DNA from: Aminobacter niigataensis
GTDB lineage: Bacteria > Pseudomonadota > Alphaproteobacteria > Rhizobiales > Rhizobiaceae
Assembly: GCF_014200015.1 (NCBI RefSeq)
Contig: NZ_JACHOT010000001.1
Location: 558,001 to 622,000, forward strand
DNA: 64,000 nt
Direction: 5' to 3'
Part shown: positions 1-64,000 of the stretch, piece after piece
How the letters are laid out: every line of letters begins with the position of its first letter
Position numbering within the stretch: position 1 is the stretch's first letter
The notes under the pieces: model-generated
Database searches by the model: none
What the model was told of the DNA's origin: nothing
Seen by the model: only the letters and a program-made list of their open reading frames with translations
Program-made: the position numbers and the translations under genes

Positions 1-248
1 TCGCCGCAATCGATGCCAATCTCTACGCCCTTGCGGTGATCGGCATGCTGGCTTCGGTGGTCGGCGCCTATTACTACCTGCGCATCATCAAGATCATGTG
101 GTTCGACGAGCCGGTCGGCGGTTTCCAGCCGATGGCGGGCGAGCTTCGCCTCGTGCTCGGCCTGTCCGGCGCGTTCGTGCTGTTCTACGTGCTGATCGGC
201 GGCCCTGTCGGGCAGATGGCGGAAGCTGCTGCCAAGACCTTCTTCTGA
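1..248 (+). CDS. nuoN: NADH-quinone oxidoreductase subunit N, C-terminal end (partial)
   Basis: Open at the left edge; only about the last 80 residues are present. It shows a membrane segment with the [17 protein letters not shown] pattern and a second hydrophobic helix near the C terminus, as at the end of NuoN, the antiporter-like proton-pumping membrane subunit of complex I. It is followed at 4 nt by birA, the usual order nuoN-birA-RNase J in Rhizobiales, which supports the assignment. NuoM shares the fold, so identity rests partly on this context. Confidence 0.85.
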
Positions 249-252
249 CGGG

Positions 253-1080
253 ATGGGGTTCCAACTCGCACCGACTGCAAGTGCCGACGGCTTCCGCCTG
301 GAAGCCCACGATGCGGTAGGGTCGACCAACGCACTGGCGTTGGAGCACGCGATGGCAGGCGATCCGGGCAAGCTCTGGGTCGTCTCCAAGAAACAGGACA
401 GCGGTCGCGGCCGGCGCGGCCGCGTCTGGGCGACGCCGGAGGGCAACCTGGCGGCGACTCTGCTCAAGGTCCTCGATCACGATCTGCAATATGCCGCGAC
501 GCTCGGCTTCGTCGCTGGGCTCGCGCTTGCCGATGCGCTGGATGCGGTGGCGCCCAATGCCCGGTTTTCGGTCGGCGTCGATGGCGGCAGCGGGCAGGGC
601 GTCAAGCGTTTCGAGCTGAAATGGCCGAACGACGTGCTGGCGTCGGGGGCCAAGCTTGCCGGCATCCTGCTTGAATCGACCCTGCTTGGGCATGGGCGGC
701 TCGGCATCGCCATCGGCATCGGTGTCAATGTCGTGGCCCATCCGACCGACGTGCCTTATCCCGCGACGTCGCTTGCCAGCCTCGGAGCGGGCGTCGACGC
801 CGAAACGCTGTTCCTGGCTCTTTCCGATGCCTGGAGCGAGAACGAACGCATCTGGGCCGAAGGCAGGGGCCTGGCCCAGATCCGCAAGCGCTGGCTGGCG
901 CGCGCTGCTGGCCTGGGCAGCGAAGTGGCCGTGCGGGTCGAGGGAAATGTGGTGCGCGGCATCTTCGAGACCATCGACGAGGATTGCCGCTTCGTCATCC
1001 GTGACGCTAAAGGTGAAACGGTAAAGATCGCCGCTGGCGACGTGCATTTTGGCGCGGTCGCATCGGCCGGCGCGGCCTGA
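253..1080 (+). CDS. birA: Biotin--[acetyl-CoA-carboxylase] ligase
   Basis: 275 aa. It attaches biotin via biotinyl-AMP to the biotin carboxyl carrier protein. The biotin/ATP loop GRGRRG lies at residues 51-56, and KWPNDVL at 123-129 is followed by the catalytic-site lysine at 134. There is no N-terminal winged helix, so this is the mono-functional short form usual in alphaproteobacteria and not a repressor. The C-terminal SH3-like domain ends with a GDVHFG motif. The ATG lies 4 nt after the nuoN stop, so the gene is probably co-transcribed with the nuo operon. An RNase J gene follows after 22 nt. Confidence 0.95.
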   Translation: MGFQLAPTASADGFRLEAHDAVGSTNALALEHAMAGDPGKLWVVSKKQDSGRGRRGRVWATPEGNLAATLLKVLDHDLQYAATLGFVAGLALADALDAVAPNARFSVGVDGGSGQGVKRFELKWPNDVLASGAKLAGILLESTLLGHGRLGIAIGIGVNVVAHPTDVPYPATSLASLGAGVDAETLFLALSDAWSENERIWAEGRGLAQIRKRWLARAAGLGSEVAVRVEGNVVRGIFETIDEDCRFVIRDAKGETVKIAAGDVHFGAVASAGAA

Positions 1081-1102
1081 CAGGCCTGAAAGGATTTCTG
1101 GT

Positions 1103-2773
1103 ATGGCGAAAGCGGAAAACGCCGAGCTCGTATTCGTGCCGCTTGGCGGCGTCGGCGAGATCGGCATGAACTTCGCGCTCTACGGCTTCGGCCCGGCGAA
1201 TGCGCGCGAGTGGATCATCATCGATGTCGGCGTGACTTTCCCCGATGCGACGCTGCCGGGTGTCGATCTGGTGCTGCCCGATACGCGCTTCATCGAGGAA
1301 GAGCTCAAGAACCTTCGAGGCATCATCATCACGCATGCGCACGAGGATCACTACGGCGCGCTGCACGATACCTGGCCGAAGCTCAAGGCGCCCGTTTGGA
1401 TGACGCCTTTTGCTGCCGGGCTGCTGGAAGCCAAGCGCCAGTCGGAGCAGGGCGCGCCGAAAATCCCGGTAACTGTCTATCGCGCCGGCGAGAAGTTCAC
1501 GGTGGGTCCGTTCGAGATCGAAGCGATCGCTGTCAGCCATTCGATTCCCGAGCCGGTTTCGCTGGCGATCACCAGTCCCGCCGGTACGGTGATCCACACT
1601 GGCGACTGGAAGATCGACCCGGCGCCGGAAATCGGCCCCATGACCGACGAGGCTCGGTTCCGCGCCTATGGCGACAAGGGCGTGCTGGCGCTGGTCTGCG
1701 ATTCGACCAATGCGCTGCGCGAGGGCGATTCGCCGTCCGAGCAGCAGGTCGGACAGGGGCTGCGCAAGGTGATCGAAGAGGCCAAGGGCCGTGTTGCGGT
1801 GACGACCTTCTCGTCGAATGTCGGCCGTATCCGCTCGATCGCCGAGGCGGCGCGCGACGCCGGTCGGCAAGTTCTGGTCATGGGACGCTCGCTGAAGCGG
1901 GTTATCGATGTGTCGAGCGAACTCGGCTACATGGACGGGCTGCCGGAATTCGTTTCCGAAGAGGATTACGGTTACATTCCGCGCGAAAACCTCGTCGTCA
2001 TCTGTACTGGCAGCCAGGGTGAGCCGCGGGCGGCGCTCGCCAAGCTGGCACGCGACGAAATGAAGTCGGTCGCCCTGTCGCCAGGCGACACGGTGGTGTT
2101 TTCCTCGCGGACCATTCCCGGCAACGAAAAGGCGATCCTCGAGATCAAGAACCAACTCATCGACCAGGGCATGAGGATCATCGAGGACGGTGACGCGCTG
2201 GTCCACGTCTCCGGTCACCCGCGCCGCAGCGAACTCAAGCGCATGTATGAATGGGTGCGTCCGCGCATCGGCGTGCCGGTGCATGGCGAGGCGGCTCATC
2301 TCGTCGGGCAGGGCTCGCTGATGGCGATGTCCGGCATTCCCGAAGTGGCGCAGATCCGCGACGGCGACATGCTCCGGCTGTGGCCGGGCGCTGCAGAAAT
2401 CATCGACCAGGTGCCGTTCGGCCGGGTCTATAAGGACGGCAAGCTGATCGGTTCGGACGAGGCGATGGGTATCCGCGACCGGCGCAAGCTGTCTTTTGCC
2501 GGCCATGTCGCGGTCAATGTCGTGCTCGACGACAAGTATGAGCTGTCAGGCGACCCGGATCTGGTGGCCATCGGCGTAGCCGAAGTCGATGCCGGCGGCG
2601 AGGCTCTCGAGGAATTGATGCTCGATGCGGCAATAGGCGCCGTGGACTCCATACCCCGCGCGCGCCGAAAAGACCTCGACCTGGTGCAGGAAGCGGTGCG
2701 TCGCGCGGTGCGCGGTGCGGCCAACGAAGCCTGGGGCAAGAAACCGCTGGTGACGGTGTTCGTCACCCGCTGA
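1103..2773 (+). CDS. rnj: Ribonuclease J
   Basis: 556 aa from ATG 1103, chosen because AAGGA lies 10 nt upstream; an in-frame ATG at 1049 would sit inside birA. It is a metallo-beta-lactamase/beta-CASP 5'-exo/endoribonuclease of RNA turnover and rRNA maturation. The zinc-binding HAHEDHYGAL motif is at residues 78-87, with HTGDWKID, CDSTNA, the beta-CASP SGHPRRSELKRM region and HGEAAH following in order. Length and motif order match Sinorhizobium RNase J. It is downstream of birA and upstream of mce in one likely operon. Confidence 0.95.
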   Translation: MAKAENAELVFVPLGGVGEIGMNFALYGFGPANAREWIIIDVGVTFPDATLPGVDLVLPDTRFIEEELKNLRGIIITHAHEDHYGALHDTWPKLKAPVWMTPFAAGLLEAKRQSEQGAPKIPVTVYRAGEKFTVGPFEIEAIAVSHSIPEPVSLAITSPAGTVIHTGDWKIDPAPEIGPMTDEARFRAYGDKGVLALVCDSTNALREGDSPSEQQVGQGLRKVIEEAKGRVAVTTFSSNVGRIRSIAEAARDAGRQVLVMGRSLKRVIDVSSELGYMDGLPEFVSEEDYGYIPRENLVVICTGSQGEPRAALAKLARDEMKSVALSPGDTVVFSSRTIPGNEKAILEIKNQLIDQGMRIIEDGDALVHVSGHPRRSELKRMYEWVRPRIGVPVHGEAAHLVGQGSLMAMSGIPEVAQIRDGDMLRLWPGAAEIIDQVPFGRVYKDGKLIGSDEAMGIRDRRKLSFAGHVAVNVVLDDKYELSGDPDLVAIGVAEVDAGGEALEELMLDAAIGAVDSIPRARRKDLDLVQEAVRRAVRGAANEAWGKKPLVTVFVTR

Positions 2774-2787
2774 AGGCAGGACTTGAT

Positions 2788-3192
2788 ATGCTCGGACGCC
2801 TCAACCACGTCGCCATCGCCGTGCCGGACCTGGCAGCGGCGAGCGCGGTCTACCGCGACACGCTGGGCGCCAGGGTGACCGAGCCGCAGGCCCTGCCTGA
2901 GCATGGTGTGACGGTCGTCTTCATAGATGTCGGCAATACCAAGATCGAACTCCTCGAGCCGCTGGGCGAGGGGTCGCCGATCGCGGCATTCCTGGCCAAG
3001 AGCCCTTCAGGCGGCATGCACCATGTCTGCTACGAGGTTGACGACATCCTGGCTGCGCGCGACCACCTCAAGGCGAGCGGCGCCCGCGTGCTCGGCGACG
3101 GCAGTCCGAGGATCGGCGCGCATGGCAAGCCGGTGCTGTTCCTGCACCCCAAGGATTTCCAGGGTACGCTCGTGGAGCTCGAACAGGCATGA
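2788..3192 (+). CDS. mce: Methylmalonyl-CoA epimerase
   Basis: 134 aa glyoxalase/VOC-fold protein. It interconverts (R)- and (S)-methylmalonyl-CoA in propionyl-CoA catabolism, ahead of the B12-dependent mutase. The metal ligands are visible as the N-terminal LNHVAIAV and the central HHVCYEVDD, with a C-terminal acidic GTLVELEQ. An AAGGCAGG ribosome site precedes ATG 2788. The gene overlaps the next one by 4 nt (ATGA). The link to B12 chemistry recurs elsewhere in the window. Confidence 0.93.
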   Translation: MLGRLNHVAIAVPDLAAASAVYRDTLGARVTEPQALPEHGVTVVFIDVGNTKIELLEPLGEGSPIAAFLAKSPSGGMHHVCYEVDDILAARDHLKASGARVLGDGSPRIGAHGKPVLFLHPKDFQGTLVELEQA

Positions 3193-3458
3193 CCTGGATT
3201 TCCATCATCGCGATGTATTTCGTCTTCTGGTGGCTGACCCTGTTTGCCATCCTGCCGTTCGGCGTGAAGACCCAGGATGACGACAACAATGTCACGCACG
3301 GGACGGAGGCGAGCGCGCCGCGCGGCCCCCACATGCTGCGCGCCATGCTGTGGACAACGGTGGTCACGGCGGTGCTGATGGGCGCGTTCTATGGCGTGAC
3401 CCTCGGCCTCGGCTACAGCTTCGACGATTTCCCCCAGTTCATCCCCGAGATCAACTGA
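3189..3458 (+). CDS. DUF1467 family two-helix membrane protein
   Basis: 89 aa. Two strongly hydrophobic segments, residues 2-25 and about 50-73, flank a short polar loop with acidic residues. This matches the DUF1467 proteins that conservatively lie between mce and proS in Rhizobiales. The function is unknown. The start overlaps the mce stop by 4 nt, so translation is probably coupled. Confidence 0.85.
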   Translation: MTWISIIAMYFVFWWLTLFAILPFGVKTQDDDNNVTHGTEASAPRGPHMLRAMLWTTVVTAVLMGAFYGVTLGLGYSFDDFPQFIPEIN

Positions 3459-3590
3459 GCGACAACGCCCGGCCGACTACCGCCGACGCGTCGGCGGGGG
3501 CGGGATGATCTGGTGTCATGCTGGGGCTTGCCGGGTGTCATGCCCGGTCATGTCGTTTGTCAACGACGCATCGTAAGCTGATGATTGCCC

Positions 3591-3619
3591 AAAAAAAATG
3601 CAAGGCGCGAAGCCTTGCA
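3591..3619 (-). terminator. Intrinsic terminator of the small RNA
   Basis: Reading leftward, TGCAAGGC, a 5-nt loop and GCCTTGCA are followed by eight T. It is a textbook Rho-independent terminator oriented opposite to all neighbouring genes, so it must serve a minus-strand transcript. Confidence 0.85.
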
Positions 3620-3740
3620 ATTTAAACGCGTCCGATCTGCTTTCCGTTACCGGCGGCAGCGAGTTATCGCGCCTAGATCGCATCCTCCCAAGACTTTGAC
3701 CGCGTAGGAGAGCGGATTTTTCTCCGCCCTCTCGGTTATC
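3591..3740 (-). ncRNA. Candidate trans-acting small RNA (possibly alpha-r45-like)
   Basis: The 522-nt gap between DUF1467 and proS has no credible ORF but carries a complete leftward transcription unit. A promoter sits at 3747-3775 (GTGACA, 17-nt spacer, CTAATG on the minus strand). A 9-bp hairpin GAGGGCGGA/TCCGCTCTC forms near the 5' end, and a terminator of 8-bp stem plus eight U closes the unit. Predicted length is about 150 nt. From memory, a Rhizobiales sRNA family (alpha-r45, Smr45C of S. meliloti) lies beside proS; I cannot verify the match. Ends are estimates. Confidence 0.7.
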
Positions 3741-3746
3741 GGGGCA

Positions 3747-3775
3747 CATTAGACCAAGCCGAAATGAAATGTCAC
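3747..3775 (-). promoter_or_regulatory. Sigma-70-type promoter of the small RNA
   Basis: On the minus strand, -35 GTGACA (3775-3770) is separated by exactly 17 nt from -10 CTAATG (3752-3747). That puts the start site near 3740, directly before the first hairpin of the predicted RNA. Confidence 0.55.
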
Positions 3776-3980
3776 GCAGAATTTTGCTTCGGCAGGGGCA
3801 ATCCTGTGCTGCAATGCACAATTGTTTGGCAGAATTTGCCTGGCAACCAGACAGGGCATTCTGACGCTGCGTCGAAACGGCGTGCGCGGGTTTCCAATCG
3901 GCCATGAAATGGCTATGAAGCGCGTTCAAGCAAGCCTTTCCCGTGCCGATTCCGGCATCATCGTTTTCATGGAATCTTCG

Positions 3981-5309
3981 ATGCGTCTGTCGCGCTATTT
4001 CCTGCCTATCCTGAAAGAAAATCCCCGCGAGGCGGACATCATTTCCCACCGGCTGATGCTGCGCGCGGGCATGATCAGGCAACAGGCGGCCGGCAGCTTC
4101 TCGTGGCTGCCGCTGGGCAAGCGCGTGCTGGACAAGATCTGCCGCATCGTGCGCGAAGAACAGGATCGGGCCGGCGCATTGGAAATCTTGATGCCGACGA
4201 TCCAGTCGGCCGACCTGTGGCGCGAAAGCGGCCGCTACGACGACTACGGCAAAGAGATGCTGCGCATCAAGGACCGGCACGAGCGCGACATGCTGTTCGG
4301 ACCGACCAACGAAGAGATGGTGACGGAAATCTTCCGGTCCTACGTCAAGTCGTACAAGGACCTGCCGCTCAACCTCTACCATATCCAGTGGAAGTTCCGC
4401 GACGAAGTGCGCCCGCGCTTCGGCGTCATGCGCAGCCGCGAATTCCTGATGAAGGATGCCTATTCCTTCGACCTCGACTTCGAGGGCGCAAAGGCTGCCT
4501 ACAACAGGATGTTCGTCTCTTATCTCCGCACCTTCACGCGGATGGGCCTGCAGGCGATCCCGATGCGCGCCGATACCGGCCCGATCGGCGGCGACCTGAG
4601 CCACGAGTTCATCATCTTGGCCGAAACCGGCGAAAGCCAAGTGTTCTGCCATCGCGATTATCTCGGCCTGCCGGTGCCGGGCGCCGAAACCGACTTCGGC
4701 AATGACGGCGAGATCGACGGCATCGTCAAGCAGTGGACGACGCCGTATGCGGCGACCGAAGAAATGCATGACGAGGCGGCCTGGGATGCGGTGCCCGAGG
4801 CCGACAAGGTTTCGGCAAGGGGCATCGAGGTCGGCCACATCTTCCATTTCGGCGAGAAGTACTCGAAGCCGATGGGAGCCAAGGTGACCGGGCCCGATGG
4901 CAAGGAGCATTTCGTGTCGATGGGTTCCTACGGCATCGGCCCGTCGCGCCTGATCGCCGCGATCATCGAGGCGAGCCATGACGAGAACGGCATTATCTGG
5001 CCGGAGGCAGTGGCACCGTTCGACATCGGCCTGATCAACATGAAGGTTGGCGACGCCGAGTGCGACCGCATCTGCGACGAGTTCTACAAGGCCTTCGAAG
5101 CAGCCGGCAAGGACGTGCTCTACGACGACACCGACCAGCGCGCCGGCGGCAAGTTCGCCACTGCCGACCTGATCGGCCTGCCGTGGCAGGTGATCGTCGG
5201 TCCGCGCGGTGCTGCTGCCGGTGAGGTCGAAATCAAGAACCGCAAGACCGGCGAGCGCGAAACGCTGCCGGTGGCTGCCGCACTCGCCAAGCTGGGCGCC
5301 AAGGCATGA
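3981..5309 (+). CDS. proS: Prolyl-tRNA synthetase (short form)
   Basis: 442 aa from ATG 3981 ([11 protein letters not shown], the usual start of the family); in-frame ATGs at 3969 and 3822 are less likely. It is a class II synthetase. The [13 protein letters not shown] region, motif 2 with [19 protein letters not shown], and motif 3 [13 protein letters not shown] are present. The insertion editing domain of E. coli ProS (about 570 aa) is absent, as is normal in alphaproteobacteria, where a free editing protein is used. It overlaps lolC by 4 nt (ATGA). Confidence 0.96.
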
Positions 5310-6592
5310 ACCAAGTGGCGGCGGCGAAGCCGGCCGGGGCCGGGCCGTTCTCGGTGTTCGAGCGCATGGTGGCCTGGCGCTACCTTCGTTCGAAGCGCAA
5401 GGAGACGGTGATCTCGGTCATCGCCTCGATCTCGTTCCTCGGCATCATGCTGGGCGTTGCCACGTTGATCGTGGTGATGGCGGTGATGAACGGGTTTCGC
5501 GCCGAACTCCTGACCCGCATCCTCGGCGTCAACGGCCATCTGGTCGTCACCGCAGTGGACACCCCGCTTGAGGACTATTCGGCAGTCGCCGACCGCATCA
5601 ACGGTGTTTCAGGCGTCAAATATGCCATTCCGCTGGTCGAGGGCCAGGTGCTGGCGCAGGGCAATGTCGGCGCTGGCGCCGGCGCTCTGGTGCGCGGCAT
5701 CAGAGGCAGCGACCTCGGCAAGGTGACGCTGGTCGCCAACAACATCAAGCAAGGCTCGATCGTCGGCTTCGACGAAGGCGAGGGCGTGGTCATCGGCAAG
5801 CGCATGGCCGAGAACATGGGCCTGGTGCTGGGCGATTCCATCCGGCTGATTTCGCCCGACGGAGACGTCACGCCGATGGGCACGACGCCGCGGGCGAAAG
5901 CATATCCGATCTCCGGCATCTTCGAAGTCGGCATGTCGGAATATGACAGTTCGATCGTCTTCATGCCGCTCAACGAGGCGCAGCTCTACTTCAATTCCGA
6001 AGGCAAGGTCGGCTCGATCGAGATCTATGTCGACAATCCCGATGACGTCGATGCGCTGAAGACCAAGGTCGAGGAAGCGGCGCAGCGGCCGATCTTCCTG
6101 ACCGACTGGCGCCAGCGCAACCAGACCTTCTTCTCGGCACTGCAGGTCGAGCGCAACGTCATGTTCATGATCCTGACGCTGATCGTGCTTGTGGCAGCAT
6201 TGAACATTATCTCCGGCCTGATCATGCTGGTGAAGGACAAGGGCCACGACATCGCCATCCTGCGCACGATGGGTGCGACGCGTGGCGCCGTCATGCGCAT
6301 CTTCCTGATGACGGGCGCCGCCATCGGTATGACCGGCACCATTGCCGGCGTGCTGCTCGGCGTCGTCATCTGCCTCAATGTCGAGCGCATCAGGCAGTTC
6401 TTCTCGTGGCTTTCCGGCACGGTGCTGTTCAATCCCGAGCTCTATTTCCTCAGCCAGCTGCCGGCCAAGATGGACGTCGGCGAGACTGTCTCGGTGGTGC
6501 TGATGGCCCTGGTGCTGTCGTTCCTGGCGACACTGTTTCCGGCATGGCGGGCGGCAACGCTCGATCCGGTCGAAGCGCTGAGGTACGAGTGA
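5306..6592 (+). CDS. lolC: Lipoprotein-releasing ABC transporter permease (LolC/LolE family)
   Basis: 428 aa inner-membrane permease with an FtsX fold. One N-terminal helix is at residues 40-65, a large periplasmic domain follows to about 280, then three C-terminal helices, ending in the family-typical DPVEALRYE. With LolD it extracts outer-membrane lipoproteins and hands them to LolA. It overlaps both proS (4 nt) and lolD (1 nt). A single permease gene, instead of separate lolC and lolE, implies a homodimeric (LolF-type) transporter. Confidence 0.93.
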
Positions 6593-7278
6593 TGGCCATC
6601 GAAGCCGTTATCGAACTCAAGAGCGTCGAACGCCATTATGAGCAGGGCTCGCGCAAGCTGACGATCCTGAACGATGCCAATTTCTCGCTCAAGCCGGGCG
6701 AGATGGTGGCTCTGGTGGCGCCGTCAGGCGCCGGCAAGTCGACGCTGCTGCATACCGCAGGCCTGCTCGAACGCCCCGACGCCGGCGACGTCTTCCTGAA
6801 CGGGCGCGCCTGCGGGCGGCTTTCGGACGACGAGCGTACCGCGATCCGCCGCAACGACGTTGGTTTTGTCTATCAGTTCCATCACCTGCTGCCCGAATTC
6901 TCGGCGCTGGAGAATGTGATGATGCCGCAGTTGGTGAAGGGTCTCAGCCCGGCCAAGGCGAGCGAGCGTGCCGAGCAACTGCTCGACTACATGAAGATCG
7001 GCAAGCGCGCCGAACACAGGCCGTCAGAGCTTTCCGGCGGCGAGCAGCAGCGTGTGGCGATCGCACGCGCGGTTGCCAATGCGCCGCTGGTGCTTCTGGC
7101 CGACGAGCCGACCGGCAATCTCGATCCGGTGACGGCAGGCTATGTCTTCGACGCGCTTTCGGCGCTCGTCAGGCAGTCTGGCCTGGCGGCGCTGATTGCC
7201 ACACACAACCACGAGCTTGCCGCGCGCATGGACCGCCGCGTGACGCTCGCCGAGGGCAAGATCGTTCCGCTGCGCTAG
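6592..7278 (+). CDS. lolD: Lipoprotein-releasing ABC transporter ATP-binding protein
   Basis: 228 aa. The start ATG 6592 overlaps the lolC stop (TGATG); the longer frame from 6406 lies inside lolC. Walker [12 protein letters not shown] is at about residues 43-53, followed by a Q-loop, the signature [14 protein letters not shown], Walker [12 protein letters not shown] and the switch histidine in ATHNHELA. It powers lipoprotein release together with the preceding permease. In many Rhizobiales dnaE follows; here an SOS-type region and lipB follow instead. Confidence 0.95.
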
Positions 7279-7342
7279 CCGCGGGCGATCGCTCCAGACG
7301 CCTGTTCGCACTGTCGGCGGGCCGCGCTCAAGTTGACTTTTA

Positions 7343-7357
7343 GTTCGATGCCGGTTC
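7343..7357 (+). promoter_or_regulatory. LexA (SOS) box GTTC-N7-GTTC
   Basis: A perfect match to the alphaproteobacterial LexA consensus GTTC-N7-GTTC, immediately downstream of a TTGACT -35-like hexamer at 7333-7338. It is in the gap after lolD, about 170 nt upstream of a mini-ORF that has further boxes. Confidence 0.55.
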
Positions 7358-7468
7358 GGCTGACGCGCGATTGTTAACGCGCGGCGGTGACCGGTCGCGC
7401 GCATAAACCCTTCATTTACTGTCGAATCGCTTGCAACGAGCGCCTGCGCCCGAAAGCAATGGTGTGCG

Positions 7469-7503
7469 TTGACATTTGAACAAAAATAGAACAAATTGAG
7501 AAC
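7469..7503 (+). promoter_or_regulatory. Promoter with triple LexA half-sites (GAAC-N7-GAAC-N7-GAAC)
   Basis: GAAC occurs at 7478, 7489 and 7500, each 11 nt apart. The first pair, GAACAAAAATAGAACAA, matches the extended Rhizobiales SOS box GAAC-AAAA-NN-AGAACAA base for base. A TTGACA -35 hexamer (7469-7474) abuts the first half-site, so LexA binding would block this promoter. A ribosome site (AGGAGC) and ATG 7526 follow. Confidence 0.75.
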
Positions 7504-7525
7504 ATATTAAAAACAGGAGCAACAG

Positions 7526-7612
7526 ATGACCGAGCTGCTACAGGATGTCCTTTCGATGGTCTGCATGAGCACCTTCCTCGTCACCATGGCGATGTGGATC
7601 GGCGCACTGTGA
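7526..7612 (+). CDS. SOS-regulated 28-aa membrane mini-protein (SidA-like candidate)
   Basis: 28 aa with an AGGAG ribosome site 6 nt before the ATG. The sequence begins MTELLQDVLSMVCMS and continues as one hydrophobic helix ending WIGAL. Three spaced LexA half-sites overlap the promoter. In Caulobacter the 29-aa inner-membrane protein SidA is made under SOS control and blocks division at FtsW/FtsN. Size, single helix and regulation match that logic. No sequence homology is claimed, and the function here is inferred. Confidence 0.65.
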   Translation: MTELLQDVLSMVCMSTFLVTMAMWIGAL

Positions 7613-7771
7613 TTGAATGCCGGTTCGGCCTCTTCTCGATGGGGTTCTGGACCGATGAAGGCTGCGGCACCGGGACAGATCCCGATGCCTGAATGACGCG
7701 GGAATTGCGGCGCCGACGTCAAAGGGACCCGCCACGTTCGGGGCTGCAAACAGGCAGACCAGCGAAAGTTC

Positions 7772-8512
7772 CTAGGCGGTTTTTCGTACGGTCTCGGAGA
7801 CTGTGCTAGCTGGCCCGAATATCGCTTCGAAAGCGGCCTTGAGCGCAACGTCGAGGTCGTTCATCGTCACCGGCAGGCCAAGGTCGACAAGGCTGGTGAC
7901 GCCATGGTCGGTGACGCCGCAAGGCACGATGCCCGAGAAATGGCCGAGCTCAGGTTCGACATTGATGGCGATGCCGTGGAAACTCACCCAACGACGCAGG
8001 CGTATGCCGATGGCGGCAATCTTGTCTTCCGCCGGTGAACCGTCCGGCAGGGCCGGGCGGTCGGGTCTGACCACCCAGACGCCCACCCTGTCCTCGCGGC
8101 GTTCGCCCTTCACGTTGAAGGCGGCGAGCGCCGATATGATCCAGGCCTCGAGTGATGCCACGAAGGCACGCACGTCTTCGCGCCGACGCTTGAGGTCGAG
8201 CATGACGTAGGCCACGCGCTGGCCGGGGCCATGATAGGTGTATTCGCCGCCGCGGCCGGTCTTGAAGACGGGGAAACGGTCGGGCTCGACCAGGTCCTGC
8301 TCCTGGGCGCTGGTGCCTGCGGTGTAGATTGGCGGGTGCTCGACCAGCCAGACCATCTCGCCGGCGCTACCCTGGCGAATCGCGTCGGCGCGCTCTTCCA
8401 TGAAGGCGAGTGCCTGATCGTAAGGGGTGAGGCCGGATTCGATTCGCCATTCGACCGGGGCTGAGCCCGGAAGGGCGAGAAACGACGTGGCGATCAGGCT
8501 GCGTTCGGTCAT
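7772..8512 (-). CDS. lipB: Lipoyl(octanoyl) transferase
   Basis: 246 aa from ATG 8512; the reading frame continues upstream to 8809, but that part overlaps the tRNA gene and is not coding. It transfers octanoate from acyl carrier protein to lipoyl domains of dehydrogenase complexes. The family motifs [11 protein letters not shown], the catalytic lysine in KIAAIGIRL and the cysteine in [13 protein letters not shown] are intact. It is transcribed convergently to the mini-gene on the left. Confidence 0.95.
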
Positions 8513-8720
8513 TTGGACGGTCCGTTCTTCGGCCTGATATGGCCGCTGGCGGCCAAAACGTCCAGTCCCCGCGCCTTGAAAGCCGGCTATTGTCGAAAGT
8601 GATGGCGGCTTCCCCTGGGGCAAGCAAGAATGATCGACGAATATCGCACAGGGCGCTTGTTTCCCCGGAAACGATTTGCTACATGCCGCGAGCCGGTTCG
8701 GACCGGCCCTTCGTGACAGT

Positions 8721-8805
8721 GCGGTCGTGGCGGAATTGGTAGACGCGCAGCGTTGAGGTCGCTGTGGGGCAACCCGTGGAAGTTCGAGTCTTCTCGACCG
8801 CACCA
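8721..8805 (+). tRNA. tRNA-Leu (anticodon GAG)
   Basis: 85 nt including encoded CCA (8803-8805). The acceptor stem GCGGTCG pairs with CGACCGC. The anticodon stem CAGCG/CGCTG holds the loop TTGAGGT, giving anticodon GAG. A long type-II variable arm and a TTCGAGTC T-loop are present. It reads CUC/CUU leucine codons. Confidence 0.97.
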
Positions 8806-8939
8806 TCACTTTTCAGGTGAGTACCAAATCATCTGAGCAAGCCGTTCCATCTGGGATGAAACAGCTTGAGCCTTTCCGGGGTTAACCGGTGTCTTTCAAG
8901 AATTACAGAGAGTTGCGCAGTCTTGCTGCCGTTGATCAC

Positions 8940-9440
8940 CTAGTTGCGGGTGAACTCGATTGTCGCCGTCACGACCTTCTCTCCGGTCTGGGGATGCGGC
9001 TCGATCGTGACGATCCGCATATGCCCTGTACCGACGCTTGCCAGCCGCATGCTTGCGACGCGCGAACCGGAGCCCTTGTCCGGCCATAGGATCTGGAGGT
9101 TGAGCGTATCGCCGGTGCGTGTACCGACAAGTCGCGCGGCGCCACGTCTCGAACCGACATAGGAACCGGTATAGCGTCTGCCGTTGGCCTGCAGATCAAC
9201 TCCTATGCGGCGGGAGAACACGACTTTTGCGCGGCAGGCGCCGTCAAGGTTGAGGGCTGCGCCATCTGCCTGGGAGTCGAGGCTGCAGGAGACGGCAAGC
9301 GGCACTGCACCGGGTTTCAGTCGGACCTGTCCCCCGCCATGCCAGCTGCCGGAAAGAGTTTCCAAAAAGGCCTTCTCGTCCGCAATCGCTGCGGAGACCG
9401 TGAACATTGCCAGAATCAGTGCCATGATTGCCGAGGTCAT
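8940..9440 (-). CDS. Conserved secreted protein of unknown function
   Basis: 166 aa. A signal peptide is clear: MTSAIMALILAMF then AAIADEKAF, with cleavage probably after AIA. The mature part is rich in beta-strand residues, with SGSWHGGGQV and a paired cysteine region (SCSL and GACR), a lipocalin-like or periplasmic beta-domain pattern. I do not recognise a function. It stands alone between tRNA-Leu and a small unknown gene. Confidence 0.75.
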   Translation of the reverse strand: MTSAIMALILAMFTVSAAIADEKAFLETLSGSWHGGGQVRLKPGAVPLAVSCSLDSQADGAALNLDGACRAKVVFSRRIGVDLQANGRRYTGSYVGSRRGAARLVGTRTGDTLNLQILWPDKGSGSRVASMRLASVGTGHMRIVTIEPHPQTGEKVVTATIEFTRN

Positions 9441-9655
9441 CTTGTTGCCGATCTTTTCGAAGGGCCTGCTCCATCTGGGAGCGGACGACTACTGGTTCTG
9501 GCGAACTTATGGGGTGCGGGCAAAGTTGTCAAAAGGCCCGGGAGTAGCCGTCCAAGTTGCCACTTGCGGCTGATCGTGGGGACGGGCGCAGGAAGGATGC
9601 CGGACTTCCGAGCCGGCACTGCAGTGCGGGCATGGCGCGTGAGTTGCCGCAAGTG

Positions 9656-9684
9656 GACGGTGACGAGCCAGGCCCGTCACCGTC
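9656..9684 (-). terminator. 10-bp perfect hairpin downstream of the 68-aa gene
   Basis: GACGGTGACG (9656-9665) and CGTCACCGTC (9675-9684) enclose a 9-nt loop, starting 8 nt past the stop codon at 9693. There is no T-run, so it is either a weak terminator or a 3'-end stabilising hairpin. Confidence 0.5.
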
Positions 9685-9692
9685 GCTCAGTG

Positions 9693-9899
9693 CTACAAGT
9701 CGATGCCTGCAAGCTTGGTCATCAGCGCTTGCCGGTCGTCAGCGGACCTGAGGCGGATGGTCAAGCTCTCGCTCTTGACCGGAACCTGGGGCGGAAGGCT
9801 GACTTCGATGCCGGCCGCGTGTTCTGCGGCCCAGTTCTTGAAACGAGGCAGCTTATTGGCGCCGCTGATCGGGAACGTGAAACTGTATTTGAAGGTCAT
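9693..9899 (-). CDS. Small hypothetical protein (68 aa)
   Basis: 68 aa, basic in its first half and ending MTKLAGIDL. The composition is protein-like, with alternating hydrophobic residues, and there is no signal peptide or helix long enough to span a membrane. A 10-bp hairpin lies just after the stop. The ribosome site is poor (TTGGAAT). No family recognised. The flanks 9441-9692 and 9900-10198 show no other credible ORF. Confidence 0.5.
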   Translation of the reverse strand: MTFKYSFTFPISGANKLPRFKNWAAEHAAGIEVSLPPQVPVKSESLTIRLRSADDRQALMTKLAGIDL

Positions 9900-10144
9900 T
9901 TGAACATTCCAAACGGAGTGCCGCCGGCAGCAAGCGGCGCGCGCAACAGCGCAGCAGATCGCTCGGCCAGTACAGGCAGATTTCTGATGTCGTGAGTGTC
10001 AGTGTCCTGGTGCCGCTCTTGCTCTCGCAGGTAGTGGCACCAGGCTATCAGCCTATTTGAAGGCCGCCTTTGCAGATGACGAGGATGGCAAAGGAAACTT
10101 TTTGCATGGCCGGTATCTCGGCCAAATGATCACGATTGTCAAAC

Positions 10145-10173
10145 GGGCCGCCCAAGGTCTGCCCGGGCGGCCC
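10145..10173 (-). terminator. Probable terminator of zntA
   Basis: GGGCCGCCC (10145-10153) and GGGCGGCCC (10165-10173) form a perfect 9-bp GC stem with an 11-nt loop, 26 nt beyond the zntA stop. It is followed leftward by GTTTGAC and not a full T-run. Apart from this hairpin I see nothing in 9900-10198. Confidence 0.55.
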
Positions 10174-10198
10174 ATAGACGATCAGTTCCTGGATTGCC

Positions 10199-12472
10199 TC
10201 AGCGGCCGCGCCAGGCGAGCAGCCGCATGGCGTTGGCGGTGACCAGCACCGTGGCGCCGGTGTCGGCGAGGATGGCGGGCCACAGACCAGTAATGCCGGC
10301 AATCGTCGTCACCAGGAACACCGCCTTGAGGCCAAGGGCGATGGTGATGTTCTGGGTGATGTTGCCCATCACCGTCTTCGACAGGGCGATCATGTCAGGA
10401 ATGTCGGTGACGCGGCCATGCAGGATGGCAGCGTCGGCGGTTTCCAGCGCGACATCGGTGCCGCCGCCCATGGCGATGCCGAAATCGGCAGCGGCAAGGG
10501 CAGGGGCGTCGTTGATGCCGTCGCCGACCTTGGCGACGACCTGTCCCTGCTGTTGGAGTTCACGGACGATGCGCTGCTTGTCGTCGGGCATCAGGCCGGC
10601 GCGAACATTGATACCAAGCCCCTTGCCGATGGCTTTTGCAGTCGCCTCGTTGTCGCCGGTCAGCATGAGGGTGGCGATGCCGTCGGCCTTGAGCGTGGCC
10701 AGTGCCGCTATGGCGTCGGCACGCGGTTCGTCGCGCATGGCAAGCAGGCCCGCGACCTTGTTGTCGACCACCAGCACGGAAACTGTCTTGCCGTCGCCAT
10801 TGAAGGCGGCGATCTGCGCTTTCAATTCGGCTGGCAATCCGGCCATCTCTTCGGCGGCGCTGGGCGACGCCAGGAACACGTCCTGGCCGCCGACCTTGGC
10901 CGAAACACCCTTGCCTGCCACCGCCTTGGCGAGACTTGCTGGGGGCACAGGTACGCCATCTGTCTTGGCGCGGCCGAGAATGGCGAGCGCCAGCGGATGG
11001 CTCGAGCCCGTCTCCAGGGCGGCAGCCAGCGACAGGACCTTGGCTTCGGGGTGCCCGACGCCGACGATGTCGGTGACCTTCGGCTTGCCTTCGGTGAGGG
11101 TTCCGGTCTTGTCGAGCGCGACCGTGGTGACGCGGCGCATGCCTTCCAGCACAGCACCTCCCTTGAGCAGCAGGCCGCGGCGGGCACCGGCGGACAGACC
11201 GGCTGCAATTGCAGCGGGCGTCGAGATGACAAGCGCGCAGGGGCAGCCGATCAGCAGGATGGCGAGGCCCTTGTAGACCCACTCCGACCACGAACCGCCG
11301 GCGACCAGCGGCGGCAGGATGGCGACGAGCGCTCCGACGACAAGGACGGCCGGCGTGTAGTAGCGCGAGAAGCGGTCGATGAAGCGCTCGGTCGGCGCCT
11401 TGCTCTCCTGCGCCTCCTCGACCAGCTTGATGACGCGGGCAATGGTGTTGTCGGCGGCCGCAGCGGTGACGCGGACCTTGAGCACCGCATCGGTGTTGAT
11501 GGTGCCGGCGAACACGTCGTCGCCAGCGGTCTTCAACTTGGGAACGCTTTCGCCGGTGACAGGCGCTTCATCGAGCGTGCTCGCACCCTCGACGATGACA
11601 CCGTCGGCGGCAACACGGTCGCCGGGCCGGACCAGCATGAGCGCACCGACCTGCAGCGCCTCGGCCGGCATCTCGCGGGTCGAGCCGCCTTCCTCGACCA
11701 AAGCGGTCTTGGGCACCAGGTCGGCAAGTCCGCGAATGCTGGCGCGGGCGCGGCGAGCGGCAACGCCTTCCAGCAATTCGCCGATGAGGAAGAGGAAGAC
11801 GACCATCGTCGCTTCCTCGGTGGCGCCGATGAACACCGCGCCGACAGCAGCGATGGTCATCAGCGTTTCGATCGAGAACGGCGTGCCTGTCATCGCGGCG
11901 GCGAAGGCGCGCCGCGCCACGGGCACCAGCCCGACCGCCAATGCAGCCAGGAAGGCCCAGTGCCCCACCTGCGGCATGAACTGGCCGATGGCATAGGCTG
12001 CGACAAGGGCAGCACCGCAGGCGATGGTCAGCTTGGCTTTGCGGGATGTCCACCACGGGCCGTCGTCGAGATCGAAATGGGCGTGGCCGGCATCGGCAGA
12101 GGCCGCAGCCGGGGAGCCGTGTCCGGCATGATCACCATGGTCGTGCCTGGCATGGTCACCATGGCTATGGTCGTGTCCGCTGTGGTCGTGGTCATGGCTG
12201 CACGATGGGCCGTGCTTGTGCTGCTGGACCTCGGTCGCGCGCGCCACGCCAAGCTCGGCGACGGAGTAGCCGAGCGCCTTCACCTGCTTCGAAATCGCAG
12301 CCGATGGCGCTGGCCCCTGATGCGAAACCGTCATTGTGCCGGCCGAAACGGAAATGCCGACCTCGGTGATGCCGGGCAGGCGGCTGACGGCGTTCTCGAT
12401 CTTGGTCGCGCAGGAGGCGCAATCCATACCGCCGACGCGGAAGCGCGTCTTGCCGTGGCTGGCGTCATTCAT
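10199..12472 (-). CDS. zntA: Zn2+/Cd2+/Pb2+-exporting P1B-type ATPase
   Basis: 757 aa from ATG 12472, which has AAAGGA 7 nt upstream; an earlier in-frame codon at 12502 lies within the promoter. An N-terminal heavy-metal domain carries GMDCASC at residues 15-21. A histidine/aspartate-rich linker follows at about 84-119. Then come membrane helices with CPC at 410-412, DKTGT at 454-458, SSHPLA and GDGINDAPALAAAD. It pumps divalent soft metals out of the cytoplasm. The His-rich linker suggests zinc sensing or buffering. It is divergent from its MerR regulator. Confidence 0.95.
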   Translation of the reverse strand: MNDASHGKTRFRVGGMDCASCATKIENAVSRLPGITEVGISVSAGTMTVSHQGPAPSAAISKQVKALGYSVAELGVARATEVQQHKHGPSCSHDHDHSGHDHSHGDHARHDHGDHAGHGSPAAASADAGHAHFDLDDGPWWTSRKAKLTIACGAALVAAYAIGQFMPQVGHWAFLAALAVGLVPVARRAFAAAMTGTPFSIETLMTIAAVGAVFIGATEEATMVVFLFLIGELLEGVAARRARASIRGLADLVPKTALVEEGGSTREMPAEALQVGALMLVRPGDRVAADGVIVEGASTLDEAPVTGESVPKLKTAGDDVFAGTINTDAVLKVRVTAAAADNTIARVIKLVEEAQESKAPTERFIDRFSRYYTPAVLVVGALVAILPPLVAGGSWSEWVYKGLAILLIGCPCALVISTPAAIAAGLSAGARRGLLLKGGAVLEGMRRVTTVALDKTGTLTEGKPKVTDIVGVGHPEAKVLSLAAALETGSSHPLALAILGRAKTDGVPVPPASLAKAVAGKGVSAKVGGQDVFLASPSAAEEMAGLPAELKAQIAAFNGDGKTVSVLVVDNKVAGLLAMRDEPRADAIAALATLKADGIATLMLTGDNEATAKAIGKGLGINVRAGLMPDDKQRIVRELQQQGQVVAKVGDGINDAPALAAADFGIAMGGGTDVALETADAAILHGRVTDIPDMIALSKTVMGNITQNITIALGLKAVFLVTTIAGITGLWPAILADTGATVLVTANAMRLLAWRGR

Positions 12473-12501
12473 GATGGGTCCTTTCAATCCTATATGAAGC
12501 A

Positions 12502-12532
12502 ATGCTAGAATCTCTAGCCACTAGAGGATCAA
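12502..12532 (-). promoter_or_regulatory. MerR-type promoter of zntA with 19-bp spacer
   Basis: Minus strand: -35 TTGATC (12532-12527) and -10 TAGCAT (12507-12502) are separated by exactly 19 bp. The spacer contains the dyad CTCTAG-TGG-CTAGAG. The over-long spacer with a central palindrome is the hallmark of MerR-family activation by DNA untwisting. The divergent MerR gene begins 12 nt away. Confidence 0.85.
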
Positions 12533-12544
12533 GAGGGTTTTTAG

Positions 12545-12967
12545 ATGAATCTGCCGATTGGCGAACTGGCGCGGCGAACGGGCGTGAAAGTGCCGACGAT
12601 CCGTTTTTATGAGCAGATCGGGCTGATTGCGGCGCCACCGCGCACGGAAGGCAACCAGCGCCGCTACGGCAAGGCGGAGATCGACCGGCTCAACTTCATC
12701 CGCCATGCCCGCGAACTCGGCTTCGAGGTCGACCATATCAGGGAATTGCTGGTGATGTCGCAGGAACCGCAGGCCTCGTGTCACCAGGCCGACAGCATCG
12801 CCAAGTCGCATCTTCGCGAAGTCGACAGGCGAATCGAGCGGCTCCAGGCGCTGCGCGGCGAGCTGTCGCGGATGATCGACGAGTGCGGCCATGGCCGCAT
12901 CTGCGACTGCCGCATCATCGAGGTGCTGGCCGATCACCGCCAATGCTCAAGCGAGCATGTGGCCTGA
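12545..12967 (+). CDS. MerR-family metal-responsive regulator (ZntR/CadR-like)
   Basis: 140 aa. A winged helix-turn-helix occupies residues 1-70 (IGELARRTGVKVPTIRFYEQ), followed by a dimerisation coiled coil. The cysteines CHQ at about 79 and CGHGRICDCR near 119-128 are ligands of the CadR/ZntR/PbrR type. Its binding site lies in the zntA promoter. The ATG at 12545 follows GAGGG at short distance. The gene is followed by a terminator at 13000. Confidence 0.92.
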   Translation: MNLPIGELARRTGVKVPTIRFYEQIGLIAAPPRTEGNQRRYGKAEIDRLNFIRHARELGFEVDHIRELLVMSQEPQASCHQADSIAKSHLREVDRRIERLQALRGELSRMIDECGHGRICDCRIIEVLADHRQCSSEHVA

Positions 12968-12999
12968 TTGAAACAGGGCGGAATTGGCTGATCCGCAGG

Positions 13000-13024
13000 A
13001 CCGCCTGAGGCGGTATTTCATTTG
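13000..13024 (+). terminator. Hairpin terminator after the MerR gene
   Basis: ACCGCC-TGA-GGCGGT followed by ATTTCATTT. It lies 32 nt beyond the stop codon, in the gap before mgtE. Confidence 0.55.
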
Positions 13025-13094
13025 ATATTCCGACCCTTGGCGGGCTAGGGATAACCCACCTCGAATCCCGAAAATCCGCAAACGGGAAGCGCCG

Positions 13095-14519
13095 ATGGAA
13101 GCCCGACACGACCATACGCACGGCGCCGACGCCGCTGACGCTGTCCGCGCCGAAATCTACGGCGAGGACGGGGCGATCCTTGCCTCGTTCCTCGCCCATA
13201 TCGGCGCGGCGATCGCCGATCGCGATACGCTATCGCTGAAGCGCGACGTATCGGGGCTGCACCAATCCGAACTCGGCGACCTGCTGGAGGCATTGCTGCC
13301 CGAACAGCGGCTTGCACTGGTCGAGCTGATGGGCTCGGACTTCGACTTTTCGGCGCTGACCGAGGTCGACGAGGCGATCCGCCTGGACATCGTCGACAAC
13401 CTGCCCAACGAGCAGATTGCCCAGGCCGTCCAGGAGCTCGATTCCGACGACGCGGTCTACATCCTCGAGGATCTCGACGCCGAAGACCAGAACGAGATTC
13501 TGGCCCAGCTGCCGTTCACCGAGCGCATCAGGCTGCGCCGTTCGCTCGACTACCCGGAAGAATCGGCCGGCCGGCGCATGCAGACGGAGTTCGTTGCGGT
13601 GCCACCGTTCTGGACCATTGGCCAGACCATCGACTATCTGCGCGACGACAAGGACCTGCCCGACCGCTTCAGCCAGGTTTTCGTCATCGACCCGACCTTC
13701 AAGCTGCTCGGCGCGGTCGACCTCGACCAGATCCTGCGCACCAAGCGTGCGGTCAAGATCGAAGAGGTGATGCACGAGACGCGTCACGCCATTCCCGCGA
13801 CGATGGACCAGGAAGAGGCGGCGCGCGAGTTCGAGCAATACGATCTTTTGTCGGCCGCCGTCGTCGACGAGAACGAGCGTCTGGTCGGCGTGCTGACCAT
13901 TGACGACGTGGTCGACGTCATCCAGCAGGAGGCCGAGGAAGATCTTCTGCGCATGGGCGGCGTCGGTGACGAAGAGCTGTCGGACACGGTGGCCGCCACT
14001 TCGCGCTCGCGCGTGCCATGGCTCCTGGTCAATCTCGGAACCGCCTTCATCTCGGCATCTGTCATCAGCCAGTTCGGCGCGACCATCGAGGAAATGGTGG
14101 CGCTGGCAGCCCTGATGCCGATCGTCGCCTCGCTTGGCGGCAATGCCGGCACCCAGACGATGACGGTGACGGTGCGGGCGCTCGCCACGCGCGACCTCGA
14201 TATCTACAATGCCGGCCGCGTCATCCGCCGCGAGGTGATGGTCGGGCTGCTGAACGGTGCGATCATTGCGGCCATCCTCGGCCTGGTCGCCGGTCTGTGG
14301 TTCCACAATCCCGACCTGGGTTTCGTCATTGCCGCGGCGATGGTGCTCAACATGCTGGCGGCAGCGCTCGGCGGAATCCTGATTCCACTCCTGCTCGACA
14401 AGGTCGGCGCCGACCCGGCGATCTCGTCGTCGATCTTCACGACGATGATCACCGACGTGATCGGCTTCCTTGCCTTCCTCAGCCTCGCGACATGGTGGTT
14501 GCATCTCGGCGGCGGATGA
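13095..14519 (+). CDS. mgtE: MgtE-family magnesium transporter
   Basis: 474 aa. The N-terminal acidic superhelical domain covers about residues 20-150. Two CBS domains follow, about 155-290, with TIDDVVDVIQQEAEEDLL in the connecting plug helix. Five membrane helices make up the C-terminal 180 residues, including the pore signature LASLGGNAGTQT and the helix 5 sequence FTTMITDVIGF. It is a gated Mg2+ channel regulated by cytosolic Mg2+ and ATP. Single gene; I see no Mg2+ riboswitch upstream. Confidence 0.95.
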   Translation: MEARHDHTHGADAADAVRAEIYGEDGAILASFLAHIGAAIADRDTLSLKRDVSGLHQSELGDLLEALLPEQRLALVELMGSDFDFSALTEVDEAIRLDIVDNLPNEQIAQAVQELDSDDAVYILEDLDAEDQNEILAQLPFTERIRLRRSLDYPEESAGRRMQTEFVAVPPFWTIGQTIDYLRDDKDLPDRFSQVFVIDPTFKLLGAVDLDQILRTKRAVKIEEVMHETRHAIPATMDQEEAAREFEQYDLLSAAVVDENERLVGVLTIDDVVDVIQQEAEEDLLRMGGVGDEELSDTVAATSRSRVPWLLVNLGTAFISASVISQFGATIEEMVALAALMPIVASLGGNAGTQTMTVTVRALATRDLDIYNAGRVIRREVMVGLLNGAIIAAILGLVAGLWFHNPDLGFVIAAAMVLNMLAAALGGILIPLLLDKVGADPAISSSIFTTMITDVIGFLAFLSLATWWLHLGGG

Positions 14520-14631
14520 CGCCGAAGCTCGGTTTCGAGTTCCGCAAAGGCCCCCCCCGGGATCAACGCCACCGTATTTCTGCGCGCCAGATTGGGCGCG
14601 GAACAGTTGGTTGCATAGACGGCGAGTTCAA

Positions 14632-14650
14632 TTGACTTTTACGTAAATCG
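14632..14650 (+). promoter_or_regulatory. LiuR-like operator TTGAC-TTTTACGTAAA
   Basis: TTGACTTTTACGTAAATCG contains the TTTACGTAAA core that I associate with LiuR-type MerR regulators of branched-chain amino-acid and fatty-acid breakdown. It lies about 130 nt upstream of the MerR gene and may mediate autoregulation. The consensus is recalled, not checked. Confidence 0.45.
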
Positions 14651-14780
14651 CGTGCGAGACTCCAGGCGGATCACTATGGTCCTTGCCGCGCGATGCTTGC
14701 CGTCGCCCGGCCTATTCGCCTCGGCTAGTGCCCGGCATGATTTTGAGGCGGGGCGGTTTCGCTCGCGGGGTGGAGGAACG

Positions 14781-15167
14781 ATGCGGGAATATTATTCGAT
14801 AACCGAACTGACCCGCGAATTCGACATTTCGACGCGGACACTGCGCTTCTATGAAGACGAAGGCCTGGTGCAGCCGGTGCGTCGCGGCCGGACACGATTG
14901 TTCCGGCCATCGGACCGGCATCTCATTCGCCAGATCATGCGTGGCAAGCGCCTCGGCTTTTCGATCAACGAGATCCGCGAGATCATCCAGATGTATCGCG
15001 CGCCGCCCGGCGAGGTCGGCCAGCTCAAGCTGATGATCAAGCGCATCGAAGAGAAGCGCGAGGATCTGCGCCAGAAGCGCCGCGATCTGGAGGAGACGCT
15101 CGCCGAACTGGACCAGGCCGAGGAATCCTGCGTCGAACGGCTGGTCGAGCTCGGCGTCAACACCTGA
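14781..15167 (+). CDS. MerR-family regulator, LiuR-like
   Basis: 128 aa from ATG 14781 with TGGAGG 5 nt upstream; the frame extends back to 14652 but that part is unlikely to be coding. The winged helix is REYYSITELTREFDISTRTL with RFYEDEGL, followed by a long charged coiled coil KRIEEKREDLRQKRRDLEE. There is no metal-ligand cysteine pair, in contrast to the MerR gene at 12.5 kb. Close relatives in Rhizobiales sit beside acyl-CoA dehydrogenase genes; here no such gene is adjacent, so its targets lie elsewhere. Confidence 0.85.
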   Translation: MREYYSITELTREFDISTRTLRFYEDEGLVQPVRRGRTRLFRPSDRHLIRQIMRGKRLGFSINEIREIIQMYRAPPGEVGQLKLMIKRIEEKREDLRQKRRDLEETLAELDQAEESCVERLVELGVNT

Positions 15168-15261
15168 CAGCAGAAAGCCGGCCGGGTCATCCGGCGCGGC
15201 GACGGCTCGGACTCACCCACAGCATTGTGCTAAGTTTGGCTACCCCTCGGGAGTAGCTCCC

Positions 15262-16056
15262 ATGTCGATGCTCATCAGGACGGTTCGCGACTGGCCGGTC
15301 ACGAGCTTCGTGGTGCTGGCATTCGTCATCACCTGGATTGGCTTCATTCCGTTCTACCGGGCAGGTGGCGAAGACATCGCCTGGTTTACCTTTGGTCCAT
15401 TCGTCTCGGCCGTCGTCATCTCCGCACTCCTGGGTGGCTGGCCGAAAGTCCGTGCGCTGCTGGCTTCAGTGGTGAAATGGCGCGTGCCTCCAGGTTGGTA
15501 CCTGGTGGCGATCGGGCTGCCGGTGGCAGCGCAACTGCTGGCAATCTGGCTCAACCCATTGTTGGGTTCCGCTGCGCCCAACTGGGGGAACGTGCCGGCC
15601 ATTCCGGAAATCGCGGTCATGGTCCCGCTGTTTCTGGTCTTCAGCGGTCCGCTTGGCGAGGAGCCCGGCTGGCGGGGATTCGCGCTGCCGGCGCTTCTGC
15701 GCGAGCACGGAGCGCTGAATGCAAGCCTGCTGCTCGGGGTGATCTGGGCCGCCTGGCACCTGCCGCTGGTGCTTCTGAACGACTACAGCATATCCAGCGC
15801 CATCAACGTCATGGTTGCGGCGGTGGTGTTCACGTGGCTGTACCAGAATTCGGCGGGCAGCGTGCTGCCGGCGATTCTCATGCACGCATCGCACCAGAAC
15901 AGCGTGCGTTACCTCGGCCGGGTGTTCGAAGGTGGCGATGCGACCCAGCACCAGTGGATCGGCCTGATGCTATGGCTGGCGATTGCCTTGGCGATCGTGG
16001 CCATCTACGGAACCCACAGCTTCCGAAACGGTGGCGCGACCGCCGCCGTCAGCTAG
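15262..16056 (+). CDS. CPBP-family intramembrane metalloprotease
   Basis: 264 aa, about eight hydrophobic helices. Motif 1 EEPGWRGFALP (EExxxR type), motif 2 WAAWHLPLVLLN and the third-motif histidine in MHASHQN are all present, so it should be an active CAAX/Abi-type glutamic endopeptidase. The substrate is unknown. The ribosome site GGGAG lies inside a small GGGAG/CTCCC hairpin just before the ATG. Its stop codon overlaps that of the convergent methyltransferase. Confidence 0.85.
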   Translation: MSMLIRTVRDWPVTSFVVLAFVITWIGFIPFYRAGGEDIAWFTFGPFVSAVVISALLGGWPKVRALLASVVKWRVPPGWYLVAIGLPVAAQLLAIWLNPLLGSAAPNWGNVPAIPEIAVMVPLFLVFSGPLGEEPGWRGFALPALLREHGALNASLLLGVIWAAWHLPLVLLNDYSISSAINVMVAAVVFTWLYQNSAGSVLPAILMHASHQNSVRYLGRVFEGGDATQHQWIGLMLWLAIALAIVAIYGTHSFRNGGATAAVS

Positions 16057-16529
16057 ATCCAGCGCCTGACCTTCTTCGCATAGTCGATGTATTTCTTGCC
16101 GAAACGCGCCTGCAAGTGCTTTTCCTCACGTTCGATGGCGAGCTTGTTCGTGGCGAAGACTGCGACCAGCGCCAGGATGATGAACCAGAGGCTGCCGCTG
16201 ACCAAGCCGATGCCGATCATCAGCAGCGTATTGCCGAAGTAGATCGGGTTGCGGGTGAAGGAAAAGGGGCCGTTCGTCACCAGATGATCCGCGGCCTTGT
16301 CAGGCCTGATGGTGGTGTTGCCGCGCTTCAGGGCGCGCATTGCCGAAATTTCGATGGCGGCAAAACCTGCTATCGCCAGCCAGCCGGCGGCAAACAACAG
16401 ATCCGATATCGGTTCGGTGATCCAGGGCAATGGATAGAGCAGGCCGAGCACGATGGCGATGGCAATGGCCGCGAGGTAGATGATCGGCGGCCACGGCACC
16501 CGGTTGGGGGCTGCCTTGATGTCGGTCAT
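16053..16529 (-). CDS. Isoprenylcysteine carboxyl methyltransferase-family membrane protein
   Basis: 158 aa from ATG 16529. Four hydrophobic helices are followed by the SAM-binding C-terminal motif: PFSFTRNPIYFGN, then EREEKHLQARFGKKY. This is the ICMT/PEMT fold. Bacterial members methylate unknown small or lipid substrates. The start overlaps the stop of the upstream DUF1624 gene by 4 nt, so the two form an operon. Confidence 0.82.
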   Translation of the reverse strand: MTDIKAAPNRVPWPPIIYLAAIAIAIVLGLLYPLPWITEPISDLLFAAGWLAIAGFAAIEISAMRALKRGNTTIRPDKAADHLVTNGPFSFTRNPIYFGNTLLMIGIGLVSGSLWFIILALVAVFATNKLAIEREEKHLQARFGKKYIDYAKKVRRWI

Positions 16530-17530
16530 TGCGCTCCTCCAGTTGGTATTTCGCTGTCCGTCCTGGCCGTGCACATCGCGGCGGTGTCGCCGATCCGTGC
16601 CTTGAGTTCAGGGCTCTTGTCGCTGGCATAGAGGCGGTCGAGCGAATCGTCTTTCTGCAGCTCGTCGAGCATGCAGACACAGTAGCGCGCGCAGAAATCG
16701 GTGTCGCGGCTTTGCTCGCAGGAGATCTGGCAGGACTTCAGGAAGCCGACTTCGCGGGTTTCGACCGGCGCGGGGAAGAACTGCGCCCAGGCCCAGACCA
16801 GCGAGATCAGCACCGGCTGGTGGATGAGGTAGAAGGCCAGGCTGTGGCGGCCGAAGAAGTCGAGCGGTTTCGACCAGGCGCCGGGTTTCAAGCGCGCCAG
16901 GGCGTCGAACAGGCCGGATTTCAGCGCCAGCCCGGCAAGTCCCATGCCTGCCAGCACCGCCCCGAAGAAGGGGAAGACTGGCACGAAATCGTTGGAGCGC
17001 GGGGCAACGGTGTTGAGGCCGACCCAAAGCAGCGCCGGATGGTTGAAGGCCTCGTTGCGCAGGTAACTGGGAGCCACGATTACCAGGGCAGCCACGACGA
17101 GCGTCAGCAGCGGCGGCAGGCGCAGGAAGGCAAGGCCGACGACGCTGGCAAAGGCGATCTGGTGGAGGATGCCGAAGAAGATGAAGGTGTCGGGCATGGC
17201 GAACCATGTCGCCACGGAGATTGCCGCGGCGGCGGCAACGACCATTGCCAGCCGTTTTCGAAAGCCGCGCCAGCGAATGCCCTTGGCGTGGGCAAGGACG
17301 AGGCTTACGCCGACAAGAAACAGGAAGCTCGACGCGATCGAGCGGGCGAACAGTTTCCAGCCGCCGAAGGCGGTCATACCCGGGTCGGCATAGCCGAAGA
17401 ACTCGAGATCCCAGGCGAAATGATAGATGGCCATGGCGACGAGTGCTGTGCCGCGGGCGATGTCGATGACCTGGACGCGTGGGGTTCGGGCTTGAACTTG
17501 GTCGGTGGTCGGTTGCATCGTCATGGCCAT
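16526..17530 (-). CDS. DUF1624 (heparan-alpha-glucosaminide N-acetyltransferase-like) membrane protein
   Basis: 334 aa from ATG 17530 (alternatives 17524 and 17518). The N-terminal motif IDIARGTALVAMAIYHFAWD and about eight helices match the DUF1624/acyltransferase-3-like fold. After the last helix there is an unusual soluble tail of about 75 residues with clustered cysteines (KSCQISCEQSRDTDFCARYCVCM). The substrate is unknown; acyl transfer across the membrane is the family expectation. Confidence 0.82.
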   Translation of the reverse strand: MAMTMQPTTDQVQARTPRVQVIDIARGTALVAMAIYHFAWDLEFFGYADPGMTAFGGWKLFARSIASSFLFLVGVSLVLAHAKGIRWRGFRKRLAMVVAAAAAISVATWFAMPDTFIFFGILHQIAFASVVGLAFLRLPPLLTLVVAALVIVAPSYLRNEAFNHPALLWVGLNTVAPRSNDFVPVFPFFGAVLAGMGLAGLALKSGLFDALARLKPGAWSKPLDFFGRHSLAFYLIHQPVLISLVWAWAQFFPAPVETREVGFLKSCQISCEQSRDTDFCARYCVCMLDELQKDDSLDRLYASDKSPELKARIGDTAAMCTARTDSEIPTGGAQ

Positions 17531-17628
17531 TCGCTTCGGCTTTCGGGTGTTTCGCCGCTCCTGCAGCACTATCATGGTTGAACCGGGGCAAGAGAGGGAC
17601 TAGCCAACGTCATGCACAGGGTTCGGGG

Positions 17629-18327
17629 ATGTCAGCAATGAACGGTCGCGTGATGTCGTTGACCGAAGATCTGGTGGCGCGCTGCCATCGCGAAGTGGCC
17701 GACGCCGGCCCCGACCCGGACGCGCAGCATCTCGACGATGCCGACTACGAGCGCATGATCGACGAGACGCTGGCGGACAATGCCGATGAGGGGCCGCTGT
17801 GGCTGTTTGCCTATGGCTCGCTGATCTGGAAGCCGGAGGTCGACCATACGGAGGAGAAGGTGGCGGTGGCACGCGGCTGGCATCGCTCGTTCTGCATCAA
17901 CATGACCCGCTGGCGCGCCACCAAGGCAGAGCCGGGGCTGATGATGGGCATGGATCGCGGCGGCCAGTGCAAGGGTGTGGCGCTGCGGCTGATGGATGGC
18001 GACCGGCGTGAACAGCTCGACAAGCTGTTTCGCCGGGAGATGACGCTGAAGCCTTCGACCTACAAGCCGCGCTGGCTGAGCCTTGCCACTTCGGACGGTC
18101 CGTTGACCGCTCTTGCCTTCGTCATCAACCGCGAAGGCCATGCCTATGCCGGGGCACTCGGCGAGGACGAAGTCGTGAAGCGGCTGGCCACGACCTGCGG
18201 CCATTGGGGCTCGGCCGCCGATTATCTCTACAATGTGGTCAAGAATCTCGAGGATCGGGCCATCCACGATCGGCATCTTTGGCGGCTCCAGCACCTGGTG
18301 GCCGAGCGAATAGCTGCACGCTGCTGA
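17629..18327 (+). CDS. chaC: Gamma-glutamylcyclotransferase (ChaC-like)
   Basis: 232 aa from ATG 17629. The substrate-binding FAYGSLIWKPEV lies at about residues 60-71, and GWHRSFCI with a catalytic glutamate region follows; this is the ChaC fold. It cleaves glutathione or gamma-glutamyl peptides to 5-oxoproline. It is divergent from the DUF1624 gene, with about 100 nt between the starts. Confidence 0.9.
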   Translation: MSAMNGRVMSLTEDLVARCHREVADAGPDPDAQHLDDADYERMIDETLADNADEGPLWLFAYGSLIWKPEVDHTEEKVAVARGWHRSFCINMTRWRATKAEPGLMMGMDRGGQCKGVALRLMDGDRREQLDKLFRREMTLKPSTYKPRWLSLATSDGPLTALAFVINREGHAYAGALGEDEVVKRLATTCGHWGSAADYLYNVVKNLEDRAIHDRHLWRLQHLVAERIAARC

Positions 18328-18394
18328 CGCATTCGAGCGCTGCGGCGTCGGAATTTGGTTTGCCGCCCAAGCCATTTGTTTCTATAGTTGCGGG

Positions 18395-18572
18395 GTCGTC
18401 GGTTCCGTTACGGAATCAAGAGGGAATGCGGTAAGGGCCCTTTGAGGGTCCGAAGCCGTGGCTGCCCCCGCAACTGTATGCGGTTAGCTCTCCCCAAATG
18501 CCACTGAAGCTTGCTTCGGGAAGGCGGGGAAGGGTGTCGATCCGCAAGCCAGGAGACCTGCCGGCGACAGGC
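18395..18572 (+). promoter_or_regulatory. Cobalamin (AdoCbl) riboswitch
   Basis: The conserved landmarks appear in order: GGTTCC/GGAAT P2-like arm, AGAGGGAATGCGGTA, GGCTGCCCCCGCAACTGTA, a GAAGCTTGCTTCGGG arm, and the B12 box GCCAGGAGACCTGCC at 18548-18562. It ends about 45 nt before the cbtB start, with the GGTGGAGGGCGAAAGGA segment able to pair with the ribosome site region. It should repress cobalt uptake and late cobalamin genes when B12 is plentiful. Confidence 0.95.
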
Positions 18573-18615
18573 ACTTATCTCGGTGCCCTCGGGTGGAGGG
18601 CGAAAGGACTTCAAG

Positions 18616-18792
18616 ATGAATACTGTTTCTGCAATCGGCGCTGACGTTTCCTCGCAGTCGCGCACCATGCAGCTCGCGCTTGCGGCGCTGCTCGGCCTTT
18701 TCGTTGTTGGCTTCCTCGGGTTCTCGCATATGGAAGTGGTGCACAACGCTGCCCACGACTATCGCCACTCGATGGCTTTCCCCTGCCACTAA
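18616..18792 (+). CDS. cbtB: Cobalt transporter subunit CbtB
   Basis: 58 aa. One transmembrane helix (LALAALLGLFVVGFLGF) is followed by a histidine-rich C-terminal tail EVVHNAAHDYRHSMAFPCH, the CbtB signature for metal capture. AAAGGA precedes ATG 18616. It is directly behind the cobalamin riboswitch and 16 nt ahead of cbtA. Confidence 0.95.
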   Translation: MNTVSAIGADVSSQSRTMQLALAALLGLFVVGFLGFSHMEVVHNAAHDYRHSMAFPCH

Positions 18793-18808
18793 CGAAAGCA
18801 CTCTAGCC

Positions 18809-19594
18809 ATGTCTGTTTTTCGCAACGTCGTGTTCATCGCGGCGATCAGCGGCCTATTGGCCGGCGTGATCCTTGCCGCGCTCCAGACCTATGCAACCGT
18901 TCCGCTGATTCTCAAGGCGGAGACCTATGAAAATGCGGGCGGCCACGAGCATGCCGCGGCACCAGCCGCAGGCACTGAAGCCACCGCACCGACTGCCGGC
19001 ACCGAAGCGACCGCTCCTGCGGCGCAGGTTGCGGCTCCTGCCGAAGAAGAGGTCGAAGCCTGGGCGCCCGCCGACGGGTTCGAACGCTTCGCCTATTCGG
19101 CACTCGCCAACATCGTCAGCGGCGTTGCTTTCGCGCTGATCCTGGTCGCAGCTTCCGAATTCGCCGGCGGTATCGCCAACTGGCGCCAGGGCGTGTTCTG
19201 GGGTTTTGCCGGCTTCGCCGTCTTCACACTGGCGCCCGGTCTTGGCCTGCCACCCGAGTTGCCGGCCATGCCCGCCGCCGATCTCGGCGCGCGCCAGGTC
19301 TGGTGGACCTTCACGGTCGTTGCCACCGCCGCCGGCCTCGCGCTCATCGCTTTCCGCCAGTCGCTGCCGTTGGCGATCCTCGGCGTGGCGCTGATCGTCG
19401 CGCCGCACATCATCGGCGCGCCGCAGCCCGCAAGCCACGACTCGCCGATCCCGGCCGACTTGCATCACAACTTCGTCGTCGCCGTCACCATCACCAACCT
19501 GGTGTTCTGGGTCGTGCTGGGTGCCTTTGCCGGCTTCATGCGCAACCGCTTCATGGGCGAGCAGGCGCCGGCGCTGCACGGCCGCCTTGCCTGA
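18809..19594 (+). CDS. cbtA: Cobalt transporter subunit CbtA
   Basis: 261 aa with six predicted helices. A low-complexity Ala/Pro/Glu/Thr cytoplasmic or periplasmic insert is at about residues 45-85, and histidine pairs (APHIIGAPQP, ADLHHNFV) follow. It matches CbtA, the membrane partner of CbtB in riboswitch-controlled cobalt uptake. The start is ATG 18809; the frame from 18680 overlaps cbtB. Confidence 0.95.
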   Translation: MSVFRNVVFIAAISGLLAGVILAALQTYATVPLILKAETYENAGGHEHAAAPAAGTEATAPTAGTEATAPAAQVAAPAEEEVEAWAPADGFERFAYSALANIVSGVAFALILVAASEFAGGIANWRQGVFWGFAGFAVFTLAPGLGLPPELPAMPAADLGARQVWWTFTVVATAAGLALIAFRQSLPLAILGVALIVAPHIIGAPQPASHDSPIPADLHHNFVVAVTITNLVFWVVLGAFAGFMRNRFMGEQAPALHGRLA

Positions 19595-20096
19595 GAAGCT
19601 GACCTTCCTGCTCGGCGGTGCGCGCTCCGGCAAGAGCGCGCATGCTGAGCGGCTGATCACGCAGTTTCCTGCGCCGTGGACCTACATCGCCACGGCGCAG
19701 GCCTATGACGACGAGATGCGCGAGCGCATCTCGATTCACCGCGGCCGCCGTGGCGATGGCTGGCTGACCCTCGACGCACCGCTCGATCTTGTGGGTGCGC
19801 TCGGCAGCGTGCTCGATGGCACGCCGGTGCTGGTCGATTGCCTGACGCTCTGGCTCACCAATCACATGCTGGCGGATCATGACGTCGAGGCGGAAAGTGC
19901 CCGGCTTGCCGACGTGCTGTCGCGGCCGCGCGGACCTTGGTTCGTGGTTTCCAACGAGGTCGGGCTCGGCATCGTGCCCGACAATGCGCTCGCCCGCCGC
20001 TTCCGCGACGATACCGGCAGGCTCAATCAGAAAGTGGCGGCGGCAGCCGACGAAGTGCTGTTCATGGTTTCCGGCCTGCCGATGAAGGTGAAATGA
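19587..20096 (+). CDS. cobP: Adenosylcobinamide kinase / GTP:adenosylcobinamide-phosphate guanylyltransferase
   Basis: 169 aa if started at TTG 19587, which gives LPEKLTFLLGGARSGKS with the P-loop where the family expects it; no ATG is available there, and the frame upstream lies inside cbtA. The nucleotide-binding histidine region SIHRGRRGDGW, VDCLTLWLTN and NEVGLGIVPD are all present. It phosphorylates and guanylylates adenosylcobinamide for nucleotide-loop assembly. It overlaps cbtA by 8 nt and cobO by 4 nt. Confidence 0.92.
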   Translation: MPEKLTFLLGGARSGKSAHAERLITQFPAPWTYIATAQAYDDEMRERISIHRGRRGDGWLTLDAPLDLVGALGSVLDGTPVLVDCLTLWLTNHMLADHDVEAESARLADVLSRPRGPWFVVSNEVGLGIVPDNALARRFRDDTGRLNQKVAAAADEVLFMVSGLPMKVK

Positions 20097-20713
20097 TGAA
20101 GACGATCGACGAACAGGAAGCCGAACGGCACCGTAGCAAGATGGCCAAGCGCAAGGCGGTGCAGGATGCCGAAGTGGCGGGAAAGACCATCGTCGAGAAG
20201 GGCCTGCTGATCGTCAACACCGGCCCCGGCAAGGGCAAGTCGACGGCGGCCTTCGGGCTGGCGCTGCGCATGCTCGGCTACGGCCAGCGCGTTGGCGTCG
20301 TGCAGTTCATCAAGGGCGCCTGGCATTCGGGCGAGCAGGACGCGTTTGCTGCCTTCGGCGACCGCGTCGTCTGGCACACGATGGGCGAAGGCTTCACCTG
20401 GGAGACGCAGGACATCAAGCGCGACATCGCGGCGGCCGAGGCCGCTTGGGCCAAGGCGCAGGAATTGCTGGCCGATCCGAGCATTGCTCTCGTCGTGCTC
20501 GACGAACTCAACATCGCGCTGCGCTATGACTATCTCGACCTCGACGCGGTGGTCGCCGCGCTCAAAGGCAGGCGCGAGGGGCTGCATGTCGTGGTCACGG
20601 GCCGCAACGCCAAGCCGGCTTTGGTCGAGGCTGCCGACCTTGTGACCGAGATGGGCGCCACCAAGCACCATTTCTCGGCTGGCGTGAAGGCGCAGAAGGG
20701 CATCGAGTTCTGA
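20093..20713 (+). CDS. cobO: Cob(I)yrinic acid a,c-diamide adenosyltransferase
   Basis: 206 aa (two consecutive ATGs at 20093 and 20096). The P-loop GPGKGKSTAAFGLALR, the WHTMGEGFTWE segment and VLDELNIALRYDYL match CobO/BtuR. It adds the 5'-deoxyadenosyl ligand to the corrin cobalt. It is the last gene of the riboswitch operon and converges with cobD after 13 nt. Confidence 0.95.
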   Translation: MMKTIDEQEAERHRSKMAKRKAVQDAEVAGKTIVEKGLLIVNTGPGKGKSTAAFGLALRMLGYGQRVGVVQFIKGAWHSGEQDAFAAFGDRVVWHTMGEGFTWETQDIKRDIAAAEAAWAKAQELLADPSIALVVLDELNIALRYDYLDLDAVVAALKGRREGLHVVVTGRNAKPALVEAADLVTEMGATKHHFSAGVKAQKGIEF

Positions 20714-20726
20714 GCGCCCGAGGCGG

Positions 20727-21692
20727 TCAGAGCCAGAAGATCGCGGCGATCAGCCCCAGTGCGCCGACCATCAACGCATCGGCCGTCCAGTAGAGCCGGA
20801 GTGCGGCGCGTATATCCTGGGCATTGGCTTCGCGCCGGCCGCCATCGCCCATCAAGGCATCGTCGACCATGACGCCGCCATAAGCACGCGGACCGGCAAG
20901 CGCGAGGCCGAGAGCGCCGGCCATGGCGGATTCAGGCCAGCCGGCATTGGGCGAGCGATGTTTTTGGGCGTCGCGCCACACAGCCTGCCAGGCGCCCCTT
21001 GGGTCGGTGCCGGGCACCAGGAATGCGGCGAGCACGATCAAAAGGGCAGTCAGCCGCGACGCCGGCAGGTTGATCAGGTCGTCGAAACGGGCGGCGGCCC
21101 AGCCGAAGGCTTCGTGGCGGCTGGTGCGGTGGCCGATCATCGAATCGGCGGTGTTGGCGGCCTTGTACGCGGCTCCGCCGGCAAAGCCGAAAACAGCGAG
21201 CCAGAGTGCCGGAGCGGTGATGCCGTCGGAAAAATTCTCGGCCAGGCTTTCGATGGCGGCGCGGCTGACGCCGGCCTCGTCGAGGCGTTCGGGGTCACGG
21301 CCGACGATTTGCGACACTGCCTTGCGGCCGGCGACGATGCCGCCGCTGTCGAGCGCATCGGCGACTGCCTTCACATGGCTGCCGAGGCTGCGCTGGGCGA
21401 CGAGGCTGGAAGCGGCGATTGCAGTGAGAAGGATGCCGAAGGGGACAAGCCCGAACAGGCGCTCGACGGCAAATGCGCATGCGGCTGGTACGGCAACGAT
21501 GACGACGAGGGCAACCACGCCCAGAAAACGGCGCCTGGCGTCGGTATCGGTGGCGCGGTTGAGGCTGGTGTCGAGAAAGGATATCAGCTTGCCGATCCAG
21601 ATCACCGGGTGGCCGATGGCGTGCACCAGCCGGTCCGGGTAACCCAGACCGAGTTCGAACAGAAGCGACAGGAAGGCAAGCGGAACAAACAT
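20727..21692 (-). CDS. cobD: Adenosylcobinamide-phosphate synthase (CobD/CbiB)
   Basis: 321 aa membrane protein from ATG 21692. The family motifs GHPVIWIGKLI, ESLAENFSDGITAPALW and GYPDRLVHAIGHP are visible, with several hydrophobic helices. It joins the aminopropanol arm to adenosylcobyric acid. Its start codon shares bases with that of divergent cobC (CATG), so neither gene can have a conventional untranslated leader unless transcription starts inside the other gene. Confidence 0.94.
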   Translation of the reverse strand: MFVPLAFLSLLFELGLGYPDRLVHAIGHPVIWIGKLISFLDTSLNRATDTDARRRFLGVVALVVIVAVPAACAFAVERLFGLVPFGILLTAIAASSLVAQRSLGSHVKAVADALDSGGIVAGRKAVSQIVGRDPERLDEAGVSRAAIESLAENFSDGITAPALWLAVFGFAGGAAYKAANTADSMIGHRTSRHEAFGWAAARFDDLINLPASRLTALLIVLAAFLVPGTDPRGAWQAVWRDAQKHRSPNAGWPESAMAGALGLALAGPRAYGGVMVDDALMGDGGRREANAQDIRAALRLYWTADALMVGALGLIAAIFWL

Positions 21693-22749
21693 GACGCTTC
21701 TTGCAGGACGTAGGACCGGGACTGTGGACCACGGCGGCAGCCTGGAGCGGGCGAGGGCGCTGTTTCCGGGAGCGCCCGAGCCGTTCGTCGACCTTTCGAC
21801 CGGGATCAATCCGAACTCCTATCCGCTTTTCGAGCTGCCTGCCACAGCCTTGTCGCGCCTGCCGGAGCCGGGCAGGGCCCGTGATCTCGCCGCTGTCGCC
21901 GCGACCGCCTATGGCGCGACGTCGGCGGCTAATGTGGTGCCGGCTCCGGGCACGCAGATCCTCTTGCCGCGCATCGCCTCGCTGGTGCGCCCGGGCCGCG
22001 CCTTCGTGCTTGGGCCGACTTATCAGGAGCACGCGCGAGCCGCGGCGATTGCCGGACACCATGTTGCCGAGACACGCACGTTCGAGGAGCTTTTCGAGGC
22101 CGAGCTCGCCGTCGTCGTCAATCCGAACAATCCCGATGGCCGCGTCGTCCTGCGCTCGGACTTGCTCGAACTGGCAGCCCGGCTGCGCTCGCGCGGCGGA
22201 TTGCTGGTCGTCGACGAGGCGTTCATGGATGTCGGCCCGCAGGCGCAGAGCCTTGCCGGCGATGTCGAGCAGGGCGGCATCGTCGTCCTGCGCTCGTTCG
22301 GCAAGTTTTATGGCCTTGCCGGCATTCGGCTCGGATTTGCGCTGGCGCACCCCGATATCGCCGCGCGGCTGGAGGAGGAACTGGGCCCGTGGTCGGTGGC
22401 GGTGCCTTCGCTCGAATATGGCATCAAGGCGTTATCGGACACCGATTGGCAGCGCGAGATGCGGACCACGCTGGCGCACGCCGCCCACCGGCTCGACCAG
22501 ACATTTGCCCGTGCCGGCGTGATTGTTACCGGTGGCACGTCGCTGTTCCGCCACGTCGATATCCCCGACGCGGCCGGGCTGTTCAAGGCGCTGGGGCGGG
22601 AGGGAATATTGGTGCGCAGTTTTGCCGACCGGCCGACGCAGCTGCGCTGCGGCTTGCCCGGGCACGAGGTTGAATGGCGGCGGCTTGACGTTGCCTTGGG
22701 CGACTGGGCGCAGGACCGGCAGCCCGTAGGCGAAGGAGCTGTCTCTTGA
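21691..22749 (+). CDS. cobC: Threonine-phosphate decarboxylase (CobC/CobD-type PLP enzyme)
   Basis: 352 aa, fold-type I PLP enzyme. STGINPNSYP, NPNNPDGRVV, VDEAFMDVG and the PLP-lysine segment RSFGKFYGLAGIRLG are present. It makes (R)-1-amino-2-propanol phosphate for cobalamin. ATG 21691 overlaps the cobD start; a downstream GTG at 21724 (VDHGGSL, where many homologues begin) is an alternative start. Confidence 0.93.
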   Translation: MTLLAGRRTGTVDHGGSLERARALFPGAPEPFVDLSTGINPNSYPLFELPATALSRLPEPGRARDLAAVAATAYGATSAANVVPAPGTQILLPRIASLVRPGRAFVLGPTYQEHARAAAIAGHHVAETRTFEELFEAELAVVVNPNNPDGRVVLRSDLLELAARLRSRGGLLVVDEAFMDVGPQAQSLAGDVEQGGIVVLRSFGKFYGLAGIRLGFALAHPDIAARLEEELGPWSVAVPSLEYGIKALSDTDWQREMRTTLAHAAHRLDQTFARAGVIVTGGTSLFRHVDIPDAAGLFKALGREGILVRSFADRPTQLRCGLPGHEVEWRRLDVALGDWAQDRQPVGEGAVS

Positions 22750-23249
22750 TCTATGTCAGCCCGCTTTCCAGGATCGAAGAGACGGTTGTGCGCGTCGGCG
22801 CCGAGCGGCTGATCTCGCTGCTCTCCGCCGGCACGGAGATGTCGCGGCCGGCAATCATTCGCGCCGAAAACCACCTGTTGATGAACATGCACGATATCGC
22901 CGCCGAGCAGGAAGGCATGACGATGCCCGGCGAGGTACATGTGCGCCGTCTGCTCGATTTTGCTCGCGCCTGGGACCGGTCGCGTCCATTGGCGATCAAT
23001 TGCTGGGCGGGTGTCAGCCGCTCGACCGCTTCCGCCTACATCATTGCGGCAGCTCTCGATCCCTCCCGAGACGAGGCGGAATTGGCGGCTCTGTTGCGGA
23101 AACTCTCGCCGACGGCGACGCCCAATCCGCGCCTGATCGCGGTGGCGGACCAGATCCTGGGTCGGGACGGGCGGATGGTAGCGGCCATCGCTAGCATCGG
23201 CCGGGGCGCTGACTGCTTCGAGGGCGTGCCCTTCGGGTTGGAAATCTAG
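22746..23249 (+). CDS. Protein tyrosine phosphatase-family protein
   Basis: 167 aa from a TTG start at 22746 that overlaps the cobC stop (TTGA). The P-loop NCWAGVSRSTASA carries the nucleophilic Cys86 and Arg92 (Cx5R). An upstream aspartate region MHDIAA could supply the general acid. The substrate is unknown. Co-occurrence with cobC suggests a link with cobalamin intermediates such as threonine phosphate, but this is inference only. It converges with the creatininase-like gene, the stop codons overlapping. Confidence 0.8.
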   Translation: MIYVSPLSRIEETVVRVGAERLISLLSAGTEMSRPAIIRAENHLLMNMHDIAAEQEGMTMPGEVHVRRLLDFARAWDRSRPLAINCWAGVSRSTASAYIIAAALDPSRDEAELAALLRKLSPTATPNPRLIAVADQILGRDGRMVAAIASIGRGADCFEGVPFGLEI

Positions 23250-24049
23250 GCGATCCAGTCGCCGAGCTTGGCCTTGCGGATATCCTGCAGCAACCGGATG
23301 AAACCGTCAGCCTGATGCGCAGCCGTGAGCCGGCCTTTTTCAGCGGTCGCCACAGCGGCATTGCCGACGACACCATGCGGGTTGAGATCGCTGGCAATCC
23401 ATGAAAAGCCGTGCGGCCCGTGCGAGCGCAGCAGGTCGAACGCACTTTCGGCGCGCTCGAAGCTGGACGTGAAATCCTGTGCCTTGGCCATGTCGACCAG
23501 CTCGGGCCGGAAATGCAGCATCAGCGAGGTCTCGACATCGCCGCCATGGATGCCAAGCTGGATTTCGCGCGCAGGGTAGAGGTCGTCGGGCGTGCCGAAA
23601 CGGCCCCAGCTCGAACGCACAGACATCGCGCCGAAGCGCACGCGCAACTCGCGCGAGACGATTCCCATCACCTCCTCGTTGCCGCCATGCGAGGTGACGA
23701 AGACGAACTTGCGGATGCCCGCGCGCGCAATCGAAGCGCCAAGCTCAGTCCAGGCGTCGACCAGCATGTTGGCAGGCAGGCTGAGCGTGCCCGGTGCATG
23801 GATGTGCTCGTCGGATTTGCCGACGGCCTGGATGGGCAGGAAGCGGGCGTCGAGATTTTCGGGCAGTTGGGCGAAGACCTCGGTCAGCATGCCTTCCATG
23901 ATGGTCAGATCGGTCGACACAGGCAGATGCGGGCCGTGCTGCTCAATGGCGGCAACGGGGATGACGGCGATCGTCGCCACGGGGTCGATCAACGCGAAAT
24001 CGGCCGCCTTGAAGTCACCCCACCACACGCGTCGCTGCTTGTTCGTCAC
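23246..24049 (-). CDS. Creatininase-family amidohydrolase
   Basis: 267 aa from GTG 24049 (GAGG 6 nt upstream); TTG 24070 and GTG 24061 or 24052 are alternatives. The metal ligands are visible as EQHGPHLPVSTD, the central TSHGGNEE and GIHGGDVETSLM. Family members hydrolyse creatinine, formamidopyrimidines or mycofactocin intermediates. It lies 69 nt downstream of a dimethylglycine-dehydrogenase-like gene on the same strand. Creatinine breakdown leads to sarcosine, and sarcosine oxidase is encoded 10 kb away, so creatininase activity is plausible but unproven. Confidence 0.82.
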   Translation of the reverse strand: MTNKQRRVWWGDFKAADFALIDPVATIAVIPVAAIEQHGPHLPVSTDLTIMEGMLTEVFAQLPENLDARFLPIQAVGKSDEHIHAPGTLSLPANMLVDAWTELGASIARAGIRKFVFVTSHGGNEEVMGIVSRELRVRFGAMSVRSSWGRFGTPDDLYPAREIQLGIHGGDVETSLMLHFRPELVDMAKAQDFTSSFERAESAFDLLRSHGPHGFSWIASDLNPHGVVGNAAVATAEKGRLTAAHQADGFIRLLQDIRKAKLGDWIA

Positions 24050-24118
24050 CACCGGCCTCACTGCGCTCAATTCTCATCCGACTGAATATGTCAGCGCGGG
24101 CGATTTTGTAAGGGGCGG

Positions 24119-26563
24119 CTACATGCGCACGCGTTCGGCCTTCGGGTCGTACATCGGCTTGAGCGAGGCTTCGGCAGCGAAACGCTCGCCGGCGATCTCG
24201 ATCTCGTAGCGCGAGCCGAGCACATCGGCCTCTGTTTCGTTGGCGCAGGGCACGTAGCCGAGGCCAACGGCGCCGCCGAGGTGGTGGCCGTAGTTTCCGC
24301 TCGTGATTGTTCCGACAATCTTGCCGTTGCGGACGATGGCCTCGTTGTGGAAGAGTAGCGGTTCCGGGTTCGCCAGCCGGAACTGGACCAGCCGGCGGGT
24401 GAGGCCGGCGTCACGCTTGCGCAGCACCGCGTCGCGGCCGATGAACTCGCCCTTGCCGGATTTCACGGCAAAACCGAGGCCGGCTTCCAGCACATGGTCC
24501 TCGTCGGTAATGTCGTGGCCGAAATGGCGGAACGCCTTTTCGATGCGGCAGGAATCGAGCGTGTGCAGGCCGCAGAGTTTCAGCCCGAGATCGGCCCCGG
24601 CTTCCTCGATTGCCTCGAACACATGCGCCGCCTGGTCGGTCGACACATAAAGCTCCCAGCCGAGCTCGCCGACATAGGTGACGCGATGGGCGCGGGCGAG
24701 ACCCATGCCGATCTCGATTTCCTGCCAGCTGCCGAAGGGGTTCTTTTCATTGGAGAAATCGTTGGGACTGACTTTCTCGATCAGTTTCCGCGCGCTCGGC
24801 CCCATCAGGCAGAGCACCGATTCAGCCGCGGTTACGTCGGTGATGATGACGAACTCGTCGGCCAAATGCTTGCGGAACCAGGCGAGATCGCGCTGCAGTG
24901 TTGCGCCCGGCACAACTGTCAGGAAGGCTGTTGGCGAAAGGCGCGTCACCGTCAGGTCGCTCTCGATGCCGCCGCGCTGGTTGAGCATCTGGGTGTAGAC
25001 GATCCGGCCGGGTTCGACGTCCATGTCGTTGGCGCAGAGGCGCTGCAGATAGGCCAGCGCATCGCGGCCTTCGATCCTGATCTTGCCGAAGGAGGTCATG
25101 TCGAACAGGCCGACGCTATTGCGGACCGCCAGATGCTCTTCCCGCTGGTTGTCGAACCAGTTCTGACGCTTCCAGGAGTAGCGGTATTCTCGCTCCTCGC
25201 CGTCGCGGGCGAACCAGTTGGCGCGCTCCCAGCCGGCGACTTCGCCAAACACGGCACCGCGTGCCTTCAGGTGTTCGTGCAGCGGGGAGCGGCGCACGTT
25301 CCTCGAGGTCGCCATCTGGCGATAGGGGAAATGATCGGCATAGAGCAGGCCGAGCGTCTCCGAGACGCGCTCCTTGAGATAGCGCCGGTTCTTCTGGAAC
25401 GGCTGGGCGCGGCGGATGTCGACTTCCCAAAGATCGAACGGCGCCTCGCCGTCGTGGATCCACTGCGCCAGCGCCATGCCGGCACCGCCCGAAGAGACAA
25501 TTCCAATCGAGTTGTAGCCGGCGGCGACCCAGTAGCCGCCAAGTTCCGGCGCTTCCCCGAGATAGTAGCGGTCGTCGGGGGTGAAACTCTCGGGACCGTT
25601 GAAGAAGGTGTGGATGCCGGCGGTTTCCAGCATCGGCATGCGGTTCACGCCCATTTCGAGGATCGGCGCGAAATGATCCATGTCCTCGGGCAGCTGGTCG
25701 AAACAGAAATCCTCGCGGATGCCGTCCATGCCCCAGGGTTTTGCGACCGGCTCGAAGGCGCCGAGCATCATCTTGCCGGCGTCTTCCTTGTAGTAGGCAC
25801 ATTCGTCCGGCATGCGCAGCACCGGCAGTCGGCCGAGGCCGGGAATAGCTTCGGTGACGAGATAGAAGTGCTCGCAGGCGTGCAGCGGGATGGTGACGCC
25901 GTTCTGCGCGCCCATCTCGCGCGCCCACATGCCGGCGCAGTTGACAACGACGTCCGTCTCGATGGTTCCCTGTTCGCCGCCTTGTGCCCACGACACACCC
26001 GAGACGCGTCCGTTCTTCGAATGGACCTTGGTGACCTTGACGTTCTCGACGATCTTCGCGCCACGCTGCCTGGCACCCTTGGCCAAGGCCATGGCGATGT
26101 TGGCGGGATCGCACTGGCCGTCGAGCGGCAGGTGCACCGCGCCGACCACGTCGGCGACATTGAGATGGGGGTACATCTCCTTGACTTCGCTGGGAGAAAT
26201 CTCGCGTACGTCGACATTGAAGGCACGGGCTAGCGAGGCCTGGCGATAGATCTCGTGCTTACGCTCCTCGGTCAGTGCGACCGTGATGGAACCGACCTGG
26301 CGCATGCCGGTTGCGACGCCGGTCTCTTCCTCGAGCCTGACGTAGAGATCGGCCGAATATTTCGCCAGCCGCGTCATGTTCTGCGAGGCGCGCAGCTGCC
26401 CGATCAACCCCGCCGCATGCCATGTCGTGCCTGATGTGAGCTGCTTGCGCTCCAGAAGCACGATGTCGGTCCAGCCGAGCTTCGCCAGATGGTAGGCGAC
26501 GGAGCAGCCGGACACGCCGCCACCGATGATGACGGCGCGGGCACGGGCGGGGATTTCTGTCAT
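24119..26563 (-). CDS. FAD-dependent dehydrogenase/GcvT fusion (dimethylglycine/sarcosine dehydrogenase type), copy 2
   Basis: 814 aa from ATG 26563. An N-terminal DAO domain carries the FAD motif VIIGGGVSGCSVAYHLA, and the histidine in SGTTWHAAG is the expected covalent FAD site. A FAO_M linker follows, then a GcvT folate-binding domain from about residue 430 with YVGELGWELY. Such enzymes oxidatively demethylate N-methyl amines and pass formaldehyde to tetrahydrofolate. It is last in a leftward run; its start overlaps the aminotransferase stop by 4 nt. The exact substrate is not readable from sequence. Confidence 0.9.
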   Translation of the reverse strand: MTEIPARARAVIIGGGVSGCSVAYHLAKLGWTDIVLLERKQLTSGTTWHAAGLIGQLRASQNMTRLAKYSADLYVRLEEETGVATGMRQVGSITVALTEERKHEIYRQASLARAFNVDVREISPSEVKEMYPHLNVADVVGAVHLPLDGQCDPANIAMALAKGARQRGAKIVENVKVTKVHSKNGRVSGVSWAQGGEQGTIETDVVVNCAGMWAREMGAQNGVTIPLHACEHFYLVTEAIPGLGRLPVLRMPDECAYYKEDAGKMMLGAFEPVAKPWGMDGIREDFCFDQLPEDMDHFAPILEMGVNRMPMLETAGIHTFFNGPESFTPDDRYYLGEAPELGGYWVAAGYNSIGIVSSGGAGMALAQWIHDGEAPFDLWEVDIRRAQPFQKNRRYLKERVSETLGLLYADHFPYRQMATSRNVRRSPLHEHLKARGAVFGEVAGWERANWFARDGEEREYRYSWKRQNWFDNQREEHLAVRNSVGLFDMTSFGKIRIEGRDALAYLQRLCANDMDVEPGRIVYTQMLNQRGGIESDLTVTRLSPTAFLTVVPGATLQRDLAWFRKHLADEFVIITDVTAAESVLCLMGPSARKLIEKVSPNDFSNEKNPFGSWQEIEIGMGLARAHRVTYVGELGWELYVSTDQAAHVFEAIEEAGADLGLKLCGLHTLDSCRIEKAFRHFGHDITDEDHVLEAGLGFAVKSGKGEFIGRDAVLRKRDAGLTRRLVQFRLANPEPLLFHNEAIVRNGKIVGTITSGNYGHHLGGAVGLGYVPCANETEADVLGSRYEIEIAGERFAAEASLKPMYDPKAERVRM

Positions 26564-27741
26564 GCGGCTGATCTCTCGTAGCTGTTGGCGAAGCGCCTCA
26601 GGCGGCCGGCGGCCTCCTGGAGAACGTCGTCGGGCTGGCACAGACTGATACGGATGTGACCGGCCGCGGCATCGCCGAAGCTGACGCCCGGCATGACCGC
26701 GACCTTCTCGGCTTCGAGCAGGTCCCAGGCGAATTTCTCGCAATCGCGCTCGATGGCGCTGACGTCGAGCATCACATACATGCCGCCCTCGGAGCCGCGC
26801 ACGGTGACGTTGTTCAGCCCGCGCATCTGGTCGATGAACAGCTTGCGGCGCCCGGCATAGGTTGCCGCGATCTGCTCGACGCCAAAATCGTTCTCCAGCG
26901 CCTCGATCGCCGCGCGGCTGACGAAATCGGTCAAGCCGTAGGTGGTGACGAGGTTGAGGTTGATGACCAGCGAGACGAGGTCGGCGGGGGCGGTGAGCCA
27001 GCCGATGCGCCAGCCGGTCATGCCGTGGCTCTTCGACATCGAATTGATGACCAGAGTGCGTTCAGCCATGCCGGGCAGGGTCCGTGGCGACACGTGTTCG
27101 CCGCCACCGAGGGTCCAGTAGACCTCGTCCGACAGCAGCCAGAGATCGCGCCGGACGCAGAGTTCGGCGATGTCTTCCAGGCACTTCCGGGAATAGACCG
27201 CACCGGTCGGGTTGTTCGGCGTGTTGATGAGGATCGAGCGCGTGTTCGGCTTCAGAGCCTTCTCGATCTCCGCCGCACGCGGCTGGAAGCCGTCTGCAGC
27301 GTGGGCCTCGACCACGGTGTAGCTGGCGCCTGCGGCGCGGAACGTGCCGGGGTAGGTGGCATAATAGGGCGCCACGACCACTGCGTGGTCGCCTGGGTCA
27401 TGCGTTGCCTGCACCGCGGCATAGAGCGAGGCCTGGCCGCCGGGTGTGGCAATGATCTCGGAAAGGGCAGTGTCGAGGCCGGTGCAACGAGTCGAAATCT
27501 TGGCCATGGCTGCGCGCAGGCGCGGCAGGCCGGGTAGCTGGGTATAATGGTGGAAGCCGGCGCGGACGGCATCCACGCAGGCCTCGACAGTCTCCGACGG
27601 CGTGTCGAAGTCGTGGTCGCCGACTGACAGCATGATGATGTCTTCGCCGGCCTGCTTGCGCGTCATGGCGGCGAAGTGCACTTCCCAGCCGTCCTTGCCG
27701 GAGGGAACGATGCCGGAGATGCGGGAGGATGGTTTCGGCAT
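26560..27741 (-). CDS. PLP-dependent aminotransferase, class I/II
   Basis: 393 aa from ATG 27741, preceded by AGGAG at 8 nt; ATG 27756 is an alternative that would overlap the HAD gene. NTPNNPTGAVYS, LLSDEVYWTL and the PLP-lysine segment SMSKSHGMTGWRIGW mark an aspartate aminotransferase-fold enzyme. It sits between two FAD/GcvT dehydrogenases, implying that the demethylated product still bears an amino group to be transaminated. Confidence 0.9.
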   Translation of the reverse strand: MPKPSSRISGIVPSGKDGWEVHFAAMTRKQAGEDIIMLSVGDHDFDTPSETVEACVDAVRAGFHHYTQLPGLPRLRAAMAKISTRCTGLDTALSEIIATPGGQASLYAAVQATHDPGDHAVVVAPYYATYPGTFRAAGASYTVVEAHAADGFQPRAAEIEKALKPNTRSILINTPNNPTGAVYSRKCLEDIAELCVRRDLWLLSDEVYWTLGGGEHVSPRTLPGMAERTLVINSMSKSHGMTGWRIGWLTAPADLVSLVINLNLVTTYGLTDFVSRAAIEALENDFGVEQIAATYAGRRKLFIDQMRGLNNVTVRGSEGGMYVMLDVSAIERDCEKFAWDLLEAEKVAVMPGVSFGDAAAGHIRISLCQPDDVLQEAAGRLRRFANSYERSAA

Positions 27742-27742
27742 C

Positions 27743-28429
27743 TCAGGCTCCTGCATCCTGCAAGGCCGCCAGGCGGGCGAGCGTCAGCCTGCTGGCGCTG
27801 TCGAGCCGGGGCGTCAGCGCGCCGTAGCCAGGGACCGAAGGGTGCGGGGTGCCGCCGGCATGATTGTGCGTGGCGGTGATGACCAGCACTTGCGCGCCCG
27901 CGGCCTCGGCTGCGCGGATGCCGGCCGGTGCGTCCTCGAACACCAGGCAATCCTGAGGCTTGTGGCCAAGCCGCTGAGCGCCGAGCAGGAAGCAGTCGGG
28001 GGCGGGCTTACCGTTGGCGACGTCTTCGCCGGTGACCATTATTTGCGGAATTGGCAGGCCAGCTGCTTCAAGCCTGCGCATCGCCAGCCTGCGCGGTGCC
28101 GACGTCACGATCGCCCAGCGTTCGGGAGGCAAGGCGTTGAGGAAAGTGACGGCACCATGGATGGATTCGATACCTTCGATGTCGTCGAATTCGGCTTGGG
28201 TCAGCTCCTCGATCTCGGTCATCAGATCAATATCCGGAAGGTTCAGCCGGGAGATGGTCTCGTACGCGCGAACGCCGTGGATGGTTGGCAGGAAGGTTTC
28301 CACGTCGAGCCCGTGCTTGATCGCCCAGGCGGTCCAGACTCTTTCGGTGGAGGCGATCGAGCTCAGGATGGTGCCGTCCATGTCGAACATGAAGGCGCCA
28401 AAGGCGCGATCGGGGAAGGGAAGGGACAT
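27743..28429 (-). CDS. HAD-IA family phosphatase (phosphoglycolate/sugar-phosphatase-like)
   Basis: 228 aa from ATG 28429. Motif I is FMFDMDGTILSS, motif II is IVTSAPRR, and the motif III/IV region is GKPAPDCFLLGAQRLGHKPQDCLVFEDAPAG. It is a cap-type C1 HAD hydrolase. The start overlaps the stop of the upstream dehydrogenase (TAATG), so it is part of the catabolic operon; a phosphorylated intermediate or repair role is inferred. Confidence 0.88.
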   Translation of the reverse strand: MSLPFPDRAFGAFMFDMDGTILSSIASTERVWTAWAIKHGLDVETFLPTIHGVRAYETISRLNLPDIDLMTEIEELTQAEFDDIEGIESIHGAVTFLNALPPERWAIVTSAPRRLAMRRLEAAGLPIPQIMVTGEDVANGKPAPDCFLLGAQRLGHKPQDCLVFEDAPAGIRAAEAAGAQVLVITATHNHAGGTPHPSVPGYGALTPRLDSASRLTLARLAALQDAGA

Positions 28430-30882
28430 TAGGAGCGTAACCTTTCGTTTTTGGGATCCCACAAGGGCTTGTCCTGCTGGACCGTGGCGCCGAAGCGCTC
28501 CCCGAAAATCTCGACTTCGATGGTAACGCCCGGCACGGCCAGATCGGCTCGCAGCATGCCCAGCGCGATCGATTTGTCCACCCTGTGGCCCCAGCCTCCT
28601 GACGTGGTCTCACCGACAATTGCGCCATTGTGCCAGAGTGTCGACATATAGGGCGCGTCGCAGTCGCCGGGCTTGTCGATGACAAGCGTGACGAAGCGCT
28701 TCTTCACGCCCTGCTGTTTTTCGCTGAGCAAGGCAGCCTTGCCGCGGAAGTCGGGCTTGTCCCATTTGACGAAGCGTTCGAGCCCGCCCTGAAGGATGGT
28801 GTAGTCGGTCGAGAGGTCCTGCTTCCAGGCTCGATAGCCCTTTTCCAGACGCAGCGCTTCGAGCGCGAACATGCCGAAGGGTTTCAGCCCGTGCTTCTGG
28901 CCGGCCGTCCAGACGGCGTCGAAGACGGCTGATGTGTCGGCGACCTTGGTATGGATCTCCCAGCCGAACTCGCCGGCGAAGGAGACACGCACGAGCTTGG
29001 CCCAGCGCCCGGCGATGGTGGTTTCCTGATGCGTCAGCCAAGGTGCCGAGAGGTCAGCCCCGCAGATTTCGGCCAGGATTTTCCGCGAATTGGGTCCGGC
29101 GAGGATTTGCGTCGAGTATTCCTCGGTGCGGTCGATGAGCTTGAAATCCGCATCTTCAGGCATGTGCGACTTCAGCCATTCGAAATCGTGCCACTGGGCG
29201 ACGGCGGCGGTGATCAGCGTCATCAGGTTTTCGGAATGGCGCACCACCGACATCTCGGTGACGATGCGGCCGTGATCGTCGGCGAAATAGCAGAGCCCGA
29301 TACGGCCGACCTTGGGAACGGCGCCGGTGACCTGGGTCTCAAGCCATGCGGCAGCGCCCGGGCCGTCGAGATTGAAGCGGCTGAAGCCGGGCAAGTCGAG
29401 GATGCCGGCCGCATCGCGCACGGCGAGGCACTCCTCACGGATTCGGTTCTCCCAGGGGCCGGAGCGGGCGAAGGTCTGCGTCGACTCCTCCGAGACGTCG
29501 TCGCCCGGCTGGGCATACCAGGTGGCGCGTTCCCAGCCATTGTAGGCGTTGAACTGCGCGCCAAGGGCCGCGATCCGGTCGTGGATCGGCGAAAGCTTGC
29601 GGTTGCGCGCCGCCGGCCAGGCATGCCTGGGGAAATGAATGGCATATTCGTGGCCGTAGACCTCCATGCCCTTGGCAACCGCATAGTCGGGAGCGGACGC
29701 AAAGGAGGTGAAGCGGCGCGGGTCGCAGGACCACATGTCCCATTCGGTCTCGCCCCGGGTTACCCATTCGGCCAGCACCTTGCCCGCGCCGCCCGCCTGG
29801 GCGATGCCGAAGGTGAAGACGCAGGCCTCGAAGGCGTCGGGCACGCCGGGCATCGGGCCGATCAGCGGGTTGCCGTCGGGCGCATAGGGGATGGGGCCGT
29901 TGATGATCTTGGACAGGCCGGCGGTGCCGAGGATCGGCACGCGGAGGACGGCGTCGTCGAGATACCATTCCAGCCGCTCGAGGTCGTCGGGATAGAGCTG
30001 GAAGGAGAAATCCGCAGGCATCTGGTCGTCGGGCGTTGCCCAATGGGCGCGGCAGTTGCGCTCATAGGGGCCGAGATTCATGCCGTTCTTCTCCTGGCGG
30101 AGGTAGTAGGAGGTGTCGACGTCGCGCAGCAGCGGCAGCTTGTGGCCGGCCTCACGCGACCAGGCGGCGAGCTCGGGGATTTCGTCGAACAGGATGTACT
30201 GGTGGCTGATGACCATCATCGGCACGTCGCGGCCGAACATTTTTCCGACCTCGGCCGCGCGATAGCCTGATGCGTTCACCACCTTCTCGCAGCGGATTTC
30301 GCCCTTGTCGGTCGAGACCACCCATTCGTCCTTGTCGCGACGCACCGAAATCACCGGGCAGAAGCGGACGATCTTCGCGCCCATGTCGCGCGCGCCCTTG
30401 GCCAGTGCCTGGGTCAGCTGGGCCGGGTCGATGTCGCCGTCGTTGGGATCGTAGAGCGCGCCCTTGAGGTCGTGTGTCTCGACGAAGGGATAGCGGCGCC
30501 TTATCTCGTCGAGGCCGATGACGTCGATATCCATGCCCTGGTAGCGGCCCATGCCCTTGGCACGCTGGAATTCCTGCATGCGCTCCCTGGTGTGGGCCAG
30601 CCGGATCGAGCCGGTGACGTGATAGTTCATCGGGTAGTCGACCTCGGCCGCCAGCCCGCGATAGAGCTCGGTCGAATAGCGCTGCATGTTCATCAGCGAC
30701 CAGGACGACGAGAAGGTCGGCACGTTGCCGGCGGCATGCCAGGTCGAGCCCGAGGTAAGCTCGTTCTTTTCGAGCAGCACGCAGTCGGTCCAGCCCGCCT
30801 TGGCGAGATGATAGAGCGAGGAAACGCCGACCGCGCCTCCGCCGATGATCACCACCCGCGCCGTGCTCGGCAATTCGACCAT
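28429..30882 (-). CDS. FAD-dependent dehydrogenase/GcvT fusion, copy 1
   Basis: 817 aa. The N-terminal motif is VVIIGGGAVGVSSLYHLA, with the covalent-FAD histidine in SGSTWHAAGN. A GcvT domain starts near residue 430, with SFAGEFGWEIH and a PLWDPKNERLRS end. It is clearly paralogous to the 814-aa enzyme of the same operon but diverged throughout, so the two probably act on successive methylation states or different substrates. It begins 22 nt after the regulator stop. Confidence 0.9.
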   Translation of the reverse strand: MVELPSTARVVIIGGGAVGVSSLYHLAKAGWTDCVLLEKNELTSGSTWHAAGNVPTFSSSWSLMNMQRYSTELYRGLAAEVDYPMNYHVTGSIRLAHTRERMQEFQRAKGMGRYQGMDIDVIGLDEIRRRYPFVETHDLKGALYDPNDGDIDPAQLTQALAKGARDMGAKIVRFCPVISVRRDKDEWVVSTDKGEIRCEKVVNASGYRAAEVGKMFGRDVPMMVISHQYILFDEIPELAAWSREAGHKLPLLRDVDTSYYLRQEKNGMNLGPYERNCRAHWATPDDQMPADFSFQLYPDDLERLEWYLDDAVLRVPILGTAGLSKIINGPIPYAPDGNPLIGPMPGVPDAFEACVFTFGIAQAGGAGKVLAEWVTRGETEWDMWSCDPRRFTSFASAPDYAVAKGMEVYGHEYAIHFPRHAWPAARNRKLSPIHDRIAALGAQFNAYNGWERATWYAQPGDDVSEESTQTFARSGPWENRIREECLAVRDAAGILDLPGFSRFNLDGPGAAAWLETQVTGAVPKVGRIGLCYFADDHGRIVTEMSVVRHSENLMTLITAAVAQWHDFEWLKSHMPEDADFKLIDRTEEYSTQILAGPNSRKILAEICGADLSAPWLTHQETTIAGRWAKLVRVSFAGEFGWEIHTKVADTSAVFDAVWTAGQKHGLKPFGMFALEALRLEKGYRAWKQDLSTDYTILQGGLERFVKWDKPDFRGKAALLSEKQQGVKKRFVTLVIDKPGDCDAPYMSTLWHNGAIVGETTSGGWGHRVDKSIALGMLRADLAVPGVTIEVEIFGERFGATVQQDKPLWDPKNERLRS

Positions 30883-30904
30883 GATTTCCTCCCTCAGCGT
30901 GCGA

Positions 30905-31501
30905 TCAATAGACCGGTGGCGATACGACCCAGATGACCACCGCCGGCACCGTTTCCGTGTTCCTCCACCGGAACGGCTTGTGGTCGAAGCGGAAACTGTC
31001 GCCTTCGCCCAGGCTGTGCCAGGTGCCGTCGATCTCGATGTCGAAACCGCCAGAGACGACGTAGCCGGCCTCTTCGGTGGGGCGCGTCACCGGTTTGGCC
31101 ATGCCGGCACCTGGTGCGAAGATCGAGCGCAGCATTTCGAAGCTGCCGCCGAGGTCGGGCGACAGCAACTCTTCCACCAGGCCGGATTCGCTGCTGCCGA
31201 GCGTGCGCCGCCGGCCGGAGCGGACAACGACGCCGCGCTCGGCCTCCACCGGGGCCTCGTGAGCGAAGAACAGGCTGATGGGGACGCCGAACAACTCGGC
31301 AAATTCCCGGAGGTCACCGATCGAAGGCGTCGACAATCCGCGCTCGACCTGGCTTACCCAGCCCACCGAGCGTCCGAGTTTCAGCGCGATCTCACTCAGC
31401 GTCAGTCCGCGCGACTTGCGCAGCGCGCGCAGATCGTTGGCGAGCAGGCCGCCTGCGACGTCGCTTTCCTTGCGAAGGGAGGCTGTTGCGGTGGGACTCA
31501 A
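30905..31501 (-). CDS. XRE-cupin transcriptional regulator of the dehydrogenase operon
   Basis: 198 aa from a TTG start at 31501 with GAGG 7 nt upstream. The helix-turn-helix is LRALRKSRGLTLSEIALKLG with SVGWVSQVERGLSTPS; a cupin domain follows (GAGMAKPVTRPTEEAGYVVSG). It is of the PuuR/SutR type, sensing a small metabolite. It is first gene of the leftward operon; two inverted repeats lie immediately upstream, so autoregulation is likely. Confidence 0.88.
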   Translation of the reverse strand: MSPTATASLRKESDVAGGLLANDLRALRKSRGLTLSEIALKLGRSVGWVSQVERGLSTPSIGDLREFAELFGVPISLFFAHEAPVEAERGVVVRSGRRRTLGSSESGLVEELLSPDLGGSFEMLRSIFAPGAGMAKPVTRPTEEAGYVVSGGFDIEIDGTWHSLGEGDSFRFDHKPFRWRNTETVPAVVIWVVSPPVY

Positions 31502-31512
31502 ATCGGGCCTCG

Positions 31513-31574
31513 TGAAAATTTACTGCAGAATTTCATGAGATGGCATCTCTGTGAAAAATTCAAGCTCATTTTCA
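31513..31574. promoter_or_regulatory. Two TGAAAAT-N8-ATTTTCA operators
   Basis: IR1 (31513-31535) is TGAAAATT-N8-AATTTCA and IR2 (31552-31574) is TGAAAAAT-N8-ATTTTCA. Their centres lie 39 nt apart, about four helical turns, in the intergenic region between the regulator and the divergent nitroreductase gene. Spacing and symmetry fit a dimeric XRE-cupin protein binding twice. Confidence 0.7.
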
Positions 31575-31681
31575 TGGTCCAGCAAGTTTCTCTTGCGAGA
31601 CTCCGGGAGAGAGTGCAAAGGCTCGATTTCGGACGGGCGGTGAGGGGCGATCCGACACTATCGATGCCATAGGGACAGCCG

Positions 31682-32392
31682 ATGCTGGCACCGGACCAAA
31701 AACCGCTGGAACTGGATGACACCGAAATCGTCGACGAAGCGATCGTTTCGCGGCGCTCGGTGCGCTCCTTCCTGCCGACGCCCGTCGACGAGGCGGTGAT
31801 CCGCGACATCCTCGATGTGTCGGCGCGAGCGCCTTCGGGCACCAACATGCAGCCTTGGAAGGTTTACGTCACCGCTGGCGAGATCAAGCAGCGGCTGAGC
31901 GACGCCATCCTCAATTCGGGCGTGCGCGCCGAAAAGGCGGTCTGGGACGAGTACAAGTATTATCCCGACCAGTTTTTCGAGCCCTATCTCGGCCGCCGCC
32001 GCGCCAACGGCTTCGGGCTCTACAGCACGCTCGGCATCGGCCGCCGCGACGTCGACCGCATGCGGGCCCAGCATGACCGCAACTTCGTCTTCTTCGACGC
32101 CCCGGTCGGCATGATCTTCACCATCGACCGCCGGCTCAACCAGGGCTCGTGGATCGACTACGGCATGTTCTTGCAGAACATCATGATTGCGGCACGGGCG
32201 AGGGGCCTGCACACCTGCCCGCAGGCGGCGTTCGCACCCTATCACCGCCAGATCCGGCCGGTGCTCGGCATTCCGGAAGAAGAGGTGGTGGTCTGCGGCA
32301 TGGCGCTCGGTCACGAGGACACGTCGAAGCCGGAAAGCACCTTCCGCACCGACCGCGCGCCGCTCGACGAGTGGGTGCAGTTCCTGAAATAG
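31682..32392 (+). CDS. Nitroreductase-family flavoprotein
   Basis: 236 aa. The FMN-contact motif is SRRSVRSFLPTPV, followed by ARAPSGTNMQPWKVYV, and a C-terminal VVCGMALGHED loop. FMN-dependent NAD(P)H oxidoreductase of unknown physiological substrate. It is divergent from the XRE-cupin regulator and shares its operator region, so it may belong to the same regulon. Confidence 0.9.
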   Translation: MLAPDQKPLELDDTEIVDEAIVSRRSVRSFLPTPVDEAVIRDILDVSARAPSGTNMQPWKVYVTAGEIKQRLSDAILNSGVRAEKAVWDEYKYYPDQFFEPYLGRRRANGFGLYSTLGIGRRDVDRMRAQHDRNFVFFDAPVGMIFTIDRRLNQGSWIDYGMFLQNIMIAARARGLHTCPQAAFAPYHRQIRPVLGIPEEEVVVCGMALGHEDTSKPESTFRTDRAPLDEWVQFLK

Positions 32393-32393
32393 G

Positions 32394-32789
32394 TCAGGCC
32401 GCGGGCCGGGTGCCTATGCAGGCGCAGCACTCCAGTTCGACCAGCGCCCCGAGCGCCAGGCCGTTGGCGCCGAATGCGGATCGCGCCGGCAGGCGGTCGG
32501 GGTCGAAATAGCCGACATAAACCTTGTTGAACTCGGCCCATCTCGACATGTCGGCCAGCATGACGGTGCATTTGAAGATGTCGGCCATGCCGAGGCCATT
32601 CTCCTCGAGCACCGCCTTGATGTTCTCCATCGTCTGACGCGCTTCGGCCTCCATGCCGCCGGGAACGAGTTCCAGCGTTCCGGGGCGATTGCCCAGGGCG
32701 CCGGAGAGATAAAGCACGTCGCCCACGCGCACCGCCTGGCTGAACGGCAGCCTGAGCGCCTTGGCTTCGGCAGAATTGATGAATTGCAT
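32394..32789 (-). CDS. RidA-family (YjgF/UK114) protein
   Basis: 131 aa from ATG 32789. PFSQAVRVGDVLYLSGALG and the C-terminal GALVELECCACI correspond to the RidA active site, although the usual arginine-containing R-x-A segment is altered (CCACIG). RidA-like enzymes hydrolyse reactive imines/enamines, as released by PLP enzymes or amine oxidation, which fits the neighbourhood. It is convergent with the nitroreductase gene. Confidence 0.85.
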   Translation of the reverse strand: MQFINSAEAKALRLPFSQAVRVGDVLYLSGALGNRPGTLELVPGGMEAEARQTMENIKAVLEENGLGMADIFKCTVMLADMSRWAEFNKVYVGYFDPDRLPARSAFGANGLALGALVELECCACIGTRPAA

Positions 32790-32837
32790 GGTCGTCCCCC
32801 TCAAAGGGGGCATATTGCCCGCAACGCGATTGGCTTG

Positions 32838-33323
32838 CTAGCCGGCAGCCTTGTGGCGCTTGGCGAGATAACGGCGCAGGCCGGCTTCGCCGCGCGGCGT
32901 GGTCCAGCGATGGTTCCAGGCGAATGCCGGGCGCAGCAGGGGCGAAAGCAGGCGGAGGATCGGCCGCTCGACCAGCACCTGCCAGGTCAAGGCCACATGT
33001 GTGCCTCTGCCTGAAGGCGTCAGCACGGCGCGCCAGTGGCCGTCGAAATCGCCTGACGTTGTCACCGCAACGATCTTGCCCGGCTCGAGTTCGACCGCTT
33101 CGAGAATGAAATTCAGTTCGTAAGGCAGGAAGCCGCGGGCGCGTGCGCGGGCCTTGGCGCCAACCGTCGGCCGCTCGTAGGAGGTCAGCTTTTCCACCTC
33201 CTTGTAGACGTCGCCCCACCAGAGCGGCAGCAGGCCCGGGTCGGCCAGCACCTCCCACACCTCCTGCGGGGTGGCATCGGGAATTTCCCAAACCTCATCG
33301 AAGCGGAACGAATTGCTCGCCAT
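32838..33323 (-). CDS. SRPBCC (START-like) family protein
   Basis: 161 aa from ATG 33323. EVWEIPDATPQEVWEVLADP and the aromatic WWGDVYKEVE strand match polyketide-cyclase/SRPBCC ligand-binding domains. The ligand is unknown. It is on the same strand as soxG but 87 nt downstream of it; a shared transcript is possible. Confidence 0.8.
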   Translation of the reverse strand: MASNSFRFDEVWEIPDATPQEVWEVLADPGLLPLWWGDVYKEVEKLTSYERPTVGAKARARARGFLPYELNFILEAVELEPGKIVAVTTSGDFDGHWRAVLTPSGRGTHVALTWQVLVERPILRLLSPLLRPAFAWNHRWTTPRGEAGLRRYLAKRHKAAG

Positions 33324-33410
33324 GGCGCGAACCTTCGGACACCGAGATGGCCTCGCCAATGAGCGGCGGGCGACAGCGATTTTAGTCCTTTGAAGGGCGG
33401 GTGGCCACCG

Positions 33411-33998
33411 CTACCTCACTTCGTAGCCGACCTCGTCGGAGGCGTGGCACAGCATCTTCCAGAACGATCGGGCGAACGAGCGGAAGACGTAGAGGTCGAA
33501 GCGGTCGGGGCTGCTGCGCTGGATCTGGGCGAAGATGTCGTGATGGGCGGTCGAGATGCCGGAGCCTTGCGGGAAGGCGACGAGCGAGAAATCGACAGCG
33601 AACAGTTTTGCCAACACCCATTCGGACTTCTGGCCTGCAACGCGAATGGCGGTGCGGCCATGGGACAGGTCGGTGACGCTGCCCGTGGCTGGGGTGACGG
33701 CGCTGGCCAGCGTGGAAGCAAGTCCTTCCGCCGTGTCGGTGACGAGGAATTTGCCGGGCGCGAAGCCGAAAACGGTGTGGCGTTCGGAGACGGCACCGGC
33801 ACCGGCGCCATCGGCAAGCTTGAGGCCGGTGATGGAGGAGATGGCAGCGATCAGCTTCTTCTCCTCGCCCGGCCACGCGGCAACCTGGACGATGGAGCCA
33901 GGTGCCATCTCGGAAAGGGTCACGCCGACGCCGTCGACGAAGTTGCCGTGCGATCCGGGCCGGAATGCTGCTGCAAGCGGTGAAAGCTGCTCAACCAT
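33411..33998 (-). CDS. soxG: Sarcosine oxidase, gamma subunit
   Basis: 195 aa, GcvT-like fold without catalytic residues. SHGRTAIRVAGQKSEWVLAKLFAVD and the closing FARSFWKMLCHASDEVGYEV are typical of SoxG. It overlaps soxA by 8 nt as last gene of soxBDAG. Confidence 0.93.
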   Translation of the reverse strand: MVEQLSPLAAAFRPGSHGNFVDGVGVTLSEMAPGSIVQVAAWPGEEKKLIAAISSITGLKLADGAGAGAVSERHTVFGFAPGKFLVTDTAEGLASTLASAVTPATGSVTDLSHGRTAIRVAGQKSEWVLAKLFAVDFSLVAFPQGSGISTAHHDIFAQIQRSSPDRFDLYVFRSFARSFWKMLCHASDEVGYEVR

Positions 33999-36987
33999 GC
34001 ATGCGCTTCCCTTCGGGGTCGAAGAAGTGGTGGCTTACGATCTCGACCGGGCCGAACCGGTCGCGCAGCGGGTCGGAGACATGGGCACGCGTGCCGTGCC
34101 GGGACTTGCCGTCTGCGACGAGCGCCAAGGCGATGTACTTTTCGAGCGCCGGCGAGAAGCAGGCGGCGGTGATGTGGCCGAGCGAGCCATGCGGGTTGTC
34201 TGTGTCGACTTCCTCGACGATGTGAGCGCCGCCGCTGAGCGGGCGGTTGTCGAGCGAAACCAGGCCGACAAGTTCGAGCCTGCCCGAGGCGACCAAGCCT
34301 TCGCGGTCCATCATGGCCGAGCCGATGAAGGGCTTTTTCTTGGACAGCATCCAGCCGAGATGCAGGTCGCGGGCCGAGGTGCGGCCGTCGATTTCGGCGC
34401 CGGTGACATGGCCCTTTTCGATGCGCATCGTGCCCAGCGCCTCAAGCCCGTACGGCACCATGCCGAAAGGTTTGCCGGCCTCGATCAGCGCTTCCCAGAC
34501 ATGCGTGCCGTGGCCGGCACCGCTATAGACCTCGAAGGCCATTTCGCCGGAGAAGGACAGCCGGCAGATCATGACAGGCGCGCCTGATATCTCGCCGTGG
34601 ACGATGCCCATGAAGGGCAGGGCCTCGTTGTCGACCCTGGTGCCTGTGACGCAGGCCGCCAGGATTTCCCTGGCCTTCGGTCCGCCGATCGCCGCTCCCG
34701 CCCACTGGTCGGTGACCGATGTCAGGTGCACCTTGAGGTCCGGCCAGACGACATCGAGGAAGTATTCGAGGTGCTGCATGACCTTGCCGGCATTGGCCGT
34801 GGTCGTTGTCATCAGGAAATCGTTGTCGCCAAGCCTCCAGGTGGTGCCGTCGTCGAAGACGAGCCCATCCTCGCGCAGCATCAGGCCGTAGCGTGCCTTG
34901 CCGACCGGCAGGGTCGAAAAGACGTTGGAATAGACGCGGTCGAGAAATTCCGCTGCGTCCGGACCCTGCACGGCGATCTTGCCCAAAGTCGAGACGTCGA
35001 CGATGCCGGCTGTTTCGCGGGTCGCCTGCGCTTCCCTGACATAGGCCTGCTCGATAGTTTCGCCTGGCCCGCCATAGATCATCGGGCGAAACCAAAGGCC
35101 GGCCGAATACATGGTGGCGTCGTTGTCGAGGTGCCAGTCGTGCATCGGCGTCAGCCGTTCGGGCTTGAGGTCGCCGAAGCGCTCGGCGGCAAGTGCTCCG
35201 ACCGAAACCGGCGTGTAGGGTGGCCGGAATCGCGTGGTGCCAACCTCAGGGATCGGCTTGCCCAAGGCTTCGGCCATGATGGCCAGTCCGGGAACGTTCG
35301 AGCCCTTGCCCTGGTCGGTTGCCATGCCGAGTGTGGTGTAGCGCTTGAGGTGCTCGACCGAGACGAAGCCTTCGAGATGGGCAAGGCGCACGTCGTCCGA
35401 TGTCACGTCGTGCTGGAAGTCGACGAAGGACTTGCCCTTAGCCCTGATTTCGAAAACCGGCGCGGGATGCGGGTCGAGCGCGGCGGGCTCGACGTCGGGA
35501 AGCGTGCCCGTCTCAATGGGGGGCAGGCCCGCCGCAATACGGCCGGCTGCAAAACCCTCGGCGATGGCTTCCGCTGTCGAGAAGGTGCCGTTGAATGCGC
35601 CGGCACCGACCCAACCCTTGCCGGCTTCGGGCGGCAGGAAGGCCTGCAAGTCGTCACCCCAGACCGGTCGCGCGCCGGCTTGGCTGGCGAGATGAATTGT
35701 CGGCGACCAGCCGCCCGACATCAGCAGGCAGTCGGCCTCGATGCTGCGGGCGGCTGACGGCAGAGGGCCGGTCGCCACGGTGAATGGCGCGAGCTTGATG
35801 CCGGTCAGTTTCTTGCCACCTTCGGTGCCAATGACGGCATGGCCGACCAACAGTTCGGCGCCGCATCGGTGGGCGAGCGCCCGGCACTCCTCTGATATTT
35901 CGGGGCGCACGTCGACGATGGCTGCGACGGTCGCGCCGGTGTCATTGAGGGCGGCGGCGGACCGATACGCGCTATCGTTGTTGGTGAAAACCGCGATCCT
36001 GTCGCCCGGCAGCACACCAAACTCGTTGGCGTAGCGCTGCGCCGCACTCGCCATCGTGACGCCAGGGCGGTCGTTGCCGGGAAACACCAGCGGCCGCTCG
36101 AAGGCGCCGGTGGCGAGCACCACCCTGCCAGCGCGGATGGTCCAATGGCGGTGACGTGGCGCACCCTTGGCAGGGGAAGCCTTGTGATCGCTGACGCGCT
36201 CGACGGCGGCAAGCGTATTGCCGTCGTAATAGCCCCAGACCGTGGTGCGCTTGAGCAGGCGCACGTTTTTCTGGTCCCTGAGTTCGCCGACGATGTCGGA
36301 CGCCCATGCGGCTGCCGGTTCGCCGTCGATGGTTTCACCGGACCAGTTGGCCGAGCCGCCGAACTGCGGATCGAGCTCGGCAAGGATGACGCGTGCGCCG
36401 GATGCTGCGGCCTCGCGCGCAGCCGAGAGGCCGGCCGGGCCCGAGCCGACGACGAGCACGTCGCAGAAGGAATTCATGCGCTCGTAGCGGGATGGATCGG
36501 GCGCGTGGCCGGCGCGGCCCAGGCCGGCGGCGCGGCGGATGATCTTTTCGCAGAGCATCCAGAAGCGGGTGCCCTTCAGCGGGCCTATCACCGGACCCAT
36601 GAAGGTCTTGTAGTAGAAGCCGGCCGAGAGGATCTTGCCGCCGAGCTGGTTGACGGCGCTGACGTCGTAGGCGAGCGAGGGAAAGCGGTTCTGGCTGACG
36701 GCAACGAGGCCGTCGTGGATCTCGACCATCGTCGCTGGAATGTTGGGCTCGCGGACATCGCCGCGCAAAACCGTCACCAGCGCGTTGGGTTCGTCGACGC
36801 CTGCGGTCAGCACGCCGCGCGGGCGATGATACTTGAACGAACGCCCAAACAGCGAAACGCCATTGGCGAGCAGCGCGGACGCCAGCGTGTCGCCTTGATG
36901 GCCGGTATAGGCCGTGCCGTCGAAGGTGAAGCGGATGGTGCGGAGCCGGTCGATCCGGCCGCCCGAGGGTGTGCGGCGCGGGCTCAT
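33991..36987 (-). CDS. soxA: Sarcosine oxidase, alpha subunit
   Basis: 998 aa. Order: a ferredoxin-like N-terminal fold without the cluster cysteines (about residues 10-100); an NAD-binding Rossmann fold with VLVVGSGPAGLSAAREAAASG near 175; and a C-terminal GcvT domain from about 600 that transfers the methyl carbon to tetrahydrofolate, with RLSFSGEMAFEVY. Heterotetrameric SoxBDAG converts sarcosine to glycine, 5,10-methylene-THF and H2O2. Overlaps: 4 nt with soxD, 8 nt with soxG. Confidence 0.96.
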   Translation of the reverse strand: MSPRRTPSGGRIDRLRTIRFTFDGTAYTGHQGDTLASALLANGVSLFGRSFKYHRPRGVLTAGVDEPNALVTVLRGDVREPNIPATMVEIHDGLVAVSQNRFPSLAYDVSAVNQLGGKILSAGFYYKTFMGPVIGPLKGTRFWMLCEKIIRRAAGLGRAGHAPDPSRYERMNSFCDVLVVGSGPAGLSAAREAAASGARVILAELDPQFGGSANWSGETIDGEPAAAWASDIVGELRDQKNVRLLKRTTVWGYYDGNTLAAVERVSDHKASPAKGAPRHRHWTIRAGRVVLATGAFERPLVFPGNDRPGVTMASAAQRYANEFGVLPGDRIAVFTNNDSAYRSAAALNDTGATVAAIVDVRPEISEECRALAHRCGAELLVGHAVIGTEGGKKLTGIKLAPFTVATGPLPSAARSIEADCLLMSGGWSPTIHLASQAGARPVWGDDLQAFLPPEAGKGWVGAGAFNGTFSTAEAIAEGFAAGRIAAGLPPIETGTLPDVEPAALDPHPAPVFEIRAKGKSFVDFQHDVTSDDVRLAHLEGFVSVEHLKRYTTLGMATDQGKGSNVPGLAIMAEALGKPIPEVGTTRFRPPYTPVSVGALAAERFGDLKPERLTPMHDWHLDNDATMYSAGLWFRPMIYGGPGETIEQAYVREAQATRETAGIVDVSTLGKIAVQGPDAAEFLDRVYSNVFSTLPVGKARYGLMLREDGLVFDDGTTWRLGDNDFLMTTTTANAGKVMQHLEYFLDVVWPDLKVHLTSVTDQWAGAAIGGPKAREILAACVTGTRVDNEALPFMGIVHGEISGAPVMICRLSFSGEMAFEVYSGAGHGTHVWEALIEAGKPFGMVPYGLEALGTMRIEKGHVTGAEIDGRTSARDLHLGWMLSKKKPFIGSAMMDREGLVASGRLELVGLVSLDNRPLSGGAHIVEEVDTDNPHGSLGHITAACFSPALEKYIALALVADGKSRHGTRAHVSDPLRDRFGPVEIVSHHFFDPEGKRMHG

Positions 36988-37283
36988 GCCTTGGCTCCCG
37001 ACTTGCGGCGGCCATGGGCGGGCGCGCCCTTTTCGCGGGCAAAGCGCACGCTTAAGATCTCGTGGGTCAGCGTATCGCGCACCACGGCGAGATGAGCGCG
37101 GCAGCCGCCGGCATGCTGCCAGATCTCGTTATGCGCGCCGGCTGGGTTGAGCCGGTCATAGACATAGGCGTTCCAGGCGACGAGGTCGGTCGAGGCCGGG
37201 TCCGGTCGGTTGCGGTTGCCGTCGCCCTGGTAGGCGAATTCGGAGACGTCCCGGGGGCCGCAATAGGGGCAGGTGATCAGCAT
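36984..37283 (-). CDS. soxD: Sarcosine oxidase, delta subunit
   Basis: 99 aa zinc-binding subunit. The CPYCGPRD motif at residues 5-12 and a HAGGCRAHL motif at about 57-65 provide the Cys3His ligand set. Its C terminus is short and basic. It lies between soxB and soxA as usual; a 104-bp repeat separates it from soxB. Confidence 0.95.
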   Translation of the reverse strand: MLITCPYCGPRDVSEFAYQGDGNRNRPDPASTDLVAWNAYVYDRLNPAGAHNEIWQHAGGCRAHLAVVRDTLTHEILSVRFAREKGAPAHGRRKSGAKA

Positions 37284-37295
37284 GCGTTCGAAACC

Positions 37296-37399
37296 TTAGA
37301 GCCCGTTCCATTCCGATTGCATCGGAATGGGGTTCTAACTATTTGTTGGAGCATGATCTTTCCGAAAACCAGTTTCCACTTTTCGGGATCATGCTCTAA
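37296..37399. repeat. Rhizobiales intergenic palindromic repeat (REP-like)
   Basis: A 104-bp element bounded by TTAGAGC and GCTCTAA. It has two nested hairpins: CCATTCCGAT-TGC-ATCGGAATGG at 37308-37330, and a longer GAGCATGATC/GATCATGCTC arm containing CCGAAAA/TTTTCGG. I recognise this text as an element abundant in Mesorhizobium-type genomes. It fills the soxB-soxD gap and its left-reading end supplies the soxB stop codon. Confidence 0.85.
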
Positions 37400-38655
37400 T
37401 GCATCCGCGGTGTCGGGCCCTGGCCCTTGTCGTCGATGACGGTGCCACGGCTGAAACGGTCGAGCGTGAAGGGCGCGTTCAGGTCGTGCGGCGCGTCCCT
37501 GGCGATGGTGTGGGCAAAGCAGAAGCCGGAGGCCGGCGTCGCCTTGAAGCCGCCATAGCACCAGCCGCAATTGAGATACATGCCGGGCAGGGGCCCCGTC
37601 GTGATGATCGGCGAGCCGTCCATCGACATGTCGCAGACCCCACCCCATGAACGCAGTACGCGGACGGTCGCGAGCGACGGAAACAGCGCCAGCATTTCGC
37701 TCATCACTTCCTCGACGATCGGCAGGCTGCCGCGCTGGGCGTATGAATTGTACCCGTCGAGGTCGCCGCCATAGATCAGGCCGCCCTTGTCGGACTGGCC
37801 GACGTAGAAATGGCCCATGCCGAAGGTCACCACCGTATCCAGGAACGGCTTCAGCGATTCCGACACGAAGGCCTGGAGTACGTGGCTCTCGATCGGCATG
37901 CGCTCGATGCCGGCAAGCTGCATGACGCGTCCGGTGCTGCCGGCAACCGCGACGGCCACCTTCCTGGCACGGATCTCGCCGCGGCTGGTGGTGACGCCGG
38001 TGACCCGGTCACCGTCGCGCAGGAAGCCGGTGACTTCGCAGTTCTCGATAATGTCGACGCCGCGTCGGTCGGCACCGCGGGCATAGCCCCAGGCAACCGC
38101 GTCGTGCCGTGCGGTGCCGGCGCTCTCCTGGATCAGTCCGCCATAGACGGGGAAACGCGCCGACTGCGACATGTCGAGCCCGGGCACGCGGCGGCCGATC
38201 TGGGCGGGCGTCATCAACTCCGCATCGACGCCGAGATGGCGCATGGCGTTGCCCTTGCGTGCCAGGTCGTCGAGCTGTCCCGGCGTGTGCGCGAGATTGA
38301 GGACGCCGCGCTGCGAGAACATGACGTTGTAGTTCAGTTCGTGGGAGAGGTTCTCCCACATCTTCATCGAATGTTCGTAGAAGCGGGTGTTCTGCGGCAG
38401 CAGGTAGTTGGAGCGGACAGCTGTTGTGTTGCGGCCGACATTGCCGGAACCAAGATAGCCTTTCTCCAGCACCGCCACATTGGTGATGCCGTGTTCCTTG
38501 GCGAGATAGTAGGCTGTCGACAGCCCGTGCCCGCCGCCGCCGATGATCACCACATCATAGGATGCCTTGGGGCTTGGCTTGCGCCATGCCGGCTTCCAGT
38601 CGCGGTTTCCGCTGAGCGCGTTCCTGAGAAGCGAAAAGGCCGAATATTCCGCCAT
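37396..38655 (-). CDS. soxB: Sarcosine oxidase, beta subunit
   Basis: 419 aa from ATG 38655; ATG 38667 is an alternative, and both are preceded by AGG at very short spacing. The FAD motif is VVIIGGGGHGLSTAYYLA, then LGSGNVGRNTTAVRSNYLL, where the covalent FMN/FAD-contact region lies, and CGWCYGGFKATPASG near the end. It is the sarcosine-oxidising flavin subunit. Its final codons (RMH-stop) run into the palindromic repeat. It is divergent from the mechanosensitive channel gene. Confidence 0.95.
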   Translation of the reverse strand: MAEYSAFSLLRNALSGNRDWKPAWRKPSPKASYDVVIIGGGGHGLSTAYYLAKEHGITNVAVLEKGYLGSGNVGRNTTAVRSNYLLPQNTRFYEHSMKMWENLSHELNYNVMFSQRGVLNLAHTPGQLDDLARKGNAMRHLGVDAELMTPAQIGRRVPGLDMSQSARFPVYGGLIQESAGTARHDAVAWGYARGADRRGVDIIENCEVTGFLRDGDRVTGVTTSRGEIRARKVAVAVAGSTGRVMQLAGIERMPIESHVLQAFVSESLKPFLDTVVTFGMGHFYVGQSDKGGLIYGGDLDGYNSYAQRGSLPIVEEVMSEMLALFPSLATVRVLRSWGGVCDMSMDGSPIITTGPLPGMYLNCGWCYGGFKATPASGFCFAHTIARDAPHDLNAPFTLDRFSRGTVIDDKGQGPTPRMH

Positions 38656-38708
38656 CCTGCAAATCATCCTATGGGCTGTGTGCGGACACTACAGGCAGCT
38701 TCCAGAAT

Positions 38709-38729
38709 TCAAAGCCAATATTCCGCCAT
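38709..38729 (-). other. Six-codon upstream ORF repeating the soxB start
   Basis: ATGGCGGAATATT occurs twice, at the soxB start (38655-38643) and 74 nt upstream (38729-38717). The upstream copy reads MAEYWL then TGA. It could be a leader peptide or a small duplication that marks an alternative start; there is no convincing ribosome site. Confidence 0.35.
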
Positions 38730-38849
38730 TGCTTTTCGCTAGGCCGACTTTCCCACCAGCCCATCCGGCCGGCTTGCCCGGCAGGTTGGCCATCTTTATC
38801 AATGGCACGCCGTGAACTTGGCAAACAGACCGTGAGTCGCTGACAAACC

Positions 38850-41330
38850 ATGCTTTTCTCCGCAGTCCGGCGCATCGGCGCCACCCTGTTCATTCTCGCA
38901 GCGGTGCTGCTGTCGCAGGCTGTCGCGCAGGATCTCGGCAAAGCGCCGGCCGGTGTCATTGCAGACCAGCAGGAAGTCATCACCAGCCTGTCGGCCAAGG
39001 TCGATGCGCTGCAGAAGAAGATGGAGGCCAGCGCCGAGGACGATGCCGGCCTTGTCGATATCCGACTTCAACTCGAGCAGCTGTCGCGCGAATTGCTGCA
39101 AAGCGGCGTCGCATTCCGTCCGCGCCTGACCGAAATCAACACGCGGCTGGAGCAGCTTGGCAAGCCGCCGGCGGAAGGCCAGCCGCCTGAACCTGCGGTG
39201 GTGACAAGCGAGCGGGAAAGTCTGACCGCGGAGAAGACCGAGATCAACGCCGTGCTCGGCGTCGCCGAAAATCTCTCGATCCGTATCGACAAGCTGATCA
39301 GCCAGATCACCGAGGTACGGCGCGACCTATTCCAGAACCTTTTGACCAAGCGCTACCAGATCAATTTCGCGCTGGCCTTCGAGGTCATCGACGCCTTCAA
39401 GACCGAGATGAGCGACCTCTACCGCACGGTCTCGTCCTGGGTTCGTTTTGTCGCCAGCTTCAAGCTCAAATCGATGCTTGCTGCGACCTTCTTTGCACTG
39501 GCCGCCGCGGCTGTCATCATCGTCGGTGGCCGTCGCATGTTCGGCCGGATGTTCGAGCCCGACGGCAGGGTCGAGGAGCCGTCCTATCTCAGCAGGCTGT
39601 CGGTCGCCTTCTGGTCGACCTTGATGCAGTCGGCGGCCCTCGTCGCGTTCCTTGGCGTCACCTACTACCTGTTCGACTATTTTGAAGTGCTGCGCGGCGA
39701 CATCGGCGCAATGCTGTGGTCGCTGTTTTACGTCATCGCCATCGTCTTCTTCGTCTCGCGCCTGGGCATGGCCGTGCTTTCGCCCCGGCTGCCCAAATGG
39801 CGGCTGATTCCGGTCGAAAGCGGCGCGGCGCGCTGGCTGATGCTGCTGATCACCGCCACCGCCTTCTTCACCGGCCTCGATTATTTCCTGAGCTCGGTCT
39901 ACCAGGTGCTCGGTTCACCGGTGGCTTTGACGGTGGGCGAGGCGCTGACGTCGACCGTGGTGATCGGCGTACTGGTCATCCTCATCGGGCTGGTCAGACC
40001 GTTCGTCGATGAGGACGGCCGTCCGAAGCCATGGCCGCGCCTCTTCCGCTATATCGTGCTTGCCCTGGGCGGCGTCACCATTGCCGCGGCGTTGCTGGGC
40101 TACATCGGCCTGGCTCGCTTCGTTTCGCAGCAGATCGTCGTGACCGGCACCATCCTTGCGACGATGTATATCGGCTTCCTGTCGTCCCAGGCGATCAACG
40201 AGGAAGACGCGTTCATCAAGACGACGGTAGGACGCCGCATCAAGCGGATGTTCACGCTCGACGATGCGACGCTCGATCAGCTCGGCCTCGTCACCAGCAT
40301 GGTCATCAATCTGCTGGTGCTGATCGTCGGCGTGCCGCTGATCCTGTTTACATGGGGATTCCAGCCCGGCGACATGGTCACCTGGCTCTATCGCATCGGC
40401 TCCGGTTTTCAGATCGGCAGTTTCACGTTCTCGCCCGCCGGCCTCCTTTCGGGCGTCCTGGTCTTTGCCATCGGCTATTTCGTCACGCGCTGGTTCCAGG
40501 GCTGGCTGGATGGCTCGGTGATGGCGCGCGGCAAGGTCGATGCCGGCGTGCGCAACTCGATCCGGCTTGCCGTCGGCTATGCCGGCGTGGCGATTGCCGG
40601 GCTGATCGCCGTGTCGGCGGCAGGTATCGACCTTTCCAATCTCGCGCTCGTTGCCGGTGCACTTTCCCTCGGTATCGGCTTTGGCCTGCAGAACGTGGTG
40701 TCCAACTTCGTCTCGGGCCTGATCCTGCTTGCCGAGCGGCCGTTCAAGGTCGGCGACTGGATCGTTGCCGGCCAGGTCTCGGGCACGGTCAAGAAGATCA
40801 GCGTGCGTGCCACCGAGATCGAGACGTTCCAGCGCCAGTCGGTCATCCTGCCGAATTCGGACCTGATCAACAGTGCCGTCGGCAACTGGACCCATCGCAA
40901 CAAGCTCGGCCGCGTCGATATCAAGGTTGGCGTCGCCTACGACTCGGACGTCAAGCGCGCCCATGATGTCCTGCTCGACATCGTGCGGGCGCATCCGATG
41001 ATCCTGAAGAATCCGGAACCCTTCGTGCTGTTTGCCAATTTCGGCACGGCGGCGCTGGAGTTCGAGATACGCTTCTTCCTCGCGGATGTCACAGGCAGCA
41101 ATGCTGTCCAGAACGACATTCGCTTCGCCATCCTGGAGGCATTCGAACGCGAGCATATCGATATCCCGTCGACGCCGCGCGCACACGACATCAAGCCCGC
41201 CGAGAAATGGCCGGCCGATGACGAACAGGCCGAAGCGCTGGTCGCGGAGGTGGAAGAAGCGCGCAACAAACGGGCTGACGAAGCTGCCGCCAGGCGCAAG
41301 CCGGGAAGGAAAAAAACCGATCCGGAATGA
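38850..41330 (+). CDS. Large MscS-type mechanosensitive channel with DUF3772
   Basis: 826 aa. The signal peptide ends near SQAVAQD. A periplasmic DUF3772 coiled region spans about 28-180. Many transmembrane helices follow, and the MscS pore domain lies near residue 600, with the glycine/alanine-packed pore helix GALSLGIGFGLQNVVSNFVSG, then the beta domain ERPFKVGDWI. A charged C-terminal tail ends KPGRKKTDPE. It resembles MscK/YbdG-like large channels that protect against osmotic downshock. Confidence 0.92.
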   Translation: MLFSAVRRIGATLFILAAVLLSQAVAQDLGKAPAGVIADQQEVITSLSAKVDALQKKMEASAEDDAGLVDIRLQLEQLSRELLQSGVAFRPRLTEINTRLEQLGKPPAEGQPPEPAVVTSERESLTAEKTEINAVLGVAENLSIRIDKLISQITEVRRDLFQNLLTKRYQINFALAFEVIDAFKTEMSDLYRTVSSWVRFVASFKLKSMLAATFFALAAAAVIIVGGRRMFGRMFEPDGRVEEPSYLSRLSVAFWSTLMQSAALVAFLGVTYYLFDYFEVLRGDIGAMLWSLFYVIAIVFFVSRLGMAVLSPRLPKWRLIPVESGAARWLMLLITATAFFTGLDYFLSSVYQVLGSPVALTVGEALTSTVVIGVLVILIGLVRPFVDEDGRPKPWPRLFRYIVLALGGVTIAAALLGYIGLARFVSQQIVVTGTILATMYIGFLSSQAINEEDAFIKTTVGRRIKRMFTLDDATLDQLGLVTSMVINLLVLIVGVPLILFTWGFQPGDMVTWLYRIGSGFQIGSFTFSPAGLLSGVLVFAIGYFVTRWFQGWLDGSVMARGKVDAGVRNSIRLAVGYAGVAIAGLIAVSAAGIDLSNLALVAGALSLGIGFGLQNVVSNFVSGLILLAERPFKVGDWIVAGQVSGTVKKISVRATEIETFQRQSVILPNSDLINSAVGNWTHRNKLGRVDIKVGVAYDSDVKRAHDVLLDIVRAHPMILKNPEPFVLFANFGTAALEFEIRFFLADVTGSNAVQNDIRFAILEAFEREHIDIPSTPRAHDIKPAEKWPADDEQAEALVAEVEEARNKRADEAAARRKPGRKKTDPE

Positions 41331-41463
41331 AACGGTGGGGCTGCGATAACCAATTGTGGCATGAACAAGGCATTCAGTTGCCGTTCAGCTTCGAACTCAT
41401 ATAAGCTCCCTTGCAAACGGCGAGAATGCCTTGCGAAAATGAACAGAGGCGGTGGAAACACCG

Positions 41464-41739
41464 ATGATGAGAATGAATAGGTTTCTTGTCGCCGCAGGCG
41501 CGCTCTTCCTGGCCATGTCGGGCGCGGCGCATGCCGCGAGCGCGGTAAACCTCGATGCCGAGCCGCGCACGCTGATCGTGACGGAGGGCGGTTCCAAGAC
41601 GGAACTCGCTCTTGCCGCAGGCGAGACGGTCGAATTCTGCTCGAATGGCTGCTTCGTGACGATGCCCAATGGCGACCGCGAAGCGCTGACCGGTGCGGAA
41701 ACGGTGGAGATCTCGGGCGGCGTCGCCCGCATCAAGTAA
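41464..41739 (+). CDS. Small secreted protein of unknown function
   Basis: 91 aa from ATG 41464; a GTG at 41452 is possible. A signal peptide ends AAHAASA. The 65-residue mature part contains a cysteine pair, EFCSNGCFVTMPNG, with beta-strand character. This type is common in Rhizobiales but uncharacterised. A strong terminator follows 30 nt after the stop. Confidence 0.75.
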   Translation: MMRMNRFLVAAGALFLAMSGAAHAASAVNLDAEPRTLIVTEGGSKTELALAAGETVEFCSNGCFVTMPNGDREALTGAETVEISGGVARIK

Positions 41740-41768
41740 GATCGCGTGCCATCGCTGGTGAATTGATC

Positions 41769-41795
41769 GAAGGCCGGGCGGATGCTCGGCCTTTT
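41769..41795 (+). terminator. Intrinsic terminator after the secreted-protein gene
   Basis: AAGGCCG and CGGCCTT arms enclose a 10-nt loop and are followed by TTTT, isolating the gene from the HAD-UbiA operon that starts at 41.9 kb. Confidence 0.8.
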
Positions 41796-41926
41796 CCGTA
41801 TTTCGCTAATGTCTGTTTAAGCATGACCGAGGAAATGACTGGCGCGCCTCCAGCATTCGGCTGCCACCTTAACCATCCCGAATCCGGCTGCCCGCTATAG
41901 CGTACTGGTGGGGGTCCGGAGGGTTG

Positions 41927-43393
41927 ATGCCGTCCGGCAAGGGCAGGGCAGGCATATCGATGGACGCGCGATCAGAAAACAGCGCAATACCGCTCGCGGT
42001 CGATCTCGACGGTACGCTGATTGCGACCGATTTGCTTTGGGAAGGCTTGTTTGCCCTTCTCAAGAAGAACCCCCTCAGCATCTTTCTGGTGCCGTTCTGG
42101 CTGCTTTCGGGGCCAGCCCGGCTGAAGCAGGCGATTGCATCGGCCGTCAACATCGATCCGGCAACGCTGCCTTACAGACCCGAAGTCCTGAAACGGCTCC
42201 GCGACGAGCAGGCCAACGGCCGCAAGATCGTGCTCGCCACCGGCACGCCGCGCAAGTTTGCCGACGCGATTGCCAGGCATCTCGGTTTGTTCGATGCGGT
42301 GCTTGCCAGCGACGGGGCCGAGAACCTGACCTCCGAGCGCAAGCGCAACGCTCTGGTGGCGGCTTATGGCGACGGCGGTTTCGACTATGCCGGCAACAGC
42401 CGCCACGATCTCAAGGTATTCGAAGCCGCGCGCGAGGCGATCGTCGTCGCACCCGACCGCGCCGCCGCGCGCTGGCAGGCAAGCCACGGTTCCGAACTTG
42501 TCGCCGTGCCGAAGCCGGACGTGCGCACGATCCTCAAGATGCTGCGTGTCCACCAGTGGCTCAAGAATTCACTGATTGCGGTGCCGCTGGTGCTGGCGCA
42601 CAAATATTTCAACGTCGACATGCTGGTGCCGGCCTTGCTGGCGTTCATGTCGTTCTGTGCGGCTGCATCGGCCATCTACATCATCAACGACTTTTTCGAC
42701 CTGACACTCGACCGGTCGCACCCGACCAAGCGCGATAGGCCATTCGCCAGCGGAAAGCTGTCGATACCATTCGGGCTCGCCTCGGCGACTATCCTGCTCG
42801 TCGTAAGCCTGGTGACGGCTGCCTTCACGTCGATCGAATTCGTCGCCGTGTTGCTCATCTACCTGATCGCCACGACCGCCTATTCCCTGTCGGTCAAGCG
42901 CATGCTGCTGCTCGACGTGTTGACGCTGGCGGGGCTCTATACCCTGCGCATCCTGGCGGGTGCGGCAGCGACCGGCGTCGACGTGTCGTTCTGGCTGCTT
43001 GCCTTTTCGATCTTCTTCTTCCTCTCGCTGGCACTGGTGAAGCGCTACGTCGAACTGCGCTCGTCGACGCTGAACGTCGGCGAACGCATTGCCGGGCGCG
43101 GCTACCGCATCGAGGATCAGGAGATCGTTGCGCAGGCGGGGATGGCGTCGGCGTTTTCGTCGGTGCTGGTTCTGGCGCTCTACATCGACAGCAGCGCCGT
43201 GCGCGAGCTTTACCGCCAGCCCTGGCTGATGTGGCCGCTGGCGCCCATCGTGCTTTACCTCACAATGCGCGTATGGATCCTCGCCCGCCGCGACGAACTG
43301 CACGACGATCCTGTCGTCTTCATCATTCGCGACTGGCGCAGCCAGATCGTGGTTCTTATCGGCGCTGCCTTGCTTCTGGTCGCGGGGTGGTGA
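41927..43393 (+). CDS. HAD phosphatase-UbiA prenyltransferase fusion (decaprenyl-phosphate phosphoribosyltransferase-like)
   Basis: 488 aa from ATG 41927 (GGAGGG just upstream; ATG 41960 possible). Residues 20-195 are a HAD domain with DLDGT at 26-30 and VLATGTPRKFADA as motif II. From about 205 a polytopic UbiA domain carries NDFFDLTLDRSHPTKRDRP at 254-272, matching the prenyl-phosphate/metal motif of mycobacterial Rv3806c. Proposed role: transfer of phosphoribose from PRPP to polyprenyl phosphate and, through the fused HAD, its dephosphorylation. First gene of the cluster. Confidence 0.87.
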   Translation: MPSGKGRAGISMDARSENSAIPLAVDLDGTLIATDLLWEGLFALLKKNPLSIFLVPFWLLSGPARLKQAIASAVNIDPATLPYRPEVLKRLRDEQANGRKIVLATGTPRKFADAIARHLGLFDAVLASDGAENLTSERKRNALVAAYGDGGFDYAGNSRHDLKVFEAAREAIVVAPDRAAARWQASHGSELVAVPKPDVRTILKMLRVHQWLKNSLIAVPLVLAHKYFNVDMLVPALLAFMSFCAAASAIYIINDFFDLTLDRSHPTKRDRPFASGKLSIPFGLASATILLVVSLVTAAFTSIEFVAVLLIYLIATTAYSLSVKRMLLLDVLTLAGLYTLRILAGAAATGVDVSFWLLAFSIFFFLSLALVKRYVELRSSTLNVGERIAGRGYRIEDQEIVAQAGMASAFSSVLVLALYIDSSAVRELYRQPWLMWPLAPIVLYLTMRVWILARRDELHDDPVVFIIRDWRSQIVVLIGAALLLVAGW

Positions 43394-43395
43394 GC

Positions 43396-44748
43396 ATGGC
43401 GGCTTGCGACTATCAAAGTTTCGGCCGCGCCAACCCAGGCGCACGCAGTGCAATCGACGTGGCCGAGGCGATGCAGATGCTGACCAGCGGATCGGTGCGC
43501 GCCGCGTCACTGCTCGCCTATGGCAACGGCCGAAGCTATGGCGACAGCTGCCAGAACAGCGGCGGCGCCGTCGTCGACATGCGGCCGCACCATCGGATCC
43601 TTTCCTTCAACGCCGAGACCGGCGTGCTCGAGGTCGAGGCAGGGGCGCTGCTCGCCGACATTATCGCGGCCGGGGCACCGCACGGCTTTTTCCCCGCCGT
43701 GGTGCCCGGCACCCAGTTCGTCACCCTCGGCGGCGCCATCGCCAACGACGTCCACGGCAAGAACCATCACCGCCGCGGCAGCTTCGGCTGTCATGTCGAG
43801 CGTCTGACGCTGCTGCGCTCCGATGGCCGCACCTATGCCTGTTCACCTACGGAGAATGCACGGCTGTTTTGGGCGACGATCGGCGGGATGGGGCTGACCG
43901 GCATCATTCTTTCCGCCGCCATCCGTCTGATGCGCGTGCCGTCGCTCGACATCGCCGAGACGGTCAAGCCGTTCGGCAGCCTGGATGAATATTTCGATTT
44001 GGCGGAAGCTGCCGACCGCGACAACGAATATGCTGTCGCCTGGATCGACCAGCTGGCGGGCGGCAAAAGCGCCGGGCGTGGCCTTTTGCTCGCCGGCAAC
44101 CACGCGCCCCATGGCGCGCGCGCGGCCGAGCTGGGAGCGGCAAGATTGTCGGTGCCATTCCAGCCGCCGCTGACCCTGCTCAACCGGCCGTTCCTGAAGC
44201 TGTTCAACGCCGCCTATGGCTGGCGGCGCGGTCGGGTCTCTGCAAGCCAGGCAGGTTACAAGAAATTCTTCTTTCCACTCGACAGCGTGGCCGGCTGGAA
44301 CCGGCTCTACGGTCCCAATGGGCTTTACCAGCACCAGAGCGTGGTGCCTGTCGAGGCCGCGCGCGAGACCATAGCGGCATTGCTGGCGGCGACGAGGCAG
44401 GCCGGGCAGGGCTCGTTCCTGACCGTGCTCAAGCGTTTCGGGGCACAGCGCTCGCCGGCTCTGATGTCGTTTGCCCGGCCCGGCTATACGCTGACGCTGG
44501 ATTTTCCCAACCATGGCCAGCGCACGCTCAAGCTTCTGGCCGAACTCGACCGGATAACGATCGGCGCCGGCGGGGCAGTCAATCCGTACAAGGACGCGCG
44601 CATGTCGGCTGCGACCTTCGCCGCCTCCTTTCCGGATTGGCAGCGGCTGGAGACGATGCGCGATCCCGCCTTCATGTCGGATTTCTGGGCCCGTACGGCG
44701 GGCCGACTGGGTGCGCGCAACAGTGAGGCGGCGCAAGCGGCCGAGTAG
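43396..44748 (+). CDS. DprE1-like FAD-dependent decaprenylphosphoryl-ribose 2-oxidase
   Basis: 450 aa from ATG 43396 (GTG 43390 overlapping the previous stop is an alternative). The FAD PCMH domain shows YGNGRSYGDSCQNSGG at 42-57 and GGAIANDVHGKNHHRRGSFG at 112-131, which contains the FAD histidine region; FWATIGGMGLTGIIL follows. The C-terminal part aligns with DprE1 through SFLTVLKRFG, GYTLTLDFP and the catalytic-lysine segment PYKDARM (Lys399). Position 367, equivalent to the drug-target Cys387 of M. tuberculosis, is Thr. It oxidises the 2-OH of lipid-linked ribose. Confidence 0.87.
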   Translation: MAACDYQSFGRANPGARSAIDVAEAMQMLTSGSVRAASLLAYGNGRSYGDSCQNSGGAVVDMRPHHRILSFNAETGVLEVEAGALLADIIAAGAPHGFFPAVVPGTQFVTLGGAIANDVHGKNHHRRGSFGCHVERLTLLRSDGRTYACSPTENARLFWATIGGMGLTGIILSAAIRLMRVPSLDIAETVKPFGSLDEYFDLAEAADRDNEYAVAWIDQLAGGKSAGRGLLLAGNHAPHGARAAELGAARLSVPFQPPLTLLNRPFLKLFNAAYGWRRGRVSASQAGYKKFFFPLDSVAGWNRLYGPNGLYQHQSVVPVEAARETIAALLAATRQAGQGSFLTVLKRFGAQRSPALMSFARPGYTLTLDFPNHGQRTLKLLAELDRITIGAGGAVNPYKDARMSAATFAASFPDWQRLETMRDPAFMSDFWARTAGRLGARNSEAAQAAE

Positions 44749-44854
44749 GTCTCAGGCGATCGCCAAGGAAACGCGCAGGTGTTTCAAATTGTACGGAAAG
44801 TTTCACGGAATATTCGCGGCTTGCCGCTAGCTTGCGAAGAGAACGGATAAAGCA

Positions 44855-45289
44855 ATGAAATACCTGCCCTTCATTCTTTTTACGGTGATGACCAACGCGG
44901 CTGCGCAGCTGATGCTCAAGCAGGGCATGATGTCGCTTGGAGCGATTTCGTTCGAGGGTACAAACCCCTTGATAAAGCTGCTTCAGATCGTCTTCAGCCC
45001 GTGGGTCTTTGCTGGGCTTCTGACCTTCGTCATCTCGATGGCATCGCACCTCTATGTCCTGTCGAAGGTCGAGCTCAGCTTCGCCTACCCGTTCCTCAGT
45101 CTGGCCTATGTCGCCGTCGCGGTGTTTGCATATTTCGTCTTCCGCGAAGACCTGAATGCCTGGCGGATCGCCGGCATCGCCTTCATCTGCGTCGGCACCG
45201 TGCTGATCGCCCAGAGCGGCCGTGACCACGACGAAACGGTCGTCACCGCTTCTACAGAATCCACCAAGACAAGCGAGCTCATGCGATGA
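44855..45289 (+). CDS. Four-helix EamA/SMR-type transporter (ArnE-like)
   Basis: 144 aa with four transmembrane helices, MTNAAAQLMLKQG in helix 1 and LAYVAVAVFAYFVFREDL near helix 3. The single-EamA size matches small lipid-linked-sugar flippase subunits. Expected to move the glycolipid donor made by the cluster across the membrane. It follows a 106-nt gap and overlaps the SDR gene by 4 nt. Confidence 0.82.
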   Translation: MKYLPFILFTVMTNAAAQLMLKQGMMSLGAISFEGTNPLIKLLQIVFSPWVFAGLLTFVISMASHLYVLSKVELSFAYPFLSLAYVAVAVFAYFVFREDLNAWRIAGIAFICVGTVLIAQSGRDHDETVVTASTESTKTSELMR

Positions 45290-46293
45290 GACACGTCATT
45301 TTCGGAGGCGACGGCTTCGTCGGTCGCCATCTTGCGCCCAGGCTGATCGCCGACGGCGAGGAAGTCATCGTCGCCGACATCGTCAAGAGCGAACTCGCGC
45401 ACTATCGCAATGCACGTTTCGTGACCTGTGATGTCACCGAACCGGCGTCGATCGCTGCGCTCGGCCTCAAGGTCGACGACATGGTCTACAACCTGTCGGC
45501 CAAGATGCTTTCGCCGATCCAGGTGAGGGCAAAGCGGCACGAGTTCTTTTTCCCGGTCAACTATTTCGGCACCGAGAACATCATCAAGGCGATGGACCAT
45601 GCGGGTGCGTCGAAGCTGGTGCACTACACGACCGACATGATCTACGGCCACACGGTTACCTACCCGATGACCGAGGAGCATCCGGTGGCGCCGCTTGGCG
45701 AATACGGCTGGTCGAAGCAGAAGACCGAGGAACTGGCCGTGGTCTGGCGTGATCGCGGCATGAACATTTCGGTGTTCCGGCCGCGCCTGATCATCGGCCC
45801 CGGCCGCCTCGGCATCCTGGAAAAGCTGTTCAAGCTGATCGACTGGAACCTTCCCGTGCCGATGATCGGCTCAGGCCGGAACCCGTATCAATTCATCTCG
45901 GTGTTCGATTGCGCGGAGGCGGCACGCCTCGCCTGGAAGGTAGGCGTTCCCAACGAGGCCTACAATCTCGGCTCGCTCAACCCGCCGCCGGTGCGCAAGC
46001 TTCTCGGCGATCTGGTCAAGCATGCCGGGTCGAAGTCGATCCTGCTGCCGACTCCGGCCTGGGCGGTCAAGCGCACGCTCGACCTGCTCGACCTCATGAA
46101 CATGCCGATCATGGACCCCGAGCAGTACCTGATCGCCGACGAGGAATGCGTGCTCGACGTCACCAAGGGCGGGCGCCAGCTCGGCTGGGTGCCGAAATAC
46201 CGCGACGAGGACATGCTGATCGCCGCCTACAAGGAATATCGCGCCAAGAAGGCCGGCGTCGCGGCCGGCGCGCAACACGCCCCGGCCGAATGA
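45286..46293 (+). CDS. NAD-dependent epimerase/dehydratase (extended SDR)
   Basis: 335 aa. The nucleotide motif is IFGGDGFVGRHLAPRL, an acidic residue VADIVKSE follows strand 2, and the catalytic pair is in YGWSKQK. It is an extended SDR of nucleotide-sugar type. In a DprE1 pathway a reductase (DprE2) is needed for the keto intermediate, but DprE2 is a classical SDR, so this may instead act on a separate sugar nucleotide. Confidence 0.85.
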   Translation: MRHVIFGGDGFVGRHLAPRLIADGEEVIVADIVKSELAHYRNARFVTCDVTEPASIAALGLKVDDMVYNLSAKMLSPIQVRAKRHEFFFPVNYFGTENIIKAMDHAGASKLVHYTTDMIYGHTVTYPMTEEHPVAPLGEYGWSKQKTEELAVVWRDRGMNISVFRPRLIIGPGRLGILEKLFKLIDWNLPVPMIGSGRNPYQFISVFDCAEAARLAWKVGVPNEAYNLGSLNPPPVRKLLGDLVKHAGSKSILLPTPAWAVKRTLDLLDLMNMPIMDPEQYLIADEECVLDVTKGGRQLGWVPKYRDEDMLIAAYKEYRAKKAGVAAGAQHAPAE

Positions 46294-46304
46294 AGGATAT
46301 GACC

Positions 46305-47777
46305 ATGACGCTCGTTACCAAGCCGGATGCAGCCAACTCCCGCGCCATTGCCGGTGCTCCCGCGATGGCGGCCACGGCGGTCGCCAAGCCGAAGCTGATG
46401 ACCGTCGAGCAGGCCAAGGCGCTCGACGTCGCCAGGATGACCGACCTGTTCAAGGCGCATCTCAACCCGGGCCAGCTGCATTTCATGAAGCTGCTGGGCT
46501 TCCACAAGATCAAGATCGAGCGTGCCGAAGGCATGCACTACATCGACCAGAACGGCCGCAAGATCCTCGATTTCTTCGGCGGCTTCGGCTCGCTGGCGCT
46601 TGGCCACAACCACCCACGCGTGGTCGAGGCACGCAAGAGATTCCAGGACGAGAAGCGCCACGAGATCGGCATCGCCTTCATGTCGCAATACGCTTCGGCG
46701 CTGGCCTACAATCTGGCGCAGATTTCGCCAGGCGACCTCGACATGGTGTTCTTCGGCTCGTCCGGCTCGGAAGCGATGGAAGCGGCGGTCAAGCTCGCCG
46801 AGCGCGCGGCGGGCCCGGCGCGTCCCAAGATCGTCTATGCCGAGAACTCGTTCCACGGCAAGACAAAGGGCGTGCTCTCGATCACCGACGGTGCACTCTA
46901 TCGCGGCGAGTTCCGGCTCACCGACAACACCGCACGCGTCCCCTTCGGCGACATCGACGCGGTCGAGAATGCCTTCCGCTCCGATCCGGCAATCGGCGCC
47001 ATCGTGCTCGAAACCATCCAGGGCGGCGGCGGCATCAACCAGGCGCCGGCGGAATACTGGCAGAAGCTGCGCGCGCTCTGCGACAAGTATGGCGTGATCT
47101 GGGTTGCCGACGAAGTGCAGTGCGGCGTCGGCCGCTCGGGCCGGTTTTACGCATTCGAGCACTACGATGTCGTGCCCGACATCACCGCCGTCGCCAAATC
47201 GCTCGGCGGCGGCAAGGCGGCAATGGCTGCGATGATCGCGCGCCGCGACGTCTACATGAAGGCCTATGGCACGCCCAAGACGGCGATGATCCACGCGATG
47301 GCGACCTTCGGCGGCATCGGCGAAGGCTGCATCACGGCGATCGAGACGCTCAACGTGCTCTACGACGAGGGGCTGATCGAGAATTCGGCCGCGACCGGCG
47401 CCTACCTGCTGGAGCGGCTGGAAGAGCTCAAGGCGAAATATCCCAAGATCATCAAGGACGTGCGCGGCAAGGGCCTGATGGTCGGGCTTGAGTTCCACGA
47501 CTTTTCGCAGACGCTTCCGATGGTGCTGCGCCCGGTCGTCAGCGTGCTCGACGACAAGCTCAAGGGGTCGCTTTCCGGTTTCGTGGGCGCGCTATTGCTG
47601 CGTGACTACGACGTGTTGGTGGCCTTCACCGAATACAACCGCAACGTCGTCCGCCTGCTGCCGCCGCTGACCTGCAGCCGCGGCGATGTCGACGTGCTGA
47701 TCCAGTCGCTCGACAGCCTTCTCGGTCGCGGCATCGTCGCCATCGTCAAGGATTTCGTGAAGAGCCAGGTCAGTTGA
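46305..47777 (+). CDS. Class III PLP aminotransferase
   Basis: 490 aa from ATG 46305, preceded by AAGGA at 6 nt. GGFGSLALGHNHPRV, SSGSEAMEAAVKLAE, WVADEVQCGVGRSGRF and the PLP-lysine region AKSLGGGKAAM mark an acetylornithine/diaminobutyrate-type enzyme. Within a lipid-sugar cluster it could make an amino acid decoration or amino sugar; the substrate is not evident. Confidence 0.87.
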   Translation: MTLVTKPDAANSRAIAGAPAMAATAVAKPKLMTVEQAKALDVARMTDLFKAHLNPGQLHFMKLLGFHKIKIERAEGMHYIDQNGRKILDFFGGFGSLALGHNHPRVVEARKRFQDEKRHEIGIAFMSQYASALAYNLAQISPGDLDMVFFGSSGSEAMEAAVKLAERAAGPARPKIVYAENSFHGKTKGVLSITDGALYRGEFRLTDNTARVPFGDIDAVENAFRSDPAIGAIVLETIQGGGGINQAPAEYWQKLRALCDKYGVIWVADEVQCGVGRSGRFYAFEHYDVVPDITAVAKSLGGGKAAMAAMIARRDVYMKAYGTPKTAMIHAMATFGGIGEGCITAIETLNVLYDEGLIENSAATGAYLLERLEELKAKYPKIIKDVRGKGLMVGLEFHDFSQTLPMVLRPVVSVLDDKLKGSLSGFVGALLLRDYDVLVAFTEYNRNVVRLLPPLTCSRGDVDVLIQSLDSLLGRGIVAIVKDFVKSQVS

Positions 47778-47781
47778 CGAG

Positions 47782-48972
47782 ATGATGGCTGGCGACGGCA
47801 CGGTCATGGGGTGGGCCCTAAGGACGGGCATCGTCCGGTCGTTCACCCAGGCGGCGGGCAGCAAGCGGCTGCTCGACCGTTTGGCCGTGACATTCTTTGC
47901 CGTCGTCTGCCTCACTATCTCGGCCTACGCGCTGGTCCGGCCCGACTACAATTGGGACATGGTTGCCTATGTCGCGACGGCGCTGGAGGATCGCCACAGC
48001 GATCCGGTCGAGCTGCATGCCGAAACCTGGAGGTTGATTTCCGAGCGCGCAAGCGAATCCCAGCTCTATGCACTGCAACAGGGCAACACGTACAACCTCA
48101 ACCAATGGCAGAACCCTGCCGACTTCCAGTCGCAGCTTTCGATGTACCGGGTGAAGGTGGGTTACATCGCGATGTTGCGTACGCTCGAGCCCGTCGTCGG
48201 GCTTGTCAATGCCGCCATGTTGCTGAGCATCCTGCCGTCGCTGGCGCTCGGCGCGTTCTGCCTCTTCTGGCTGGCGAGGGAAGATGCCCTGCAAGGGGCA
48301 TTCGTGCTCGCACCGCTGCTGGTGCTCGCCGACTATGCCCACATGACCACGGCGGTCGTCCCTGACATGCTGGTGTCGCTGGTCTCGTTCGTTGCGGTCT
48401 ATCTGCTGCTCAGGAGACGCGATCTCACAGCCTGCTTGCTGCTGTTCGCGTCGGTGTTCCTGCGGCCTGACAACATCATCCTGGTCTTTGCGCTGCTGCT
48501 GACGGCCATTGCATTTGGTTGGCGCGTTTTTCCACTTCTCGTCACCTTCGTGGCCGCGTTGGCCGGTGGCATGATCGCCGCCAAGGTCGGCGGCCATCCT
48601 GGCTGGTGGGCGCATTTCTATTTCTCATGCGTCCAGATCCAAAATTCGATGGCGAACTTCCATCCGGATTTTTCGCTGGTCGATTTTGCCCGGGGTTATA
48701 TCAGGGGTGCGGTCGTCGCCGTGATGGACAATGAATGGCCGGCGATCTTTGCCTTGCTGCTGGCCGGATGGGCGCTGCTCGGTCGCGCTGGACGGACGGG
48801 AGGCGGCCGTGAAAACGCGCTCCTCTTCGCCTTGGCAATCGGCACGCTCGGCAAGTTTGTCAGCTTTCCGCTGCCCGACGACCGTTTCTATTTCGTCTTC
48901 ATCGGTGCGATGAGCATGGTGCTGGTGACGATGTGGAGGCCGCGCTTCGATATCATGCCGGCGCGCGCCTAG
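47782..48972 (+). CDS. Polytopic membrane protein, possible GT-C glycosyltransferase
   Basis: 396 aa with about nine hydrophobic helices. After the first helix comes RPDYNWDMVAYVA, an acidic motif in a periplasmic loop as found in GT-C enzymes that use polyprenyl-phosphate sugars, and PDDRFYFVFIG near the C terminus. Last gene of the run, 4 nt after the aminotransferase. It is the logical consumer of the lipid-linked sugar; activity is inferred. Confidence 0.65.
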   Translation: MMAGDGTVMGWALRTGIVRSFTQAAGSKRLLDRLAVTFFAVVCLTISAYALVRPDYNWDMVAYVATALEDRHSDPVELHAETWRLISERASESQLYALQQGNTYNLNQWQNPADFQSQLSMYRVKVGYIAMLRTLEPVVGLVNAAMLLSILPSLALGAFCLFWLAREDALQGAFVLAPLLVLADYAHMTTAVVPDMLVSLVSFVAVYLLLRRRDLTACLLLFASVFLRPDNIILVFALLLTAIAFGWRVFPLLVTFVAALAGGMIAAKVGGHPGWWAHFYFSCVQIQNSMANFHPDFSLVDFARGYIRGAVVAVMDNEWPAIFALLLAGWALLGRAGRTGGGRENALLFALAIGTLGKFVSFPLPDDRFYFVFIGAMSMVLVTMWRPRFDIMPARA

Positions 48973-49096
48973 ACCGCTCAGGCTCGCTCTTTTGCGCGAA
49001 GTCGCGCGGCTCTTTGGCAATGTCGCAAACAGGCTGCAATCGCGCTGCACCGCCCTATAGTCTGCCGGCAAAAATATCATCTCGGAGTCGAGGGCA

Positions 49097-51658
49097 ATGG
49101 CAGAGTTTCCGAAACATGCGAAGGTCGTCATCATCGGGCTTGGCGGTATCGTGGGCGCATCCATTGCCCATCACCTGATCGAGCGTGGCTGGGACGACAT
49201 CGTCGGCATCGACAAGTCCGGCGTGCCGACCGACATCGGCTCGACGGCGCATGCTTCCGACTTCTGCTACACCACCAGCCACGACTATCTCTCGGTCTGG
49301 ACGACGCAATACTCGATCGATTTCTACGAGAAGATGGGCCACTACGCCCGCATCGGCGGGCTCGAAGTCGCCCGCACCGGCGACGACACCTGGATGGAAG
49401 AGATCAAGCGCAAGCTTTCCTCCGCCAAGGCGTTCGGCACGCGCGCGCACTATGTCTCGCCCTCCGAGATCAAGGCGATGTTCCCGCTGATCGAGGAAGA
49501 TCAGGTGATGGGCGGCATGTTCGATCCCGACGCCGGCCTCGTCATTCCGCGCTCGCAGACCGTTGCCGGCAAGCTTGTCGATGCCGCCGAAAAATCCGGC
49601 AAGCTCCAGGTCTTCGGCAACACGCCAGCCACCTCGCTGATCGTCGAGAAGGGCCGCATCAAGGGCGTCGTCACCCATCGCGGCACGATCATGGCCGACC
49701 ATGTCGTCGTCTGCGCCGGCATCTGGGGCCGACTGATCGCCGAAATGGTCGGCGAAGACCTGCCGGTCATGCCGGTCGACCATCCGCTCACCTTCTTCGG
49801 CCCGTACAACGAGTTCGAGGGCACGGGCAAGGAAATCGGTTTCCCGCTGCTGCGCGACCAGGGCAACTCCGCCTACATGCGCGACACCGGCGACCCCAAG
49901 ACCACCGAAGGCGGCCAGATCGAGTGGGGTTATTACGAGACCACCAATCCGCGCCTCTGCCATCCGCGCGAAATCCTCGAAAAGCACGAGGCGCGCCTTT
50001 CGCCCTCGCAGCGCGACCTCGACATGGAGCAGATCATGGCGCCGCTGGAGCGCGCCATGGAGTTGACGCCGATCCTCGGCGAGATCGGCTACAATGAAAG
50101 CCATTCCTTCAACGGCCTGCTTCAGGTGTCGGCAGCCGGCGGCGCCTCCTGCGGCGAGAGCCAGAAGGTGCGCGGCCTCTGGTACTGCGTCGCCATCTGG
50201 GTGAAGGACGGTCCCGGCTACGGCAAGCTGATCGCCGACTGGATGACCGACGGCCGCACCGAGATCGACCACAATTCGATCGACTATGCGCGCTTCTACC
50301 CGCATCAGCTGGAAGAGAAGTTCATCGAAGGACGCACCTTCGAAGCCGCCCAGAAGATCTACTTCCCGGCCGTGCACACCCGTGAGCCCTACGGCACCGG
50401 CCGCAACGTCAAGCGTTCGCCTTTCTACGAGCGCGAGGTCGAGCTCGGCGGCCACTTCATGGAGCTGGGCGGTTGGGAGCGTGCGCACGGCTACAAGGCC
50501 AACGAGCACCTTCTGGAGAAATACGGCAACCGCGTGCCGGTGCGCGAGAACGAATGGGACAGCCGCCACTTCTGGCGTGTCTCCAACGCCGAGCACCTGG
50601 CGATGAGCGAGGATTGCGGCATCGTCAACCTCTCGCATTTCCACATGGTGGATATCGAGGGTCCTGATCATGTCGAGCTGCTGGAATGGCTCTGCGCGGC
50701 CAAGATCGGTGGTGACGGCAATATCGGCAAGGGCGTTTACACCCACTTCCTCGACGACGAGGGCATGGTGCGCGCCGACTTCACCGTCTTCCGCATGGCC
50801 GACCGCTGCCGCCTCGTGAACGGCGCCGATGCCGGCCCGCGCGACTTCCACTACATGAAGCGCGTCGCCGAGGACCGCGGCCTCGACGTCACGATTGCCG
50901 ACGTTTCGGAGAAGTTCATCACGATCGGCATCTGGGGGCCGAATGCCCGCGAGACGCTGAAGAAGGTGGTCGCCGATCCCGCTGGGCTCGACCAGGAAAA
51001 CTTTGCCTTTGCGGCGATCAAGCAGATCGAGATCGCCGGCAGGCCGGTCACCGCCTTCCGTATCTCTTATGTCGGCGAGCAGGGCTGGGAACTGCACATG
51101 AGGTACGAGGACGGTCTTGCCGTCTGGGATGCGCTGCGCGCGACCGGCGTCATGGCCTTCGGTGTCGAGACCTATGCCAACTCGCGCCGCATGGAAAAGA
51201 GCCTGCGCCTGCAGAATGCGGATCTGCTGACCCAGTACAACCTCATCGAGGCCGATCTTGCCCGTCCGAAGGTCAAGGACGCCGACTTCCGCGGCAAGGC
51301 CAAGCATATGGAATACAAGGCGCGCGACCACCAGCCGGCCATGCTCTGTACGCTGGTCATGACCGAAAACACCGACAGGAACGGCGTGAAGCGCTATCCG
51401 GTCGGCACGCTGCCGGTCATGGACCCGGTAACCGGCGAGGTGCTGGTCGATGAACTCGGCCGCCGTTCCTACACGACCTCCATCGCCTTCGGCCCGACCA
51501 TCGGTAGGAACATCGCGCTGGCCTACCTGCCGCACGCTTATGCCCAGGAAGGCCGCAAGCTGAATGTGGAGTATTTCGGCGAGACCTATCCGGTTGAGGT
51601 CGCGGGCGTCGGCTACAAGCCGCTCTATGACCCGGAGAACCTCAAGCCACGGAGCTGA
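49097..51658 (+). CDS. FAD-dependent dehydrogenase/GcvT fusion, copy 3
   Basis: 853 aa. The N-terminal motif is VVIIGLGGIVGASIAHHLI; the flavin-site histidine is in STAHASDFCYTTSHD, unlike the TWHAAG of the two operon copies. The GcvT domain starts near residue 450, with RISYVGEQGWELH. It is a distinct subfamily. GAGG precedes the ATG; a 12-bp terminator follows. The GlxA/GbdR-like regulator gene lies 1.4 kb downstream and may control it. Confidence 0.9.
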   Translation: MAEFPKHAKVVIIGLGGIVGASIAHHLIERGWDDIVGIDKSGVPTDIGSTAHASDFCYTTSHDYLSVWTTQYSIDFYEKMGHYARIGGLEVARTGDDTWMEEIKRKLSSAKAFGTRAHYVSPSEIKAMFPLIEEDQVMGGMFDPDAGLVIPRSQTVAGKLVDAAEKSGKLQVFGNTPATSLIVEKGRIKGVVTHRGTIMADHVVVCAGIWGRLIAEMVGEDLPVMPVDHPLTFFGPYNEFEGTGKEIGFPLLRDQGNSAYMRDTGDPKTTEGGQIEWGYYETTNPRLCHPREILEKHEARLSPSQRDLDMEQIMAPLERAMELTPILGEIGYNESHSFNGLLQVSAAGGASCGESQKVRGLWYCVAIWVKDGPGYGKLIADWMTDGRTEIDHNSIDYARFYPHQLEEKFIEGRTFEAAQKIYFPAVHTREPYGTGRNVKRSPFYEREVELGGHFMELGGWERAHGYKANEHLLEKYGNRVPVRENEWDSRHFWRVSNAEHLAMSEDCGIVNLSHFHMVDIEGPDHVELLEWLCAAKIGGDGNIGKGVYTHFLDDEGMVRADFTVFRMADRCRLVNGADAGPRDFHYMKRVAEDRGLDVTIADVSEKFITIGIWGPNARETLKKVVADPAGLDQENFAFAAIKQIEIAGRPVTAFRISYVGEQGWELHMRYEDGLAVWDALRATGVMAFGVETYANSRRMEKSLRLQNADLLTQYNLIEADLARPKVKDADFRGKAKHMEYKARDHQPAMLCTLVMTENTDRNGVKRYPVGTLPVMDPVTGEVLVDELGRRSYTTSIAFGPTIGRNIALAYLPHAYAQEGRKLNVEYFGETYPVEVAGVGYKPLYDPENLKPRS

Positions 51659-51720
51659 ACACTGGCTTGTTGGGCCGGTGACAGGCCTTGCTTGGACAGC
51701 ACTTCGCAACAATGTGAATG

Positions 51721-51753
51721 AAAAGCCCGGCATTCTTGCCGGGCTTTTCTTTT
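51721..51753 (+). terminator. Strong intrinsic terminator
   Basis: Perfect 12-bp arms AAAAGCCCGGCA and TGCCGGGCTTTT with a TTCT loop, followed by CTTTT, 62 nt after the dehydrogenase stop. The A/T-flanked symmetry could also work in the opposite direction. Confidence 0.93.
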
Positions 51754-51784
51754 GAAGTGGAGGATTATCGCTTACCCTCAAAGA

Positions 51785-52627
51785 ATGTCTGCTGTGGTCA
51801 AAGCTCTTCTCGCAGGCGGTGCCGCAGTGGCGCTGATGCTTGGCCTTGCATCCCAATCCCTTGCAGTCGAACAGGTCGATGTCGAACTGGTGCTTGCCGT
51901 CGACGTTTCGCTGTCGATGTCGCCCGACGAACTCGAGATCCAGCGCCACGGCTATGCCGCCGCCCTGACGCATGAACGCGTCCTTCAGGCCATCGCCGAG
52001 GGTGCCCATGGCAAGATCGCCGTCACCTATGTCGAATGGGCAGGATCGACCTCCCAGATCGTCATCGTGCCTTGGACGGTCATTGCCAATCGCGCCGATG
52101 CCGAGCGCGTCATACGCCAGCTCACGGCCAAGCCACCCAACAGCGCACGCCGGACCTCGATATCCAGCGCGCTCGAATTCGGCAGCGATCTTTTCGCCGA
52201 AAGCGCCTTTCGCGGCATGAAGCGGGTGATCGACATCTCGGGCGACGGGCCGAACAACCAGGGGCCGCCGGTCGACCTCATTCGTGACGGGGTGGTGGCC
52301 CAGGGGATCACCATCAACGGGCTGCCGCTGATGACCAATGGCGGCTTCAGCAATGCCTATGACGTCGAGGATCTCGATCGCTACTACGCCGATTGCGTCA
52401 TTGGCGGGCCGGGCGCTTTCATGATCCCGGTCAACGAATGGTCGCAGTTCCCCGAAGCGATACGGCGCAAGCTGGTGATGGAACTGGCCGGGCCGGCTTC
52501 GCCGCAATGGGCCGCCGAAGAGGCTGCATACCCGCCCGTCGTGCTTGCCCAGGCGCGGCCGAGATACGATTGCCTGGTCGGCGAGAAGCTCTGGCGCGAC
52601 CGCTCCTGGCTGTGGGACAGCCGCTAG
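51785..52627 (+). CDS. DUF1194 (von Willebrand-like) secreted protein
   Basis: 280 aa from ATG 51785. A signal peptide ends QSLAVEQV. The mature protein has a VWA-like fold with the metal-site motif DVSLSMS, then SISSALEFG and VIDISGDGPNNQG. The DUF1194 family in Rhizobiales is uncharacterised; a periplasmic adhesion or assembly role is a guess from the fold. Confidence 0.88.
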   Translation: MSAVVKALLAGGAAVALMLGLASQSLAVEQVDVELVLAVDVSLSMSPDELEIQRHGYAAALTHERVLQAIAEGAHGKIAVTYVEWAGSTSQIVIVPWTVIANRADAERVIRQLTAKPPNSARRTSISSALEFGSDLFAESAFRGMKRVIDISGDGPNNQGPPVDLIRDGVVAQGITINGLPLMTNGGFSNAYDVEDLDRYYADCVIGGPGAFMIPVNEWSQFPEAIRRKLVMELAGPASPQWAAEEAAYPPVVLAQARPRYDCLVGEKLWRDRSWLWDSR

Positions 52628-52708
52628 AATCTCGAGTGTCGCCACACAAGCGTCAAGGTTGAGGGGCGGAACGTCCCCTGAACCACGGACGTTTGGGAGG
52701 ATACTCGA

Positions 52709-53092
52709 ATGGTGAAACGCCAAGCAGCAATTGCAGCCATCGCCTCGGTGTTGATGGTGGGCACCGCCAGCGCTCAAGACTATGAGGACGAAACGGCCTG
52801 CGAGATGTACGAGCACGTCTCGTTTCGCGGGCGCGTCGTGCCAATGGCGTCAGGGCAGTCCGTCAGTTTCCGCAACGGCCAATTCTGGAACGACAGGGTG
52901 TCCTCGGTGCGTGTTGCCCCGGGCTGTTCGCTCGTCGTCTACCAGCACACCCGGATGCGCGGCGCATCGCAGGAGTTTTTCCGCAATGTGCGTTCGGTCG
53001 GCGGCTGGAACGACCAGATATCGTCGGCCGAGTGCATCTGCGACGACCAAGGCTACGACGACTACCAGGACGGCGGTTACGACGACCAGTAG
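52709..53092 (+). CDS. Secreted beta/gamma-crystallin-like protein
   Basis: 127 aa. A signal peptide ends TASAQDYE. The mature domain (about 30-108) holds two crystallin-type strands: YEHVSFRGRVVPMASG and YQHTRMRGASQEFFRN with NDQISSAEC, similar to inhibitor family I36. An Asp/Tyr/Gly-rich tail (DDQGYDDYQDGGYDDQ) closes it and may bind calcium. A GGGAGGA ribosome site precedes the ATG. Confidence 0.82.
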   Translation: MVKRQAAIAAIASVLMVGTASAQDYEDETACEMYEHVSFRGRVVPMASGQSVSFRNGQFWNDRVSSVRVAPGCSLVVYQHTRMRGASQEFFRNVRSVGGWNDQISSAECICDDQGYDDYQDGGYDDQ

Positions 53093-53099
53093 GCTCCGC

Positions 53100-54113
53100 T
53101 CACGCCGCGATCAGTTGCTTGCGGTCGAGGCGCTCCTGCTGCGGCGAGCGGGCATAGAGCTCGCGGTAGCATTTGGAGAAATGCGAGGCCGAGACGAAGC
53201 CGCAGGCGACTGCGACCTCGACCACCGGCATCGATGACTGGATCAACAGGTGCCGGGCACGGTCGAGCCTGATCTCGAGATAGTAGCGGGCAGGGGATCT
53301 GCCCATCTCTGTCCGGAACAGGCGTTCGATCTGCCGGCGCGACAGGCCGACATGGTCGGCGATCTCGATCAGCGACAGCGGCTCCGACAGGTTCGCCTCC
53401 ATCAGTTCGATGATGGTCAGCACCTTGGAGTTCTGCACGCCGAGGCGCGCACGCAGCGGCAGGCGCTGGCGGTCGGTGGGGCTGCGCACGCGGTCGGTCA
53501 GCACCTGTTCGCAGATGCGGTTGACGAGATTGTCGTCGAAGTCGTCGCCGATCAGCTTCAGCATCATGTCGAGCGCGGCGGTGCCGCCGGCGCAGGTGTA
53601 GATGTTCTGGTCGACCTCGAAGAGGTCGGCATAGACATTGGCCTTGGGGAATGCCTCGGAGAAACCGGGCAGGTTTTCCCAATGGATGGCGCAGCGCTTG
53701 TTGGAGAGCAGGCCGGCATTGGCCAGGACATAGGCCCCGGTGCACAGGCCGCCGACGGCGACGCCGCGATTGTATTCCTCGCGCAGCCAGGCGAAGACCG
53801 ACTTGTTGGTGTAGGTCTCGACATTGATGCCGGTGCAGACGATGACCATCGAGGGGCGCTCGGGCCCGGCCATCTTCTTGCGTTCCTCTTCGAGCGAGGT
53901 GTCGACGGCGCATTCGACGCTGTTGGAAGCGCGCACCGCCTTGCCGTCTATGCTGGCAAGCCGCCATTTGTAGGCTTCGTAGCCGAGCATGCGATTGGCG
54001 ATGCGTAGCGGGTCGAGGGCGGTTGCAAAGGCAACCATGGTGAAATCGGGTACGAGGAAGAACACAAGCGATCGTTTGATCGGATGTCTGATGGCGTTCA
54101 AAGGAACCCTCAC
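53100..54113 (-). CDS. GlxA/GbdR-like AraC-family regulator
   Basis: 337 aa. The N-terminal DJ-1/PfpI-like domain (FFLVPDFTMVAFATALDPLRIANR; GGLCTGAYVLANAGLL) lacks enzymatic use. The C-terminal AraC domain has the two helix-turn-helices IADHVGLSRRQIERLFR and VAVACGFVSASHFSKCYREL. Close relatives (GbdR) activate glycine betaine, dimethylglycine and sarcosine genes. Candidate activator of the 49.1-kb dehydrogenase and the soxBDAG operon. Confidence 0.9.
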   Translation of the reverse strand: MRVPLNAIRHPIKRSLVFFLVPDFTMVAFATALDPLRIANRMLGYEAYKWRLASIDGKAVRASNSVECAVDTSLEEERKKMAGPERPSMVIVCTGINVETYTNKSVFAWLREEYNRGVAVGGLCTGAYVLANAGLLSNKRCAIHWENLPGFSEAFPKANVYADLFEVDQNIYTCAGGTAALDMMLKLIGDDFDDNLVNRICEQVLTDRVRSPTDRQRLPLRARLGVQNSKVLTIIELMEANLSEPLSLIEIADHVGLSRRQIERLFRTEMGRSPARYYLEIRLDRARHLLIQSSMPVVEVAVACGFVSASHFSKCYRELYARSPQQERLDRKQLIAA

Positions 54114-54356
54114 GCTGACCGGAAACGGCGCGAACCTGATGTCGCGAATAGCATAGCGACAACAGCAAATTCCCTTGCTGTCAATGGGGTTGGGGCTGTC
54201 GCTAAAATTAAATCTGCGACATGCATACCCCGCGTCGACTGATTTTCGGCAGTGTGGCGCTTGTGAGGCGACAAGCTACGAAAAAACCGCCGCTCCGGAC
54301 TTGGGCCGGAGGGCGGTCAGGCCTCGATCCGCGGGAGGGAGCGGATCGGTTCGAAT

Positions 54357-54497
54357 TCAGCCGACGAGCATGCCAAGGCGATTGGCGGCCAAGGCTCCGG
54401 TCTGGCCGGGCATGGTCTTGGCAAGGCGCTGGCGCTCGATCGCCGTCGAAAGCGTTGCGTTGCGGCTGATGCCGAACAGGCGGGCGAAAATCTTCAT
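54357..54497 (-). CDS. 46-aa small protein
   Basis: 46 aa, MKIFARLFGISRN to GMLVG, with GGAGACGT immediately upstream of the ATG. Basic N-terminal half with amphipathic helices. It resembles the short uncharacterised proteins that accompany DUF1127 genes in Rhizobiales, although it lacks the LPxEIQxDIGW motif. Confidence 0.65.
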   Translation of the reverse strand: MKIFARLFGISRNATLSTAIERQRLAKTMPGQTGALAANRLGMLVG

Positions 54498-54825
54498 GAC
54501 ACGTCTCCATGCATCGAGGTTACACGGGGTGCCTTCGCGCTCTGGAGTGGGGCAGCTCGTTTGATGATGCGCATATAGGGCTTGGACTGGGCCCGGTATG
54601 CTGCAAAAGCGAAGCGGCGAGCGACAAAAGCGACATCGTTTCCGAAGGGTTCGATCTCAGGTGTCAGCCGTCGGAAAATATTCAATGTTTACAGTGGTTT
54701 GGGTCGTTGGTTGGTGGCCATGCATACAGGTCGCATTTGGTGTGCAGCGATTGCATGGCTGGTTGGAAAGCGGCTGCGCTATCGGACCTGCCGATTCGGG
54801 TGCGGCAGGCCCACTTCAGTCGCGC
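54498..54825. other. Intergenic stretch without convincing gene
   Basis: 328 nt, AT-richer than its surroundings. One minus-strand frame (54494-54685) begins only with TTG and has no ribosome site; I see no terminator or repeat. It may hold the promoter of the 46-aa gene or a small RNA, but nothing specific is visible. Confidence 0.4.
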
Positions 54826-55005
54826 TCAGTGCACCTGGCCGCTGTTGCCCCGACGATAGCCGGTTTCGGAATCGAAGGCCTCGGGCCAGCCGATGTCCTT
54901 CTGCAATTCGAGCGGAAGAGAGCGGACCGACCGTGCGGTGTGGTAGCGGGCGCGGGCTGCGTTGAATTCGCTGGCGATACGACCGATCGATGAAAGAATG
55001 GACAT
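54826..55005 (-). CDS. DUF1127 mini-protein 1
   Basis: 59 aa. It begins MSILSSIGRIASEFNAARAR; the DUF1127 core is SLPLELQKDIGWPEAF. AAAGG lies 8 nt before the ATG. DUF1127 proteins are small Arg-rich factors tied in alphaproteobacteria to RNA turnover and phosphate/stress responses. It is divergent from the LysR gene at 55234. Confidence 0.85.
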   Translation of the reverse strand: MSILSSIGRIASEFNAARARYHTARSVRSLPLELQKDIGWPEAFDSETGYRRGNSGQVH

Positions 55006-55233
55006 TGCGGTAACCTTTCCTCTTGGGCCGGTTCAAGGCCGGCTTTAGGTGCTCGCCCGGTGGGCACCGCTGCTTTTGACCGTCTCGCGCACTCTTGCGC
55101 TTCTTCTTCCGGGCAATCTCGAAGCTGGGCTCATGTCCCATGCCTCGATGGAGTTGACTATCGCTCGAACATGAGGTTCAATCAAACGAAATGAAATGAT
55201 GTGTTCGATCAGAAATATTGAAGGACGTCGGTC

Positions 55234-56133
55234 ATGAACGCACCACTCAATCATCCTCTGCCACTGCTCGACCTCGATGTGCTGCGCACCTTCGTGGCGA
55301 TCGCCGAAACCGGCAGCTTCACGACGGCCGCCAATGCGGTGTTCCGCACGCCGTCGGCCGTTTCGATGCAGATCAAGAAGCTCGAGGACATTCTCGGTCG
55401 CTCGGTGTTCCTCCGCGACGCCCGTTCGGTAGCGCTGACCACCGATGGCGAGATGCTGCTCGGCTATGCCCGTCGCATGCTGGCGATCAATCGCGAGGCG
55501 GTGTCGAAATTCATCATCCCCGACATCGTCGGCGTGGTGCGGCTGGGATCGCCCGACGATTTCGGCGAGCGCGTGCTGCCATTCGTGCTCAAGCGCTTCG
55601 CGCAGACGCATCCTGCGATCGCCGTCGACGTCATCATCGACCAGAGCAGCAATCTGCGTCGGCGCATGGACGACCGCGCACTCGACATCACGCTGCTCAC
55701 CAACGCCTGCAAGGCCAATGCTTCCGGCGCCGAAGTGCTGCTGACCGAGCCGATCGTGTGGGCCGGCACCAAGGGCGGCTGCGCGCATATGCGCGAGCCG
55801 TTGCCGGTGTCGCTGTGGGAAGAGGGCTGTGCCTGGCGGGCAGGGGCGCTGGAGGCGCTGGGCCGCGAGGGACGCAACTACCGTGTCGCCTACATGAGCG
55901 CGCATACTGCAGGCCAGCGCGCGGCGATCCTTTCAGACCTCGCGGTTGCGCCGCTGCCGAAATCCTTCCTCGGTGATGAACTCGTCGAACTCGGCCCCAA
56001 GGATGGCATGCCGGAGATCGGCAACTACAGCCTGGCGATGATCGTGGCGCCGGAAGCCAGCGCGCCGGTGAAGGCTGCCGCCGACCACATCCGCGCGGCA
56101 TTCGAAACCTTCAATCTTACCGGCAAGTTTTGA
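55234..56133 (+). CDS. LysR-family regulator, LrhA-like
   Basis: 299 aa. The N-terminal helix-turn-helix is LDVLRTFVAIAETGSFTTAA with RTPSAVSMQIKKLEDILG. The signature LGYARRMLAINREAV and the VRLGSPDDFGERVLPFVLKRFA region align with E. coli LrhA/HexA. It is flanked on both sides by DUF1127 genes on the opposite strand. In Brucella the LysR protein VtlR activates DUF1127 genes and an sRNA, so local control is plausible. Confidence 0.9.
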   Translation: MNAPLNHPLPLLDLDVLRTFVAIAETGSFTTAANAVFRTPSAVSMQIKKLEDILGRSVFLRDARSVALTTDGEMLLGYARRMLAINREAVSKFIIPDIVGVVRLGSPDDFGERVLPFVLKRFAQTHPAIAVDVIIDQSSNLRRRMDDRALDITLLTNACKANASGAEVLLTEPIVWAGTKGGCAHMREPLPVSLWEEGCAWRAGALEALGREGRNYRVAYMSAHTAGQRAAILSDLAVAPLPKSFLGDELVELGPKDGMPEIGNYSLAMIVAPEASAPVKAAADHIRAAFETFNLTGKF

Positions 56134-56136
56134 AGT

Positions 56137-56319
56137 TCAGCGCCTGACCGATACCACCGCCCAGCGATAAACCTTCGCCATCGTTGATGGCGGCGGGTTC
56201 CAGTCGAGGTCGCGCTGGATCTCGGGCGGCAGCGCATTCATGATGCGTGCGGTCCTGCGCTCGCTGCGCGCCTGCTTGTAGCGGGCACCGAGGCGGCCGA
56301 GGTCGTCGAAAAGAGGCAT
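56137..56319 (-). CDS. DUF1127 mini-protein 2
   Basis: 60 aa from ATG 56319. Core RRTARIMNALPPEIQRDLDWNPPPS. A longer tail than usual, ending VYRWAVVSVRR. Its stop lies 3 nt from the LysR stop (convergent). Confidence 0.82.
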   Translation of the reverse strand: MPLFDDLGRLGARYKQARSERRTARIMNALPPEIQRDLDWNPPPSTMAKVYRWAVVSVRR

Positions 56320-56467
56320 GTGCCTGTCCGTCGATTTGCCTGGTGTTCTGAGGATCAGCCAGCGCGACGCGTCGCCATGAGCGCCCATTGCAAGCGCCGG
56401 TCGGCCGCGGCAGGCCGGCCGGCGCTGCGACTGCGGAAGGCCAGCAGGTGGACCTTTTCGGCGAAGG

Positions 56468-56770
56468 TCACGCGCAACGTGCTTTCCGCCCGTCGAAGGC
56501 GATCACGTTCGACATCGAAGCCAGCGGACCGACCGGCCAGCCAAGCTCGATCTGGATGTCGAGCGGCAGCTTGTTCATCAGCAGTGCCACGCGACCATAT
56601 TTGTGGAGCTGGCCTGCGGTGCCCGTGCCATGGCGAGACGGCCCCTCGATCCAGCCGAGTTCGACCTGCAATTCGCGCGGCAGGCCGTTCATCATCTTTT
56701 CGACGCGCCCGTCGCGACTGGCATGCCTGAGCACGGCGCCAAATTGATGGAACTCACCGATGATGGACAT
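56468..56770 (-). CDS. Tandem-duplicated DUF1127 protein
   Basis: 100 aa. The DUF1127 core is present twice: KMMNGLPRELQVELGWIEGPS at about residues 25-45 and LLMNKLPLDIQIELGWPVGPL at about 62-82, joined by a short linker. GGAG precedes the ATG. Single-domain members are about 45-60 aa, so this is an internal duplication or fusion of two neighbouring genes. Confidence 0.82.
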   Translation of the reverse strand: MSIIGEFHQFGAVLRHASRDGRVEKMMNGLPRELQVELGWIEGPSRHGTGTAGQLHKYGRVALLMNKLPLDIQIELGWPVGPLASMSNVIAFDGRKARCA

Positions 56771-56845
56771 GGAGCGTCTCCTGGAACTACGGGTCGGCGG
56801 CGCTACGCGAGACTTGATACGCCTCCGACCGGGCAGAAGTTTATG

Positions 56846-56860
56846 TTCGCTTATGTTTCA
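56846..56860 (-). promoter_or_regulatory. Shared 15-bp element upstream of DUF1127 genes (copy A)
   Basis: GTTCG-N2-T-N2-GTTTC on the plus strand, 76 nt from the start of the tandem DUF1127 gene; a second copy lies 71 nt from the start of the next DUF1127 gene (57184-57198). It is a candidate regulator site; not found before the other two genes. Confidence 0.4.
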
Positions 56861-56933
56861 CTTTGATATCGCGTAGGCGCATTTCTGTTTCAGGATGGGA
56901 GGATTCTGAAACAAAGCGGAATGCCGGACAGGC

Positions 56934-57113
56934 TCAACGTCGCGCCAAGAAGGCCGAATGGAGCGCCCTGATCTGCTCATCGCTGCCTGCCGGCCAGCCG
57001 ATGTCCTTCTGGATCTCAGGCGGCAGGCTGTTCAGCCGGCGCAGCGATCTTGCTTCCCGCCGCGCCCTTCGGATGTCGGCTCCGTAGCGACTTATCGAAC
57101 CAATTATCGACAT
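56934..57113 (-). CDS. DUF1127 mini-protein 3
   Basis: 59 aa, MSIIGSISRYGADIRRARRE then NSLPPEIQKDIGWPAGS. Its start MSIIG is shared with the tandem protein, its neighbour. A GTTTCAG/CTGAAAC inverted repeat (56887-56912) lies just past the stop and may end the transcript. Confidence 0.85.
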   Translation of the reverse strand: MSIIGSISRYGADIRRARREARSLRRLNSLPPEIQKDIGWPAGSDEQIRALHSAFLARR

Positions 57114-57183
57114 AGGTGTCTCCTTTTCATCGTGAGTGCCGATGCAGGGACGTCCGCAGGCGGCAATTGACGAGCGGAAACTA

Positions 57184-57198
57184 GTTCGTATTTGTTTC
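57184..57198 (-). promoter_or_regulatory. Shared 15-bp element upstream of DUF1127 genes (copy B)
   Basis: GTTCGTATTTGTTTC, the partner of copy A, at nearly the same distance from the DUF1127 start codon. Confidence 0.4.
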
Positions 57199-57341
57199 GA
57201 GTCGATTTCGTTTCAACGCAAGATTGTGCCGGAATGGTTGCGCAATGGAAACATGCCCGATACAGGCATGCTAACATAAAAGCGCTTCGGCGAGGCATCA
57301 AATCCCCGCCGAAACCGCTGGCCACTGCAATGACAGTTCGC

Positions 57342-59450
57342 TTAATCGCGGGCCCGGCGAGCCGCGCGTTCCTCGCGAGAACGGCGCCGTGGAGAGGCGT
57401 CCGCGGCCTCGCCCTCCGCACCGGCCGCCTTGCGTGGCGGCAGCTTGACCTGCTCGGCGAGCCGCGGGAACGGATCGACCTTGTTGGGCAGGGCCATGGC
57501 GTTGATGAACAACTGCTGGAAATGCGGTTCGAGGGCGGTCTCGATCTTCTCGATCTGGCCGACTTCCTTTTCGATCTCGCGGCGATGGTCGCGGTTGAGC
57601 AGCGCCATCAAGGCGCCGGTGCCAGCGGCGTTGCCGACTGCCTTGACCTCGTCGAGGACGCAGTCGGGGATCAGTCCAAGCACCATGGCATATTTCGGAT
57701 CGATGAAGGACCCGAAGGCGCCGGCGAAACGGATGGTGTCGACGGTCTCAATGCCCTGCTTTTCCATCAGCAGCTTCACGCCGGCATAAAGTGCTGCCTT
57801 GGCCAATTGAATGGCGCGGATGTCGTTCTGCGTCACGGTGATGCGCGGTTCGCCCTGGCGGCCTTCGCGCAGCAGGTAGGAGAAGGTTCGGCCGTTCGGG
57901 ATGATGCGCGGGCTTTTGGCTGCTAGCGTACCGTCGACGACGCCGTCCTCGGAGATGATACCGGACAGGTACATCTCGGCCACGACCTCGATGATGGCCG
58001 AGCCGCAGATGCCGGTGACGCCGGTGGTCCACGACTCTTCCTCGAAGCCCTCTTCGTCGGACCACTTGTCGGTGCCGATGACGCGGTATTTCGGTTCCAG
58101 CGTCTCGGGATCGATGCGCACGCGCTCGATGGCGCCGGGTGCCGCGCGCTGGCCGGAGGAGATTTCGGCGCCTTCGAATGCCGGGCCGGTAGGCGAGGAT
58201 GCGGCAACGACCCGGTTCCTGTTGCCAAGGATGATCTCGGCATTGGTGCCGACATCGACCAGCAGCATCATCTTGTCCTGGCGGTAGGGTCCTTCGGCGA
58301 GTGTCGCGCCGGCGGCGTCGGCGCCGACATGGCCGGCGATGCAGGGCAAGGTGTAAAGGCGTGCGCCGCGATTGACCTCGATGTCGATTTCATGCGCCCA
58401 GAATTGCAGCGCGCCCGAGACGGCGAGCGCGAACGGCGCCTGGCCGAGTTCGGTCGGGTCGATGCCGAGGAACAGGTGGTGCATGATCGGGTTGGCGACG
58501 AAGACGCAGTCGAAGATGTCTTCGCGGTTGGCTTGGCCCTCTTCACAGACCTTGCCGATCAGCGAATTGACCGCCTCGCGCACGGCCTTGGTCATGGCCT
58601 CGCGGCCATCCGGGTTCATCATGACGTAGGAGACGCGGCTCATCAGATCCTCGCCGAAGCGGATCTGCGGGTTCGACGTGCCCGAAGAGGCTGCAATGCG
58701 GCCTGACAGCAGCGACACCAGGTGCATGGCGATGGTGGTCGAGCCGATATCGCAGGCGATGCCGTAGGCCTCGTTCTTGAGGCCGGGGAAAAGGCCGATG
58801 ATGAAAGGCCGCGACGAATCCATGTCGCGGTGGACCACGGCAGTCACGCCCCATTTGCCCGGGCTGACTTCCGGCTGGTCGGGCAGCTTGGTACGCAGGA
58901 TCTTCTGGACCTGGGGGATGAGGTGGGGCGCGACCAGCAGGTCTTTCCAGCCCCAGTCCTTTTCGAGCGCCAGCTTGAGGCGGTCGAGGTCGCCGAGCGG
59001 CTTGTGCATGTCGGGCTCTTCCAACTCGACATAGCAGAGCTGGACGGCGGCATTGCGTTCGATGACGCGGTCGGTGGCGGCCTTGCGCACGACCTGGGCG
59101 TTGATGACGGTGTCCTGCGGCACGTCGATGACGAGGTCGCCGACGATCATGGCCGAGCAGGACAGGCGACGCCCCTCGGGCAGGCCGCGCACGCGCTCGT
59201 AGCGCTCTTCTTTCGGACCCTTCGGCGAGATGTGGTCGTTGGACGAGACGATCTTGTGCTTGGCGAAGTTGCCTTCCTGGACCTCGATCTGGCAGCGGCC
59301 GCAGGTGGCGCGCCCGCCGCACACGCTCTCGACATAGACGCCGAGCTGGCGTGCGGCATCGAGGATGGGCGTTCCCACCGGAAACCGTCCACGCTTGCCC
59401 GATGGCATGAAGAGCACCAGCGGATCGGTGATGTTGGCGGGCGAGTTCAT
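57342..59450 (-). CDS. RamA/RACE-type corrinoid-protein reactivator (2Fe-2S and ASKHA domains)
   Basis: 702 aa. The N-terminal 2Fe-2S ferredoxin domain has Cys44, Cys50, Cys53 (CGGRATCGRC) and Cys98. A middle DUF4445 region follows, then the ASKHA ATPase fold with ACDIGSTTIAMHLVSLLSG and VDVGTNAEIILGN. The C-terminal tail is very basic (RRRSREERAARRARD). It reduces Co(II) corrinoid proteins to Co(I) using ATP. It is downstream of a methyl-THF methyltransferase gene in the same operon. GGAG precedes the ATG. Confidence 0.92.
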   Translation of the reverse strand: MNSPANITDPLVLFMPSGKRGRFPVGTPILDAARQLGVYVESVCGGRATCGRCQIEVQEGNFAKHKIVSSNDHISPKGPKEERYERVRGLPEGRRLSCSAMIVGDLVIDVPQDTVINAQVVRKAATDRVIERNAAVQLCYVELEEPDMHKPLGDLDRLKLALEKDWGWKDLLVAPHLIPQVQKILRTKLPDQPEVSPGKWGVTAVVHRDMDSSRPFIIGLFPGLKNEAYGIACDIGSTTIAMHLVSLLSGRIAASSGTSNPQIRFGEDLMSRVSYVMMNPDGREAMTKAVREAVNSLIGKVCEEGQANREDIFDCVFVANPIMHHLFLGIDPTELGQAPFALAVSGALQFWAHEIDIEVNRGARLYTLPCIAGHVGADAAGATLAEGPYRQDKMMLLVDVGTNAEIILGNRNRVVAASSPTGPAFEGAEISSGQRAAPGAIERVRIDPETLEPKYRVIGTDKWSDEEGFEEESWTTGVTGICGSAIIEVVAEMYLSGIISEDGVVDGTLAAKSPRIIPNGRTFSYLLREGRQGEPRITVTQNDIRAIQLAKAALYAGVKLLMEKQGIETVDTIRFAGAFGSFIDPKYAMVLGLIPDCVLDEVKAVGNAAGTGALMALLNRDHRREIEKEVGQIEKIETALEPHFQQLFINAMALPNKVDPFPRLAEQVKLPPRKAAGAEGEAADASPRRRSREERAARRARD

Positions 59451-59509
59451 GGCAATGCTCCAATCTGCACCGGCCAGGCGATCGAGCTGTCTGCGATCCG
59501 CAAGCCGGC

Positions 59510-59537
59510 ATCTTCTCCCCGCAACCGGGGAGAAGAT
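59510..59537. repeat. 11-bp perfect hairpin in the gap before the reactivator gene
   Basis: ATCTTCTCCCC and GGGGAGAAGAT around a GCAACC loop. Similar CTTCTCCCC hairpins are common between Rhizobiales genes. It lacks a T-run, so it may cause partial transcript ending or stabilise RNA between two operon genes. Confidence 0.6.
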
Positions 59538-59624
59538 AAATTCCGAGACGCCGCGGCCTGTGGCTCCCCTGCAGTGGGAGCGCGACCAGGATCAAGTGCG
59601 GCGTTTCTGTTCACGATCGGCTGG

Positions 59625-60593
59625 TTACCCCCTGGCCATCCGGGCCTCGCGGCCGCCACGGCGGCGGCCACCGGCGGCGTCGCCTGGCGCATTGACCGCA
59701 ACCGGTGCGGCCACGGCGTGTCCGCCTTCGGCCGGCTTGTAGTCCTTGTAGGTCTTGATCCAGTTGGTGCAGTGCTCGTCGGTGCCGTTGAGCACATTGG
59801 CGCCGCGGACCGCTTCCATTTCCTGCGGGCGCACCGGGTTCATGATCGCCGAAGTCATGCCGGCGCCGATGACCATCGGAATGAACGCGGCGTTGATGCC
59901 ATGGCGGTGCGGCAGGCCGAACGAGATGTTGGACAGGCCGCAGGTGGTGTTGACCTTGAGCTCCTCACGCAGGCGGCGGAGCAGCGCAAAGACCTGGCGG
60001 CCGGCATCGCCGAGCGCGCCGATCGGCATGACCAGCGGGTCGACGACGACATCATGGGCGGGGATGCCAAAGTCGGCGCAACGCTCGACGATCTTCTTGG
60101 CGACCGCGAAGCGGACATCCGGATCCATCGAAATGCCGGTCTCGTCGTTGGAGATGGCAACGACGGGCACGTTGTATTTCTTGACCAGCGGCAGGATCGC
60201 CTCGAGCTTTTCTTCCTCACCGGTGACGGAGTTGACCAGCGGGCGGCCCTTGGCGACTGTGAGCGCCGCTTCGATGGCTGCCGATACCGAGCTGTCGATC
60301 GCCAGCGGCAGGTCAACGAGGTTCTGTACGATCTCCAACGTCTGCACCAGCAGGCCCGGTTCGGTCTCGTTCGGGTTGACCGAAGTGACACCGGCGTTGA
60401 TGTCGAGCATGGTCGCGCCGCAGGCAGCCTGCTCCAGCGCGTCCCTGATGACGGTCTCGAAATTGCCGGCGATCATCTCGGCGGCCAGCTTCTTGCGGCC
60501 GGTCGGGTTGATGCGTTCGCCGATCACGCAGAAGGGCTGGTCGAAACCGATGACGATTTCGCGGGTCGCCGAGGCGACGATGGTGCGGGTCAT
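59625..60593 (-). CDS. Methyltetrahydrofolate:corrinoid methyltransferase-like pterin-binding protein
   Basis: 322 aa. ERINPTGRKKLAAEMIAG, MLDINAGVTSVNPNETE, DSSVSAAIEAAL and GLSNISFGLPHR match the pterin-binding domain of MetH and of acetogen MeTr. A low-complexity tail, PGDAAGGRRRGGREARMARG, ends the protein. No homocysteine-binding or B12 domain is attached. AGAGGA precedes the ATG. It would exchange methyl groups between a corrinoid protein and tetrahydrofolate. Confidence 0.9.
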   Translation of the reverse strand: MTRTIVASATREIVIGFDQPFCVIGERINPTGRKKLAAEMIAGNFETVIRDALEQAACGATMLDINAGVTSVNPNETEPGLLVQTLEIVQNLVDLPLAIDSSVSAAIEAALTVAKGRPLVNSVTGEEEKLEAILPLVKKYNVPVVAISNDETGISMDPDVRFAVAKKIVERCADFGIPAHDVVVDPLVMPIGALGDAGRQVFALLRRLREELKVNTTCGLSNISFGLPHRHGINAAFIPMVIGAGMTSAIMNPVRPQEMEAVRGANVLNGTDEHCTNWIKTYKDYKPAEGGHAVAAPVAVNAPGDAAGGRRRGGREARMARG

Positions 60594-60608
60594 GAATCCT
60601 CTCCGTGG

Positions 60609-60630
60609 GATATAAAGATTTCTTTATATC
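60609..60630. promoter_or_regulatory. 22-bp palindrome, candidate methionine-regulon (SamR/SahR) operator
   Basis: GATATAAAGA-TT-TCTTTATATC: perfect 10-bp arms. It lies between metF and the methyltransferase gene, 16 nt from the latter's start. It resembles the A/T-rich AAAGATATCTTT-type site I recall for the ArsR-family SamR of alphaproteobacteria. It probably controls an internal promoter. Confidence 0.65.
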
Positions 60631-60671
60631 GTTGTCTGTTTTCGTTCAAGCGCGGCGGTCGCGCCCTTGTC

Positions 60672-61772
60672 TCAGTGCGCGGTCTTCACCATGTCGACCT
60701 GTGATTCGGTAACGTCGTCATGCAGGAGGTGCTCAAGTCGGTCGGCGACCAGTTGGTCATCGGCGCGGGCTTCGCGTTTCCACGGCCGGCGGCCCTTCAG
60801 CACACCCGATTCATCAACGATCTCGGCAACATACTCCTCCTGCCTGTAGGCCATCACATGGATGCCCGACACGCCGGCGATCTCCTTCACCTCGTTGATG
60901 ATGTCGATGCAGATCTGCTTGCCTTCCTTCTTCTGGTCCTGGGCACCTTCCAGGCGAGCGATGATCGAGTCCGGGATATGGATGCCCGGCACGTTTGATC
61001 GAATCCACTTGGCGGTCTTGGCCGAAGCAAGCGGGCCCACGCCGACCAGGATGAAACATTTTTCGTCGTAGCCGCGATCGCGCACCTGTTGCATGAAGGT
61101 GCGGAACATCGGCACGTCGAAGCAATATTGGCTCTGCACGAATTGCGCGCCCGCGGCGATCTTCTTGCCCAGGTGAACGGGCCTGAAGTCATAGGGCGGG
61201 GCGAAGGGGTTCACAGCCGCGCCGAGGAACAGCTGCGGCGGGGTCGTCAGCTTGCGGCCCGACAGGAACTTGCCGTTGTCGCGCATGATGCGGACGGTTT
61301 CGAGCAGCGACATCGAATCGAGGTCGAATACCGGCTTTGCGCCGGGCTGGTCGCCGGCCTGCACGCCGTCGCCGGTGAGGCAGAGGATGTTGGCGACGCC
61401 CATGGCGGCCGCGCCCAGCACGTCGCCCTGTATGGCAATGCGGTTCTTGTCGCGGCAGGCGATCTGCATGATCGGTGCGTAGCCCATGCGGGTCAGCAGG
61501 GCGCAGATGCCGACCGACGACATGTGGCAGTTGGCACCCGACGCGTCGACCGCATTGATGCCGTCGACCCAGCCGTCAAAAATCCTGGCACGGTTGTAGA
61601 CGTCTTCGGGGTCGGCGCTGTCGGGCGGGTTCAACTCGGTGGTGACGGCGAACTCGCCCCGGCGCAGTACGCGCTCCAGGCGGCCACGCGACGAATGGCC
61701 GGGCAGGCGATCAAGCGGCAGGTCGATGCCGTCGGGGTGCTCGTCGGGCTGGCGCGGGCGCGGCGGGTTCAT
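60672..61772 (-). CDS. metF: Methylenetetrahydrofolate reductase
   Basis: 366 aa TIM-barrel flavoprotein. The sequence VTTELNPPDSADPED at the N terminus carries the folate-contact glutamate; NILCLTGDG and QSQYCFDVPMFRTF follow. A longer C terminus than E. coli MetF (296 aa). Reduces 5,10-methylene-THF to 5-methyl-THF, feeding the adjacent methyltransferase. It overlaps the MTHFR-C gene by 4 nt. Confidence 0.92.
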   Translation of the reverse strand: MNPPRPRQPDEHPDGIDLPLDRLPGHSSRGRLERVLRRGEFAVTTELNPPDSADPEDVYNRARIFDGWVDGINAVDASGANCHMSSVGICALLTRMGYAPIMQIACRDKNRIAIQGDVLGAAAMGVANILCLTGDGVQAGDQPGAKPVFDLDSMSLLETVRIMRDNGKFLSGRKLTTPPQLFLGAAVNPFAPPYDFRPVHLGKKIAAGAQFVQSQYCFDVPMFRTFMQQVRDRGYDEKCFILVGVGPLASAKTAKWIRSNVPGIHIPDSIIARLEGAQDQKKEGKQICIDIINEVKEIAGVSGIHVMAYRQEEYVAEIVDESGVLKGRRPWKREARADDQLVADRLEHLLHDDVTESQVDMVKTAH

Positions 61773-62353
61773 GCGACTTCCTTGCTGGCGGTTTCACGCG
61801 TGGCTGCCGCTTGCGCCGTAACCCGGAGCCAGGCCGAGGTTTCGCGCAGCGACTGGTCGACCGGTTTCTGGACGTTGAGGATGGCGTCGCCCTTGACCAT
61901 GTTGCGCGAACCTTCCCAGGCCTTGACCCAGACGCAGGGCATGTCGGGCTCGACCTCGCAATTGCCGTTGGCGCGCACACCGCCACAAGGGCCGTTGCGC
62001 AGTTGCTTGGGGCAGTTCATCGGGCACGACATGCCGGTCGACGACAGCACGCACTGGCCGCACATGCGGCAGTCGAACATCAGGCCTTTGACCCGCTTCT
62101 CGACAAACTTGATCGGAGCCTCGACGCGGCCATAGCCGATCTTCTTCCACAGCGGATGAAGCAGCAGGAACATGTCGGCGAAGCGGCTGTAGAACCATTC
62201 GAGCAGGCGCGAATGGCGGATGGACCACAGCCTTATCGTGTAGCTGCGCTGGACGCGGCGCTGTGGCGACACATCGGCGGGCTTGTAGTCGCTCTTGGGC
62301 GCGGCCTTCTTGACCAAAGTCGCCTGGGTTACTGTCGGCTGGGTATCAACCAT
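61769..62353 (-). CDS. Methylene-THF reductase C-terminal domain protein (MetV-like)
   Basis: 194 aa from ATG 62353. A cysteine-rich core MFDCRMCGQCVLSSTGMSCPMNC then GPCGGVRANGNCEV at about 100-145 matches the PF12225 family, the partner subunit (MetV) of MetF in acetogens; it probably binds zinc or an iron-sulphur centre. Overlaps: 8 nt with the preceding gene and 4 nt with metF, so a MetF-MetV complex is likely. Confidence 0.87.
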   Translation of the reverse strand: MVDTQPTVTQATLVKKAAPKSDYKPADVSPQRRVQRSYTIRLWSIRHSRLLEWFYSRFADMFLLLHPLWKKIGYGRVEAPIKFVEKRVKGLMFDCRMCGQCVLSSTGMSCPMNCPKQLRNGPCGGVRANGNCEVEPDMPCVWVKAWEGSRNMVKGDAILNVQKPVDQSLRETSAWLRVTAQAAATRETASKEVA

Positions 62354-62648
62354 CGTCCTTGCCGCCTGCCTTGACGAGAGCGACCAGCCGCTCGCGTGTG
62401 AAATTCGCATCGATCTCGGCCATCGCCTTGTCGGCTTCCGCTTCGAGGTCGTCGCTGACCGGAACCGGATCGGCCTTGCGCCACTCTGCCAGATAAGCGT
62501 CGGTGTCGCCGGCACCCGTGCGCATGGCGCACATGTCGATCGCTTCGGTGAACCGCAGCGGCAATTCGCGCTTGGCGTTCTGCCGGCCCTTCTTGACGAT
62601 GACCTGGGCAGGGATGTCGCGCCAGTAGACGATGATCAGGTCGGCCAT
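62346..62648 (-). CDS. PF13769 'virulence factor' family small protein
   Basis: 100 aa from ATG 62648 (frame open to 62726). LIIVYWRDIPAQVIVKKGRQ and DAYLAEWRKADP are family hallmarks. The function is unknown, but the gene keeps company with metF, methyl-THF methyltransferase and corrinoid-activation genes in Rhodobacterales and Rhizobiales. First gene of this five-gene leftward operon. Confidence 0.8.
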   Translation of the reverse strand: MADLIIVYWRDIPAQVIVKKGRQNAKRELPLRFTEAIDMCAMRTGAGDTDAYLAEWRKADPVPVSDDLEAEADKAMAEIDANFTRERLVALVKAGGKDDG

Positions 62649-62783
62649 TTCGATCTCGCTTTCAGTGACGTTGAGCTTTGCCGCAACCACGGGGGTGCTG
62701 CTTGTTATGGGACGACGCGCGCGCATTCAAAAGCGACGCGGCGTCGTGCCGTAATAGATAGAGGTGGGATAGTTGCTTTGGCG

Positions 62784-63551
62784 CTACCAGACGCCGCGGC
62801 GGATGCCGGTCCAAAGGTAGCCCCAGACGGTCGGGTGGTACCATTGCCTGGAGGGCAGGCCGGTGTCGATCGGCGCAAGAGTTCCGCTCAAGGCATCTTC
62901 GATGGCCTTGGCGCAAATGTCGCGGGAGAACGCGGCTTGGCGCATGGCGTAGCTGGCGATGGTGTCGCCTTTTCCAGGTGTCCCCCGGGACTGGTAGAGC
63001 ACTGCACCGGTGTCGACCCCGGCATCGACCAGATGCACGGTCGAGCCGAAATTCTCGCGATCGCCCGTGGCAAGCGCCCAGTATCCGCCATTCATGCCGC
63101 GATATTTCGGGTTGATGCCGGAATGGTAATTGACGACCGGGCAGGGGATGCCTGCGAGGGTGCTTGCCGAAAGCAGCCTGCAGCCGGCGAGGAACACCAC
63201 CGCCGGCTCGAGCCGGCGTACCGTCTTGGCCAGTTCGGGGCCGTCGGCAGATGAAACCGATACGATTTCCTGACCGGCACGCGGCCTGGTTTCGAGCTTC
63301 TCCTCGGCAATGATGCGTTCGATGCTGCCGTTGAGGAGCCTTTTTCCGATGCGGATTAGGACCATCGTGCCCAATTGGCCGATGACGGAGAACCAGCCGA
63401 GCTTCCTGGCCCGGCGGATCAGCAGTTCACGCTTCGCGTAGGGCGTTTCGAGAACGACGGTGAATGGCCCGAAGCGGTCCGTCAAACTGTTGATGATAGC
63501 CCAGATATGTTCGCCGCCTTCGGTGACGAAGACGATAGGCCCGCGACCCAT
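62784..63551 (-). CDS. Formyltransferase-family protein
   Basis: 255 aa. The C-terminal half has the formyl-transferase N fold: NYHSGINPKYRGMNGGYWAL, where N, H and the following GST-V-H-VDAGVDTG are the usual catalytic set (N/H/D). The N-terminal 90 residues are non-standard. It probably acts on an amino sugar or lipid head group; the substrate is unknown. Confidence 0.82.
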   Translation of the reverse strand: MGRGPIVFVTEGGEHIWAIINSLTDRFGPFTVVLETPYAKRELLIRRARKLGWFSVIGQLGTMVLIRIGKRLLNGSIERIIAEEKLETRPRAGQEIVSVSSADGPELAKTVRRLEPAVVFLAGCRLLSASTLAGIPCPVVNYHSGINPKYRGMNGGYWALATGDRENFGSTVHLVDAGVDTGAVLYQSRGTPGKGDTIASYAMRQAAFSRDICAKAIEDALSGTLAPIDTGLPSRQWYHPTVWGYLWTGIRRGVW

Positions 63552-63557
63552 TCAAAG

Positions 63558-64000
63558 CTACCCCAGCCAGGCAATGAAGGCATGCGTGGCAAAGCCGGCG
63601 CCGCCCACCACGACACCGACAACGGCCAGCGAGGCCACGCCAACGGCGCTGCCTACGGCAAAAAGAATGCCGTCGCGCTCCGACAGCGCCAGTCCGAGGA
63701 GGGCCGTGGCAAATGCCGGCAGCCAATTGCCGAGCGGGATCGGTAGCGTGATCGACACCGACAGAATGAGTGCAATGATGCCGATCACCCGGTCGCCCTG
63801 CTTGCGCCAGAACGGCCAGTAGCGCGGTCGCACGACCTCTTCGAGGCGGATCAACCTGGGAATGACCCAGTCGGTGACGGTGCGGAACTGGTCGGCCGAA
63901 AGCGAGCGCCGCGTGATGAAGTTCGGCAGCCAGGCGCGGTTGCTGCCAAAGGCCATCTGTGCCGCCACGATCAGCAAGGGCAGGCCAAGCACGGCCGAAG
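63558..64000 (-). CDS. exoD: ExoD-like exopolysaccharide biosynthesis protein (partial)
   Basis: At least 147 residues; the N terminus lies beyond the right edge. Hydrophobic helices with the motif FGSNRAWLPNFITRRSLS, then RYWPFWRKQGDRVIGIIALILS, as in the ExoD family of polytopic membrane proteins. ExoD affects exopolysaccharide production and alkali tolerance in Sinorhizobium. Its stop is 6 nt before the formyltransferase start. Confidence 0.8.
   Translation of the reverse strand, partial: SAVLGLPLLIVAAQMAFGSNRAWLPNFITRRSLSADQFRTVTDWVIPRLIRLEEVVRPRYWPFWRKQGDRVIGIIALILSVSITLPIPLGNWLPAFATALLGLALSERDGILFAVGSAVGVASLAVVGVVVGGAGFATHAFIAWLG

Follow-up and report, generated by a model that had tools for sequence, protein, structure and literature searches.

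A 28-codon gene behind putative LexA boxes is conserved across Rhizobiaceae and may encode a SidA-like membrane micropeptide

SOS-induced single-pass inhibitors aimed at the division protein FtsW are described as recurring in bacteria (PMC4211646, PMC13396833). In Caulobacter crescentus, SidA is reported as a 29-amino-acid inner-membrane SOS product acting on FtsW, FtsI and FtsN (PMC4211646), and loss of sidA is reported to relieve the filamentation of a lexA mutant (PMC12700426). YneA of Bacillus is described as binding FtsW through its helix, and low-confidence models by the same authors suggest the same binding for SidA, SosA and ChiZ; by itself, though, the helix of YneA localizes to the septum without blocking division (PMC13396833). 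For the family studied here, work on Brucella supports an SOS response, and that study's text does not mention SidA (PMC6813329).

We analyzed a 64,000-nucleotide stretch of the Aminobacter niigataensis genome (hereafter "the window"), in which a first-pass annotation had singled out positions 7469–7612 as an SOS-controlled micropeptide gene, probably a SidA-type cell-division checkpoint. We compared 117 loci, reduced to 99 unique loci (window included) by merging duplicates and dropping one locus with an uncertain start (L037). The features are as follows.

7469–7474, + strand: TTGACA, a −35-like element, read from the sequence; TTGAC at −75 to −40 in 96/99 unique loci.
7478–7503, + strand: two overlapping putative LexA boxes, GAAC-N7-GAAC-N7-GAAC; triple motif in 73/99 and at least one box in 98/99 unique loci.
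7515–7519, + strand: Shine–Dalgarno sequence AGGAG, 6 nt before the ATG; consensus AACaGGAG in 67 loci with the box start at −48.
7526–7612, + strand: 28-codon ORF encoding a hydrophobic micropeptide with one probable membrane helix; pN/pS 0.20 in frame, hydropathy marginal.
6592–7278, + strand: lolD (ABC transporter ATPase, PF00005), upstream neighbor and context marker outside the unit.
7772–8809, − strand: lipB (PF21948), convergent downstream neighbor and context marker; the extent is that of the listed ORF.

All the elements of the original observation (TTGACA, three GAAC half-sites, AGGAG and the 28-codon ORF) were found again. The half-sites, said to recur at 11-nt intervals, read directly at 7478, 7489 and 7500, and the good ribosome site that had been claimed is the AGGAG listed above. 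The ORF starts with an ATG at 7526, 22 nt past the last half-site, ends with TGA at 7610–7612, and encodes 28 amino acids, MTELLQDVLSMVCMSTFLVTMAMWIGAL. The proposed TTGACA promoter held in part: TTGAC is conserved, but a consensus promoter scanner detected no sigma-70 promoter over the gene and no good −10 element after TTGACA. At the micropeptide locus, we found neither an intrinsic terminator nor an Rfam match, and its 3′ side folded no better than shuffled sequences. A direct repeat on either side of the ORF (ATGCCGGTTCGGC, at 7348–7360 and 7617–7629; counted as GCCGGTTCGGC) was considered and rejected as part of the conserved unit, since both copies occur in this locus while its core was found once in only one of nine other congeneric loci.

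The micropeptide ORF is a real protein-coding gene. All 99 unique loci have an ATG start and a stop at codon 29, and pN/pS across these loci is 0.20 in frame, compared to 1.2 and 5.9 for the two out-of-frame readings, with heterozygosity of 0.16, 0.03, and 0.37 at codon positions 1, 2, and 3. Conservation also follows the ORF boundaries: in eight of nine congeners, the ORF is 85–95% identical to the window DNA, compared to 27–40% for the next 60 nt (ungapped), while in the ninth the 60-nt flank 3′ of the ORF is 92% identical to the window. An RNA gene was rejected as a reading of the locus on the absence of an Rfam match and the conservation of the frame. The window micropeptide matched no NCBIfam or Pfam model at E-values up to 10, nor did four relatives match NCBIfam at E-values up to 1.

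We next considered the boxes, which are the reverse complement of the LexA motif GTTC-N7-GTTC described in Caulobacter (PMC12700426). Counts of the motif were modest: 4 GAAC-N7-GAAC pairs in the window against 1.89 expected, 152 genome-wide against 122 for a reversed control, and a single triple motif in both the genome and its control. Because the motif alone is not significant, the LexA claim rests on place and conservation. At least one exact box occurs within 75 nt upstream of the ORF in the 98 box-bearing loci, compared to a background of 13 among 18,356 75-nt windows (0.07%), and a box lies within 300 nt upstream of lexA in 26 of 28 lexA loci, that of the window's own genome among them. 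An AT-rich form of the box was found at 16 places in this genome (the two of the micropeptide gene included) against 5 for the control, and precedes ssb, DNA polymerase IV and yifB/comM (above curated NCBIfam cut-offs), parE (first 400 amino acids only) and an ImuA-like gene (both below), and a second Y-family polymerase identified by Pfam. Box orientation is opposite to the gene for polymerase IV and yifB, and further AT-rich boxes precede genes for which no link to SOS was found. Overall, LexA control of the micropeptide gene appears very likely from these sequence patterns, and established alphaproteobacterial LexA biology would imply induction by DNA damage. Among the matches listed in a search of the open-licence literature, no paper describes the gene as SOS-controlled.

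Additional boxes were seen elsewhere. The Rhizobium-type loci L136, L139, and L141 (528–610 nt behind lolD) have a second GAAC-N7-GAAC box 176–214 nt before the main one, perhaps controlling a further small gene or one on the opposite strand. Separately, a box GAACGAAATAGGAAC occurs with similar flanking DNA at three places, G000:C1:1264372, C1:1545859, and C2:348025 (L164, L166, and L167), and is adjoined in L166 and L167 by related small ORFs on the opposite strand.

The gene was then traced across taxa. Within the genus, all 10 genomes searched (its own included) encode the micropeptide, the nine others being 86–93% identical over 28 residues. With the window micropeptide alone as query, 77 of 199 family genomes matched, while a profile that includes divergent forms picked behind lolD (A2) matched 336/394 family genomes and 96/109 genera. 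In the order, A2 weakly matched 25 genomes outside the family (249 searched); for 21 weak loci outside the family, an exact box was found within 90 nt in 15 and lolD upstream in 13, i.e., at least one of these features in 18 and neither in 3; box and lolD had played no part in the search. A narrower profile matched 14/397 genomes across the order, 11 of them in the family. At the class level, A2 matched the query genome alone in a sample of 289 genomes, and the narrower profile, run on 385 genomes, added a single match beyond the order, marginal and partial. On these family, order, and class searches, the micropeptide has the distribution expected of a trait inherited within the order. The first-pass annotation had proposed to look for conservation in other Rhizobiales, and these profile searches bear it out: the ORF is matched in most family genomes and, less strongly, beyond the family, and 98 of the 99 unique loci keep a box.

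Together with the genus search, the less biased sample is a set of 28 family genomes that had been negative with the window peptide or the narrower profile and were re-examined behind lolD (one of them, G029, was negative with the window peptide and weak with the narrower profile). Eleven strong and three weak forms were found within 1.5 kb of lolD, ten more genomes were matched by A2 (four with listed positions 1.6–2.9 kb behind lolD), and four had none; no exact box lies within 70 nt of one weak form (L156). E-values for these genomes are partly circular, since box-plus-ORF units picked by eye behind lolD became profile seeds. No micropeptide was detected in the one genome of this set without lexA (G015), nor in two whose lexA lacks a box (G014 and G099), while 24 of the other 25 carry the micropeptide if the three weak forms, missed by A2, are counted; no micropeptide was detected in the exception, G027, whose lexA does have a box. 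This co-occurrence of lexA box and micropeptide (Fisher p 0.0012 over the 28 genomes, not corrected for phylogeny) is supportive only, because related small genomes are not independent. Five genomes (G017, G025, G085, G127, and G196) have two micropeptide matches each, the second of which are possibly duplicates.

A mobile origin was considered and set aside. The Mesorhizobium-type micropeptide matched nothing in the plasmid or phage collections, and the only plasmid-collection match of the Rhizobium type was a 4.6-Mb Shinella sequence classed as a plasmid, in which lolD and dnaE1 lie beside the micropeptide gene (by eye) and for which hardly any genes are annotated.

The hydropathy profile of the window micropeptide favors a single helix spanning residues 8 to 26. 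Here the earlier description of a 28-codon ORF with one hydrophobic helix was right as to the coding ORF and a single hydrophobic segment, but the helix itself is marginal: the best 19-residue Kyte–Doolittle mean is 1.85, for a usual cut-off of 1.6, and the flat Hessa sum is +0.39. For seven relatives scored, the Kyte–Doolittle mean exceeds 2.0 in five and the Hessa sum is negative in six, while one (L221) scores poorly (1.58 and +3.92). None of the 184 short ATG ORFs of the window reached a mean of 2.0, a control that is uninformative because the micropeptide itself also falls below this value. The peptide is slightly acidic (net charge −2). D7 and F17 are invariant across 28 rows, comprising 17 of the 19 rows of alignment A2 (two near-duplicates dropped) and 11 of 21 order-level loci; L216, L220, L222, L223, L224, L225, L231, L232, L233, L234, and the weak L152, L154, and L156 were left out, and relatives longer than the window peptide were trimmed to 28 columns. 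Because the rows were chosen, this invariance is partly a product of selection. Positions 6, 10, 14, 17, 21, and 24 form the best-conserved face of the helix (permutation p 0.06, suggestive only), and the invariant D7 lies beside this face, not on it. Judged from the alignment, the conservation pattern fits a helix docking on a partner better than a pore.

The gene, its reading frame, its boxes, their conservation and its genomic context are established computationally; membrane insertion, target, and division arrest we infer by analogy. Specifically, LexA on the two overlapping boxes over the promoter would keep the gene off until RecA filaments prompt LexA self-cleavage and the promoter opens. 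A 28-residue peptide with one inner-membrane helix would then be made, and this helix would dock against one of the membrane proteins in the late septal complex (FtsW, FtsI, or FtsN) and delay cytokinesis, as SidA does in Caulobacter. We lean, by a narrow balance of probability, towards such a free-standing SOS gene whose peptide causes a SidA-like septation block. Purifying selection, the boxes, those at SOS genes, presence across the family, the boxes and lolD at the weak loci outside it, the co-occurrence with a boxed lexA, the recurrence of SOS-induced FtsW inhibitors in bacteria, and the invariance of D7 and F17 in the 28 chosen rows speak for this role, while the marginal helix, the poor score of L221, the p of 0.06 for periodicity, the position of D7 off the conserved face, the existence of short SOS-induced membrane peptides of other function (TisB, DinQ), and the exception of G027 speak against it. 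A bare helix need not be enough to block division either, since that of YneA reaches the septum without a block, although SidA is active with its 29 amino acids. The initial interpretation is to this extent partly supported, i.e., in its boxes, coding ORF, hydrophobic segment, and presence in the family and, more weakly, the order.

A broader reading, to which we give about an even chance, is that LexA-controlled single-helix micropeptides, inherited vertically across the order and usually near lolD, would constitute the missing SOS division checkpoint of the polar-growing Rhizobiales, either independent of SidA or diverged from it beyond recognition. Such a family is easy to overlook because it falls below the usual annotation size.

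The main alternatives concern what the peptide acts on, and part of the evidence comes from the gene neighborhood. In Mesorhizobium and Aminobacter, the usual order is proS-lolE-lolD-peptide, followed by convergent lipB. Neighbors were scored for 80 named loci, the best 80 of the 103 found with a peptide pattern, which favors conserved residues: 69 have a same-strand lolD upstream, and 76 have a convergent lipB on the downstream side, at varying distances. Binding to larger membrane proteins is common among small ones, and the micropeptide could be a LexA-controlled regulator of another inner-membrane protein (a protease adaptor, a transporter, or an envelope-stress modulator); the frequent linkage to lolD would then leave room for a connection with lipoprotein export. 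We regard this as unlikely. Against a lolD-linked regulator, a same-strand lolD is lacking upstream in 11 of these best 80 loci (one by inversion, the micropeptide gene of L051 being opposite in orientation to lolD, and several because the locus is short), and in Rhizobium-type genomes it can lie 1.6–2.9 kb behind lolD; a plain Lol subunit, for its part, would not be expected to have its own SOS-type promoter.

Also unlikely, in our judgment, is a membrane-active peptide that, once damage has occurred, would reduce the membrane potential and either slow growth or favor persistence, with no divisome target. TisB of Escherichia coli, a short LexA-controlled membrane peptide that is paired with an antisense RNA and is not known as a division inhibitor, is one model for this. 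DinQ, also of Escherichia coli, is another: a short, toxic, SOS-regulated single transmembrane peptide under LexA control, described with antisense RNAs (PMC3567139) and likewise not a division inhibitor. The micropeptide resembles both in its size, SOS-type boxes, and hydrophobicity. There is, however, no sign of a long leader, the ATG being so close to the last half-site, nor of an antisense RNA at the locus, either by Rfam or as a promoter-like site on either strand (a weak test, as the scanner misses the gene's own promoter too). The net charge of −2 also counts against this kind of peptide, and the fact that D7 and F17 never vary among the chosen rows suggests a specific partner.

The micropeptide ORF could also be a leader controlling the gene behind it, as a Sinorhizobium meliloti Ribo-seq study suggests generally for 5′-UTR sORFs such as that of dnaE1, where sORF25 was located (PMC10117765). 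The same study describes SEP6, a translated protein of <30 amino acids for which a helix is predicted; it was recovered mostly from the membrane-and-ribosome pellet and is conserved within Hyphomicrobiales; judged by their descriptions only, sORF25 or SEP6 may be the micropeptide orthologue, and neither "SOS" nor "LexA" occurs in the main text (PMC10117765). The first-pass annotation had placed the gene in a lolD-dnaE region, which is right for the Rhizobium-type and Shinella branch and wrong for the window, where the observed order is lolD-lipB: dnaE1 follows the micropeptide in the Rhizobium-type loci L212 (profile), L130, L131, L133, and L143 (by eye), and visual inspection of Shinella sp. 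PSBB067 gave proS-lolE-lolD-peptide-dnaE1. In L212 and Shinella L235, the dnaE1 open frame starts ~190 nt from the micropeptide ATG, and some of the dnaE1 expression in this branch may come from SOS read-through because the boxed micropeptide sits shortly upstream. A leader function is nonetheless very improbable, as ORF and boxes are kept where the next gene is convergent lipB (76 of the best 80 loci) and the conservation is at the amino-acid level; in this genome, where the next gene found is convergent lipB, a leader-peptide role is disfavored. Finally, the possibility that the ORF arose by chance, or that the locus yields a non-coding SOS transcript whose frame is conserved fortuitously, can practically be dismissed: short ORFs are common by chance and the box pair shows no significant enrichment in the window, but the in-frame pN/pS is far below that of the shifted frames, ATG and stop are fixed in 99 loci, no RNA family matched, and the 3′ fold is no better than shuffles.

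If the SidA-like reading is correct, the micropeptide would be a new conserved gene, without a Pfam or NCBIfam model, in the core SOS response of this family and, probably, of its order, which include nitrogen-fixing symbionts. It would answer how Rhizobiales couple DNA damage to division, and would offer, at 28 residues, a minimal system in which to ask how a membrane helix on its own can stop the divisome. Profile A2 enables others to find the gene.

Compared to known systems, the micropeptide is most like SidA in its alphaproteobacterial host, its very short length (28 compared to 29 amino acids), its predicted single helix, and its LexA-type motif, whereas a division block has been demonstrated for SidA and the role here is proposed by analogy. 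As for homology, class-wide profile searches reached beyond the order with a single match, marginal and partial, for the narrower profile and with none for A2. YneA (Bacillus), SosA (Staphylococcus), and ChiZ (Mycobacterium) are likewise described as damage-induced small membrane inhibitors of late division, but YneA and ChiZ carry a LysM domain, which YneA needs for its block (PMC13396833), while the micropeptide described here is essentially the helix alone.
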